Assembly (NCBI GenBank): GCA_015179025.1
Contig: WHUX01000232.1
Coordinates: 1 to 64,000 of the forward strand
Length of the DNA: 64,000 bases
DNA from: Terfezia claveryi
Taxonomy: Eukaryota > Ascomycota > Pezizomycetes > Pezizales > Pezizaceae
Direction: 5' to 3'
Part shown: positions 1 to 64,000 of the stretch, one piece after another
How the letters are laid out: every line of letters begins with the position of its first letter
Numbering within the stretch: position 1 is the first letter of the stretch
Translations under genes and position numbers: made by a program
Notes under the pieces: model-generated
The model's database searches: none
Seen by the model: the letters and a program-made list of their open reading frames with translations, nothing else
Told to the model about the DNA's origin: nothing

Positions 1-129
1 GTGTTGGCTTGTTGGTAATCCATCTTTTTGCCCATTCTCCGATTTCCTGGATAGCTTCTTCTCAGCTAAGAGCTAGTGGAGGTGGATAAGCTGGCATTTA
101 TTGTACTGGTGCTAGTTCCTTTTGAGGCT

Positions 130-705
130 CATTTGCGAATAAGATATGCACAATACGAGTCGTAAGGAATTCCTTCTCCTTCTTAAGAACTGAGACTGTC
201 AGGTCATAGTTCAATCTGCCATGTCCGTGGTGGTTGCAGATTGCACATGTTTCGACGGTGAACATGCGGTTGTTTATGGCGTGGGAGCTGCCATGACTGG
301 ACAGTAAAAATCATGGTAAAAGAACCAGTGCATCCTTTTGTATTGTTGACAATTGCTATGAGCCAGGTCGATAGCAATTTCTTTTGCTTCTTCAGGAGCA
401 AGGGTATTTTGTTGTACGTTTTCAGAAAATGGAGGCCTATATCTTAGTCCAAGAACTGTTGAGGGTTTGTTCTTGTTTATATTGGGTATACAATCATACC
501 CACTGAAAACTTCTTCTGGTATGGTATATAGAGTCTCATCGTCTGAGGACTCTTCTTCCTTCATCATATCATATTCGCTTTCTTCATCCTGGATACCCTT
601 GAAGTATGGACAGAAGATATGGTGTCCAAGTTCTTCGGCTCTTCCATGACATTTGTTGAAGTCGCAGTCGACATGCTTGAAATTGATAGCTCCACGAGAA
701 ACCAT
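130..705 (-). pseudogene. G1 copy 1: Cys/His-rich linker between RNase H and integrase
   Basis: This part of the pol polyprotein lies downstream of RNase H. At about 600-680 is a Cys/His cluster of form C-x4-C then HH-x3-C (around NCDFNKC and HHIFC in the G1 family). An acidic stretch rich in E, S and D follows. At about 208-262 is a knuckle CAICNHHGHG whose last Cys is Tyr here but Cys in copy 2. Canonical gypsy pol normally goes from RNase H directly into the integrase zinc-binding domain, so this is an added module. Role unknown; nucleic-acid binding is an inference from the CCHC form. Confidence 0.7.
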
Positions 706-840
706 ATTGTTCTGTATAGAGGTTTCTGGTAAGTGGAAAGTTCTTAAAGCGTTGGTAGAGATGTTGCAGTTGTAGGTATGGTTAGGAGGATCGATGCTGT
801 TGGAAATATAATCATCCTCGTGGTGGGAGTGTCCAAGTAT

Positions 841-1976
841 TTATGCTTTCTTGATAGAGCGTCTGCTATAAAATTTTTCTTTCCTGCGGTATCTGTATTC
901 TGTATCAAATTCCATTAGGTAATCTTGCCATCGCCTCAATTTTTGAATTGCAGGCGTTTGAGTATGGAAGGTTACTAACGGTTTGTGGTCGGTAAGGATA
1001 GTGAACTTGTGACCTCTCAATTGTGCTTCAAAAAATTTTAATGAGTCAATAATCGCTAATAATTCCTTTTGAAAGGTAGGATAATTGAGTTGTGCTGGAT
1101 TAAATTTTCTAGAGTGGAAGCATGATGGTCTGATGTGCGTCAACGGTCCTTGACCTATCCAAGATCCTAGTCCAACATCACTAGTATCACAGACTAAATA
1201 TTTGGGTTCAGTAGATTCATTATTCCAGGGTTTTAAAACATGTGGGGAATTCACGAGTTCCTTGAGTTTTTCAAACGCTGTATTATGAGTATCTGTCCAT
1301 TCCCATTTCTTTGTTTCTCCTTGCAGTTCTGACAGGGTGCTTGCATACGATGCCAAGTCAGGAATAAATCTGCTGAGATAATTAACGATTCCAAGGAATC
1401 CTCTAAGATCCTTTTTTCTTGTAGGAGTTGGAAATGTTAATATAGTAGTCCTCTTCTTCGGGTCTACATGTAATCCATCTGATGTCAAAACGTGTCCTAA
1501 GATTTCCAATCTTGAGTAAAGAACTGGCATTTGCTTTCTTTGAGATAAATTTCTCGTCCTGTAGACGTTGAAGTACTTTCTTCAATAATTCTATATGTTC
1601 TTCATACGTTTTAGAGAATATAATAATATCATCAATATAGATGATTAAATTTTTATAGACCATGTCTTAAAAATTTCATGCATAACGCAACCATGGTAGC
1701 TGGTATGTTACGATCCCCTTGTTGCATAACTCTACTTCTGAAATATCCCATGTGACATAAAAAGGTAGAGTGTTGCTCAGATTCTTATATTCCTATATTA
1801 AAAAATCCGTCGGCTAAGTCGAGCTTAGTCCAAATGGGATTCTCCGCTACTAGTTCAATTGCTTCATTAATATCTGGCAATGGGGTGTGGTCCGGTTCGA
1901 CGGCTAAATTGCGGTCTCGACAGTCATTGACATGTCTGGCTTCTTCCGGTTTATCTAGTTTAGGGATAGTGAACAT
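841..1976 (-). pseudogene. G1 copy 1: reverse transcriptase and RNase H, frameshifted
   Basis: Reverse transcribes the element RNA and removes the RNA strand. The frame runs from 1976 (fingers, TIPKLDKPEEARHVND; palm IWTKLDLADGFF, first catalytic Asp) to a YIDDIIIFSKTYEEH block near 1620 (catalytic DD), the thumb, and RNase H with D (VCDTSD), E (QKELLAI) and D (ILTDHK) at 1200-970. Three frames are needed: a break lies near 1664-1785, and a second near 1510 where copy 2 reads without interruption. The 3' end of RNase H is also frameshifted near 880. Copy 2 at 54661-56202 keeps one open frame over the same domains, so these are decay, not programmed shifts. Confidence 0.9.
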
Positions 1977-2136
1977 GACTACAGCATTTGTGTATTTTCT
2001 ACTCTATATATATGACCTGATGCTTCTTCTTCGACTAATTTGTCATGGATTTGTTGTCTAAATCAATTTCTTGAGGGTCACCATTTTGGTATCCAAGTAG
2101 CTCCTGCTTTTGGTTTGATAGAGTGATTAATTTTTC

Positions 2137-2710
2137 TTAGTGAGGTAATTCCCGTGGAATTGTCTTGGGAAATAATAAGGGAAACTCCGTTACAGGGTTG
2201 AATTGTTTCTGTACCGTAGAAACAGCTGTCACGAGTTCTCTTTCTGAATCGGTTTCTTCTGCGTCACTAATATTTTCCCAATTATCCGGTTCACTATAAT
2301 CTGTAACTGATTCGCAGCTGACCTGAGTATATGCTGATCTTATACTATTCGCTATAGTTCTAGATCCTTTCCATACACTTAGCTGGAATCGAGGAATATT
2401 TTCCGGTTGGATAGTAACTGGTTCCTGATGGGCAGGAATTATTGCTCGCACTTTGCTGAGAGCAGGTTCTCCTAGTATCATGTCCCATCCAGTCAAATGA
2501 GCTACATAGAACTTCGTTCTTCTACATAACCTATCAATCAAGTTGATAGTACAAGCTTTGTCTATCGTTCCTTTTGAGCCTTTAATTGCAGTACTTAATG
2601 ATTTCTTCTCGATACTTCTAGTTGGTATTTTGTATAGGTGTACAAATTGAGAATTGATTAAGTCTCCTCCCTTCGATTTGGAGATCAATTAAAGCTAGTG
2701 CGGGGTGTTC
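2137..2710 (-). pseudogene. G1 copy 1: retropepsin-like region lacking a DSG motif
   Basis: Between nucleocapsid and reverse transcriptase, where gypsy elements carry the aspartic protease. The frame has LINSQFVHLYKIPTRSIEKK, then AIKGSKGTIDKACTINL and GWDMILGEPALS, the order seen in retropepsins (active-site strand, flap, ILG strand). Just upstream the expected D-S/T-G triad reads as ALIDLQ, and copy 2 gives the same IDLQTKGGDLIN in frame, so the variant is a family feature and not damage. A one-base shift near 2680 separates the triad from the rest in this copy. Confidence 0.7.
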
Positions 2711-2827
2711 GTTAGCTTTAAGAATACCTTGCTAAAATCTGGTACCTGTCTTGACAAGGTCGTTCTTGATTTTATCCTTGTTGTTTTTATCCCTGTGGCT
2801 ATCGGCATAGCTAAATCTTGTGCGGCT

Positions 2828-3124
2828 GTACGCATGGGTACCTTATTTTTTCGTTTCTACATTCCTTATAGGAGTGTCAGGGTTCCAACACCATAGACAT
2901 TTCTTGTCTCTAATTAATTGCATCTTCGTCTTCTGATCCAATTTTTTTGTGATGGTGTCCCAATCTGAGTCCTTCCGATTTTCTGTGTTGGGTTTGGTGT
3001 TGGGATTGCTGCTAGGATTAAATCCTGTTTTTGTCGTTGATTCTGGTCCCTGCGTGGACCGTGACTTGATTTTCATTCCGAGGGTGTTGTCGTCGGGATG
3101 TATTTGTTGTGGATGGTGGGGCAA
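2828..3124 (-). pseudogene. G1 copy 1: nucleocapsid zinc knuckle region
   Basis: Basic, Gln/Thr/Asn-rich stretch followed by the start of a CCHC knuckle (CLWCW-N-P-D), the usual C-terminal part of Gag that binds element RNA. The frame slips before the His and last Cys; in copy 2 (57120-57260) the equivalent site keeps the order Cys, Cys, His, Cys. It directly follows the capsid part and precedes the protease. Confidence 0.65.
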
Positions 3125-3170
3125 TATCCTTCTTGGAGCTTCATATGACTCCGCTTGATGTACGAGCTGA

Positions 3171-4455
3171 TCATATGACCATTCTTCTTTGATTAAAGGA
3201 ATTAATGTAGCTGAATATATGGTGGCAGGTGATTAAGAAACTTTCTTCTTTTACTTCCTGCAATATTGATTGTTTGCCATCCTTGTCAATCAATTTGATT
3301 TGCATTTCAGTAAGCCAGTTGGCAAACTGTTTGATTCCCATGTGACGTCCGTCCTTGTATGGTGTGGCTGTCTCCCATCGTTTCCACAAAATGTCCTTAC
3401 TAGTAGAGGGTATCAGAAAATCCCTTAGCGCTAGTATGAAACCAAAGAATGTCGCATTCTTTCCTTTTTCTCTTAGGAATTGATTATAAGTAGTAAGTGC
3501 GCTTCCTTCCATTCTGAATCCAACAATTTCCAAGCTGAAGCGCCTTCTAAATCTATTCTTTTGAGAACAAACCAACTTGCATTGCTGTGGCCCAAGAGTC
3601 AAAATATTGTGAGTCTTGCCATTTTTGTCTTCTCCTCTTAATTTTTCTGGCATATCAATCTTTATTCCTTTTAAGCATTCGTTGCTTTATGGTTACCCAT
3701 TGTAACCATTCCTGTTGTAGATTCCCATTGCTGGTGTTCAACTGATTTTCCTCGTTTGGGTTTTCTTTTAAGAGTTTGACTTGCAACTGACGATGCCTTA
3801 TCAGAGTCCGAGCTATCATCTCCGCTATATCGGGGTCTCGTCCTCCTCCTTGTGTTTTCTGCTTCTGTTGGTCTAGTCCTGTATCTAGATCATCATCGTC
3901 TTCTGGTAATTCTATATCTTCTGGTGGTTGGTCTTTGTTGTCTGGTTCTTTGGCTGACCCAGTCCTCCTTTCTGGTGTCTCAGGTGCCCGACCTTTGCCT
4001 TTCGATTGATCTTTTGGTGTTCTCAGGAACGCTCCTGGAAGTTCTTTGCTAGGATTGAAAAAATCCTCCGCAGTATGTGCTGATTCTTCTAGATGAGTGC
4101 CGCTTATCATGAATGCCATTATTTCTTCCCAGTTATTTATTACCCAATTCGGTTTCCTTAAAAGTGGAACAACAGGTTTCCTTAATTCTTTACTTAAAAA
4201 TGCGTTCATTTCTAAGTCTTCTTCTTTGAATGGGTAAGGTGTTAGCCATAAGTAGTGTTTTGCTACGGCTTCCATTAAGAGTCGAGTATCATCAGGATGA
4301 TACTGTTGGGCATGTCCCATTGAGCGAGTATATTTCAAAATCTCCTCAATTGTTGGAAGATGTCTGTCCCAAAATTCTTCTGGTGCGAGAGGTAAAGCCA
4401 TACTAAAATATAGTTTGGTTCCTGCTCCACCTGGTTCTCCTAATTCTATATCCAT
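3171..4455 (-). pseudogene. G1 copy 1: gag (matrix/capsid), split by a frameshift
   Basis: Two abutting frames: 4455-3655 (266 codons) and 3653-3171 (160 codons). The first starts MDIELGEPGGAGTKLYFSMA and has a helical segment, then an acidic, Pro/Gln-rich linker (ELPEDDDDLDTGLDQQ) and a basic end. The second has the capsid-like part (GSALTTYNQFLRE, KQFANWLTEMQIKLIDKDG). The two parts overlap by one frame change around 3654; copy 2 continues from one to the other at the same place. Structural protein of the retroelement particle by position and by resemblance to retrotransposon gag; assignment of sub-domains is an inference. Confidence 0.75.
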
Positions 4456-5063
4456 GGCAGATTTATTTCCCCTTCTGTGTTAGGAACTATAAATCTGGTC
4501 TTTCTGGGAGTTTCTTCTACTAATTTCTTAATATCTTCGGGTAACATAGTTAACCGTCTCGACCTCTTAGTCTTCTTACTAGTTCAGATGCCATTATGTC
4601 TGATTTCGTCGTCTGTCCGCAACCAAATGCAGCTGGTTATGCGATACGATCGTCGAGTTACTTTTCTTCTTTGGCACCTTTTTGTGCTGATGGTGTGGTG
4701 GCTGATGATCCTTATGATCTCCGTTCGACTGACGGTTCTGTTGGCTCGGTGGCTCACGAGGCTGGTGAGGCTGGATGTCAGGATCCTGATGTTTCTTATG
4801 GTCCTGGTTTTTCTTTGTCTACTGGTCTAGAATCTAGTTCTAGTTCTTCCGGCAAGAGTATCACTTTTTCTGCTTGGTGTGTTGAGGTAGACGTTGGGGG
4901 CGCAGAGGTATTGGTAGAGATGTCTGGGCCTAAGGAAGGTTTTGATGGAGGTAATTCTTTTCTGGAGGAAATGGCTGCAGTGGAGGCAGCGAGATTTGAG
5001 CCTTGGGATTGTGACGCTTGGTTGTTTAGACCAATTATTCCTAGGACCTGGGGGGCCGGTTTT

Positions 5064-5330
5064 TCAATGGTGTACTGGATTTACAGGTACAGATGTAATG
5101 GCGGTTGCCAGGAGTGCAAGATGAGTTATCGATCTTATTGGAAAAAGTGTTGTAAACGAGGGTGGAATTGTTTTATATGGGATACCACTGCCCGTTAGAG
5201 CTCTGCTTAGCTTGCTTCTAAGTCTTTTGTTGATGTACTGCAGTTGAGAGTCTGATATCTCATTTGTTGGATTTTGTTGGCTAGCTAGTTGAATAACGAT
5301 ATCGATTTTATATGTGCACTTGGGTGTCAA
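5064..5330 (-). other. G1 copy 1: 88-codon leader ORF, unknown
   Basis: An open frame starting MTPKCTYKIDIVIQLASQQN lies 95 bases inside the 5' LTR, before gag. It has no motif I recognise. Copy 2 has a similar sequence at 59400-59680, but with stops. It may be the true N-terminal part of gag, since the region down to 4460 also has coding-like texture on the minus strand, or simply an untranslated leader. Plus-strand ORFs over 4477-5198 are low-complexity shadows. Confidence 0.3.
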
Positions 5331-5424
5331 ATTGTATACACTTGCGTGAGTGTAATAAAGGTATCCGAAGGTTGATCAGGCCTTGGATTTAAGAGTAAAG
5401 ATTAGGTAAGTGAGTTAAAAAAAA

Positions 5425-6103
5425 TGTAATGAATGGTACTAGACAGTATTTATTCGGTACCGTTTATACAATCTATATCCGTAGGCACGGACATTTGTGT
5501 ATTTCGGTTCTGCTGAGGTAAGACCTCAGAAGGGTAGGGAGATTACTATGTGGGACGTTCCCAAAGGGAACAGTAATTAACTGGTGTAATCTATCTTATA
5601 TGATTTGTGCTATCTAAGCTATATGATCTTGATCTGATCGGAATATAGGCTTGCTTGCTCTGAATGCTTGCTTGGTTGCTTCTTGTCTTTCTGTAGATTC
5701 CAGAGGGAATTCAGCGGCCTATTTATACTCGTCTGAGATCGAATGACTAAGGAAATAAATACAATAAAGGGTGGCACACCAAAAGGTGGTGCGCTGTACA
5801 AAAAAGGTCATGTGGCCATAGTAATGAGTCACACGCCATAAACGATGGTCATGTGGCCATAGTAGTGACTCACACGCCTTTAAACAGAGGTCACGCGGCC
5901 ATAATGAGGGTGTCTTCATATGGCAAGTGCCATGGAACTTCCCATGGCAGATTCCGCGTGCTATGGACGCTTATAAAGCAATAGGAGGTGGTAGAAGGCT
6001 AGTCCTTCAACCGAGAGCTTAGTTACATAACATAGTTGTAATATAGGAAATACAAAAGTATATCATCAATTATATAAGCAATGAAACAACGTTCTCCATT
6101 ACA
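5425..6103 (-). repeat. G1 5' LTR (copy 1)
   Basis: 679 bp bounded by TGTAAT...ATTACA. It matches the LTRs at 15393-16071, 48804-49473 and 59764-60434. Inside, 5803-5905 holds three copies of a roughly 43-bp unit containing GGTCATGTGGCCATA and GAGTCACACGCC. Acts as promoter and polyadenylation region of the element. No match to a usual tRNA primer site (TGG...) is obvious next to it. Confidence 0.95.
5720..5728 (-). promoter_or_regulatory. TATA box in G1 LTR
   Basis: GTATAAATA on the minus strand, conserved in the solo LTR (TATAAATA at 15769-15776) and in copy 2 (near 60050-60058). Conservation in copies of different age and the position in the LTR suggest the core promoter. Confidence 0.55.
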
Positions 6104-6289
6104 CAAAAGCTCTAACGTTTTTGGCACTCCAGAGTGACCTGCAACTAGGCTGTCATGATGCTCTTCTATTAGTCTCAGCCGTAACCTTCCTTCTGGTATA
6201 TAGAGCTGATCACGGTGGTATAGAAGGCCCTCCTGGACGGTACACTCGGCTAGGGAGATTTTGGGGTAGCGGCGCTGGCCAGAATCCAC
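6104..6289 (-). pseudogene. G3 integrase zinc-binding fragment
   Basis: The frame has LIEEHHDSLVAGHSGVPKTL, the His half of the HHCC zinc-binding domain that precedes the integrase core (H...H-x-G-x-x-KT). The Cys pair and the DDE core are missing because the G1 LTR begins right after this point. Further pol sequence should lie beyond the left edge of the window, on the far side of G1. Confidence 0.85.
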
Positions 6290-6529
6290 TGCAGCGATAA
6301 TTTCTTTGGCCAGGAGGTCATCTTCGTATGCCTATCTTACCACTTGTCAGAGGTCAGCTCTCACCTCAGCCTCCGCATTAGCCTCAGCCTCCGCATCAGC
6401 CTCACCAAGGACATTAGCCACCAGATCAAGGTTTTTGGTCTTCAATACTACCTGATTTTAGTATTTTAGCCTTTCATCCCCCCCCTTAGGGAGATCTCCT
6501 GATCTCCAGGTTAACGCATCAGGCTTGCC

Positions 6530-7126
6530 ACCAGCTTTTCTGGGTCGGTACTTAATCTTGAAGTTGAACTAAGAGAGGAATTCTGACCACCTAGCCTGCC
6601 GTTGGTTAAGCAGCTTGGTAGTTGTAAAATACTCAAGGTTTTTGTAATTAGATAATACCTCAATAATCCCCTTAGCTGACTCCAGATATAGCCTTCACTT
6701 CTCGAACGCCCTTACAATAGCCATCAGCTCCTTGTTGTAGATCTCGTAGTTGCACTCAGCTGGGGAGTGCTTTTTTGAGAAGTAGGCTACTGGGTGAAGG
6801 ATACCATTGACATACTGAGAGAGGATTCCCGCAGAGACATAGTCGGAGGCATCGGTTTCTACGATATATTCCTGGTCAGGGTCAAAATATACCAGGATCG
6901 GTACTGAGCAGAAGGCTTCCTTGAGGTTCTGGAAGGCAGATTGGGCTTCTGGATTCCAGTCGAAGCACCGGTCTTTTTTGGTCAGTGCGGTGAGGGGGGC
7001 TACAATCTTCAAATACCCTAGAATGAACCGTCGGTAGAAGTTAGTGAATCCCAAGAGGGCTTGAACATCCTTAAGATTTGCTGGAATTTGCCATTCCTGG
7101 ACAGTGGTAACCTTGGCAGCGTCCAT
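6530..7126 (-). pseudogene. G3 RNase H region
   Basis: Starts with the thumb/connection block [14 protein letters not shown] and continues to RNase [16 protein letters not shown] (Asp), [20 protein letters not shown] with ELMAIV (Glu). A TGA in place of TGG after AFEK at about 6695 ends the open frame; the reading continues below it ([16 protein letters not shown], then [17 protein letters not shown]) down to about 6530. The catalytic Asp and Glu are present. Removes RNA from the RNA-DNA hybrid in the G3 life cycle. Confidence 0.85.
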
Positions 7127-8626
7127 CCTAATGCCCTCCGTAGTGATGATCAGTCCCAGATACTTGACCTCCTACATATGAAACTCACATTTCTCGGGCT
7201 TGAGGTTCAATCCGGCTTGCTCCAGCTTTTTCAACACCTGCTGGACATGAATCTTGTGTTCTGCTAGGGTATCCAAATAAATCAAGATATCGTCAAGGTA
7301 AGCCGTGCAGAACACATCCAAGAAGTCTCGCAGGGTGTTATTAATAAAGTGTTGGAAAGAGGCCGGGGCATTGATTAAGCCGAAGGGCATGACATTGTAC
7401 TCGAAGTGGCCATAGCGAGTTCAGAAGGCCGTTTTCCACTCCTCCCCCTTGGCAATCCGTACCAGGTTGTATGCCCCTCTCAAATCCAGTTTGGTGAACC
7501 ATTTGGCCTTGGAAAGCCTGGCTAATATCTCCTGGATTAGAGGCAGGGAGTACCTGTTCTTGACCATTATCTCATTCAGCCCCCAATAGTCCACATATAG
7601 CCCAAGAGAACCATCCAATTTCTTGATGAATAGTACCGGGGCGCCCGCTGGTGAGGAGCTGTGCCGAATAAAGCTCTTGTTGAGGTTTTCCTCCAAGTAC
7701 ATCTTCAAAGCTTCTAGCTCTAACCGGGACATTCCGTAGAGGGGCCTATAGGGAGGGGTCTTACCCTCTATCAGTGGAATAGTATGGTCATAGGGTCGGT
7801 TGAGTGCGAGTTTCTCTGCAGCCTTTTCCAAGAACAGATCAATGAACTCGTAGTATTTATCTGGAACTATGGACTTCCACTCCTCCTTAGGCCGCATTTT
7901 ATTGATCTCCAGGTTCACCTCATATATAGACAGGGCATGAGCTTTCAGCTTGTACCTCCTGGTAAGGTAAGCGAAAGCCCCTACTCCAATAAAGCTAACA
8001 TTCAGAGGTTTTTGGGGACTCAGGGGCATAGAAGAGACAGGGGAAACCGAGGGCACAGGGGATACCGGGGGCACAGGGGAAACCGGAGGAATAGTGGCAT
8101 TGAGGTGTGCAAGCAGCAGTACCACCTGAGTCGGGTGGATTATTGGGGGTAGCAATGCGCACAGCCCAGTCACAGTAGTTTTTGGATCCCCACAGTATTT
8201 TTTGCAATAAGTGCTGTTGAATCGCAAGGTGTAAGAGCTGAAGCTGACTGATACATCGTGCATCCTAAGCCAGGGGATCCCAAGAACAATTGGGTACTTT
8301 AGCTTGGTTACGAATATTGGGAGATTTTCCGAGTAATTACCCATGGCACTGGGCAGGCACGCGAGGTCGGTAATCACTCCAGAAGAGATAGGGCGGCCGT
8401 CGATAACATCAAGAAGGCGGGGAGTCTTTAGCTTGGAGGTTGGTATAGAGTTTTTACTGACGAAGGTCTGGTCAATGAATGCTATTCCTGAAGCACCATA
8501 ATCTATGGGAGCTGATGTAACTACTGTTTTATCATTGAACTTGACAGTTATAGGTACAACGAAGTGCTCGCCAAACAGGCGAGACTCATCAACAGACATA
8601 GATGTAGGCAAAGAAAATGCAGACAA
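7127..8626 (-). pseudogene. G3 protease and reverse transcriptase
   Basis: From 8626: a retropepsin-like domain with PIDYGASGIAFID, where the usual Ser/Thr of DSG/DTG is Tyr, then YPIVLGIPWLRMHD. A Pro/Val/Ser linker follows (8100-8020, a short in-frame minisatellite). The reverse transcriptase has [52 protein letters not shown] and [10 protein letters not shown], so the catalytic aspartates are present. A stop at about 7421 (TGA for CGA) and one at about 7172 (TAG for CAG) interrupt an otherwise continuous frame; both fit C-to-T change. Confidence 0.92.
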
Positions 8627-8667
8627 AGATAAATGACCTGGAGCAGGTCCCTTGCTAGTGTTAGTAA

Positions 8668-9857
8668 CTAGGCAAGGGACTCTCCTTTTCCCGACTCTTC
8701 AACCTCTTCGATCCGTAATTCGGTTATGGTGTGGGCGGCTAGGGAGCGGTTCTTGCGGAGGGGACATGCTGCAATGAAGTGGTCCCCCTTTCTGCAAGCA
8801 ATGCACAAACCGTTAGTGCGGCAGCGGTCCCTTTCCTCCTGGGTGAGGCAGAGTCTCCCAGACGAGAGATCCATAAGGATGGTCCCTCCTACAACCAACG
8901 ATGGGTGTGCAGGTTTGTCAGCCGAGGACAGAACTTAGGCAAGCTTGAGGGTTGGTTGCTGTTGCTAGTGCTGTTGTGGTGGTTGCTGAGGTGAGCAGGT
9001 GGAAGGGCAGAAGGTAGGGCAGTGTCTCAACCTAGCCATCCATTGTTCCACCCTAGATGCCTGGTCGATTAATTCATCGAGGCTCTTGGTCTCTAGGAGG
9101 GTGACCATGGCTTGTTGAAGTTCGTCATTCAGTCCCTCCTGGAACTGCTCGAGCTTTGACTGGTCGATCCACAATACTTCTGCTGCCAGCCTGGAGAACT
9201 CTACCACATATATGGACAGATCTGAATTATGTTGTTTTAGGGCTTGGAGGGCTCGGCTAGCCATGCCCATGGCATCGGGGTCCCCAAAAGCCCTGTCTAG
9301 AATAGCGAAGAATGCCGAGATGCTGTCCAGCTTAATCCCAGTCTTAAGGACATATAGCTGGATTTGATCTACTGCCTTACCCTCCAGCAGAGTAAAGACA
9401 TAAGCCAATCAGTGTTGCTCGGATAGAAATCTGGCTGAGTCCCCATTGAGTTTAAGGTTTACCGAGTTCTTTCAGGCTCGGAGGTGAGCCCTATCCCTAT
9501 TGAATTTGGGGGGGTTGGAATACTTTTGGTTTTGGCGGTTGGTGCAGAGGGTGAGGTTGCCGACATAGCAGCCATAGCGTGGTTGAGGGTCTAGATTGTG
9601 GATCACTCGTTGGCCAAAGCGATAGTGGCATTGTCGAGGTCATTTTAGAGTACTATGATTTCTTCATTAGCGGATCTCAGTTTTCATTTGGCTATAGCCA
9701 AGCTATTGCCGAGTTTGGCTCCGATGGTATCCATGGCCTTGAAAATGTCGATAACCTCTCAACGATAGGCATTCAATTCATTCGGGCCTGAGGGTATAGG
9801 GGAGCTTCTCCAGGTCTGGAACCTGACGGCAGGTGGTGGGAGAGCTGCTCCTAACAT
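8668..9857 (-). pseudogene. G3 gag with CCHC knuckle, several stops
   Basis: The likely start is ATG at 9857 (MLGAALPPPAVRF). An N-terminal helical part (KAMDTIGAKLGNSLAIAK) leads to the retrotransposon gag domain (LAYVFTLLEGKAVDQIQLYV at about 9400; DELIDQASRVEQWMARLR at about 9050) and a knuckle CIACRKGDHFIAAC at about 8790, exact C-x2-C-x4-H-x4-C. The frame is broken by TGA/TAG/TAA stops where Trp, Gln or Arg is expected and by a slip in a run of C/G near 9510. Forms the particle and packages RNA. Confidence 0.85.
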
Positions 9858-10376
9858 GACTGCGTACCAGTTGGTTCAAAGGATCCAACATAGTATAACA
9901 ACGGCTCTAGGGACAAGGCGACCAAAGGGTACGCCGGGGCAGTGGCACTGGGGAATCGAATACATAGGAGCGCTAGGTGTGTGATCTGGGGAAAGGCTAG
10001 GAGCAAGGCAAGGGCAGGGCTAGGGTAACATATATGTAGGAACGCTACATATGTAACCGGGGAAGGCTGGGACGGGGGCAAGGATAGGAGGCAAGAGAGA
10101 TAGAGGGTAAGAGGCACGAGGCATATGGAGACAGTTGCCGCATGTGTCAGACAGAGGCAGCTGTGCTGCAGAGCTGTTCACCAGACAAGAGGGTGCATAA
10201 GGGAGGTGCACAAGCATTGGGAGAGGCAAGGTCCTATATTGGATATATAAAACATTGGATGGGGATCTAATGACAGTACGAGGGACAGGCTCTATATATA
10301 TATAACTCGGTCAAGGCAATGGGGGAAATAAGCTTCCCTATCTCGGAAGCCAGCAAGGTAACGATAACAATAACCC
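9858..10376 (-). other. G3 leader / possible LTR, no gene
   Basis: No convincing coding sequence: the ORFs here are Pro/Leu-rich shadows of a GGCAAGG/GGGGCAAGG-rich tract. A plus-strand TATATATATATAA lies near 10290. By position upstream of G3 gag this should hold the G3 leader and perhaps its 5' LTR, but without a second copy I cannot bound them. Confidence 0.4.
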
Positions 10377-10541
10377 ATTACCTGCAATCGCAGGTGATGA
10401 TAAAGACAACAATAGTAATAACCTATCACCTACATCGCAGGTGATGCCGAGGTCAACAATAACGATAACCCATCACCTGCGATCGCAGGTGATGATAAAG
10501 ACAATAATGGCAATGACCCATCACCTGCGATCGCAGGTGAT
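10377..10541. repeat. Four near-identical 22-bp palindromes, 48-bp period
   Basis: The palindrome ATCACCTGCGATCGCAGGTGAT occurs exactly at 10472-10493 and 10520-10541, and with one or two changes or a deletion at 10377-10398 and 10425-10445. Units start 48, 47 and 48 bases apart; the AT-rich spacers (GATAAAGACAACAATA type) are less conserved. The array ends 18 bases before the G2 LTR. Confidence 0.9.
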
Positions 10542-10559
10542 AACAACTGAATACATGGT

Positions 10560-11362
10560 TGTTACATTTTGACCCAAACCTTATTTGAGAATCAAACCAA
10601 AAGTGGCATGACTCTCAGATTTAGGAAATACCCCGAAAACCTTCGAACACTATTTTGACCCAAACCTTATTTGAGAGTCGAACCAAAACTGGCATGACTC
10701 TTAGATTAGGAAACAACCTGCTCTCACTCAAAACTCTTTCTTTAGCTTATCAGAAATTTCACCTTCACTTATATATAATTCTTCAGGTCTTCTGTTTATA
10801 ATAGCATTATCCATTATTGCCAGACGCCTCGTTCTCGACGATCTTACAGGATCCATGTATCCGCGAGCTGGCTTGTGTGTTTATCTTCTGTTAGTTTGTT
10901 TATATGCCTATTATTTATTATTGCCAGACGCCTCGTTCTTTACAATTTTATAGGATCTATGTATCCATGAGCTGGCTTGCATGTTCATCTTCCATTATAC
11001 TTTGTCTAGACTGTTGTGTTAGCCAAAAGGGTATTGTTCGAGATAGAGACAAGATCTCTATGAAAGAAGTCTATTCTTGCTGCCTGTATTCTGTTTCTTT
11101 CTTCTCTATGCAATAACTTGTCTACTCTCCTGTACCTAGTTGTTATACGAATATATCTGCATCACAGTTTTTGAGTGTAGCTCAAACTACCTCACCTTTT
11201 TGACCTCGACTTTGATACATTACTCGACTTAGGTTTCACTCGAAGTCCCCAAACACTCGATAACATATGTGGAACTTCTTACATATATGATACCCCAAAC
11301 CAGAATAGGTTGTTGTTTACTACGTTAATGCAGAAATTACCTCTCAACCCCTATTTATAACA
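10560..11362 (+). repeat. G2 5' LTR, short form
   Basis: Starts TGTTA and ends TATAACA, as the right LTR (31617-32904) does. It has two units of the roughly 85-bp repeat (TTTGAGAGTCGAACCAAAAC type) where the right LTR has six, and lacks the first 160 bases of the right LTR after TGTTA. The flanks (ATGGT left, CAGTG right) do not form a target duplication. Confidence 0.8.
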
Positions 11363-11414
11363 TTTTGTTGCATCCACATAGTCTCCACTACCAATAAGTA
11401 TATCCAAAGCACGT

Positions 11415-12479
11415 ATGGAGGCCTCTGGCTCCACTCCACCTTCTGAAATTGCTATGTGGCGCACCTTGGTCGCTGCCCTCCAAACTGACAATATTCCTCT
11501 TTCTGCTCTACCACATATTCCTGCAGGAACTCCCTCCTCATTTTTTACCGCTATTCATGCAGCCCATAGTGCCAGTATATAGTCAGCCTGTAGAGTACCA
11601 TCAACTTTCGATCAACCACTCACAGGCACTTCTACCTCAACTGAGTCACTCTGGATCTATTATAACTACAGATATCAATATGGCTAAACCCTCCCAAGCC
11701 TCCTCTATAACCGCGGTTCAGTGCCTACCTCCACTCGTACCTTTAAAGTCTATAAGCCTGACAATTTTGATAGCACTTGATCAAAATTCACTCGATTTCT
11801 CTCCAAGCTTTCCTTGGTATTCTTCTCTGATCCCTCTTGATATACTATTGAAGCAGCCAAAATTACCTATGCTGCTTCCTATCTCTCTGGATCTATTGCT
11901 GATTGATTTGAGCCCCACCTCAACAAAACAAATGGGACCATTGATTTCTTTACTTATAAAGCCTTCACTAAGACATTGAAAAATGCCTATGACGATCCCA
12001 ATACTAGTGCCACTGCAGAATGCAAACTGCTTAATCTCCACCAAGGAGACCGTGATTCTTCCTCTTACTATGCTAAGTTTGCAACTCACGTGACAATTTT
12101 AGCCTATAATGATAGGACTAAAATATCCTTCTTTACCAACGGGGCTAATACTGGGCTTAAAATAGCCCTTTCCTATCAAACCTCTCCCCTAGAATCTTTT
12201 AATGAATTTGTCCAGCTTTGTATTAAGCTGAACAACTACACTGAACTCCTCCGCACCCAATACCCTCTTAGAGCTTCCAGCTCTAACCAATCCACTACCC
12301 CTACTCATTCACCAGCCTCTTCCACTTCAGTTGGTACCATTGCTGGACCCATGGACCTTTCGAGCATAACGAAAAAACGTGGACCCTTAACCCCCGAAAT
12401 CCATAAACACCATAGATATAATAACCTGTGTATATATTATGGAGGATCTAGTCATTGGGTGACAGTCTGCCTAGTCTAA
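11415..12479 (+). pseudogene. G2 gag
   Basis: Start ATG at 11415 (MEASGSTPPSEIAMWRTLVA). The gag core is readable as FKVYKPDNFDS, then ASYLSGSIAD, then FTYKAFTKTLKNAYDDPNTS and ATAECKLLNLHQGD. A Thr/Ser/Pro linker leads to GPMDLSSITKKRGPLTPE and a knuckle CIYYGGSSHWVTVC. The second Cys is Tyr (TGT to TAT), so the knuckle is damaged. In-frame TAG/TGA stops in the first half replace codons that CAG, TGG or CGA would fill. Structural particle protein of G2. Confidence 0.85.
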
Positions 12480-12778
12480 GCCAAAAATAAAAAGTTGGCT
12501 ATAGCCAGTACTACCCCCACTACCTCTCCTAATACCACCACCGACAATCTCTTTAAGTTGTCAAAAAATGAACATACTTTTTGATCAATGATGGCCAATT
12601 AGAGAGTGCTAGAATGCAACCTAGCGCTATCAATCCTATCCATGACCCTGTCCAAATGTTTAATTCATTTTCTGTTTTGAAGGAAGTCCACTTAGAAGGT
12701 ACTAGTTATGTAGTATTGCCTTTGGTTTCTCGTAAGTCCCGTCAACGACTAGCTCATTGATAATGCTTTGCGAATACG

Positions 12779-13135
12779 TTGCGAATATCTACAATTACTG
12801 TGCTTTCTGCTGATTGTTATGATTTGGGGTCTGAAGACTTACTTGCTTTGCCATATATAGTCAATGAAGAGCTTTCTGCCACATACATAGTAGACTCGGG
12901 AGCTAGCTCCCAGTATATTAATATTGACTATGCCATAAACATAAACTTGCCATTAGATATGAAAAACAAGCCGGAAGATCTCGTACTTGCCGATGGGAAA
13001 CTTTCACCTATCGGAAAAATCACAAACACTTGTACCTTGAAACTCTCTATCGACCAACATCAAGAAACCCTCACATCCCATGTTACCAAGTTAGCTAGGT
13101 GGGACTTGATTATAGGAAAAATATGGCTTAGGTGA
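12779..13135 (+). pseudogene. G2 aspartic protease
   Basis: 118-codon frame with YIVDSGASSQYINIDYAINI (canonical DSG triad), VLADGKLSPIG (flap) and WDLIIGKIWL (ILG strand), the retropepsin order. It cuts the Gag-Pol polyprotein. The preceding stretch (12560-12778) has linker-like coding texture (LKEVHLEGTSYVVLPLVSRK) in another frame. After the stop at about 13135 coding texture fades, and GH begins near 13206. Confidence 0.85.
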
Positions 13136-13407
13136 TACAACCCAATGATTGACTAGTCAGTTATTACCATTGCTTTCACCTCTGGATTTTGCCATACCTA
13201 TTGCCTACCAATAGTGTGTGCATCGGCTCGAGTCGAGGTGAGTTCTACTACTATTTATCCTACTCAGTACCGACTCGCACCAATGCCCATTCTTCCAAAG
13301 CCAACTTGCTGCCAACTCGGCGACTACTCGGTGATCGACCGAGTCCTCGCCAAGAATTAGTCACTCATGTTTCACCTCGGTCTTGGTTTTGTGTTTTCTC
13401 TATTATC

Positions 13408-13550
13408 TGTCACGGAGCACTCCTCCTGTCACGGATCCGTCCTCCTGTCACGGATCCGTCCTCCTGTCATGGATCCGTCCTCCTATCACGGATCCATCCT
13501 CCTGTCACGGATTGCCCCGCCTGTCACGGATTCCTCCTCCTGTCACAAAC
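13408..13550 (+). repeat. 19-bp array of TGTCACGGA at left end of GH
   Basis: Eight units at 13408, 13427, 13446, 13465, 13484, 13503, 13521 and 13542, almost exactly 19 bp apart, consensus TCCTCCTGTCACGGATCCG. The last units run into the 245-bp repeat. Confidence 0.92.
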
Positions 13551-13743
13551 TAGAACTTTTCCTTCCCACTCAATCCTTACCACCATTTCTCAACTGTGTT
13601 CTACTAGTGGCTAACCTTCCATCCATTCCCCTGTCGTTCTCCTGTATAATCTTACCCTGCGTTGCGTGCTAATGTGAATTACATTCGTTGATACCTCATC
13701 AATTTCTGCACACTCTGATTCTCATAAAACGAATCGCTTTAAT
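13499..13743 (+). repeat. 245-bp direct repeat, left copy
   Basis: Matches 25020-25264 in the same orientation without a gap, with about 13 differences by eye, mostly transitions. Both copies end GAATCGCTTTAAT, after which the sequences diverge. 13744-14109 holds no gene that I can see. Confidence 0.93.
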
Positions 13744-15045
13744 TCTACAAACATAGAAACCTAAACTAACTGACAAATTCCCAATACTCATGTCTAAACA
13801 AATCTCAATATCCCAAGATCGAGGTAAAGTAATTCTCTGATCACGCTTATACCGCCCTCTCACACAAAACCGGCCCTCCTACATACCATCAAAAAGAAAG
13901 CAAACTGAATCAAAAAGTAACTCCCAACAGAAATAGATAAAGAAATGTTGCCCATAAAATCCTCAAAACTCTAGCTGTCCCATATAACAACTAAAATAGT
14001 AAACCTAAATGAAGAAAGTACTCCTAACATGGAAAAAAAATTTTCCCTAGAACCTGCACTAATACTTACCTACTAGTATACCCCACATGCCATCAACACC
14101 CCTACACATTCATACTTTGTAGTTTCTACGCTGCGTAGGTCGCAGTTTCTTCTGAGACCTGCTTGCCATCGACGGCATCAGACTCACGGACTGTGATAAA
14201 CGGTGCTTCCGAGTACTTCGATGCGGAGTTGAAGGAGATGGTGTTTCTGCTTGCTCGCACAATAGACTTCGATAGAACCAGTTGGACATACCTGAGGTAG
14301 AATCTTCTGTGAAACTATGCGATGGGCTGGCATTCTCGGACGCTAAATCTGCCAGGTTATTTAGGAGGTACTCGTCCATTATCCAGCTACCAGCTACTTC
14401 CGTGTCACAATTTGTATCTGAATCCATGTCCGTCTGTCCCTGAACGGTATCCAGAGACTATGCTACCATGTGGTGAAGGAAGTCTGCATCATAGCTGAGG
14501 GCTTGTTTCTCCAGTATTACCTCACCTTCATCTAAATTAGCTATACTTTCTTCTATATGTGCTGGTCTAATTTGTGCCTCTGGGGTTTCGTATTTCGCAT
14601 GTGCAGCATCCCACGATTTGGTCAATATCAGCGCAGTTATCATCTGCTGACCTATTCTATTGCATCGGTACGGCAAAATATCTCGAGCACTGCTGAATAT
14701 TCGCTCTACTGGGCCAGATGTGAGTAGAATGCTCAATATATCCCTCGCCATTCGTTCCAGCGTGGGATATTTATTAGCATGCACCTTCCACCAGGATAGA
14801 GGGCATTTCTCATTCAGTGTTGTTACCGGATTCGCTAGGTATCTTTTGATTTCTGGCATATTCTCCGATTGGCTTGTAGTACGCTCTTGTAGTCGACGCA
14901 TTATATAGGATTGTTCTCCATCATCCACTTGTATGTTATGAACCTGGGCTTCCAGCATGTACTTGGCGTAATTATGTTCAAAATAATCTTCGAACTGAAC
15001 CCTAAAAAGCGAATTTGGTAAGAATTATGTTTTTCTGTATATCAC

Positions 15046-15150
15046 GGATGGTCTCCTGTCACGGAAAATGGTGTCACAGAAAATGGTGTCATGGAAAATG
15101 GTGTCACGGAAAATAGTATCACGGAAAATGGTGTCACGGAAAACACATGG
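15046..15150 (+). repeat. 15-bp array of TGTCACGGA in transposase intron
   Basis: Seven tandem units of type TGTCACGGAAAATGG, with variants TGTCACAGA and TGTCATGGA. It lies between the exon ending near 15190 and the acceptor near 15010 of the hAT gene (minus strand), so it is probably intronic. Confidence 0.85.
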
Positions 15151-15392
15151 GCCAAAATAGTCATGTGCTGATGGAATTCATATGTACTTGTAATACTCCG
15201 TGTATGAAATATAGTCCCCCTTCTGCTGTGTACTACTTGGATCTTGGATATTGAGATTTCCCCAGTCGTTATACAAGGATAATTTCTTAGACGGATCAAG
15301 GATGGTTGCAAGGTTGTAGATGAGAGATTGTTTTTCGGTCCTAGAATAATACTTCTTGAAGATCTGCTGACATGCTTTTGTCGCGGAGAGAA

Positions 15393-16071
15393 TGTAATGG
15401 AGAACGTTATCTCATTGCTTATATAATCGATTATATACTTTTGTATTTCCTATATTACTACTATGTTATGTAACTAAGCTCTCGGTTGAAGGACTAGCCT
15501 TCTACTACCTCCTATTGCTTTATAAGCGTCTATAGCACGCGAAGTTTGCCATGGGAAGTTCCATGGCACTTGCTATATGAAGACACCCTCATTATGGCCG
15601 CGTGACCTCTGTTTAAAGGCGTGTGAGTCACTACTATGGCCATATGACCATCGTTTATGGCGTGTGACTCATTACTATGGCCACATAACCCCTTTAGTAC
15701 AGCGTACCACCTTCTGGTGTGCCACCCTTTATTGTATTTATTTCCTTAGTTATCAGATCTCAGACGAGTATAAATAGGCCACTGGATTCCCTCTGGAATC
15801 CACAGAAAGACAAGAAGCAACCAAGTAAGAATTCAGAGCAAGCAAGCCTATATTCCGATCAAATCAAGATCATATAGCTTAGATAGCACAAATCATATAA
15901 GATAGATTACACCAGTTAATTACTGTTCCCTTTGGGAACATCCCACATAGTAATCTCCCTACTCTTCTGAGGTCTTACCTCAGCAGAACCGAAATACACA
16001 AACGTCCGTGCCTACGGATATAGATTGTATAAACGGTACCAAATGAATACTGTCTAGTACCATTCATTACA
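15393..16071 (+). repeat. Solo LTR of G1 inside the hAT gene
   Basis: 679 bp, TGTAAT...ATTACA, inverted relative to the LTR at 5425-6103. Flanked by 5-bp duplications GAGAA (15388-15392 and 16072-16076). Removing the LTR and one GAGAA restores a continuous transposase frame across the site (APGFL then SATKACQQ), which proves both the boundaries and the duplication. Internal G1 sequence is absent, so recombination between LTRs removed it. TATA box at 15769-15776. Confidence 0.97.
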
Positions 16072-16497
16072 GAGAAACCCTGGAGCCCAGGTAGGATTAG
16101 CTGAAAGTTTACGTATATGTTTCCGCTGTTTTTCTATGTAGTCGAAGATGTCATTGTAGATAAAGAATGCATTCTGTATGGTCGTATGCTATCCTGTAGA
16201 GATAGCATGAGTGTAATCCGATAAAGGTTTCAGGAAAATAGTAGCCTCCTGAACTTGGTTCCACTCTTCTTGACTCAACCATAACTCTGAGTACTTGCTC
16301 TCTGTCGTAGATAGAGTGATCCATTACTCAATGTAGCACTGGAGCCTCAATATTCGAGTAAGTATTTCAAAGGTTGAGTTCCAGTAAGTTTTGACGTCCT
16401 GGATGAGCACCATGGGCGCATGGGAATCAGTTTGGAGTTCCTTGAATTGTGCCAGGCGTTGTGGGCTGGCTACTATAGCCTTACAGAGCTCCCGAAC

Positions 16498-16600
16498 CTA
16501 GACAAATGTTAGCAATAGGATTCCGTGACGCATATTAGCCTTTTGTGACATATCCGCCATTCCGTGACATCTTTATTGAGCAGCTCAGAAGATGACTTAC
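16498..16600 (-). other. Transposase intron carrying TGTCACGGA motifs
   Basis: 103 bp on the minus strand: donor GTAAGT, branch GCTAACA, acceptor TAG. It joins exon FARSVCK to VRELCKAIV. It contains three copies of TGTCACGGA or close variants, seen as TCCGTGACR on the plus strand. Confidence 0.85.
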
Positions 16601-17941
16601 TTTGCAAACAGATCGTGCGAATGTACCTGGAGTATAAATCTGCAGTGCTCTGATTGAAGACTCAATAGCAGGGGTGGATGAGGCAGTATCATCATTATCT
16701 GGGTTCGACCTGAGTTCTTTCATAAACTGGTTGTTTACTAGCGCAATCACATGTGCGAGGCAGGGAAGTCGATATTGCTGGAGGTCCCATTTAGCACCGA
16801 ATACATTGGCTTGTAAATGCTTAGCCAATACTGCATTGACACTCGCGTTGTCCAAAATGATGGCCAAGACTCGGTTCGAAATGCCATATTCCCGAATTTA
16901 ATTCCCTAGCTGATTACCCAAGTGCATAGCATTATGAGCTTCCCCACCTAGGTACTGAAATCCATTCGTATGTTGGCACAGCTGCCAATCCTGGTCTATA
17001 TAATGGAGTGTTGTGCCCATGAACGCTAACTTGTTTGGAGAAGTCCAATAGTCTGTAGCGAGGTGGAGGAATGTATCTTCCAGGAGGCTTTTTTGAAGCT
17101 TCTGTTGAACTTCAGTGGCATAGTGATGTATGCTCCGGCGAAGTGTTGTCGCACAGGGGATATTAATCCCAGATCTAAAAAATTTCAGGAGATGCTGGAA
17201 CTGCAGATGTTCGATGGTTCGGAAAGGTAAGTTTGCACCAATTACAGTTTTCATGAGTTCATGTTTAAAGCGATCATCACTAAATTGCAATTCTGGGGAT
17301 TGTGCAACTGCAGGTGTTGTCTACTTGTAACGTGAGCCTATGCCCAATTATTGCAGGTAGGTACGAATTATATAATTACCTTCCCAAACAGGGTTGAAAT
17401 GTCCTGATTGTTTCGCCCACTAGCAGAGCGGCACCTACTCGAGCTGAGATGAGTTCTCATATGTGTCGTACCCATATTAAAGGCACTAGGGTGTTGCAAG
17501 GTACCCTTCCAAGCTAAGCAAAATATGAATAGCTCACTGCTGTGAATCTTAGCCCCTTGTCCGAATTGGGCCCAGTTTGCTGCTGTTCGGAGCTTAGAAT
17601 CCCATCGGGGTGGGTTAATACTATTACTTCTTAGATCTTTAGCCAGATTGTCGCGGAGCTTGCCTGCCCACTTGGTCATTTCCCACCATGCATCAAATGG
17701 CGCAGATTGTTTGGCTTCCCACTGGAAAGCTGTTCCGCCAAATATTCTGGTGAGAGTGGAAACCATTGGGCTCGATTGACGTATGAGCACACTTGGAGAT
17801 AGAGATATGTTGGAGTATGGGGCTAGTAGTGCAAGTTCGTCTGGCTATTGTGTTCCTGGGAGTTGGCGATAATAGATTTGGAATGGCAGTAGGGAAGAGA
17901 GGCCTATTTATTCACATTCTGAGAGCATTTGGGGTATGTTA

Positions 17942-18010
17942 CGAATAACGTGTGCTTGTCACGGATAACGTGTGCTTGTCACGGATAACGTGTGCTTGTT
18001 ATGGATTCTA
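17942..18010 (+). repeat. 20-bp TGTCACGGA array upstream of the transposase
   Basis: Three tandem units GTGTGCTTGTCACGGATAAC (third altered to GTTATGGA). It lies between the hAT gene start (17790) and the end of the next minus-strand gene (18084), in a promoter-like position. Confidence 0.9.
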
Positions 18011-18083
18011 TGGGAGACATTTACAAGGTACCTGCGACGCTTTCCTTAATAACCCAAACCTATCTATACATAAAATACGTCTA

Positions 18084-18976
18084 TCAATCATGCCGTAGCA
18101 TATCAACAGCACGCCAAACCCAATTCCAATCCAAGTGCGCGATCATCCATTCATTCCAAAATAGATCCACAATGTCATCGTGGACATCATCTGAGTCCTC
18201 TGACCTGTATGGTGAGAGCTCACTTCTAGGCTCAAAGCATCCATCTGGCTCTGATATATTGTCAGGGATATTGGTCAAATCTAGTTGGAGTATGCTGGAT
18301 CTCAATGGCCAATTGGGGCTGTCTGTAAGTTGCAAAATCTCGAGAGGTCTAGACATAATTAGCCTACCGCGCTATCTATGTGCAAGGATTAGTAAGATAC
18401 CTTCTTGAAGGCTGAAGTCAGACCTCTTGCCCACAACATAATACTGTTATCCTAGGTGGGGGATGCCATTGTACCGGTATATAGACAGGATGCTGAATGA
18501 TTCTGCTGTCAGGGATCTGGTAGGTCTGGGAGAGTATCTACAATAGGTATGTTAGCACTCCAATGTTGTAACGCATACAATTAACTTACTGATGGGTATC
18601 GACAATCTTCACATAAACCCCATACCTCTCCCTCGCCAGTTAGGTAATGGTGGAAAAGGGTAATCCACAACAAATCATACATAGTATAGTCATCTAGGTA
18701 AAAGGGATCCCAAGTCGTCTCTGGACTCCTATGGATACCCAAGGGGAGCAGTAAATCATACCGATCAATCCAAATCCTCTCTAGAAGCTCCATGGCTACA
18801 ACTCGGGATACAATCTTGTTGGGGTCAAATCGGTCTATAACCAACTGTCTAGACTAGTGTGTTACCATTTCCGTTCCACGTAGACTAAGGAACTATCGTA
18901 GCCCAGCAGTGTCTCTGCAATGCTCTCGGAACTCTTTGAAACCGAGTTTATCTTCTGGATTGTAGTATACTGCCAT
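18084..18976 (-). pseudogene. GH cargo gene 1, spliced, unknown function
   Basis: Start ATG at 18976 (MAVYYNPEDKLGFKEFREHC). The frame continues through two TAG codons, where CAG is likely, into VIDRFDPNKIVSRVVAMELL, LLLPLGIHRSPETTWDPFYL and LWITLFHHYLTGEGEVWGLC. A canonical intron follows at 18589-18538 (52 bp: GTAAGT, GTGCTAACAT, GTAG). A second probable intron begins at GTATCT near 18405 and ends about 18355, giving a last exon with acidic DLTNIPDNISEPDG and DDVHDDIVDLFWNEWMI. The acidic, Trp- and Leu-rich protein resembles nothing I recognise. Upstream is a TATATATAG box near 19060. It lies between the transposase and another cargo gene, both on the same strand. Confidence 0.55.
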
Positions 18977-19269
18977 ATTTGTGTAGTAGTCTGGTTGGCA
19001 CAATGCCCGTTGTGAAGCTGATATGGTCAGTGAGAATTACAACCCCGATGAACTATATATAAGCAAAACTCCAGATGACAGTTCTGGAAAGAATCCCTAA
19101 ATGGCAATGTCCTCTTTTGGTAGGTTGTCTAGTTACGTCTGATTCTGCCTTAGAATTAGTGGACAAAAGTAGACTACCCTACTCCGCAGGTAATACTAAT
19201 TGTATCTGAAGGACCTGGCTTGCATTAGTCGTGGGAAAGACAGGCATGACCCACCTGGGATACGGTAAA

Positions 19270-19352
19270 AGATTCGTGACAACACATCTGTGACAAGATA
19301 TCCATGACAAAATAAGCCATCCGTGACAACATAAAATATCCGTGACAAGAAA
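19270..19352 (-). repeat. TGTCACGGA cluster
   Basis: Five copies or near-copies of TGTCACGGAT (seen as ATCCGTGACA), 14-20 bases apart, on the minus strand between cargo genes 1 and 2. Confidence 0.88.
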
Positions 19353-20007
19353 AAATATATATGACCACATAAGTTTAGCATAAGCTACCCCGCCCAAATG
19401 GAACTACCATCCTGATCCACTCCAGCCTGGTATTGAACCGCCACCTTCGTCTATAATAGTACCATATCTACGAAAGCGATGGGTCGATGGCATTACAGCG
19501 ATTGACCAGTCAATGGGATGGACTGGTTATTGTCAACCTATGTAGTTGAGGTCGAGGCGTGCACTGATACACTTTGTTGTATACTATAAGAGTTAGTTTA
19601 GCCAGTAGAAGGTAGGCTGGGTGAAGCGTTCTATCTGTCTCATGTGATAACGGTCAATACATCTTCTCAAAAGTATCCGTAATCCTGATATAGTCTAGTC
19701 ATTCACATCCCATTGACCCATCAATTGCTCTACTAGCAATAATGTCATTCTTTACTTGCAGAGGTATAGGTAGTCTGCTTGCATGAGCCTCCTTGTGAGG
19801 TACAATGGGTCAAGGGGTCCAGGTCAAGCCAAGCCAGTTCCGAAACAGGTAACACATACTTAGGGATGTCTCAGGGAGTAACCAGAGATGTTTTGGGGCA
19901 GTAGCTTTGGCCAGGGTCTGCTGGGGCCAGATAAATTTCCTGTGTCCCCACCTTCTACCACTCGATTAACTTCCGTCCTCTATTATCTTCATCTCCCTAG
20001 CCTTTTG
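19353..20007 (-). other. Possible further exons of cargo gene 2
   Basis: The minus strand has coding-like pieces (LYLTRRLMQADYLYLCK near 19790) bordered by GTAAAG and GTATGT donor-like sites, but I cannot chain them into a gene. No other feature seen. Confidence 0.25.
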
Positions 20008-20345
20008 TCATTCTGCATCAAGCCACCTCCTATCCTTTATTACTATGCCACAAGAAAGTATACCAGCTAATTCGACTATCAGGCAAAGAGGTGAAATTCT
20101 AGGGTCAAGGTATGACTTCCATACTTTTTTGCTTGCCCCATATGATATTGCGTACATGTCCCATGTTATTTGAGTAAGTGCGATAGCCATGTGGGCTTGT
20201 TCCATTTTGCGCGGTTCCACTGAACAGATGATGATAATCGTTATTTTCCTGTTACCTTAAGCAGGTCATGTTAGAAGCGCGTGGAAAACACTCGTGCCGC
20301 AAGGTCGTATAGTTCCTCCTGCTGGAAACTGATCTGCGGTAAGGA
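20008..20345 (-). pseudogene. GH cargo gene 2, spliced fragment, unknown function
   Basis: Exon 20345-20256 (FQQEELYDLAARVFSTRF, with TAA where CAA is likely) and exon 20219-20008 (EPRKMEQAHMAIALTQITWD, MYAISYGASKKVWKSYLDPR, then two hydrophobic stretches PLCLIVELAGILSCGIVI). Between them is a short intron-like gap (GTAACA...TTCAG, 36 bp). Upstream at about 20398-20346 is a GTGAGT...CCGCAG intron-like piece. No family recognised. It may be part of a larger gene running to 19400. Confidence 0.4.
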
Positions 20346-20490
20346 ACAGGAAAAGGACGTATAGCGGTATTGTGTGGTAACTCACACTTAATTTGACATG
20401 GTATTACCGGCTTGCAGCTAATTCCTTTTCACCCAAACTTCTAGTGATTATCAAACCCAATACCAAGTGCGAAATCAGTTACATTGTCCA

Positions 20491-21000
20491 ATGGTAGAGG
20501 TGCCAGCCACCCCTAGTGAAGCCGAAACTGAAGGAGATAATGAGAGGGGGGTTTTGTAGGAACTAGTGGTGGAGATGCAGGAGAACAATCCTGAGCCAGG
20601 GGTTGAAAACAAAGAGAATGAGAAGCCTCTCTTTGTTAGTCCAAGTCCCAGGCAATCCCCATACTCGCCATTTGAACATTCCCAACCTGAACAACCTTCT
20701 CCGTCATTTGACCCCCCCCTGTTATTAACCCAAGAAGGGTAAGGTGGTCTCAAGAGCGGTCATTCCGGCCACACCATGTTCGCAAACAAAAGCGATAGCA
20801 AAGGTAGCAGGAAGCAGGAGCCATGGAGAAGGTTGCTGTGGGGGGAAGTCTTATTATTGACATTGGGCCAGGCTCTTCTGATTTTCATTTTGGCCCGATA
20901 TCGTTCAATGTTAACCAAAATTAAACCACCAATATATTCATGCGTAGACTTGACTGCAGGTAAAATTCACAATGATGGGTATACGCATCGTGGTGATGCT
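20491..21000 (+). pseudogene. GH cargo gene 3, plus strand, acidic start, unknown
   Basis: Starts ATG 20491 with MVEVPATPSEAETEGDNERG. After one TAG (CAG likely) an acidic, Pro/Ser-rich stretch (ENKENEKPLFVSPSPRQSPY) runs to a GTAAGG near 20740. A second piece at 20830-20965 reads MEKVAVGGSLIIDIGPGSSD then FHFGPISFNVNQN, ending at a GTAAAA donor. The pieces are in the same strand sense as cargo gene 4, and an intron with GTATGT at 21184-21317 follows, so cargo genes 3 and 4 could be one gene. Divergent from cargo gene 2 across about 90 bases. Confidence 0.4.
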
Positions 21001-21183
21001 AGTCACGTGCCCATGTTCGGTTAATGGCATCCAAGTTTGCTTGTAAACAAAGAATGAATTCCTTTATTTGCACGAACAGAGGTTTTTGGTGGTCATCTTC
21101 CATTTATCTGCAAATTCTAAGGAATTGTCAGCCCTTCAATAGTGATTTCTATCTATATAATCTGCAGTGAAGATAACGAAGGG

Positions 21184-21420
21184 GTATGTATTCCAAAGCC
21201 ATGTCACGGAGGCTGTCACGGAGGATGTCACAGATGCTGGGATGGAGGTCGTGTCCAGAAATTTGAAGTCGAATGAAAGTTAGCTTATTCACTGACTATT
21301 ATTTATCTCAATCACAGACATTCCCGTCTAAATAACTCTCAGAACCAAGACGTATGTTTTGCAAAATCGTGTCACGGAAGTTGTCATAGAGGTGTTATGG
21401 AGGTCGTGTCAAGGGAACGA
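21184..21420 (+). repeat. TGTCACGGA clusters in intron-like sequence
   Basis: 21184-21317 is a 134-bp intron candidate (GTATGT, CTGAC, CACAG) with four motif copies at 21208-21260. A second GTATGT at about 21353 is followed by three more copies (GTGTCACGGAAG, GTCATAGAGG, GTGTCAAGGG). Confidence 0.75.
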
Positions 21421-21474
21421 GGTTGAGCCCAAAGTGGAAAGACTACTGATGAAGTTTGTGATTAAGTATTCGCA

Positions 21475-23055
21475 ATGCCAAACCGTTCTGAGAAGAAAAA
21501 GACAACTGGTAAAGCATCAACCAGCCCAGCACCAGAACCTCCCATACAGAAAAAAAGAAAGACAACCCTAGGAGCGCCAGCTAGCCCGGTTGCGAAGATG
21601 CTGACAACTTGCATAGAGCATGTTCCCAAAAAAAGGAAGACAAGAGCAGAATTAGCTCACCCAATTGAGGATGTTCCAAGAAGAAGGACAAGAGCCGAAC
21701 TAGCCCTCATCCCACCCCCAGTTGAGGATGTTCCAACAAGGAGAAGGACAAGGGCCGAACTATCCTTCTACCCACCCCCAATTGCAGATGTTCCAACAAG
21801 AAGCACGCCAAGAGCCAAACTTGCCAAGGATGTTCCAAAGAATCTTTATACCAAATATGCCAACTTCCTATGGGGCCCTCGAGAGTTTAATCCAGACACA
21901 GAATTTAGTGGGGGGAGGAAGGCATGGGGCACCTCCACTAATCCCCATATGAAAAAGATTCAAGAAACACACAAGAAACTGCTTAGACCCCCGCTGTCGT
22001 GGGAGCGGGCCAAGGACTGGAAAAGGCAAAAGGTAAACAGGGTACTCAAAGCAGGGATTAAGGAGGCCGAACACGCCACTACTACTAGAAGAGCAATAGG
22101 CATCTGAAGGGCCTCGTTAACCGATATAGAACGAGGCAACTTTGAATGACTGGTTCAAAGGACTTGCAACCTGATGTTTATCCACAAAAAGGCATATATT
22201 TTGTACCAGTGGCATCAGCTATCCGACGAGCAGAAGCGAGTCTATTTGGAATTACAGGAGCAAGAAGAGCTCCCCGAATTCAAAATTCCCAATACTGAGT
22301 TGGAAGCAATAGGGGTAAAGTCAGTGCAGCAATTAGCAGTAGTCATTAGCATTGTGCCGATCAACCGCCAAGCCTATGCCTGATTTGATGAGCCAACCGA
22401 ACGTGACACAGTGTCTGGGCACGGGACTAGTGATACAGGGCCCAACACACCACTAGCAATTGATAGCAGGATGTAGACTATACAAGAGGAGTTGGCTAAG
22501 GGGGGTGCCGACGATTGCTTAAGTGATGAGGACATTGGGACGGATATTGAAGAGGTAGGTACTTCCTCGTGCTTGATCTAAATCTGAGAACTTTACCTAC
22601 AAGTAGATAGAACTACAATGACAAACCCAACAAGCAAGATGATGACAAAGATACAGGACTATGGGGCCGATGGGTAGCTTTGGAGGGTTCTTCAGAAGAA
22701 GAAGCTCAATCAACTGAATCCGACTCTAGCAAACATTGAAAGGTGTTGTCAGTACCTAGCAAAGATAGGCCTGCCTAATTGCTTCCAAGCGACACCAAAG
22801 ATGGGGACTATAGGGATTCCACCAAGGAGAATGATTGCGATGTCAATGAACGAGTATATCAGTGGATTTTACGTCAAGGTGCTGCGATGACAACAACCGA
22901 CAACAATAAAGATGACAAAGGTGAGAAGCAAGTCGCAGGCGATGATGAAAGAAAGATGAGCCAGCAGATAAGAATGAGGGTGAGTATGATAATGAAGGTG
23001 ACAATTACAGTGAGGATAGGGAAGAAGCAAACTAGGGAGGAGAATGGGAACTAAT
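21475..23055 (+). pseudogene. GH cargo gene 4: basic repeat protein with acidic tail
   Basis: From ATG 21475: a Lys/Arg/Pro-rich N-terminus with four imperfect repeats around RTRAEL and (I/V)EDVP (residues about 60-125), which may act as nuclear-localisation-like or DNA/RNA-binding sequence. Then YTKYANFLWGPREFNPDTEF and PPLSWERAKDWKRQKVNRVL. The frame passes TGA at 22105 and 22135, then FIHKKAYILYQWHQLSDEQK, and further stops, to an acidic region (DDCLSDEDIGTDIEE). After a GTAGGT donor near 22555, acidic coding texture resumes (KPNKQDDDKDTGLWGRWVAL; KEQ/DDK-rich to 22960). The basic head and acidic tail suggest a chromatin or nucleic-acid protein, but that is an inference. No known family. 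It lies 640 bases before the H3-like gene, same strand. Confidence 0.5.
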
Positions 23056-23070
23056 TTGGATTTCTTTTTA

Positions 23071-23145
23071 GTGTCACGGATGGAAAACATGTCACAGATG
23101 GAAAACATGTCACGGATGGAAAACTTGTCACGGATGCCGTGAATG
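23071..23145 (+). repeat. TGTCACGGATGGAAAAC array
   Basis: Four tandem copies of a 17-bp unit (TGTCACGGATGGAAAAC) just after cargo gene 4. The stretch 23146-23690 is AT-rich with repeated TTTTTTTGAT/GTGTTTTT phrases and no gene. Confidence 0.9.
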
Positions 23146-23696
23146 GTCGTTCGTTAACAATTTTCTGAGGTTTAATTGTATCTACTACTTTTGTGTTTGA
23201 TTATGTATTTTATTGTGTCTTTACTTGTATGTTTGTTGGATGACTACAGCCTAAAGCAAGAGGTATTTCGTTTTTGTGTTGTTTTTGGATGTCTACAGCG
23301 TATGCGAGAGATATTTTCTTTGTGTATTTTTTTGATGTCAACTGAGTACGCTAGGGGGTATTTGTTTTAGAATTATGTGTAACTCTACGAGGTATTTTCC
23401 TTGTATGTTTTTTTTGATATAAACATGCTAATGTGGCGTAACACTAAGGTAACATTTTTTTGTTACTCCCTTTGTTATGAGTGAGCTAATAGATGGGGAT
23501 GCAGATAAACAATAAATTATACTTTGTTGTAGAGCTCATTGCTTGAGATCAGTCTATTTTTGGTCCACTTCGTGCCCTCGGGAACATACATATATAAGCA
23601 AACTTACTGTCCCAAACCTCAGTTCCTTCAATTTGCAACCTTTAGTCAGTGTGGATATTACACTTACTCTTTTGTACCCCCGAATACATAGATATA

Positions 23697-24560
23697 ATGG
23701 CCAGAACGAAACAACGAGCTAGGAATGTCAAGACGATAGTACCCCCTGCGAGAGTACCTACAGTAGTCCCAAAAAAGAGAGAGGTACTCCCCAAAAAGAA
23801 AAGAGTACTCCCTAAAAAGAAAAGGGTAGTCCCATGAAAGAGAAGGGTAGATCGGCGTAACAACTCCCCCCAGTTCAATTTGAACTTAGAATGCTAAGTT
23901 TGCTGTCAGTGGCAATTATTAGACAAATTCGGAGACAACAGGCCAGCAGTCAATTAATCATTCCGAAGACTGCGTTCCAACGGTTATGTCGAGAGATCAT
24001 ACAGGATGTTAACACTGAATACAACAGTTATCCTACGATACTCGGCGGGTGGACAAATATAGAGAGAATTGGCATCATAGTAACAAATGCCCTCCAAGAG
24101 GCTACGGAGGCATACCTCCATGAATTTTTGACAAGTAATAAAGCATATATCATGAGAAGGTCAGGGTGAGACTAACCAGGTGTATAAAATAGCAATCAAC
24201 CTGTATGCAACACAAAGCGGAGACCGAAACCCACCACGACAAACAATTCTATGAAGGGATGTGGTGTTGTGGCGTCAGGTGGAAGCTAATCGGCTATCTG
24301 GGGGTAATGTGACCTACTGCCCTGCACCCCAAGCACCAACAGTACTACCATCGCCCTCATCATCCTCCTCATCATCCTCCTCATCATCCTCCTCATCATC
24401 ACCGTCGTTACCATCATCACCCTCATCATCATCATCATCATCTTCCTCATCGTCTTCATCGTCACCATCAGTTTTGCTGTCGACTAAATTACCAGCATCA
24501 GTTGGTGCCCTGTCATCTCCTGCAACTCCTCCTTCACCGGCATCAGTTGGTGCTCCATGA
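23697..24560 (+). pseudogene. Divergent histone H3-like gene with one intron
   Basis: N-terminus MARTKQRARN matches the H3 tail (ARTKQTARKS): Lys4 kept, Lys9 replaced by Asn. The tail then has Pro-Lys-Lys-Lys-Arg heptads. The histone fold reads IRQIRRQQASSQLIIPKTAF then QRLCREIIQDV (H3 [24 protein letters not shown]), a loop 1 about 11 residues longer than H3, NALQEATEAYLHEFL (H3 GALQEASEAYLVGLF), and after a canonical 58-bp intron (24135-24192: GTAATA, GACTAAC, ATAG) TINLYATQS and TILxRDVVLWRQV (H3 TNLCAIHAK and TIMPKDIQLARRI). A Ser/Pro-rich tail runs to 24560. Damage: TGA at about 23835 and at 24252 (both CGA-type), and one frame slip, most simply at the C6 run near 23867. It would pack DNA as a nucleosomal H3 variant; centromeric or other specialised use is a guess. 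Confidence 0.85.
24350..24475. repeat. ATCATCCTCCTC hexanucleotide-type microsatellite
   Basis: Runs of CATCCTCCTCAT/CATCATCAT. On the plus strand it extends the H3-like frame as poly-Ser; on the minus strand it encodes an Asp/Glu tract in the 139-codon ORF 24733-24314 (Gly/Ala/Asp-rich). I think the minus ORF is a shadow, though an acidic protein cannot be excluded. 24740-24910 is T-rich without a gene. Confidence 0.7.
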
Positions 24561-24911
24561 TCTCCTGCAATACCTCCTTTGCCGGCAATACCACCTGCTT
24601 CACTGGCGATACCACCTGCTTTGCCGGCACCACTTGTACCTCCGGTATGACCTACACTTCTAGCATCGCCTACATTGTCATCGCGTTCTGACGATGTATG
24701 GGGAACAGAAGGAAGAGGCCAGGAGTAGGGCATTTGACTTTTTCTATAGGGTTATTTTTTTGGGTTGTGTTATGTATTTGGGGGATATATATCTTGCGAT
24801 CAGCTTCGTTTTTTTTTATTTTATTTTTTTTTTAGGTTATATTAAGTTGTGATGGTAGGAAATGGAATGTTAGGAGATGTCATAATCTGGGTGAAACGTA
24901 ATTTGCCAGAA

Positions 24912-25020
24912 GAGACAATTCCGTGACAACTTGAGTTAATTCCATGACAATTTAAGGCAATTCCGTGATGACTATGGGACAGTGAGAAATGGTGATGATT
25001 CCATGACCACGGATCCGTCC
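24912..25020 (-). repeat. Inverted TGTCACGGA cluster at right end of GH body
   Basis: Plus strand shows TTCCGTGACAA, TTCCATGACAA, TTCCGTGATGA and TTCCATGACCA about 25 bases apart, ending in ACGGATCCG. These are degraded copies of the motif in reverse orientation, facing the forward copies in the adjacent 245-bp repeat. Confidence 0.82.
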
Positions 25021-25264
25021 TCCTATTACGGATTGCCCCGCCTGTCACGGATTCCTCCTCCTGTCACGGACTTGAACTTTTCCTTCCCGCTCAATCCTTA
25101 CCGCCATTTCTCAACTGCGTTCTACTAGTGGCTAACCTTCCGTCCATTCCCCCGTCGTTCTCCTGTATAATTTTACCCTGCCTTGCGTGCTAATGTGAAT
25201 TACATTCGTTGATACCTCATCAATTTCTGCACACTCTGATTCTCATAAAATGAATCGCTTTAAT
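25020..25264 (+). repeat. 245-bp direct repeat, right copy
   Basis: Partner of 13499-13743. At several differences this copy has G or C where the left copy has A or T, as if the left copy had suffered more C-to-T type change. 25265-25458 has no gene but holds the ACTCGG-rich tract. Confidence 0.93.
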
Positions 25265-26045
25265 CCAAGCAATCCGTGGTGTGTTCAGTTAAATTTGAAC
25301 CGAATTATATAAGAAACTGGTCCTCTAGTCGTGCAATATACATCAGTAGATGACACTAAGGCTTGGTGAGTAGTCGACGGCTACTCGGTGCTGGGCCGAG
25401 TAATTCAGAGTAACATATACCCAACTCGCCGAGTTGGAGGCTTGGGCAAAACTCCACCCATCAGCAAAAATAATATTTGCGTCCTGTGCGTCAGACGCAT
25501 GTAACGCACGAGACGATAACTCAAAATCAGGACGCGAACGCTTGTTGCGCCAGCGTCCTGACGCACTAGGACGTTGCTCACACGCCTGGGACGCACCACC
25601 AATTCTTGGCGGTTGCACTCGCGTCTAGGATGCACTGTGACGTTGCTCACACGCCTGGGACGCTACACCAATGCTGGGCAGTTGCTCTCGCATCTGGGAC
25701 GCACTTGGACGTTGCCACCGTGCTTGGGACGCACTGGAACGTTGCCCCCTCGCCTGGAATGCAACACCAATGCTGGGCTCTCGCGCCTGGGATGCACTGG
25801 GATGTTGCTCCCGTGCCTGGGACGCAAGCATACATGCAACCTTTGTCCCGACGCACTTGGTAGGTAAACACAACCCGCTTACAGCTTGCATCTGCTACGT
25901 GCTTACACCAGCCAGCTATGTAGCCAGGTTTGCAACCTTTGAATATGCATGCAGCAGAAATATTGATTGTATTCGCCAATTATTATATATACAGAGAGGT
26001 ATTTAGCAATAGATATGTACACGGAACATGTATGCAGCAACACTC

Positions 26046-26140
26046 GCTCTAACTCTCGTTGTATCCATCGCTCTAACTCTCGCTCTAATGCTCGCTCTAA
26101 TTCTCGCTCTAATGCTTTCTCTAATACTCGCTGTAATATG
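26046..26140 (+). repeat. GCTCTAA minisatellite in FB1a left arm
   Basis: About eight 12-bp units (GCTCTAACTCTC / GCTCTAATGCTC); the inverted partner is at 27752-27900 (GAGCGAGAATTA / GAGCGAGCATTA). Related 12-bp arrays sit in FB1b. Confidence 0.9.
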
Positions 26141-26454
26141 CTGGGAATAATGAGCAAAGGGAAAAAGCGCGGGAAAGTGAAGTATATATACAGGAAAACC
26201 ATAGTTGCCAAGGCCGACTGCTAAGGCCGACAATTTAGACTTTCCGAAGACAATGAGATAGGGGATAATAAGAGAAGTGGCATGACAGTGATCAATGGCG
26301 CTCAGCCCCCCTTTCGCACGCGGGTGCCGTACTACTCAATGCCTGGCCTGGTAATAGTCATATTGGGAAATCGTAGTCATGGTACTGCGAACGAGACAAG
26401 TACTGCGATATGTGCGGAGTTCACGCTTTGTGATATATCCCGTAGGAATTCATG

Positions 26455-27428
26455 CATGCGCAGGCTGATATAAGTAATATATATGTGGGAGAAACTCGTG
26501 CTTTTGGAGACATATATATATATATGCGAGAAATCCATGCATTCGCAGACTTATATATATGTATGCGAGAAATCCATACATTCGCAGGCTTATATATATA
26601 TATGCGAGAAACTCGTGCTTTTGGAGACTCATATATATATATGCGAGAAACCCATGTGCTCGCTACTTAAATATATATATGCGAGAAATCCATGCATTCG
26701 CGGGCTTATATATATATATATGCGAGAAACTCGTGCTTTTGGAAACTTATTTATATATGTGCGAGACACTCGTGCTTTTGGAGACTTATATATATATGTG
26801 TGAGAAACTCGTGCTTTTGGAGACATATATATATATGTGCGAGAAACTCATGCTTTTGGAGACATATATATATATATGCGAGAAACTCATGCTTTTGGAG
26901 ACTTATATATATATATATATGAGAAATCCATACATTCGCAGGCTTATATATATATGCGAGAAACTCGTGCTTTTGGGACATATATATATATATATGTGAG
27001 AAATCCATACATTCGCAGGCTTATATATATATATGCGAGAAACTCGTGCTTTTGGGACATATATATATATATATGTGAGAAATCCATACATTCGCAGGCT
27101 TATATATATATATGCGAGAAACTCGTGCTTTTGGAGACTTATATATATATATGCGAGAAATCCATACATTCGCAGGCTTATATATATATGCGAGAAACTC
27201 GTGCTTTTGGGATATATATATATATATATGTGAGAAATCCATACATTCGCAGGCTTATATATATATGCGAGAAACTCGTACTTTTGGGACATATATATAT
27301 ATATATATGTGAGAAATCCATACATTCGCAGGCTTATATATATATATGTGAGAAACTCGTACTTTTGGAGACTAATATATATATATGCGAGAAACTCGTG
27401 CTTTCGGATACTTATATATATATGCCCG
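26455..27428 (+). repeat. AT-rich minisatellite loop of FB1a
   Basis: Alternating units TGCGAGAAACTCGTGCTTTTGG and GCGAGAAATCCATACATTCG, each followed by 10-22 bases of (TA)n, about 22 in number. All face the same way, so the loop is not itself palindromic. Open frames here (IYIYM, RETRAFGD) are translations of the repeat. Confidence 0.95.
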
Positions 27429-28480
27429 TGAATGCATGAATTCCTACGGGATATATCACAAAGCGTGAACTCCGCACATATCGCAGTACTTGTCTTGTTC
27501 GCAGTACCACGACTATGATTTCCCAATATGACTATTACCAGGCCAGGCATTGAGTAGTACGGCACCCACGTGCGAAAGGGGGGCTAAGCGCCGTTGATCA
27601 CTGTCGTGCCACTTCTCTTATTATCCCCTATCTGATTGTCTTCGGAAAGTCTAAATTGTCGGCCTTAGCAGTCGGCCTTGGCAACTATGGTTTTCCTGTA
27701 TATATACTTCCCTTCCCCGTGCTTTTTCCCTTTGCTCATTATTCCCAGCATATTACAGCGAGTATTAGAGAGAGCATTAGAGCGAGAATTAGAGCGAGCA
27801 TTAGTAGAGCGAGAATTAGAGCGAGCATTAGAGCGAGAGTTAGAGCGATGGATACAACGAGAGTTAGAGCGAAGCTTAGGCCAAGGGTTAGAGCGAGTGT
27901 TGCTGCATACATGTTCCGTGTACATATCTATTGCTAAATACCTCTCTATGTATATAATAATTGGCGAATACTATGAATATTTCTGCTGCATGCATATTCA
28001 AAGGTTGCAAACCCGGCTACATAGCTGGCTGGTGTAAGCACGTAGCAGATACAAGCTGTAAGCGGGTTGTGTTTACCCACCAAGTGCGTCGGGACAAAGG
28101 TTGCATGTATGCTTGCGTCCCAGGCACGGGGGCAACATCCCAGTACGTTCCAGATGCAAGATCAACTGCCCAGCATTGGTGTTGCGTCCCAGGCGAGGGG
28201 GCAACGTTCCAGTGCGTCCAGATGCGAGAGCAACTGCCCAGCATTGGTGTTGCATTATAGGCGAGGGGTCAACGTTCTAGTGCGTCTAGACGCACAGGAC
28301 GCACAGGATGCAAACTCGCGTCCGGACGCTTGGTGGTACGTCCTAACGCACATTTTTTTTTGCTGATGCCATCGGCGTGAGTCTTGACGAGGCGGCACGG
28401 GGAAAAATCGGCTCGGTGCGCACACTACCTACCAACTTACCCTCTGGTACCGAAAACACCTCCCGTGACTAACCCACTTC

Positions 28481-31400
28481 AGATATCAATTATTTCTAGA
28501 GCCGCTTTTCAGGTTACTATGAAGGACCCAGATGCTCACCTCTGTATTGCAGCAATATATGCCTCCATTGACGAAGATGAGTCTATCAAACCTGCTACTA
28601 AATTAGTTTCTTCTGAATATCATAATTATTTTGCTCTCTTTTCAGAAAAAGAAGCTCGAATATTACCCCCTCATTGATACATTGACTATGCTATCCCTTT
28701 GCAAGAAGAAGCCAAACCTCCTTTTGGCTGCATGTACTCTATGTCTGACATAGAACTCCAAGAAATACGCACATAGATTGTCGAGAATTTATCCAAGTCC
28801 TTTATATGAGCCAGTTCTTCTTCTGTAGCCTTTCTAGTCCTATTTGTCAAAAAAAAGGATGGTTCCTTACGTCTATGTATTGACTACCGTGCTCTAAATA
28901 ATATTATGATTAAAGATAGAAACTTGCTACCTCGCATCGAAGAAACCTTGAACCAGATTCGAGGATGCAAATACTTTACACGCTTCGATTTATATGTATG
29001 CTTTAACCAAATCCAAATTAAAGAAGGTAATGAGTAGAAAACTGCCTTCCGCACTTGGTACGGACTTTTTGAATTTCTAGTTATGCCCTTTAGATTGACT
29101 AATGCCTCTGCTATCACGCAACAACTCATGAATGATACTCTCCATAAATACCTTTATATCTTTTATATATGCTATATCGATGACATTTTGATTTACTCAA
29201 GGAATCTAAAAGAATATAAGGAATAGGTACGAAAGGTTCTCCAAAAACACAAAGAATCTAGGTTATTTATAAAACCAGAAAAATGTGAATTCTCGGTTGA
29301 GAAAACCTCTTTCTTGGGATTTATTATCTCTGAGTATGGCTTAGAAATGGATCCCGAGAAGGTTAATGTAGTTCTTAATTAGAAGACCCCTTGTTCTGTT
29401 AAGGATATCCAGTATTTTCTTGAATTTGCCAATTTCTACCACAGGTTTATCAATAAGTATTCTGCTCTTTACCAACCTCTTTTTAACTTGCTTCGAAAAG
29501 ATGTTCCTTTTGTTTAGAATTCTTCATTTGAAGGAGTTTTTAAACTTCTCAAAGAAACCTTCACCTCTGCACCTATCCTCTGCTATTTTGACCCTGAGCT
29601 CGAGACCTTGGTCGAAACAGATGCCTCACATTATGTTACCTCTGGAATCCTGTTACAGAAATACCCAAAAGATGGGAAATTTGTTCTGTACTCAGTCACA
29701 TTTATTTTGGAAAAAATGTCACCCATAGAATGCAATTATAGCATTAGAGATAAAGAATTGCTAGCAATCATTTTGGCTTTTGAAAAATGGCAGATCTATT
29801 TATACCAGCTTCCATAACCATTCACTATCCTTACTGACCATCACAACTTACAGAGCTTTACCTACAAAGCCATGCTTTCATACTGACAAGCTCATTGGAC
29901 ATAGGAAATAGCCCAATATAACTTTAAGATCTTCTTTAGACCTGGCACCCAGAACGCCAAAGCTGATGCACTTACCAGGAGATCTGGAAACCTCCCTAAG
30001 GAAGGGGATGGTCATGCTCACCTAACATAGGCCCTAATACCTGCCAAGAAATTTTCTCTTTCTGCAGCCTTAATCGTGAATAACGAAGATATTCTAGCTG
30101 CCCTTAAGACTAACAAGCTTGCCCTCGAGATTATGCACACCCTCAAGAATGATGCCAGAAAACACCCGATAATCCCTTTGGCTGAATGTTAACTCTCGGA
30201 GGGACTTATACTTGTTAATGGTCTACTTTATATTTTTAACTCCTCGGAAATACACCTCCGTATTCTCTGTACCTACCACGACCACTCAGCTGTGGGACAC
30301 CCCAGTCAAGCAACTACCTATGAATTGGTATCGTGAGACTACTGGTAGCCAAAGATACGCTAGACCATAGCCCGATACCTTCGAAATTTTGATACCTGTA
30401 CTCAGATTAAACCAGCTTACCATGCCCCCTATGGATTTTTAAAACCACTTCAAGTTCCATTTCGGAAGTAGTTATCTGTCTCCTTGGACTTTGTTAGTGG
30501 CCTTCCCGTCTTAAATGGATTCAATGCCTTATTGGTTATAGTTGACTAATTGTCAAAAATGGCATACTATAAACCTACCAATATGGACGCCAATTCCAAG
30601 CAGATTACTAAGCTCTTCTTTGATAATGTCTTTCGGCTACACAAAATTCCCAATTCAATCATCTTAGACCATAGAACTCAATTCGTATCCGAATTCACTC
30701 ACTTCTTGACCTCCCTCGTTGGGATTCAATAAAAGGTTTTAATAGCCTTCCACTACTAGACTAATAGACAAACGGAATGAATCAATGCCATCGCAGAATA
30801 ATACTTACGGGCTTACTGTAATTATCAACAAGACAACTAGTCCAAATTACTCATCATGGCTGAGTTTTTCTACAACAATACCTTATCTTCGACCCTAGGT
30901 ATCACCCCCTTTTAGGCTGTGTATGGCAAAAATCCCAAATACTAGATCACTACGAACCCTACCACCAAGCTACCTGCCTTCCAAGTGATCAAAGAATACG
31001 CAGACCGCCTTGCTGAACTGAACGCCCATCTTTGATTAGAAATGATTTGGGCATAAGCTACCTACTTCAAACAAGCTAATAAATCATAGATTCCAGGCTC
31101 TAAGTTCGAAATAGGGGATCAAGTAAGATTACTTCGTCAATATGTTAAAACAACTCGCTCATTGACAAAACTCAACTTCAAGAAGTTGGGAAAATTCCGG
31201 ATAATCCAGAAGGTCTCCTCCTATACCTATAAACTTGACCTTCCTACATTTATGAAAATCAATCCTATTTTTCATGTCTCACTCCTTGAACCTGCCTCTA
31301 CAGACCCCCTTCCGAGTCAAATCCAAACTCCCCCACTACCTGTAATTATTGAGGATGAAACTAAATGGGAAGTGGACGAAATCGTCGACTCTCGTTTCCA

Positions 31401-31551
31401 CAGTCATACACTAGAATACCTTACCCATTGGGTAAGCTATGATGAGCTTACCTGGGAACCTGCTAATATGTTTTTGAATGCGCCTAGTATTATAAAAAAA
31501 TTCCACACTGTATACCCCTCAAAACCATGTCCTCACACTCTACCTAAATGA
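28481..31551 (+). pseudogene. G2 pol: reverse transcriptase, RNase H, integrase, chromodomain
   Basis: One reading frame can be followed with about 25 stops. Reverse transcriptase: [46 protein letters not shown] (catalytic DD). RNase H: LVETDASHYVTSGILLQ, RDKELLAIILAFEKW, ILTDHHNL. Integrase: zinc His pair near YHDHSAVGHPS, core LDFVSGLPVLNGFNALLVIV, IILDHRTQFVSEFTHFLTS (Asp), TNRQTE (Glu). C-terminus: ETKWEVDEIVDSR, LTHWVSYDELTWEPANMF, a chromodomain, usually thought to steer integration to marked chromatin. Stops stand at expected Gln, Trp or Arg. All catalytic residues seem kept. Confidence 0.92.
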
Positions 31552-31616
31552 GTGGAATTTGAACTTGGTATTCTTACTTGGATTGGTAGGAGCTCATTCT
31601 TGGAAGAGGGAGCTAC

Positions 31617-32904
31617 TGTTATGAACCCTCTCAAATTATGATCTTAACCCTGACCAATATCACTAGCAACCCATGCACTTGCTAAATTATATCATATGAC
31701 TATGTTCTCAACCCTACCTCTCCTAGCTAGCTGACATCCGACCACATCCCAGAAGCTCTAATCACACGCTTATGGATTTAACATTTGAGAGTCGAACCAA
31801 AACTGGCACGACTCTCAAACTAGGAAATACCTTAGAAAACCTCGAACCTTATTTTGACCCAAACCTCATTTGAGAGTCAAACCAAAACTGGAATGACTCT
31901 CAGATTTAGGAAATACCCCAGAAAATCTCGAACCCTATTTTAGCTCAAACATTATTTGAGAGTCGAACCAAAACTGGCACGACTCTCAGATTTGGGAAAT
32001 ACTCCAGAAACCCTCGAACCTTATTTTGACCCAAACCTTATTTGAAAGTTAAACCAAAACTGGCATGACTCTGAGATTTTAGAAATACCCTGGAAACTCT
32101 CGAACCCTATTTGGACCCAAACTTTATTTGAGTGTTGAACCAAAACTGGCACAACTCTCAGATTTAGGAAATACCTCAGAAACTCTTGAACTCTATTTTG
32201 ATCCAAACCTTATTTGAGAGTCGAACCAAAACTGGCACAACTCTTAGATTGGAAAACAACCTGCTCTTTTTCAAAACTCTTTCATTAGCTTATCAGAAAT
32301 TTCACTTTCACTTATATACAATTCTTCAGGTCTTCTGTTCATACAAGCATTATCCATTATTGCCAAACGCCTCATTTTCGACGATCTTACAGGATCCGTG
32401 TATCCGTGAGCTGGCTTGCATATTCATCTTCTATTAGTTGGTTTGTATGCCTATTATCCGTTATTGCCAGATGCCTCATTCTTGATGATCTTATAGGATC
32501 TATGTATCCGTGAGCTGGCTTGCATATTCATCTTCCATTATGCTTTGTCTAGATCGTTGTATTAGCTAAAAGGGTATTGTTCATGATAGAGACAGGATCT
32601 CTATAAAAGAAGCCTGTTCTTACCATCTGTATTCTTTTCTTTCTTCCCCAAGCAAAAACTTGTCTCTTCTCCTGTACCTAGTTGTTATACGAATATATCT
32701 GCAACACGGTTTTTAAGTGTAGCTCAGACTACCTCGCCTTCTTGATCTCGACCTTGACACTTCGCTCAACTTTAGTTTCGCCCGAAGTACCCAGACACTC
32801 GATCATACACATGGAACTTCCTATGTGTGCGATACTATGAACCAGAATAGGTTGTTGTTTACCACGTTGACGTAGAAATTACCTCTCAACCTCTGTTTAT
32901 AACA
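31617..32904 (+). repeat. G2 3' LTR, long form
   Basis: 1288 bp, TGTTATGAACCC...TATAACA. Preceded by the purine tract GGAAGAGGGAGC. Six tandem copies of an about 85-bp unit start near 31784, 31868, 31954, 32039, 32126 and 32211 (TTTGAGAGTCGAACCAAAAC). The 3' half matches 10740-11362 closely. Confidence 0.92.
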
Positions 32905-33959
32905 CAGTGCTTCATCCTCTAATTTGTCCTACTATCCTGCATCAACCCCACATTTACCCACTATATTTATAATAATCTCTCCAATCTTTTAGTCACTGAC
33001 AAAGAAGAACATGTCTAAAGTAGGTACTAATACAATGAAAAGTAAATTTAACTGTGAAACTAATAAGGGAGATTGTACTTTCTGTTAAAAACGAAAGTGC
33101 AAGACTAAAGGCAAGACAAAAAAAATATAAAAGAGGCTACACATTGTAAAGGGCAAATGAGTAAGATACTCCTGGAGCAATAGAGCCAATGGAGGAAGAA
33201 ATGGGGAAGTGGATTCTAGCTCAAGAGCTTGGATATCAGGTAAGGCATGAACCTAAGTTCTAACATAATATGTTATAACCTAGGAGCAGGTTTTTGTATT
33301 AGGGGATGATAAGGAAGCTATCCTATATGTATATGTCTATAATAATAGTTTATAAGGAAGTATGCCTAAAGAGCTATTTTTAGAACTCTTAAGCAAACTT
33401 AATGCTGAAGAAATGCTATGGTTTAAGGGTTGTATTTAGAAAATTAAGGTAAGTTACTGTATTTCTATGTAGTATTGCTAGTATTATAGTAGGAAGCCTG
33501 CATAAAGTATTAATGATGGAAGCTCGATAATAGAACCAAATCCAGAATAAAGCTCGAATTGTAAATTAGATAGAGAAAATGATTAAAGTTGAGGCTCTAC
33601 AGGATATAACAATCTAGATAAGGGCATAGCTTTCCTTAATGAAAAAGAAGAAGGGAGGCACAAATGCCCTGATAAGCCAAGGTGTATTTTGTTAGGATTC
33701 TATATCAGTTGATAAAGGCATTGATATGCTAAACTCATTGAAGCAACAAATAGCCTCTTTAAATGGTGGTAAAGAGGCCCTTATAGAGGTAGGGTTTTCT
33801 TAGTGGATATATAAGGCTTTTTTGTTTATAGTAGTTTCTTTTGTTTTTTGCAAAGCTAGTAATAGAGTATTAGTACTACTAGCAATTTACATATTAACAA
33901 CTACTAACTAGGCTAAACTACACTAAACAATTAATTTATATTTAACTATTCTATATATA
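32905..33959 (+). other. AT-rich stretch, decayed coding texture only
   Basis: No open frame of note. A plus-strand reading from 33011 (MSKVGTNTMKSKFNCETNKG) with C/K-rich CTFC-KRKCKTKGKT and later ELFLELLSKLNAEEMLW is broken by many stops. It may be an old, mutated gene fragment; I cannot name it. Confidence 0.3.
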
Positions 33960-34239
33960 TGTTCTGGTCCGTTCCGGGATCTGGGCCATACCGGTATGGA
34001 CTGGATATCGCAACCGACCAGGCTATTACAGGATTAAATTGTTCAATGTTACGGATAGCAACAAGGATTTACCACAACACCACAGTGGCCACAGCAACAT
34101 TAAAAGTACTAAATAGGGACATATCCGATATGAAGGTAATTTTGTAGCAACATTTGGTCAAAGAACATCGGAGATGCCCATTGTCATACTGGATTAGGGC
34201 CACACCCATGTACGAATTCAATATAAGAGCTAACAGGAT

Positions 34240-34415
34240 GTTTAGCAAGTGGGGGATTAAGCAAGTAGATATGAGGATTGAGCAAGTGGGGGATTAAGCA
34301 AGTGGGTATTGGGATTAAGCAAGCGGGGGATTGAGTAAGCGAGGGATTGGGTAAGCGGAGGATTGGGCAAGCGGGAGATTGGGCAAGTGGAGGATTGAGC
34401 AAGCGGGAGATGGCA
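34240..34415 (+). repeat. GGGGATTGAGCAAGC minisatellite
   Basis: About ten 15-bp units with variants (GGATTAAGCAAGTGG, GAGATTGGGCAAGTGG). Confidence 0.9.
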
Positions 34416-34589
34416 GAGCTTTTTTTATGTATATATTCTAGTCTGTTAACACAATGCTCGGAGTAGAAGATTTCTTGTATTCCCTGAAAATACTAATTGC
34501 CTAGAATTACCGCTTCTACAGTATGCACTATGAAACGAGCAAGTTTTTGTACCATTAACAACTCACCAAGCTGGCGTTTATGTCCTTGA

Positions 34590-34790
34590 GCCTGCAATCG
34601 GGGGTCCCTATTAGCCTGTGATCGGGGGTCCCTATTAGCCTGCGATCAGGGGTCCCTATTAGTCTGAATATCCACATCCATATGAGTATGCAATTGGGGT
34701 TCTTTCTTAGCCTAGATATCCGTATCCATATGAGCCTGCAATTGGGGCCTGCAATTGGGGGTCCTTCTTAGCCTGTATATCTACATCCAT
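34590..34790 (+). repeat. ATCGGGGGTCCCTATTAGCCT minisatellite
   Basis: Units of about 30 bp (GCCTGCGATCGGGGGTCCCT), three close copies, then degraded ones with CCACATCCATATGAG. Confidence 0.85.
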
Positions 34791-34859
34791 ATGAGAAATC
34801 ATCTGCCTCAGTCTGCATCACGTAGCGTCCACTTCTGTCATGCTTCCTAGTATGAAACA

Positions 34860-35055
34860 CACTAATATCTATAGCTGGCGAAAGCATGAAAAAACCAATA
34901 TACAGAGCCAGCGGAACCATGAAAAACACCAATATATAGCACCAGCGGAAGCATACAAAACACTAATATATAGCACCAGTGGAAGCATGCAAAACACCAA
35001 TACCTAGAGCTAGTAAAAGCATGCAAAACACCAATATCTAGAGCCAGCGGAAGCA
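34860..35055 (+). repeat. AACACCAATATCTAGAGCCAGC minisatellite
   Basis: Six units of about 31-36 bp (GCATGCAAAACACCAATA, then AGCCAGCGGAA). Confidence 0.88.
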
Positions 35056-35344
35056 TGAATTGCATGCATATATAGAAGCTGAAAAGCAATCATTTCTATA
35101 TGTTTGTCTTCTCATTCGTTTCCCATATATGGGTATTTCCTCCTTTGTGCTAGGTTTTGCCAATTGCAGGAGAAGCCCCAACCGACGCAGCGGGATGATT
35201 ATAGATAAGACAAGTAATCTGGTTTTAAGACAGCGCCAGTCGATCCAATGGCTGGCAGCAAGACACGGCAAGTCCCTATTTCCAAAGTGTATCCGGCTGG
35301 GACTTAGAGCTTTTCTCTTGTTCATTCCTTCCAAATAATTTTGC

Positions 35345-35840
35345 TCACTCAATTCTACCTAGTTTGCTCGCTCATTTTCTCGCTCATTTGCTCGCTCATT
35401 TTCTCGCTCATTTACTCGCTCATTTTCTCGCTGATTTGCTTGCTCGATTCTAGGCTGATTTGCTCGCGCGATTGTATACTGATTTGCTTGCTCGATTCTA
35501 GGCTGATTTGCTCGCTCGATTATATGCTGATTTGCTTACTCGATTCTAGCCTGATTTCCATGCTCGATTCTATGCCAGTGGTGATTTCCTTGCTCAATTC
35601 TCTACTATTTTCCTTTCTCAATTCTAGGCTAATTTGCTTGCTCGATTATACGCTGGTTTGCTCACTCATTTTCTTGCTGATTTGCTTGCTCGATTCTAAG
35701 CTGATTTGATTGCTCGATTGTAGGCTGATTTCCTCGCTCGATTCGGTGATATCCTTGCTCAGTTCTCTGCTGATTTCCTCACTCAATTCTAGGCTGATTT
35801 CCTCGCTCCATTCTAGGCTGAGTTGCTTACTCAATTCTAG
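35345..35840 (+). repeat. GCTCGATTCTAGGCTGATTT minisatellite
   Basis: About 25 units built on TTGCTCGCTC and GATTCTAGGCTGATTT. ORFs here (ICSLIFSLI, LELSEEIS) are repeat translations. Confidence 0.9.
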
Positions 35841-36360
35841 CAGATATCTAGGCTAATATAGACAGTAAATTGCAGGCTCATATAGACGGCGAATCTAGGA
35901 TTCTAGGGACGCAGATATGAAGGCTGGTACAGATGGGGGTTTTGGGGCGCAGTGTGTTAGATAGCCTTATTAGATAATCATGAGAATAAAATGGATTATT
36001 TCAAAATGCATATAATGCAGGTGAACTACAAGAACAGCGCAGTAGTGCAGGCGCGGCTATACTGGAAGACCATTTGCATTGAAGTTTGGAATGGGATGGT
36101 GCGTTGGAGTTTGGAATGGGATGGTGACTGCGTTGAGGGTAGAGGTTAAGGTAGACATGAATCTAGGAATATGGCATCAAATGATTTACGTTGGTTAGGC
36201 CAAATAAGTTGGTTGTGCATAAGGAAATATAAGAAGATCTGAATGTTTATGCCATCCCGGAACGGCCTGGGTAATCTCGCAATCTTGCAATGGCCCGGGC
36301 AATCCTGGAACGGCACGGTCCATACCGGTATGGCCTGGAATCCCGGAACGGACCAGAACA

Positions 36361-36859
36361 TATATATTATAATAAAGATATATACCATATACCTACTATA
36401 TACAACTCTAATACTTGAAACAACAACAAGCAAGAGAATTATTTACAATGAGAAGTCTATAGTAGGTATTACTTAGATCTGATCCTAAAGCCTAAAAGAT
36501 ATAAATAATAGTAAGGTTGCTTTTTAAAGTTCAACTAACTTGAAGATAAAAGTTATTTACTTAAAAACTATAAATACTAGCTAAAATATCTACATACTAT
36601 ACAATTTACCATCTATTAGTTTAAAGAATAGTATATCTATTATAAAACGAAAATTGTATTACTTAACTACATCACAAAGGAATATAGTTTACCTTTATAG
36701 TACCTGACACCTTTAGTACTACTAATAACAAACTGCTAGTTACCAGCACGCTCTGCTGTTTCTCTATCTCCTCGACACTGGCTTTTCATAGTCTACCTGC
36801 TAACACTGGCACTAAATGGTTCTCTTCCTAACCTTGACATTCCTGCACAATCATCAGGA
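36361..36859. other. AT-rich spacer, no gene
   Basis: AT-rich sequence without open frames or repeats that I can recognise. Its last part (from about 36720) may already be the degraded outer end of the FB2a left arm. Confidence 0.5.
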
Positions 36860-39784
36860 ATGAGCTCTAATGCTATGTCTTGAAAGGTACTGCTTTAGTG
36901 CCGTGTTTGTTGAGGTGCCGCCATAATGCATGTCTTTAATATCGACGCCTTGGTACAACTACCTAATAGACAAACTACTATATGCACTCAGAACATGGAG
37001 GTGATAGCAGCTATACATTGCAAAAACTATATATGTTTGAATTTCTATATACATAGCTGAGCTATAGATGCACTTCCAATGAACTATTCCCTCACGCATA
37101 CCACTTGAACTCATCCTATGCATATGCCTTTAAAAATCCTAGCGTTTCCCTGATCTGAGCCGTCTGTAAAATCATTATCACCATGCTTTGATCTAATAAT
37201 ATCCATATAGCTATTAACAACTGAACACTGATATTGCGAGACTGCACATATCTAGAGCTACCCAATTGCTAGCTGATGTAGTTATCTACTCCCATGAGTA
37301 ATGCCTATTACTAGAGCAATTTGCTATGCGTTCCCATAATGTCCATGGATTTGCTGGCGAGCTCATATACCTGCCTATGCCTGTGTCTATACATATTAAT
37401 TAGAGATATATCGGAACTGCACTAGCAGAGTCCTAAGAGCAATTAGTTATACATTCACATAAAGTCTATTGGTTTTCTGGCGAGTTCATGTACCTAGCTA
37501 TGCCTTGCACTGGAGGAGTTCTAAAAGTAATTAGATATATATTTACATAGAGTCTGCTGGTTTTCTGGTGAGTCCACATACCTAGCTATGCCTATGTCTA
37601 TGTATATAGTTTAGGAATATATCGGAACTGTACTAGCGGAGTCCTAAGAGCAATTAGTTATATATTTACATAGAGTCCACTAGTTTTCTGGCGATTCAGA
37701 GTTCACATACCTCTAGCTATGTTTCTGCATATAGATGGGGGATATTTCGAGAGTGCACTGGGAGAGTCCTAACCTCAACTTGACCTGCCGCCAACTAGCT
37801 GGTTGAGTTACCTGTATAAAGAGGGGTGTATATGCTCTTGTGTTATGTTCATTCATGTATACCTAGAAATATGTATCAGTTGACATAGCAAACAAATATG
37901 TGTGATTAGCAGGAAGGCAGATTGGCGCACGCTGGTATAACAGATCAGCATATGCATATTTCAGGCTACATATACCCACCAGCTGTAAGATTACTGAAGT
38001 GGGTAATAGGTATTGAAGAGGAGCCCTCATGGCAGGCTAGTAAATATGAACTTGTTTATGTAAGAAACTCATGCTTTGAGACTTATATATATATATATAT
38101 GAGAAACTCATACTTTTTGAGACTTATATATATATATATAAGAAACTCATGCTTTTTAAGGCTTATATATATATATATGCGAAACTTGTGATCTTGAGGC
38201 TTATTAGTATATATGCGGGAAACTTATGCTTTGAAGATATATATATATATATACGAGAAACTTATACTCTTGAGGCTTATTAGTATATATATAAAAAACT
38301 TATGCTTTAGAGATATATATATATATATGTGAGAAACTCGTGCTTTGAGACTTATATATATACTCATGCTTTTTGCCAGTGAGGCTTGTAAATAAAACTA
38401 ATGATAAGTTTCTTACATATATATATATATAAGTTTCAAAGTATGATTTTCTTGCATATATATTTAGAAGCCTAAAAAAGCATAAGTATATATATATCTC
38501 AAAAGCATGAGTTTCCTGCATATATACTAATAAGCCTCAAAAGCATGAGTTTCTCACATATATATATATATATCTCCAAATCATGAGTTTCCTGCATATA
38601 TACTAATAAGCCTCAAGAGCACGAGTTTCTCATATAAACAAGTCCATATTTATAAGCCTGCTATGAGTACTTCTCTTCCATACCTATTACTCACTTTGGT
38701 AATCTCATGGCTGGTAGATATATGTGGTCTGAAACATGCATATGCTGATCTGTTATACTAGCATGCGCCAATCTGCCTTTCCATCAATCACACATATTTG
38801 TTGGCCACATCAACTGACACATATTTCCAGGTATAGGTGATGAATGAACATAATACAATAGTACATGCGCCCTCTCTTTGCACAGGTAACTCAACCAGCT
38901 AGTTAGTGGCAGGTCAAGCTAAGGTTAGGACTCTCCTAATACACTTTCAAGATATCCTTTATCTATATATAGAGACATAGCTAGCTAGGTATGTAAACTC
39001 ACTAGAAAACCAGTGGACTCTATATGAATGTATAGCTAATTGCTTTTAGGACTCTGCCAGTATAGTTCTGATATATCTCCAATCTATATGCACAGACATA
39101 GGTATACTAGTAGCTAGGTATGTAAACTTGCCAGAAAACTAGTGGACTCTATATGAATGTATATCTAATTACTCTTAGGACTCCCTTAGTGCAAGGCATA
39201 GCTAGGTATGTAAACTCACCAGAAAACCAACGGACTCTATATAAATATATATTTAATTGCTCTTAGGACTCCTCCAGTACAAGGCATAGCTAGGTATATG
39301 AACTCACTAGATAACTAGCAGCCTTTATGTAAATGAATAGCTAATTACTTTTGGGACTCCGCTAGTGCAGTTCCAATATATCCCCAATCTATGTGCGTAG
39401 ACACAAGTATAGCCAGGTACATGAACTCACCAGAAAACCAGCAGACTGAATGTGAAGGCATAGCTAATTGCTCTTAGGACTCCGCAAGTACACTCCTGAG
39501 ATATTCTCTATCTATATGTATAGATATACTAAGTACATAAACTTGCCAGCAAATCCATGGACTTCATAGGAATGCATAGCTAATTGCTTTAGTAATAAGT
39601 ATTGCTTATGGCAGTAGATAACTACATCAGCCAGTAATTGGGTAGCTCTAGGTATGTACAGTCTCATAATATCAGTATTCTATTGTTAATAGCTATATGG
39701 ATATTATTAGATCAAAGTACAGTGATAATGACTTTGTAGATGGCTCAGATTAGGGAACCGCTAGGATTTTTGGAGGCATATATC
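36860..39784. mobile_element. FB2a: palindromic foldback element, degraded
   Basis: Left arm from about 36860, centre near 38380, right arm to 39784. Inverted matches include TTTGATCTAATAATATCC (37188) with its reverse complement near 39700, and GATGTAGTTATCTACT (37274) with its partner near 39620. The arms hold 3-4 copies of an about 120-bp unit (CCTAAGAGCAATTAG, TTTTCTGGCGAGT, ACCTAGCTATG). The loop (38040-38640) is the minisatellite GAGAAACTCATGCTTT + (TA)n in both orientations. The right arm breaks off in GGAGGCATAT exactly where FB2b begins. Confidence 0.82.
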
Positions 39785-40540
39785 AGAAACAATTGCAGTT
39801 TGCCTTTGAGGCCCCTAACGCTGCTGATAACTTAAAGGCAAACTGACAATTAATGGCGTACTGCAGATGATAGTTGTCCCTCTGACACTGCCCCCTCATA
39901 GCCTACCCTGGTATGCCTATATCTTATGATGTGTGTCATAGTGCCACTACACTATGGGAGTCTGCCCTATGCCAGTGTCTGCCTTCTAGAGTTCATGTCA
40001 GGGCTCTCCTCATAGCCCATTTCCTATGCAGCACTACCATACCTTGGGTAGCCATTCCCATATCTACCTCTAATAGTCTTTATCAGGGCTCTAACTCCGG
40101 TTTGTGCATGTACCTACCCAAGAGTCCGCACCAGGATGCCACTTCTCCCTGGTTGTGTCAAAACATTTACTACTTTTTGTTCAGTTATTTTTAAAGAACT
40201 AAAATAAAAAAATGGTCATGCCAGTGACCATAGTCCCGTTTTCAGACATTTAGCATCACGATGCATCCTAGCGTACTCTTTAGTGTCCCGAAGTTTTGGC
40301 TTGCAGTCCAATCCATGACTATGTGCACTATGCTGTATGCTCCAATCCTATGCAACTTTTGACAGGCTACACCATGACTCTACCTTTCCTTACTCTGCCC
40401 CTGTTGCTACTAGCCTCTCGGCGCCCATGCCTTTCCTCGTAGGGTCTGGCCTGATGATTCTGGTACTTTTCCCCTGCTCCTGACTAAAATATCTGTATCC
40501 TATTCTTTTATGCTAAATCTCTATATGACTCCTATCTTCC

Positions 40541-40804
40541 TCACAATTGTGCACAATCAGCACCAAACATTACTGCAGTGCAGTGTGTTCCAACTCCTGC
40601 TCTGTATCCACCTAACACTCTATGCTTCCAACCCTTCCGATTATAAATAAATTGTCTCTTTACATCTGCCAAAATATATTGCACATATCTATTCATTTCG
40701 AACCTTGACCTTCTGTATCCGACCTTATCTCCACATTCTGACAAAAATATATATGCACCACTATAATGTTCATCTTCATCACGAAAGATTTTTCCTCGCC
40801 TCAA
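40541..40804 (-). other. 87-codon ORF in the extra segment of FB2b, unknown
   Basis: The frame begins MRRGKIFRDEDEHYSGAYIF and has normal amino-acid composition (ILADVKRQFIYNRKGWKHRV). It lies in the roughly 1-kb segment with no counterpart in the right arm. No family recognised; it could be a captured exon or chance. Confidence 0.25.
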
Positions 40805-41459
40805 CGCCCCTCTAGGCCTCTTGATGGACTATGCCAACCCCTTGGACGCCTGGTCGCCCCATGCGCCGTAATGGCCACATGTTGATGTAATCCACGCCCT
40901 GACGTTGTACTCAGAAGGTTGGCGCCCTAGGGTTCAGTATTGTGCAACAGCGCCCTGGCACCCTATCTTGTACATCCGCGCCCTCAAGCCATATACTGTT
41001 TCTGCCACTAGGCGCCAATCCATAGTTAATCAACGTCCAGGTACTATAACGCCATAGTATGCCTCTGTAACACAGGTGTGCGCCCTGGCACAACAACCTG
41101 ACAGGCAACATGTCCACTCTATTTGGTGCATACGGAGAATAATGGTAATAGCAGCCAGGCAAACACAGCCAGGTAGAGAGGGGCAGTCAGGCAAAGGCAG
41201 CCAGGTATAAGCAATACATTGCATGCACTAGGTGAACTTGAGCTTCTATATATACTGATGAGCCATATTTGTACTTCCCCTGAACCATTCCATCATAGAT
41301 CCCACTAGGACTCTGTCCTGCACATATGCCTCCCACAATCCAGCCCTTCCCAGACCTCAGCAGTCTCCAAAGTAGTAACCGCCCTCGCTGATGTAATTAT
41401 CCACTACCACAAGCAACCCCTAGTAGTAGAGCAATTAGCTAGACAGTCCCACGAAGTTC

Positions 41460-42600
41460 GAGATTTGCTGGCGAGTCCACGTACCTAGCTATGTCTGTAC
41501 ATATTGATAGGGGATATCTCGGGAGTGCACTTGCGGAGTCCTAAGAGCAATTAGCAATGCCTCCACATAGAGTCCGCTGGTTATCTGGCAAGTCCACATA
41601 CCTAGCTATGTCTGTCCATATTGATAGGGAATATCTCGGGAGTGCACTTGCGGAGTCCTAAGAGCAATTAGTAATGCACTCACATGGAGCCCAGTGGTTT
41701 TCTGGCAAGTTCACTCACCTAGCTATGTCTGTAATTGATAGGGGATACCTCAGGAGGGCACTTGCGGAGTCCTAAGGGCAATTAGCAATGCCTCCATATA
41801 GAGTCCGCTAGTTTTCTAGTGAGTTCACATACCTAGCTATGTCTGTGAATATTGATAGGGGATATCTCGGCAGAGTCCAAAGAGAAATTAGCAATGCCCT
41901 CACATGGAGTCCGCTGGTTTTCTGGCGAGTTCAAGTACCTAGCTATGCCTGTGTCTGTGCACATAGATTGGGGATATCTCGCAACTGCACTTTGGGCGTC
42001 CTAAGAGCAATTAGCAATGCCTTCACATAGAGTCCGCTGGTTTCTGGCAAGTTCACATACCTAGCTATGCCTGTGTCTGCGCATATAGATTGGGGATATC
42101 TCACAACTGCACTTTGGGCGTCCTAAGAGCAATTAGCAATGCCTTCACATAGAGTCTGCAGGTTTCTAGCGAGTTCAGTACCTAGCTATGCCTTCTCTAT
42201 GCATATAGATTGGGGATATCTCGCAACTGCACTTTAGGCATCCTAAGAGCAATTAGCAATGCCTTCATATAGAGTCCGCTGGTTTCTGGCGAGTTCAGTA
42301 CCTAGCTATACCTTCTCTGCGCACATAGATTGGGGATATCTCGCAACTGCACTTTGGGCGTCCTAAGAGCATTTAGGTAGCAATGCCTTCATATAGAGTC
42401 CGCTGGTTTCTGGCGAGTTCAGTACCTAGCTATGCCTTCTCTGCGCACATAGATTGGGGATATCTCGCAACTGCACTTTGGGCGTCCTAAGAGCAATTAG
42501 CTAGGCCTTCATATAGAGTCCGCGGGTTGTCTGGCGAGTTCACGCACCTGGCTATGTCTGCGCACATAGATGTGGGATATCTCGAGAGTGCACTGAGGGA
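41460..42600 (+). repeat. About 120-bp tandem repeats, FB2b left arm
   Basis: About nine units. Conserved phrases in order: GCAATTAGCAATGCCTTCAC, ATAGAGTCCGCTGGTTTCTG, GCGAGTTCAGTACCTAGCTA, GATTGGGGATATCTCGCAAC, TGCACTTTGGGCGTCCTAAG. Outer units differ more (GAGAGTGCACTTGCGGAGTC). Confidence 0.93.
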
Positions 42601-42902
42601 GTCCTAACCTCAGTGCTGGCTGCTTGACCTTCCGCCGACTACTGGCTGGCTGCGTTATATGTCATACCTTTGAAAAGAGGGGGTGCATATGCTCTCGTGT
42701 TCTGTTGGTTCGCGCAGCCCTGGAAATATATGTCAGTTGATGCGGCCGGGAAATATGTGTTGATTGGTCGAAAGGCAGATTTGCGCACGCTGGTGTGACA
42801 GATCAGCACATGCATGTTTCAGGCTACATAGGCCCGCCAGCCGTGGGTTTACCGAAGTGGGTAATAGGAGCACTGATGGCGGGCTTGTTCATATGGACTT
42901 GT

Positions 42903-44262
42903 GCATGTGAGAAACTCATGCTTTTGGAGACTTATATATATATATGCAAGAAACTCATGCTTTTGGAGATATATATATATAAATGCGAGAAACTCGTGCT
43001 TTGGAGATATATATATATATATGCGAGAAACTCATGCTTTTGGAGATATATATATATATATGCGAGAAACTCATGCTTTTGTAGACTTATATATATATAT
43101 GCACGAAACTCATGCTTTAGGGGATATATATATATAAATGCGGGAAACTCGTACTTTGGAGATATATATATATATATGTGAGAAACTCATGCTTTTGGAG
43201 ATATATATATACTTATATATGCACGAAACTCATGCTTTTGGAGACTTATATATATATATGCACGAAACTCATGCTTTTGGGGATATGTTTATATAAATGC
43301 GAGAAACTCGTGCTTTGGAGATATATATATATATATGCGAGAAACTCATGCTTTTGGAGATATATATATATATATGCACGAAACTTATGCTTTTGGAGAT
43401 ATATATATATAAATGCGAGAAACTCGTGCTTTGGAGATATATATATATATATGCAAAAAACTCATGCTTTTGGAAACTTATATATATATATGCAAGAAAC
43501 TCATGCTTTTGGAGATATATATATATAAATGTGAGAAACTCATGCTTTTGGAGACTTATATATATATATGCGAGAAACTCGTGCTTTTGAGGCTCATTAG
43601 TATATATGCAAGAATCTCGTGCTTTTGAGAGTTATAGATTGATTCCATGTAGATCTAGTGGCTGCCAATGCATGAGTTTCTCGCCTATGCATATATATTA
43701 GTCTTGCCCGCGAATGCATGCATTTCTCTATATCTCCAAAAGCACGAGTTTCGCAAACATATATATATATATGCCTGTGAATGCATGCATTTCTCTATAT
43801 ATCTCCAAAGCATGAGTTTCTCGCATATATATATATATATATCTCCAAAGCACGAGTTTCTTATATATATATATATATATCCCCAAAAGCATGAGTTTCG
43901 TACATATATATATATATATCTCCAAAAGCATGAGTTTCTCGCATATATATATATATATCTCCAAAGCACGAGTTTCTCGCATTTATATATATATATCCCC
44001 AGAAGCATGAGTTTCGTGCATATATATATATAAGTCTCCAAAAGCATGAGTTTCGTGCATATATAAGTATATATATATCTCCAAAAGCATGAGTTTCTCA
44101 CATATATATATATATATCTCCAAAGCACGAGTATCTCACATTTATATATATATATCTCCAAAGCACGAGTTTCTCGCATTTATATATATATATCTCCAAA
44201 AGCATGAGTTTCTTGCATATATATATATAAGTCTCCAAAAGCATGAGTTTCTCGTATGCACA
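42903..44262. repeat. AT-rich minisatellite loop of FB2b
   Basis: Units GAGAAACTCATGCTTTTGGAGA + (TA)n in forward orientation to about 43630 and reverse after about 43670, so the loop itself is an inverted repeat with a 40-60-bp unique centre (GATTGATTCCATGTAGATC). ORFs here are repeat translations. Confidence 0.95.
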
Positions 44263-44559
44263 AGTCCATATGAACAAGCCCGCCATCAGTGCTCCTATTA
44301 CCCACTTCGGTAAACTCACGGCTGGCGGGCCTATGTAGCCTGAAACATGCATGTGCTGATCTGTCATACCAGCGTGCGCAAATCTGCCTTTCGACCAATC
44401 AACACATATTTCCCGGCCGCGTCAACTGACACATATTTCTAGGGCTGCGCGAACCAACAGAATACGAGAGCACGTGCACTCCCTCTTATCAAAGGTATGA
44501 CACATAACGCAGCCAGCCAGTAGTCAGCGGAATGTTAAGCAGCCAGCGCTGAGGTTAGG

Positions 44560-46060
44560 ACTCCCCCAGTGCACTCTCGAGATATCCCCCATCTATGTGC
44601 GCAGACATAGCCAGGTACGTGAACTTGCCAGACAACCCGCGGACTCTATGTGAAGGCCTAGCTAATTGCTCTTAGGACGCCCAAAGTGCAGTTGCGAGAT
44701 ATCCCCAATCTATGTGTGCAGAGAAGGCATAGCTAGGTACTGAACTTGCCAGAAACCTGCGGACTCTATGTGAAGGCATTGCTAATTGCTCTTATGACGC
44801 CCAAAGTGCAGTTGCGAGATATCCCCAATCTATATGCGCAGACACAGGCATAGCTAGGTACGTGAACTTGCCAGAAACCAGCAGACTCTATGTGAAGGCA
44901 TTGCTAATTACTCTTAGGACGCCCAAAGTGCAGTTGCGAGATATCCCCAATCTATATGTGCAGAGAAGGCATAGCTAGGTACTGAACTCGCCAGAAACCA
45001 GCGGACTCTATGTGAAGGCATTGCTAATTGCTCTTAGGATACCCAAAGTGCATTTGCGAGATATCCCCAATCTATGTGCGCAGAGAAGGCAGAGCTAGGT
45101 ACTGAACTTGCCAGAAACCAGCGGACTCTATGTGAAGGCATTGCTAATTGCTCTTAGGACGCCCAAAGTGCAGTTGCGAGATATCCCCAATCTATGTGCG
45201 CAGAGAAGGCATAGCTAGGTACTGAACTCGCCAGAAACCAGCGGACTCTATGTGAAGGCATTGCTAATTGCTCTTAGGACGCCCAAAGTGCAGTTGCGAG
45301 ATATCCCCAATCTATATGCGCAGACACAGGCATAGCTAGGTACGTGAACTTGCCAGAAACCAGCGGACTCTATGTGAAGGCATTGCTAATTGCTCTTAGG
45401 ACGCCCAAAGTACAGTTGCGAGATATCCCCAATCTATGTGCACAGACACAGGCATAGCTAGGTACGTGAACTCACCAGAAAACTAGCGGACTCCATGTGA
45501 GGGCATTGCTAATTTCTCTTAGGACTCCGCCGAGATATCCCCTATCAATATTCACAGGCATAGCTAGGTATGTGAACTCGCTAGAAAACCAGCGGACTCT
45601 ATGTAGAGGCATTACTAATTGCTCTTAGGACTCCGCAAGTGCCCTCCTGAGGTATCCCCTATCAATTACAGACATAGCTAGGTGAGTGAACTCTCCAGAA
45701 AACCAGCGGGCTCCATATGAGGGTATTGCTAATTGCTCTTAGGACTCCGCAAGTGCACTCTCGAGATATGCCCTATCAATATGCACAGACATAGCTAGGT
45801 AAGTGAACTCGCCTAGCGGACTCCATGTGAGGGCATTGCTAATTGCTTTTAGGACTCTGCAAGTGCACTCCCGAGATATCCCCTATCAATATGCACAGAT
45901 ATAGCTAGGTACGTGGACTCGCTAGCAAATTCGCTGTAGGACTGCCTAGCTAATTGCTCTTAGGACACTCCCAAGATATCCCCTATCAATATGCACAGAC
46001 ATAGCTAGGTACATGGACTCGCAGCAAATCCGTGGACATTGTGGGACTGCCTAGCTAATT
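44560..46060 (-). repeat. About 120-bp tandem repeats, FB2b right arm
   Basis: About twelve units, the reverse complement of the left-arm array; inner units match best. Higher copy number than the left arm indicates unequal expansion. Confidence 0.93.
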
Positions 46061-46759
46061 GCTCTACTGCTAGGGGTTGCTTGTGGCAGTGGATAACTAC
46101 ATCAGCATGGGAGGTTACTACTTTGGAGACTGCTGAGGTCTGGAAAGGGCTGGATTATGGGAGGCATATGCACAGGACAGAGTCCTAGTGGGATCTATGA
46201 TGGAATAGTTCGGTGGAAATACAAATATGGCTCATCAGTGTATATAGAATCTAAAGTTCACCTAGAGCATGCAATGTATTGCTTATACCTGGCTGCCTTT
46301 GCCTGACTGCCCCTCTCTGCCTGGCTGTGTTTGCCTGGCTGCTATTACAGTTATTCTCCACGTGCGCCAAGTAGAGTAGAAATATTGTCTGTCAGGTAGT
46401 TGTGCCAGGGCGCACACCTGCGTTACCGAGGCATACTGTGCTCTTGTAGCACCTGGACATTGCATGACCATGGATTGGCGCCTGGGTGCAGAAACAGTAT
46501 ATAGCTTGAGGGCGGGGACGCATAAGATAGGGCACTAGGGCGCTGTTCCACAACGCTGAACCCTAGGGCGTAAAGCCCCAGGGTACAGCGTCACGGCATG
46601 GATTGCATTAATAACTGGCCGTGGGGTGCGCGCTGCGATGGAGCGGCGCCCGGGCGCCAACAGTCTTCCGCACTGCGCCGTTAACTGTCAGTTTGTCTTT
46701 AGAACATCGCGGGCGTCGGGGGCCGCAAAGGCAAACTGCAATTGTTTCTAATGTTTATT

Positions 46760-48803
46760 CCTTCTGACTCTATATCATTCGTGTCCTACAACCCATCCTT
46801 TGAATTCCTATCCTCCACCTTGCAGTTATTATCATCATCATCCTGCAGATCAGCATCTGACTTATCATTATCTTTAGATTTTTTACACTCATCTTCGGCG
46901 TCTTCATCATCATCTTTGCCAGGCTCACTACTAGCATCCTCACTATTACTACTAGCACTTTATGCATCTTTGACCTCCTCTGTCAACCCATCATATCTGT
47001 CGATTGCCAGACTACAACTGTATTCTAGCTTGTCATTCTCAGCATGTATGATTGGCGTATCATTTTCCTCACTTACTGTGTCTGGCAATATTGGGGACTC
47101 TTCTTGGAAATACCCACATAGTATTAAATATATTTGTTCTGCCTTTTTTAGATCTTCCACTAGCTCCTTAACATATTCATCCTGTTTATCATTGTCGATA
47201 CTATAGGATTCGGCTTGTACTCATTAAAGTAATTTCCCATGCACCTGGCAGTGCCCAAGAATTCCTAACTGAATTATCTTGAATAGACTTTGCTCCAATG
47301 TTGTCAGAAGACCCTCCCACTGCTTTAACATTCTATTAAAAGCTACTACCAGGCTGTTAGTGTTTAACTCCTAACAACTATAGTCCTATACTTACAAGAG
47401 GAATTTATATAGTTGAAAAACTCCCCATCTTGGAATGCCCCACTCTCATATATCAGTAGTATGAATTGCAGTGTCACAAAAATCAGGCAAATGAATAGAC
47501 AACTGATTCGGTTTATGAATGTCGGGTCTTGGTTTCCGAGTTTCTTTATCCTATCAAAGAAATTCATATGAATGAATCATGCTCCTTCAGTTGCTCTGAA
47601 TCTATGACCCCACCCCTTCGATCATCCCCGGATTCTCAGTATCTGTTGACTCACATTTTTCCTATGAATTCACTTATTTCCTATTTTTCACATTGGCATA
47701 TCAAACAATCCTTATCCAACAACCAACTAACTCTTTTCTGAATGTACTCTGAACTACAGTTTTAGTCAAAGTCATAGAGTTTTGCGACATGATGCTTCGC
47801 TTCATAGACAAGATGCGATCTTATATGAGATTGGATACTCCACAGCTGGATAAGGATTGTCAGCATCTTTTCTAACATTTGCTATGACCTCTCTTATATA
47901 TGCATCAATCTTAGTTGTGTGCTCTTCATCTACTCCATACTCATTTTCAGCTTTCTTCGATACTTGTGCTAGAAGATATTCTGTACGATTAGCATCTGGT
48001 AAAGGCTCCTCAAAAAAAGTGATCCTTTCAATACGATTTGCAACATTATACACAACAGCCTTTGTTATTCTATTAAACTGCGTGAAGCTCCGATTTCGCT
48101 ATGAATTTTCTTTGGCCCCTGTCAGTCACTTCTTTGGTCTATTCAGTCTATAATTGTTATCATGGACATCTATTTCGATGCTAGGTAGTGATGATGATCA
48201 TAATTGGTTTGTGTCCAAACTACGTCACTCACAGATAGACTGAGATGTGTCTTGCCCAGACTGTTAAGATATGGTTCAAGTACATTTTGTAAGTACATGT
48301 CAAGCATATTCTTGTGGAATGGTTTGTTTATCTTTCTACTTTGCATAATAGTAGAGCTGGAATTCCCTTAACTTCCCGTACCTCTATGTTGACCCCTAGT
48401 AGACACATAGGATTCATTGCTAGATAGTAAATCCTGTCACACTCATATGTAAGTACTAGTTTCCTCAATCTTGCTGATTCTCCTACCTCCAAAAAATTGA
48501 TTGTGGCCTGAAAAGTCAACGAAACCTAATTAATACTCAATCAATTAAATACAATTCATGCAACTATGGAACACTTTCACTTATAGGACTACTGGTAGAT
48601 GCCTGGCTCTTGCAGTTCGATGTTAATCATCTAGTAGAAGACTTTTTTACATTGGCATTGACAGATTGCTACTTAGTTGTATCATTTTTGAGGTCACAGC
48701 TTACAGCCTACTTGTGGGTGATTTGCTTACCTTTTCCCTTTACTTCTAGCTTAGTCATTGACTTCCATATTGCTACCATCGTGAGCTGCTTTGTCTGCAA
48801 GAA
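46760..48803 (-). pseudogene. Decayed multi-piece gene, left part (split by G1 copy 2)
   Basis: Coding texture on the minus strand in several frames. 48519-48328: ATINFLEVGESARLRKLVLT, YLAMNPMCLLGVNIEVREVK. 48053-47802: ANRIERITFFEEPLPDANRT, EHTTKIDAYIREVIANVRKD. About 47330: LVVAFNRMLKQWEGLLTTLE. 47180-46960: KQDEYVKELVEDLKKAEQIY, then a Ser/Asp/Glu-rich tail (EDASSEPGKDDDEDAED). Stops and shifts separate them. The start of the gene is across the G1 insertion at 60435-60735. I do not recognise the family; an acidic C-terminal tail and helical middle are all that can be said. Confidence 0.45.
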
Positions 48804-49473
48804 TGTAATGAATGGTACTAGACAGTATTCATTTGGTCCCGTTTGTACAATCTATATCCGTAGGCATGGACGTTTATGTATTTCAGTTCTACAGAAGTAA
48901 AACCTTAGAAGGGTAGGGAGATTACTATGTGGGATGTTCCCAGAGGAAACAGTAATTAACTGATATAATCTATCTTATATAATTTGTGCTATCTAAGCTA
49001 TATGATCTTGATCTGATTGGAATATAGGCTTGCTTGCTGCTATGTGCTTGCTTGTTGTTTCTTGTGGATTCCACAGGAAATCTAGCAGCCTATTTATACT
49101 CCTCGGAGATCTGATGATAATGAAATAAATACAATAAAGGGTGGCACACCAGAAGGTAGTACGCTATACAAAAGGGGTCATGTAGCTATAGTAATGAGTC
49201 ACACACCTTAAACAATGGTCATATGGCCATAGTAATGAGTAACACGCCTTAAACAGAGGTCACGCAGCCATAATAAGGGTGTCTTCATATGGCAAGTGCC
49301 ATGGAACTTCCCATGGCAAATTCCGCATGTTATAGACGCTTATAAAGTAGTAGAAGGTGGTAGAAGGCTAGTCCTTCAACCAAGAGGCTTAGTTACATAA
49401 CATAGTAGTGATAAAGGAAATACAAAAGTATATAATCAATTATATAAGCAATGAAACAACGTTCTCTATTACA
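48804..49473 (-). repeat. G1 3' LTR (copy 2)
   Basis: 670 bp, TGTAAT...ATTACA. The adjoining inner sequence on the minus strand, GTAGGGAAG, is a short candidate polypurine tract. Confidence 0.95.
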
Positions 49474-49739
49474 CTTCCCTACATAGAAGGATTTCCTATC
49501 CTTACTTCTCTTGCTCTGCTATATTGGTTTCCATATATCCTAAGATTTGATACATTGTTAATACATTTGCATTAACGTGAATATTCTTAGTGTTTCCTTG
49601 ACTCATGACTCTATCTCCTTCTTGTTAGATTGGAGCTCGGGTCTCATCTCTAGTTCATAGTCCTTATTTTCCTTTGATTCTTCGACGTCTCTTTAACGTA
49701 TTTTCCATACTTCTAGTCGTCTAGAAGTCTTGAAGAATT

Positions 49740-50848
49740 TCAGTTGTAATATCCTTGTGGTTTACCCAGGAATCATGTTTAAGAGAGTATTTTAGCCATC
49801 TGACCTTATATTGTCTTTCTCCAGTTAGAGGAGCTGTTCTAAATTGTAATACCTTTTTAACTTCATAACGATTATCTTGAATTGGTCCTGGTTCCTGTGA
49901 TTGTCTCTAAAGTAACTGGGTAGGATCATTTTTATAGTATGGTTTGAGTTTGCTAATATGAAAAGAATTATATATGAAGTGGAGGTCGGGTTAACTAGAT
50001 AGGTCTAGGCTATAGTTATTATGTTTCTGATTACTAGAAATAATGGGAAATAGGCCTAGCCATTTTGATTTGAGTTTGGGTAAGACATTTGATAGGTTGA
50101 TATTTTCTGAGGAAAGCATAACTTATTGTCCAACTAAAAATTTGGCTGTATTGGGTAGTCGTTTGTTCGCTTAAGATGCTTGAGTCTTCTTGGTGTCATA
50201 TAGGTTTTTAGACGTTATCTTATGACATTTATTTGCTAGTATATATGCATTAATGGGGTATAGAAGTATCGATACGCCAAGATGTACATTAAATCCAAAT
50301 AGTGTGGAAAAGGGACTATTCTGTCTAGCGGCGTTATACCTATAGTTAAGTTTCAACTGTATCTCTAGTGGTTTCTGTAGCCAATCAAATCCTTTAATTT
50401 TACAGGCTCTTGCTACTTGTAGAATTTCTTTATTCACAATTTCTAATAGTCCATCTGCATGTGGATAATATGCGGTAGACGGTTCCAACTTGATTCCTTT
50501 ATTCCTAGCCCAATCTTGAAAGTACATTGACATAAAAAGAGTGTCGGAGTCAAAAACAATATAAAAAGGGTATCCAATGGTTAGGACTACATGAGTATCA
50601 AAGGTAGTAGTATATTGTTCTCCTGTGAAATTATCTGAGACAGGAATAAGAAACTTGAATCCTAATGGTCTATTAACAATCGTTCAAAGTCGTGAAATAC
50701 AAACTATATAATCTTCTTCAACAGGAATATTCAGGTACAAAATTGAACACTTAGTATACACAGGTGCTAACTTAAGAAAATCTATTGATATGTCAGTCCA
50801 TAGCCTGCTTAGTACATGTAATGGGGTTACGAGTCCAAGTAGCGCCTT
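49740..50848 (-). pseudogene. G1 copy 2: integrase core and C-terminus
   Basis: After the FB1b insertion: ALLGLVTPLHVLSRLWTDIS then IDFLKL (first catalytic Asp), then IVFDSD with ARNKGIKLEPSTAYYPHADG (second Asp) and LLEIVNKEILQVARACKIKG (catalytic Glu). 50533-50171 is open (120 codons); the C-terminal part to about 49740 is full of stops (KLKSKWLGLFPIIS, NSSSNWRKTI). Inserts the element DNA in the genome. Stops are Trp/Gln/Arg type. Confidence 0.85.
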
Positions 50849-50869
50849 CATCAGCAAGAAAAAAGTGGC

Positions 50870-51000
50870 GTCTGGACGCTGGCTGCATTGCAACACAATC
50901 TGGATGCCCGGCTGAGTTGCAACACAATCTGGACGCCCGGCTGAGTTGCAATACAATCTGGACGCCCGGCTGAGTTGCAACACAATCTGGACACCATTGG
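50870..51000 (+). repeat. ACACAATCTGGACGCCCGGC repeat in FB1b left arm
   Basis: Four units of about 31 bp (GCTGAGTTGCAACACAATCTGG). The right arm has instead a GCGTCCTGTGCGTCC 10-bp array (53455-53500) and GCGTCCCAGGCGTGGGAGCA units, so the outer arms of FB1 members vary. Confidence 0.85.
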
Positions 51001-51264
51001 GGCAACCAAAGCCGTCCGGATGCTGGTTGGCATATTTCAATCTCTGGATATTAGAGTTCCTTCCCTTGGTATCATCATATTGTTAATGCTATAGTTACAA
51101 TGCACCCGCTTGTATGTACGATGCTCTAATACCAGCCAGGTGCGTAGCCACTATTGTAGCCATTTAATATTCATGCAGTGGAAATATCCATTGTATTTGC
51201 TAATAATTATATACACAGAAGTATTGAGTAATAGATATATATATAGAACAAGCACTCGCTGCTT

Positions 51265-51424
51265 CAATCGCTCTAATACTGGCTCTAATACTCGCTCTAA
51301 TACTCCGAGTCGCTCCAATTCTTGCTCTAATACTCGCTTTAATACTTACTCTAATACTTGCCCTAATACTCACTCCAATACTCGCTCTCATACTCGCTCT
51401 ATTACTCGCTCTAATACAAACCAT
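51265..51424 (+). repeat. GCTCTAATACTC 12-bp minisatellite, left arm
   Basis: About thirteen units; inverted partner at 52806-52985 (GAGTATTAGAGC, about fourteen units). Translations such as SNTRSNTRSN are artefacts. Confidence 0.93.
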
Positions 51425-51725
51425 AATGTGCTGGGATATAGAGCGAAGAGAAAATGCGCGGGGCAGGGAGGCATATATACAGGAAAACTATAGTTGCCAA
51501 GGCCGACTGCTAAGGCCGACAATTTAGACTTTCCAAAAACAATAAGATAAGGGATAACAAGAGAAGTGGCATGACAGTGACCAATGGCGCTCAGCCCCCT
51601 TTCCCCTGTAGGTGCCGTACTATTCAATGCTGGCCTGGTAATAGTCATATTGGGAAATCATAGTTGTGGTATTGAGATATGTGTAGAGTTCACGCTTTGT
51701 GATATGTTTCATAGGAATTCATGCA

Positions 51726-52527
51726 TTCGCGGGCATATATATATATATATGCGGGAAACTCGTGCTTTTGGAGACATAGAGCAATTGATGCATTCGCGGG
51801 CATATATATATATATATGCGAGAAACTCGTTCTTTTGGAGACATAGAGCAATGCATGCATTTGTAGGCATATATATATATATGTAAGAGAAACTCATGCT
51901 TTTGGAGACTAATATATATATATGCTTGAAATCCATGCATTCATGGGCATATATATATATATATATGCGAGAAATTCGTACTTTTGGAGACTTATATATA
52001 TATGTACAAGAAACTCGTGCCAACCAAACTAGAGAAACTCGTGCTTGTGGAGATATATATATATATATGTGAGAAATCCATGCATTCACGAGCTTATATA
52101 TTATATACGAGAAATCCATGCATTCGCAGGCTTATATATATATATGCAAGAAATCCATGCATTCGCAGGTTTATAGATATAAGTCTCTAAAAGTACCAGT
52201 TTCTCACCTATATATATATATATGCCCGCAAATGCATAGATTTCTCGCATATATATATATTAGTCTCCAAAAGCACGAGTTTCTTTTACATATATATATA
52301 TATGCCCGCGAATGCATGTATTGCTCTATGTCTCCAAAAGCATGAGTTTCTTGCATATATATATGTATATGCCCGCGAATGTATGCATTGCTCTATGTCT
52401 CCAAAAGCACGAGTTTCTTGCATATATATATATATATGCCCGTGAATGCATGCATTGCTATATGTCTCCAAAAGCACGAGTTTCTCGCATATATATATAT
52501 TTATGCCTGCAAATGCATGGATTTCTA
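51726..52527. repeat. AT-rich minisatellite loop of FB1b
   Basis: Units GCGAGAAACTCGTGCTTTTGG, GAGACATAGAGCAATGCATG and (TA)n. Forward in the left half, reverse after about 52180. Unlike FB1a, this loop is itself inverted. Confidence 0.93.
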
Positions 52528-53524
52528 TGAAACATATCACAAAGCGTGAACTCTGCACATATCTCAATACCACGACTACGATTGCCCAATATGACTATTA
52601 CCAGGCTAGGCATTGAATAGTACGGCACCCACGGGCGAAAGGGGGCTGAGCGCCATTGGTCACTGTCATGCCACTTCTCTTGTTATCCTTTATCTCCTTG
52701 TCTTCGGAAAGGCTAAATTGTCAGCCTTAGCAGTCGGCCTTGGTAACTATGGTTTTCCTGTATATATACCTCTCTGCCTCGCGCATTTTCCCTTCACTCT
52801 ATATCCCAGTACATTATGGCAAGTATTAGAGCGAGTAATAGAGTGAGTATGAGAGCGAGTATTGGAGCAAGTATTAGGGCAAGTATTAGAGCGAGTATTA
52901 AAGCGAGTATTAGAGCAAGAATTGGAGCGAGTATTAGAGCGAGTATTAGAGTGAGTATTAGAGCGAATGTTAGAGCGATTGAAGCAGCGAGTGCTTGTTC
53001 TATATATATATCTATTACTCAATACTTCTGTGTATATAATTATTAGTGAATACAATGGATATTTCAGCTGCGTGCATATTCAATGGCTGCAATAGTGGCT
53101 ACCTACCTGGCTGTCGTACATGGAAGTGGTGAGCGGGTGTGCATTGTAGAAGAGAGCGATTGTGGGCTATCCGTTAGCAACGCCAGCCGTAGAACCTATA
53201 GCGTTGGGGACGAGTAGCCCGTTCCATGTTGCGTCTAAGAGGAGGGAGCATCTGCAAAGCGCATGTTTTGCGTCCCAGGCGTGGGAGCACACTTGTGTTG
53301 CGTTCTAGGAGCAGAAGCACGCTTGTGTTGCGTCCTGGACGCGGGAACACCTGCCACGGGCGAGTGTTGCGTCCCAAGCGCGGGTGCCAGCTGCTAGTCC
53401 GTCCCGACGCAAGAGGAACAAGCATTGGCGTCCTGATCTTGAGTTTTCGTCCTGTGCGTCCTGTGCGTCCTGTGCGTCCTGTGCGTCCAGACGCACAGGA
53501 CGCAAACACGATTTCTTGCTGATG

Positions 53525-53720
53525 TTGTTGGAATACTTTGTCTGTTAACAAGTATCATAACTTCTGATATAGTCCTTAGTTGGTTTTGCAAAGGACTGGC
53601 AATCATATCAGTCAGTAAGATATTTCATCGTTTTTTCAATACCACCATGAGCGGTTGCTTCATGTGCATCTTTAATAACCAATTCGAGATAGTTCTTACC
53701 TTCGATATTAAAGGTAAAGG
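53525..53720 (-). pseudogene. G1 copy 2: integrase zinc-binding domain
   Basis: KDAHEATAHGGIEKTMKYLT gives the two His; the Cys pair region is DTC-x-QTKYSN, with a stop and with the first Cys of the pair probably at YDC or SYDTC. Frame ends at the FB1b junction and continues at 50848. Confidence 0.8.
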
Positions 53721-53929
53721 GCAAGACTAATCTCCATTGTCCTTGTCAGTTCTTGACTTACAAAAATCTGTCTTTTCTTCTATGATCCTTATGGTTCACA
53801 AAGGTATCATAGTAGTTCTTCCAGATAGGACATACTCTCATGCATAATTGATATGTGGCTTTTATACCTGTACCTTGGTCAAGCCAATGTGTGATGAGGT
53901 AGTCCTTGTTGTCTTCCTATCCGTCGCTG

Positions 53930-54600
53930 ATGTGTTTTTCTCTAATGAGCTTGTTGAGGGTCAGTTCAATCTTTATATTGAAGTCATTGATGGTGGGTTT
54001 CTTCTCCTTACATATAGAAGTAATATGTCCTGAGAACTTACAGAAATCACAATGCTGTCTAGAGGTTTTGGTATCCTGAATGAAAAAGGGTGAATCTTTG
54101 TCAATGGCTACACGCTTTTTAGAATGAGTGGTGACAGCGGCAGTATTAATTGGAATTGCGTTGCTGCTACTAGCAGTTGCAGCTGGTTGTTGAAGTGCAT
54201 TCCATGATTGTTGAGGGGCAACAAGAGTATATATGATCTCCTATTCCATTTGTCGGGTACTTATCTGTTCGGTAGAGTTACTGAACTGAATGCTGGATTA
54301 GAGAGTATGGTATGTTAGTTTGTTGGTAATCCATCTTTTTGCCCATTCTCCGATTTCTTAGATAGCCTCTTCGCGGCTAAGAGCTTGTGGAGGTGGATAA
54401 GCTAGTGTTTGTGGTACTGGTACTAGTTCCTTTTGAGGCTCATTTGTGGATACCAGATGCGCAATATGAGTCATAAGGAATTCCTTCTCCTTCTTAAGAA
54501 CTGAGGCTAACAGGTCACAGTTCAAACTGCCATGTCCGTAGTAGTTGCAGATTGCACATGTTTTGACGGTGAACATGCAGTTGTTCATAGTGTGGGAGCT
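53930..54600 (-). pseudogene. G1 copy 2: linker with two CCHC zinc knuckles
   Basis: Two perfect C-x2-C-x4-H-x4-C motifs lie between RNase H and integrase: CAICNYYGHGSLNC (about 54515-54560) and CDFCKFSGHITSIC (about 54005-54050). Between them are a Lys/Glu helix (LLASVLKKEKEFLMTHIAHL), a Pro-rich piece and a Gln/Ala/Ser linker (APQQSWNALQQPAATASSSN). Together with the Cys/His cluster at 54917-54990 this makes a three-part Cys-rich module. Gypsy Pol normally has no CCHC here. Stops in between show decay. RNA or DNA binding by the integrase precursor is an inference. Confidence 0.75.
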
Positions 54601-54660
54601 GCTATGAGCAAGACAGTAAAAATCTCAGCAAAAGGACTAGTGCATCCTTTTGTGTTGTTG

Positions 54661-56202
54661 TCAATTGCTATAAGCCAGGTCGATAGCAATTTCATTCGCT
54701 TTTTCGGGAGCAAGAGATTTTTGTTGAATGTTTTCAGAAGATGGAAGCCTATATCTTAGTCCAAGAACTATTAAAGGTTTGTTCTTATTTATATTGGGTA
54801 CGTAATCATACCCGCTGAAAACTTCTTGTGGTATGGTAGATACAGTCTCATCATCTGAGGACTCTTCTTTCTTTATCATGTCGTATTCACTTTCTTCATT
54901 TAGGATGCCCTCGAAGTATGGACAGAAGATATGGTGTCCAAGTTTTTTGGCTCTTTCACAACATTTGTTAAAGTCACAGTTGACATGCTTGAAATTAATA
55001 GCTCTGTGAGAAACCATATTGTTCTGAGTAGAGGTCTCTAGTAAGTGGAAAGTTCTTAAAACATTGGTAAAGATGTTGCAGTTGTAGGTATGGTTAGGAA
55101 GATCAATGCTATTGGAAATATAATCGTCCTCGGTAGTAGGAGTGTCCAAGCATTTATGCTTTCTTGATAGAGCATCTGCTATCAAATTTTTCTTTTCTGC
55201 AGTATGCTGTATATCTGTATCAAATTCTATTAGGTAATCTTGCCATCGCCTCAATTTTTGACTTGCAAGTATTTGAGTATGGAAAGTTACTAATAGTTTG
55301 TGGTCTGTAAGAATAGTGAACTTATGACCTCTTAATTGTACTTCAAAAAATTTTAATAAGTTAATAATCGCTAATAATTCCTTTTGAAAGGTAGAATAAT
55401 TGAGTTGTGCTAGATTAAATTTTCTAGAGTGGAAGCATGATAGTCTGATATATGTTAACGGTCCTTGACCTATCCACAATCCTAGTTCTATGTCACTAGC
55501 ATCATAGACTAAATAGTTGGGTTTGGTAGATTCATTATTCCAGGGTTTTAAAACATGTGGGGAATTCACAATTTCCTTGAGTTTTTCAAACGCTGCATTA
55601 TAAGTATCTGTCGATTCCCATTTCTTTGTTTCTCCTTGCAGTTCTGACAGAGTGCTTGCATACGATGCCAAGTCAGGAATAAATCTGCTGAGATAATTAA
55701 TGATTCCAAGGAATCCTCCTAGATCCTTTTTTCTTGTAGGAGTTGGAAATATTAATATAGTAGTCCTCTTCTTCGGGTCTATATGTAATCCATCTGATGT
55801 CAAAACATGTGCTAAGATTTCCAATCTTGGAGTAAAGAACTGGTATTTGCTTTTTTTGAGATAGAATTTCTCGTCCTGTAGATGTTGAAGTACTTTCTTT
55901 AATAATTCTACATGTTCTTCATACATTTTGGAAAATATAATAATATCATCAATATAGATGATTAAATTTTTATAGACTATGTCTTTAAAAATTTCATGCA
56001 TAATGCGAACCATGGTAGCAGGTGTGTTATGATCCCCTTGTTGCCTAAATCTACTTCTGAAATATACCATATGACATAAAAAGGTAGAGTATTGCTCAGA
56101 TTCTTTATTGTTCCTAATATTAAAAAATCTATCGGCTAAGTCGAGCTTAGTCCAAATGGGATTCTCCGCTACTAGTTCAATTGCTTCATTAATATCTGGC
56201 AA
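54661..56202 (-). CDS. G1 copy 2: open reverse transcriptase-RNase H frame (513 codons)
   Basis: Longest open frame in the window. Palm NPIWTKLDLADRFFNI; RMIMHE-type helix (TMVRIMHEIFKDIVYKN); IIYIDDIIIFSKMYEEH (catalytic YIDD); thumb FLGIINYLSRFIPDLASYAS; RNase H YDASDIELGLWIGQ, QKELLAI and ILTDHK. Then the Cys/His cluster VNCDFNKC and HHIFCPYFEG (54990-54917) and an acidic end. The true frame begins further up (TIPK...EEARHINDC at 56290-56220) across a TGA, so it is a pol fragment, not a separate gene; the listed start is internal. Several substitutions at conserved sites (DLADRFF for DLADGFF, DHKLLV for DHKPLV) suggest it is no longer active. Confidence 0.92.
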   Translation of the reverse strand: MPDINEAIELVAENPIWTKLDLADRFFNIRNNKESEQYSTFLCHMVYFRSRFRQQGDHNTPATMVRIMHEIFKDIVYKNLIIYIDDIIIFSKMYEEHVELLKKVLQHLQDEKFYLKKSKYQFFTPRLEILAHVLTSDGLHIDPKKRTTILIFPTPTRKKDLGGFLGIINYLSRFIPDLASYASTLSELQGETKKWESTDTYNAAFEKLKEIVNSPHVLKPWNNESTKPNYLVYDASDIELGLWIGQGPLTYIRLSCFHSRKFNLAQLNYSTFQKELLAIINLLKFFEVQLRGHKFTILTDHKLLVTFHTQILASQKLRRWQDYLIEFDTDIQHTAEKKNLIADALSRKHKCLDTPTTEDDYISNSIDLPNHTYNCNIFTNVLRTFHLLETSTQNNMVSHRAINFKHVNCDFNKCCERAKKLGHHIFCPYFEGILNEESEYDMIKKEESSDDETVSTIPQEVFSGYDYVPNINKNKPLIVLGLRYRLPSSENIQQKSLAPEKANEIAIDLAYSN

Positions 56203-56415
56203 TGGAGTATGGTCTGATTCAACAGCTAAATTGCAGTCTCAACAGTCATTGATGTGTCTAGCTTCTTCCGGTTTATCTCATTTAGGGATAGTAAACATGA
56301 CTACAGTATTTCTATCATTTTCTACTCTATATATGTGACCTGACGCTTCCTTTTTGACGAATTTGTCATGGATTTGTTGTCTAAATTGATGTCCTGAAGG
56401 TCGCCATTTTAGTAT

Positions 56416-57020
56416 TCAAGTAGCTCCTGCTTTTGGTTTAATAGAATGATTAATCTTTCTTAGTGGCAGTAATTCCCGTGGAATTATCTTGGGAAATAAT
56501 AAGGGAAACTCCATTACAAGATTGAATTGTTTCTGTACCATAGAAACAGCTGTAACGAGTTCTCTTTCTGAATCAGTTTCTACTATATTACTAATATTTT
56601 CCCAATTATCTGGTTCACTATAATCTGTAACTAATTCATAGCTGACCTGTGTATACGCTAATCTTATACCATTCGCCATGGTTCTAGATCCCTTCCATAC
56701 ACTTAGCTGGAATCATGGAATGTTTTCCAGTTGGATAGTAACTGGTTCCTAATAGGCAGGAATAATTGCTTGCACTTTACTGAGAGCAGGTTCTCATAGT
56801 ATCATGTCCTATCCAGTTAATTAAGCTACATAGATCGTTTGTTCTTCTACATAACATATCCAATCAAGTTTGCTAGTACAAGCTTTGTCTATCATTCCTT
56901 TTGAGCCTTTAATTATAGTACTTAATAATTTCTTCTCAATACTTCTAGTTCGTATTTTGTATAGGTGCACAAATTGAGAATTAATTAAGTCTCCTCCCTT
57001 TGTTTGTAGATCAATTAAAG
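56416..57020 (-). pseudogene. G1 copy 2: retropepsin-like region
   Basis: Same as 2137-2710: LALIDLQTKGGDLINSQFVH at 57020-56960 in one frame, with IDLQ at the place of the protease triad, then broken frames over the flap and ending in QVSYELVTDYSEPDNWENIS and an acidic piece (56679-56416). Confidence 0.75.
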
Positions 57021-57119
57021 CTAGTGTGGGGTGTTCGTTAGCTCTAACAAATACCTTGCTAAAATCTGGTACCTGTCTTGATAAAGGTCATTCTTTGATT
57101 TTATCCTTGTTGTTTTTAT

Positions 57120-58800
57120 CCTTAGTCACTATCGGTATAGCTAAATCTTGTACGGCTGTATGCATGGGTACCTTATTTTGTTGTTTCCTACAGTCCTTAT
57201 TGGAGTGTCCAGAGTTCCAACACCATAGATATTTCTTGTCTCTAATTAATTGTATCTTCATCTTCTAATCCAATTTTTTTGTGATGGTGTCCCAATCTGA
57301 GTCCTTCTATTTTTCTGTATTAGGTTTGGTGTTGAGATTGCTGCTAGGATTAAATCCTGTTTTTTATCGTTAATTCTGGTCCCTGCATGGACCGTGACTC
57401 TAATTTTCATTCCGAGGGTGTTGTCGTCGGGATGTATTTGGTGTAGATGATAGGGCAATATCTTTCTTTGAAGCTTTATATGACTTCGCTTGATGTATAA
57501 GCTGATCATATGACCATTTTTCTTTGATTAAAGGAATTAATGTAGCTGATATATATGGCAGCAGGTAATTAAGAAACTTTCTTCTTTTTACTTCCTGCAA
57601 TATTAATTGTTTACCATCCTTGTCAATTAATTTGATTTACATTTCAGTAAGCCAGTTAGCAAACTGTTTAATTCCTATATGACGTCCGTCCTTGTATGGT
57701 ATGGCTGTTTCCTATTATTTCCACAAAATGTCCTTACTAGTAGAGGCTATTAGAAAATCCCTTAGTACCAGTATAAATCTAAAGAATATCGCATTCTTTT
57801 CTTTTCTCTTAGGAATTGATTATAAATAGTGAGTGCACTCCATTCCATTCTGAATCCAAAAATTTCCAAAGTTGAAGTGCCTTCTAAATCTATTCCTTTA
57901 ATAATAAACCAACATTGCATTGTTGTGGCACAAGAGTCAAAATATTGTGAGTCTTGCCATTTTTTATTTTCTCCTCTTATTTTTTCTGGTAGATCAATCT
58001 TTATTCCTTTTATAGCATTTATTGCTTAATAGTTACCCATTGTAACCATTCCTATTGTAGATTCCCATTGCTGGTGTTTAACTGATTTTCCTCATTTAGG
58101 GTTTCTTTTAAAAGTTTAACTTGCAACTGACAATGATTTATCAGAGTCCGAGCTAACATCTCCACTATTATTCGGGTCTCGTCCTTCTCCTTACATTTTC
58201 TACTTCTGTTTGTCTAGTCCTGTACCTAGATCATTATTATCTTCTGGTAATTCTATATCTTCTGGTGGTTGGTCTTTGTCGTTTGGTTCTTTAGCTAACC
58301 CAGTCCTCCTTTGTGGTATCTCAGGTGCTCGACTTTTGCCTTTCGATTGATCTTTTGGTATTCTCAGGAATGCTACTAGAAGTTCTTTGCTAGGATTGAA
58401 AAAATCCTCTGTGGTATGTGCTGATTCTTCTAGATGAGTGCCGCTCATCATGAATGCCATTATTTTTTTCCAGTTATTTATTACCCAATTCGGTTTTCTT
58501 AAAAGTGGAATGACAGGTTTCTTTAATTCTTTACTTAAAAATGCGTTCATTTCTAAGTCCTTTTCTTTGAATGGGTAAGGTGTTAGGCATGAATAGTATT
58601 TTACTATGGCTTCCATTTAGAGTCGACTATCTTTAGGATGATACTATTGGGCATGTCCTATTGAGCGAGTATATTTCAAAATCTCCTTAATTGTTGGAAA
58701 ATGTCTGTCCCAAAATTCTTCTGGTGTGAGAAGCAATGCCATACTAAAATATAGTTTGGTTCCTGCTCCACCTGGTTCTCCTATTTCTATATCCATGGGC
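57120..58800 (-). pseudogene. G1 copy 2: gag and nucleocapsid, many breaks
   Basis: Start of gag near 58795 (MDIEI-type start after the leader). Readable: MNAFLSKELKKPVIPLLRKP, EDFFNPSKELLVAFLRIPKD, then a capsid part in two frames (IDLPEKIRGENK near 57990; FNYLLPYISATLIPLIKEKW near 57570), a Thr/Asn/Gln-rich piece and a CCHC knuckle near 57230 (YLWCWNSGHSNKDC). Parallel to 2828-4455 but with more stops. Confidence 0.75.
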
Positions 58801-59763
58801 AGATTTATTTCCTCTTCTGTGTTAAGAACTACAAATCTGGTCTTACTGGAGTTTCTTCTACTAATTTCTAAATATCTTTGAGTAACATAGTTAACCGTCT
58901 CGACCTCTTAGTCTTCATACTAAGTTCAAAAGCCATTATATCTGATTTTGTTGTCTGTCCGCAACCAAATATAGCTGGTTATGCGATTCAATCGTCAAGT
59001 TACTTTTTTCTTTGGCACCTTACTGTGCTGATGGTGTGGTGGCTAATGATCCTTATAATCTCCGTTCGACTTACAGTTCTGTTGGCTCAGTAGCTCACAA
59101 GGCTGGTGAGGCTAGATATTAGGATTCTGATGTTTCTTATGGTCCTGGTTTTTCTTTATTTACTAGTCTAGAATCTAGTTCTAGTTCTTCTGGCAAGAGT
59201 ATTATGTTTTCTGATTAGTGTATTGAGGTAGATATTGGGGGTGCAGAGGTATTAGTAGAGATGTCTAGGCCTAAGGAAGGTTCCGATGGAGGTAATTCTT
59301 TTCTAGAGGAAATGGCTGTAGTGGAGGCAGTGAAATTTGAGCCTTGGAATTGTGACACTTGGTTGTTTAGACCAATTATTCTTGGGACTTGGGGGCCGGT
59401 TTTTCAATAGTGTACTGGATTTACAGGTATAAATGTAATGGCGGTTGCCAAGAGTGCAAGATGAGTTGTCGATCTTATTGGGAAAAGTATTGTTAATAAG
59501 AGTGGGATTGTTTAATGTGGGATACCACTACCCATTAGAGCTCTGCTTAGCTTGCTTCTAAGCCTTTTGTTGATGTACTGCAGTTGAGAGTCTGATGTCT
59601 CGTTGTTAGATTTTGTTGGCTAGCTAGTTGAATAACAATATCGATTTTATATGTGCACTTATGTGTAGAATTGTATACACTTGCATAAATATAATAAAAG
59701 TATCTGAAGGTTGATCAGGCCTTGGATTTAAGAGTAAAGATTAGGTAAGTAAGTTAAAAAAAA
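58801..59763 (-). other. G1 copy 2 leader, no intact ORF
   Basis: Equivalent to 4456-5424. Plus-strand ORFs are shadows. No tRNA primer site is obvious beside the LTR (TTTTTTTTAACTTACTTACC on the minus strand). Confidence 0.5.
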
Positions 59764-60434
59764 TGTAATATATAGTACTAGACAGTAATCATTCAGTACC
59801 ATTTATACAATCTATATCCGTAGGTACAGATGTTTGTGTATTTCGGTTCTACTGAGGTAAGACCTCAGAAGAATAGGGAGACTTCTATGTTGGATGTTCC
59901 AAGAGGGAACAGTAATTAACTGGTGTAATCTATCTTATATGATTTGTGCTATCTAAGCTATATGATCTTTATCTGATTGGAATATAGGCTTGCTTGCTAC
60001 TGTGTGCTTGCTTTTTGTTTCTTGTGTATTCTAGAGGGAATCCAGCAGCCTATTTATACTCCTCTGAGATCTGATGACTAAGGAAATAAATACAATAAAG
60101 GGTGGCACACCAGAAGGTGGTACGCTGTACAAAAGGGGTCATATGGCTATAGTAATGAGTCACATGCCTTAAATAATAGTCATATGGCCATAATAATGAG
60201 TCACACACCTTAAATAGAGGTTATGCGGCCATAATGAGGGTGTCTTCATATGGCAAGTGCCATGGAACTTCCCATGGCAAATTCTGTGTACTGTGGATAC
60301 TTATAAAGTAGTAGGAGGTGGTAGAAAGCTAGTTCTTCAACCGAGAGGCTTAGTTATATAACATAGTAGTGATATAGGAAATACAAAAGTATATAATCAA
60401 TTATATAAGTAATGAAACAACATTCTCTATTACA
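59764..60434 (-). repeat. G1 5' LTR (copy 2)
   Basis: 671 bp, TGTAAT...ATTACA, TATAAATA at about 60050-60058 on the minus strand. The right flank AAGAA matches the left flank of the 3' LTR. Confidence 0.96.
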
Positions 60435-60735
60435 AAGAAGCTACCTACCACCTTAGTAGATATTATGGTCATCTTAAATCTGCTGATGTATACTAACAAT
60501 ATTTCTCATTATCAACACCAGCTTGGATTCTAATAATCTGCCCATAGCTTTTCTCACTGGTATACTCCCAAAAAAAAAAAAAAAACAACTATTATGAAAT
60601 ATGGCATATAATTCATGATACCTACCATATGGCTCATCCTCATAAAAATCTCCAAGCGTCCAAAAAGGACCTTCTGAAATATCACCATGATACTCACAAT
60701 TCTTCCTTGACCTATAAAAATCCCCGACCACCCTG
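60435..60735 (-). pseudogene. Decayed gene, right part (before the G1 insertion)
   Basis: Frame 60731-60474 reads MVVGDFYRSRKNCEYHGDIS, WTLGDFYEDEPYGRYHELYA, then after a poly-T tract VRKAMGRLLESKLVLIMRNI. A GTAGGT donor near 60630 and CCAG near 60565 may bound an intron containing the poly-T. Across the AAGAA duplication the minus-strand frame can be followed into 48803-48760 (ADKAAHDGSNMEVND). Unknown family. Confidence 0.4.
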
Positions 60736-61023
60736 ATGTCTCATATTCCCCTAACCTTCTCTAAAAAAATTGAAAAAAAGACAGATTATACATGTATGCA
60801 TTATATGACATCCAATCAATGATACCTACAATCTTGCTTGTCAAACGATTGAAAATCTCAGTATGTAACTATATGAAAATCCAAACAAATAATTGAACAA
60901 AAAACCCTCATTTATCCATCTCTCACTAGAAGCAGCTCTAACTATACCCTTTTTGTTCCCTTGCCTTTTACCAGTTTCACTTTAGTCATTAGTCCTTCTC
61001 TCCACCGCCCCTAACAGTTCCTT

Positions 61024-61287
61024 TTACACCCTTCCGATTTCATTCTGCTTCATCCCTATTATCACTACTACCACTACAACCAGCTCACTAGTGCCCACCT
61101 CCTCCCTCTCATCCCCCTTCTCCTCCTCCTCCTTGTCCTCCTCCTCCTCCTTACCCTCCTTCTCCTCCTCCTTGCCCTCCTCCTCCTCCTTACCCTCCTC
61201 CTCCTCCTCCTCACCCTCTGCCTCGCCCTCCTCCTCATTATCCTTCTCCTCTAGCCTACTAGCCTGCTTAATCTTGACCATAGTCAT
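61024..61287 (-). other. Glu/Lys tract ORF over a GGA microsatellite
   Basis: The minus-strand reading has a Glu/Lys-rich charged coil from (GGA)n at 61089-61262, preceded by MTMVKIKQASRLEEKDNEEE. The open frame could be repeat-driven. It may be the C-terminal exon of the repeat-coding region upstream (62246-61440), which is on the same strand and also Lys/Glu-rich. Confidence 0.35.
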
Positions 61288-61439
61288 TTTGATTATTTTC
61301 TTTAATCTTGTGGTACCTTAAGCTGTCCTTTTGCTACCCACTATATACTATTTCCTGCTTTTGGTCTTGATAACGTTGGAGCCTCCTCTTCATCATCATC
61401 ACCTCATTAAAGTTCTCAATCTTTCTAGTAGATTTTTGT

Positions 61440-62246
61440 CTACTTGAGGTTTCACAATCCCCTTACCTTCCCCACTTTCTCCTTCCTACTTTTAGTCTTG
61501 ATGTGTTTGAGAGCCTCATCATCATTTTCTTCAAGGTTTACAATGTCTTGGATGTTTATTCCTTTGAGTTCTCACAAGCCCCTTACCTGCCCCTATATTC
61601 CCCTTCCCACTTTTTTTATCTCTTTGGAGCCTCCTCTTCTCCCATCGTCCTCTTCAACCTACTGCTTCTTAGCAATACTCTTCTCTTCAATGTTTCCATT
61701 CCTTGAGTCATCTTCATTTTCACAATCCATACTACCCTTACCGCCCCATTCTACGCTTAGACCTCCTCAATATCTGTCTCGTTCCTCTTCCTCTGATTCT
61801 CTTCCCGACCCCATCCTTATCATCCTTCTTCCCTTTCATACCTTCGTGGTGACCTCGAGTGTCTTCTTATATCTTCATTTTATGGATCCCATACTTTACC
61901 TGCCCCCATGCTATACTTCGACCTCCTGAATGTCTATCTCGGTTGCTCTTCCTCTGATTCTTCTTCCTTGACTCATCCTTATTGTCCTTTTTTCTTTCAC
62001 ACCTTTTGGTGGTGGACCCTGAGTGGCTTCTTGCAACTTCCTTTTCATGGATCCCATATCCTTCCCCGCCCCCACGCTATCATAGACCCCCTCAATTCTC
62101 TTAGTTCCTCTTCTTTGATTGCTCTTCCTTCTCATCATCCTAGTTATCTTCTTCTTCCCTTTATACTTTTCATTGTAGATCTTTAGTAGACTCTTGGGTT
62201 CTACTCTATTAGGTTGAGGCTTCCCAGTCGAAGTATCCAACATCAC
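61440..62246 (-). pseudogene. Basic/acidic repeat protein gene, unknown
   Basis: ORF 62246-61911 (MMLDTSTGKPQPNRVEPKSL, YNEKYKGKKKITRMMRRKSN, DMGSMKRKLQEATQGPPPKG) continues past a TGA into a second unit (MKMKIYKKTLEVTTKV, KGRRMIRMGSGRESEEEERD) and a third degraded one (KGINIQDIVNLEENDDEALK). Each about 55-residue unit has a Lys-rich helix and an Arg/Glu-rich stretch. Not a known domain to me. Confidence 0.4.
61738..62090 (-). repeat. About 165-bp coding-like tandem repeat
   Basis: At least two full units and a third partial one (landmarks CTATACTTCGACCTCCT, TTGCTCTTCCTCTGATTCTT, CATGGATCCCATA). Length is about 3 x 55, so the frame is preserved from unit to unit on the minus strand. Confidence 0.8.
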
Positions 62247-62249
62247 TAT

Positions 62250-63101
62250 GTTAGTCTCTTGCGGGGCTGTAGGAAGGGTGGCAGTTGCATTCGAGAATTG
62301 GAGGGCTCAGATCCTACTGATATTCTGCCGCATGTGCCTCTCGTAAGATTTCACTGCCTTATCCTGATGATAGCCCTGCTATGTACTTTCTTAGCAATAT
62401 CTTGAGCCAAGATATTGACAGGTAGCTAATGGACTTATCATTGAGGTATTTGAGTTGTCCTATAGGAGCCATTATTGGAGAGCTATGCATGCTTAAGAAA
62501 TGTTATCATATATCCATTCCAGCTCTTTATGGTCTGTAGATACTGCTTTATTTCATTATGTATATAATATTTCGCCTCCAAGCCTATACAGGTTTTCTGG
62601 AATCCCTTCCCTAAAAATCCAACTACTTTTGTATATCCATAATTGGACTGTGTTATATAATAGTCATCTTCTGACTCTTCATTGTGTCTGCTGGTTGTTT
62701 CCTTTTTAGTAGCATTTTATATCCTTAATATTGCTAATCAATGGCTATCTAGACTAGTAGATCATTAGTGGACACTGAACATGGCCCCCTCTCAGTCTAC
62801 TTACAATAAATAGAGAGTGAATGGGTTTGAGTTTGCCGTTTCCAAAGTTCTTAGTTATTAACTATGAAAGTAGTTTAGGCAAGGCTTCTGTCACTATTTA
62901 TCAAATATGGTTGATATTGAAGGACTATGAATTCAAAGATGATATCGTAATAAATAGCATACTGACCTGACCATGGCCACCATTTTGTTTACAACTTGTG
63001 GATATAGCAAACAGCTATTTCTTTGTATGGTAGATTATGGCCAAAGTTTGATTATGTAAAGAAATGAATGTAATAAAGCAAATATAAAAATGTTCAGGAC
63101 T
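62250..63101. other. No gene or repeat recognised
   Basis: Mixed sequence with only short ORFs (up to 69 codons) and no motif. Confidence 0.4.
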
Positions 63102-64000
63102 AGTCTGGTTGGGGAATGGATGCAAATGGCTATTACTTGATCTGGTCTAAGCTGTAATCTGGTTGGAACAATAGACTACTATGATTGGACATTGAGAGGT
63201 TATCCTCTAGGTACCAACCAGACTACCCTAATGGCTAGTTTGTTTATTATGCAGTTGACTATTCCAAATAGACTATATTTGACAAGAGGTTGTACCAACC
63301 AGACAACAAAGACTATAATATGAATGTAAAAAAATGCTGTTTGGGAAATACTTATTATAGGCAATTGCTTGATATAGACTAGCATATACCTCTGGCTACC
63401 TGAGATTGGTACTTGATGTTGGCTTCCTATCATAAAGCAAAGTCTAGTTGGGAATGGATGCTAATAGCTATTACTTAATCTGGTTTAAGCTTGTAATCTG
63501 GTTGGCACAACAGACTACTATGATTGGACCTTGAGAGGTCCCCCTAATGGCTAGTTTGTTTTATTATATAGTTGACTATTCCTAATAGACTACATTTGAC
63601 TAGAGTTATACCAACTAGACAAACAAACCAAAGACTTCTCTATGAGAGGCTCGTGCCAACTAGACTAATAAAGACTATAATGTAAACATAAAAGAGTAGT
63701 CTAGTTGGCAATAAAAAAGGCTGTTTGGGAAATAGACATTATGGGCAATTGCTTGATAAAGTCTAGTGTATACTCCTAGCTACTGAGATTGGTACTTGAT
63801 ATTAACTTCCTATCATGAAGCAAAGTCTGGTTGGCATAAGCCGCTCGTAGGTAACTATGATAAAGTGAACATAAGAAGGTAAAAGACTGGTCTAGTTGGG
63901 GAATAGCAGTCCTCCTAGTCATAGGAGAATTGAGGCAAGCAAGTACGGACTACCTAGTCTGGTTGGTATGACTACAAGGATTTTCAACTAGACTAAAGAT
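63102..64000 (+). repeat. 340-380-bp satellite, three units, runs out of the window
   Basis: Units begin AGTCTGGTTGG or AGTCTAGTTGG at 63102, 63441 and 63823. Each contains ATGGCTAGTTTGTTTATTAT, ACTACTATGATTGGAC, CTGTTTGGGAAATA and GAGATTGGTACTTGAT. The decamer GTCTGGTTGG and its complement CCAACCAGAC recur many times. No coding. Confidence 0.9.

Follow-up and report, generated by a model that had tools for sequence, protein, structure and literature searches.

The window, by which we mean the whole 64,000-nucleotide stretch of Terfezia claveryi DNA that was analysed, contains an altered histone H3 gene (H3L) at 23697-24560 on the forward strand. The gene lies within a hAT transposon, a decayed member of an old lineage of large elements that carry a set of three genes: a transposase, a gene for a central protein, and H3L. 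The features of this element are as follows, from left to right.

13204-13211, no strand: left copy of a perfect 8-bp target site duplication (CCTACCAA)
13212-28427, forward: the whole hAT element, recognised by inverted ends and the flanking target duplication; it contains two later insertions
13212-13224, forward: left inverted end (TAGTGTGTGCATC), differing from the right end at 2 of 13 bases
14458-15024, reverse: hAT dimerisation region of the transposase (PF05699, 64.5 bits on 14458-14958, cut-off 21.4)
15178-17844, reverse: further transposase frames, interrupted by the insertion at 15393-16071
15393-16071, no strand: later insertion of 679 bp, ends TGTAATG/CATTACA, flanked left and right by GAGAA, absent from copy L035
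21475-22395, forward: central gene, conserved part 21841-22395, with 3 TGA codons in that part of the window copy
22594-23016 (approximate), forward: acidic frame that follows the central gene, its position transferred by offset from copy L032
23697-23856, forward: H3L exon 1, basic tail, with a stop codon in the window copy
23857-23909, forward: H3L intron 1, 53 bp, GTAACA..TGTCAG
23910-24134, forward: H3L exon 2, alpha-N, alpha-1, long loop 1 and alpha-2
24135-24192, forward: H3L intron 2, 58 bp, GT-AG
24193-24560, forward: H3L exon 3, last helix and serine-rich extension, with a stop codon within the helix in the window copy
25455-28372 (limits approximate), no strand: later foldback insertion near the right end, with inverted arms
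28415-28427, reverse: right inverted end, 11/13 bases against the left end
28428-28435, no strand: right copy of the perfect target site duplication (CCTACCAA)

Elsewhere in the window lie retrotransposon pieces with reverse transcriptase and RNase H domains, all on the reverse strand (841-1530, 7421-8626, where the match is below cut-off, and 54661-56202), and Rfam and tRNA scans of the 64,000 nucleotides gave no match.

H3L comprises three exons and two introns. An earlier note on this sequence had recognised an H3-type tail start and a 58-bp intron, and both readings hold: MARTKQ begins at 23697 and is accompanied by a histone-fold exon, and splicing out 24135-24192 yields a frame whose product can be aligned to the final helix of H3. 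That note had also supposed a frame slip in the tail, which we found to be a 53-bp first intron joining tail to fold; this intron has equal place and phase in two related lineages of the element, A2 and B, ruling out a slip. It measures 62 bp in A2 and 69 bp in B (68 bp in L049), and its GT has been lost in two modelled copies (L031 and L046), while intron 2 keeps its position and phase across all four lineages described below (A, to which the window belongs, A2, B and C). The window copy of H3L is dead: exons 1 and 3 contain one stop codon each, that of exon 3 ahead of the end. The search for intact copies that had been proposed was successful, as copy L032 of lineage A has an open H3L frame, and C355 and C62 are among the open copies. 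The protein carries a low-complexity C-terminal extension whose reading frame varies among copies, so the true end of H3L is unsure.

The placement of H3L in a hAT element was borne out, since the gene lies inside 13212-28427 and its order and neighbours recur in dozens of copies. The 8-bp duplication, the inverted ends and the dimerisation region, which is the only part of the transposase to pass a curated cut-off, together make this a member of the hAT superfamily; the further transposase frames gave matches below cut-off to hAT-like_RNase-H (E 0.0072) and DUF659 (E 0.047, in copy L035). Both ends recur in the genome. Among the matches listed to the first 309 bases of the element, 32 of 47 (window included) start at base 1, and the remaining 15 include 7 secondary matches produced by an internal repeat. 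The right-end pattern, allowing up to 3 mismatches, occurs 70 times, a count that includes the ends of related elements, compared to 0 times for a reversed control, and the last bases of the A2 and B right ends agree save for single changes. Copy C355 spans about 11.6 kb end to end, with flanking sequences that differ from one another; two later insertions account for the greater length of the window copy. The 679-bp insertion is also matched in contig C52 (L034), and the foldback insertion has arms of up to 393 nt that are 95% complementary and a core of repeats of about 39 bp. A subterminal direct repeat of 257 bp (13487-13743 and 25008-25264, 94.6% identical) is present in C355 as well.

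Six short stretches of 738-821 bp bear both A ends (C98:85510-86273, C155:3402-4165, C8:24520-25283, C20:146691-147428, C645:29134-29954 and C21:144502-145283). Each is probably a non-autonomous copy that has lost its interior and depends on the A-element transposase for movement. Such copies have no room for H3L, indicating that H3L is not needed in cis.

We found that H3L is a genuine histone-fold gene. Exon 2 alone scores 27.9 bits (E 3.1e-6) against the Pfam Histone profile, whose cut-off is 26.4, and the profile search of the spliced frame that the earlier note had called for raised this to 45.6 bits for A (L032), 44.9 bits for B (L043) and 55.8 bits for the fold part of C (L041), scores that exclude a chance likeness. 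The A-lineage protein also matches solved H3 structures by sequence (best E 7.4e-11). Structure prediction gives H3L no support: modelling exon 2 from a single sequence gave three helices with a mean pLDDT of 63.9, and a Foldseek search of that model against the PDB returned a best E of 2.7 and no histone among the 35 matches listed.

H3L shares the histone fold with host H3 (L002) and host CENP-A (L001) and differs from both in its loops and tails. The two host proteins resemble their counterparts in filamentous ascomycetes. Core H3 is near-invariant in sequence and loop lengths, and H3L departs from it in both respects, with 43% identity to host H3 over aligned positions for the A protein (37% to host CENP-A) and insertions in loops 1 and 2. 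By alignment with H3, loop 1 is longer by 14 residues in A, A2 and B, by 11 in C and by 8 in host CENP-A, which leaves the loop of A, A2 and B 6 residues longer than that of host CENP-A. The earlier estimate of about 11 extra residues falls short for A and B, and the accompanying remark that CENP-A also has a long loop 1, although less so, fits host CENP-A. Loop 2 is longer than in H3 by 5 residues in A and A2 and by 4 in B, and is of equal length in C. These loop insertions may block a normal octamer.

The tails vary between and within lineages. The MARTKQ start of the window copy is atypical in subfamily A, as the other seven readable A tails (L031-L037) begin with MAGTKQ. The A2 tails of L040 and L052 begin with MARTKQ, and B tails begin with MARTKQ (5 of 9), MVRTKQ (3 of 9) or MAKTKQ (1 of 9). 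In H3, ARKS flanks the silencing sites K9 and K27, and ARTKQ flanks the K4 site of active chromatin. None of the five tails compared (L032, L040, L039, L043 and L041) contains ARKS, two contain ARTKQ (L040 and L043), and the lineage C tail (L041) has GRKT.

H3L occupies at least 93 places in the genome, none closer than 1.5 kb to another, in at least four lineages; all such counts are lower bounds. A2 is 76-78% identical to A in DNA over 441 of 621 query bases. In A, A2, B and C alike, we observed the order transposase (reverse), central gene (forward), H3L (forward), with the full order in C copies on C27, C90, C143 and C572. H3L lies within 5 kb of 63 of the 95 central-gene matches (downstream on the same strand in 62, in another arrangement in 1, none in 32), and for 47 a transposase in opposite orientation lies no more than 15 kb upstream (another arrangement in 5, none in 43). 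Copies are not independent of one another, and among these 95 matches some are pieces of one gene and some lie near contig ends, which explains part of the cases with no H3L or transposase nearby. Identity to lineage A drops in parallel for the three genes, from 81% in A2 to 58% in B and 27% in C for H3L, from 85% to 67% and 33% for the central protein, and from 77% (C45) to 64% (C773) and 41% (C27) for the transposase, which fits co-inheritance of the set. Two candidate loci were set aside. A possible host-domesticated H3L at C66:125812 (L052) proved to be an A2-type copy that breaks off within the fold exon and continues as unrelated sequence, and C68:221701 (L053) reads as another histone-fold protein, presumably one resembling CENP-T.

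The central protein of the window is 61% identical to that of a B copy. It gave nothing above cut-off against Pfam, NCBIfam and PDB sequences, and no known chaperone domain among them, and its structure model is poor (61.0, pTM 0.23). The frame that follows the central gene is rich in acidic residues (48% in L039, 34% in L032 and 29% in L041) and is also present in B copy L042; it may be joined to the central gene by splicing. In B, a further open frame of 178 codons lies upstream of the central gene (L043 1281-1814, forward strand; also in L042) and has no Pfam match.

We then compared codons between one A copy (L032) and one A2 copy (L040), and found that both genes are under purifying selection between these lineages. 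Over 116 codons of the H3L histone fold, with the single L040 stop codon skipped, dS was 0.79, dN was 0.11 and dN/dS was 0.14 (bootstrap 0.07-0.25), and over 183 codons of the central domain, with two L040 stops skipped, dN/dS was 0.12 (0.07-0.20). Shifting the A-A2 codons into either of the other two frames gave no comparable pattern and brought in stops. Between more distant lineages, H3L gave dN/dS of 0.16 (A-B) and 0.17 (A2-B) at dS values of 2.3 and 1.9, which are near saturation; for the central gene the A-B, A2-B and A-C comparisons were saturated and B-C gave 0.28 (interval 0-0.59). The window copy of H3L against L032 gave 0.40 from few changes. We regard the identity of H3L and the selection on it as nearly certain. 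Among the findings that would speak against its reading, the earlier note had named copies elsewhere without the gene together with a host locus explaining the piece as chance capture; the recurrence of H3L in dozens of copies, with gene order and neighbours kept, together with purifying selection, excludes such a capture by one element.

Decay is superimposed on this constraint. Most singleton changes, 180 of 221 among six A copies and 253 of 309 among eight B copies, are C>T or G>A, and per site these changes are most frequent at CpG and CpA, a pattern suggesting that decay is RIP-like or methylation-driven. Two B copies (L042 and L043) are 99.7% identical over 2.9 kb, indicating that B moved recently.

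Since the gene set is old, its order is kept in diverged lineages and the A-A2 comparison shows constraint, an H3L serving the element is the simplest reading. We consider it probable, judging from these sequence comparisons, that H3L works for the element itself, although many H3L copies contain stops. Transposon silencing runs largely via marks on host histones, and strongly acidic stretches are found in many histone chaperones. We infer that the element would make H3L, which would replace H3 as the partner of host H4 and form nucleosomes on element DNA, and that the central protein would perhaps deliver H3L as a possible chaperone. Nucleosomes of this kind would offer host enzymes no ARKS sites to mark for silencing, while ARTKQ, with the K4 site of active chromatin, would be retained in some of their tails; the element would thereby resist heterochromatin. 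As an explanation of the whole, an element-owned H3 that would make nucleosomes resistant to silencing is the best we have, and we hold it with about even confidence. The silencing-resistant nucleosome as the specific function of H3L is a more tentative proposal, against which counts the absence of ARTKQ from the usual A tail (MAGTKQ), from L039 and from C. The explanation as a whole is also weakened by the loop insertions, the lack of a known chaperone domain in the central protein, the central-gene matches with no H3L or transposase nearby and the short copies that do without H3L.

H3L and the central protein could instead be parts of the transposition machine, packaging or bridging excised or target DNA and not forming lasting chromatin. 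The joint inheritance of the three genes would be expected of such parts, as would the differences between H3L and H3 in loops 1 and 2, both of which touch DNA in the nucleosome. However, the ARTKQ tail tip in A2 and B would point to chromatin readers, and to our knowledge related hAT transposases work without partners of this kind, so we think this role unlikely.

A derivation of H3L from CENP-A, with a centromeric role such as steering insertions there or disturbing kinetochores, appears more improbable. The long loop 1 recalls host CENP-A, which also gives the best alignment for B (57.0 bits versus 50.8 bits for human H3), and C scores slightly higher with CENP-A sequences. For A and A2, H3 is the better match, at 52-54 bits compared to 45-49 bits for host CENP-A. 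Lineage C has LPFSRL, as CENP-A does, and the peptide TGRKTIVG occurs both in its tail (L041, about 4677-4700) and in that of host CENP-A, with 20 of 24 bases identical, a hint of possible exchange or capture. A tryptophan in loop 1 is a CENP-A feature, and it is present in all four aligned CENP-A rows and in no H3L row. Tail comparisons against 1000 shuffles give mixed signals: the B tail resembles that of H3 (0/1000 shuffles) and not that of CENP-A (143/1000), the C tail resembles both (1/1000 and 9/1000), and the tails of A, A2 and L039 resemble neither. A tree of H3L, H3 and CENP-A has long branches and no starred branch, and favours neither ancestry. A viral source of H3L or the central gene was also set aside, as the viral contigs searched contained no confirmed relative of either (patterns matched 3 and 9 stretches, none confirmed); phages contained no H3L relative.

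The statement in the earlier note that H3 genes are rarely carried by transposons has to be read beside two published hAT elements with H3-like genes, both in Dothideomycetes and both read as captured host H3 (Manning et al., 2013, PMC3538342; Dhillon et al., 2019, PMC6710886). As in those elements, the H3-like gene here lies between hAT ends. The Pyrenophora tritici-repentis element carries an H3L that belongs neither to H3 nor to CENP-A and for which ESTs are reported, and it also has a central ORF; however, it is 5.6 kb long compared to about 11.6 kb for C355, it forms one family of near-identical copies where we found several diverged lineages, and its authors suggest that H3L is possibly drifting, where we measured constraint (PMC3538342). 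The element of Pseudocercospora fijiensis and relatives resembles ours as a large hAT (9.5-9.9 kb) with an 8-bp target duplication, many H3-like copies and C-to-T decay, and one of the two H3-like copies per element has a 16-residue insertion; in contrast to ours, with its two introns, several open copies and measured constraint, those copies are described as all RIP-inactivated and intronless, and are read as a captured transcript (PMC6710886). That H3L is likewise a host H3 gene or transcript captured by a hAT and copied along without function, as the published cases were read (PMC6710886, PMC3538342), is consistent with the many copies bearing stops and with the C>T and G>A decay, but is very unlikely given the A-A2 constraint at a dS of 0.79, the fold exons open in three diverged lineages and the fixed order with the central gene.

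A literature search that drew sparsely on subscription papers and did not extend to bioRxiv preprints found no further report of an H3-bearing hAT. New here are the deep divergence of H3L under purifying selection and a co-inherited partner with an acidic neighbouring frame, as well as the long loop insertions and the tails without ARKS. The element-serving H3L could even be half of a private chromatin system, in which an element H3 without ARKS and an acidic chaperone of the element would have been selected together since before the A/B/C split and the published captures would belong to one old clade; we put this forward as a possible but doubtful extension.

If H3L does serve the element in resisting silencing, a transposon that brings its own selected histone and a constant partner would be a direct counter to silencing, and the published H3 captures would be re-read from accident to strategy. 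The far-diverged H3L set could also be used for testing what the nucleosome tolerates.
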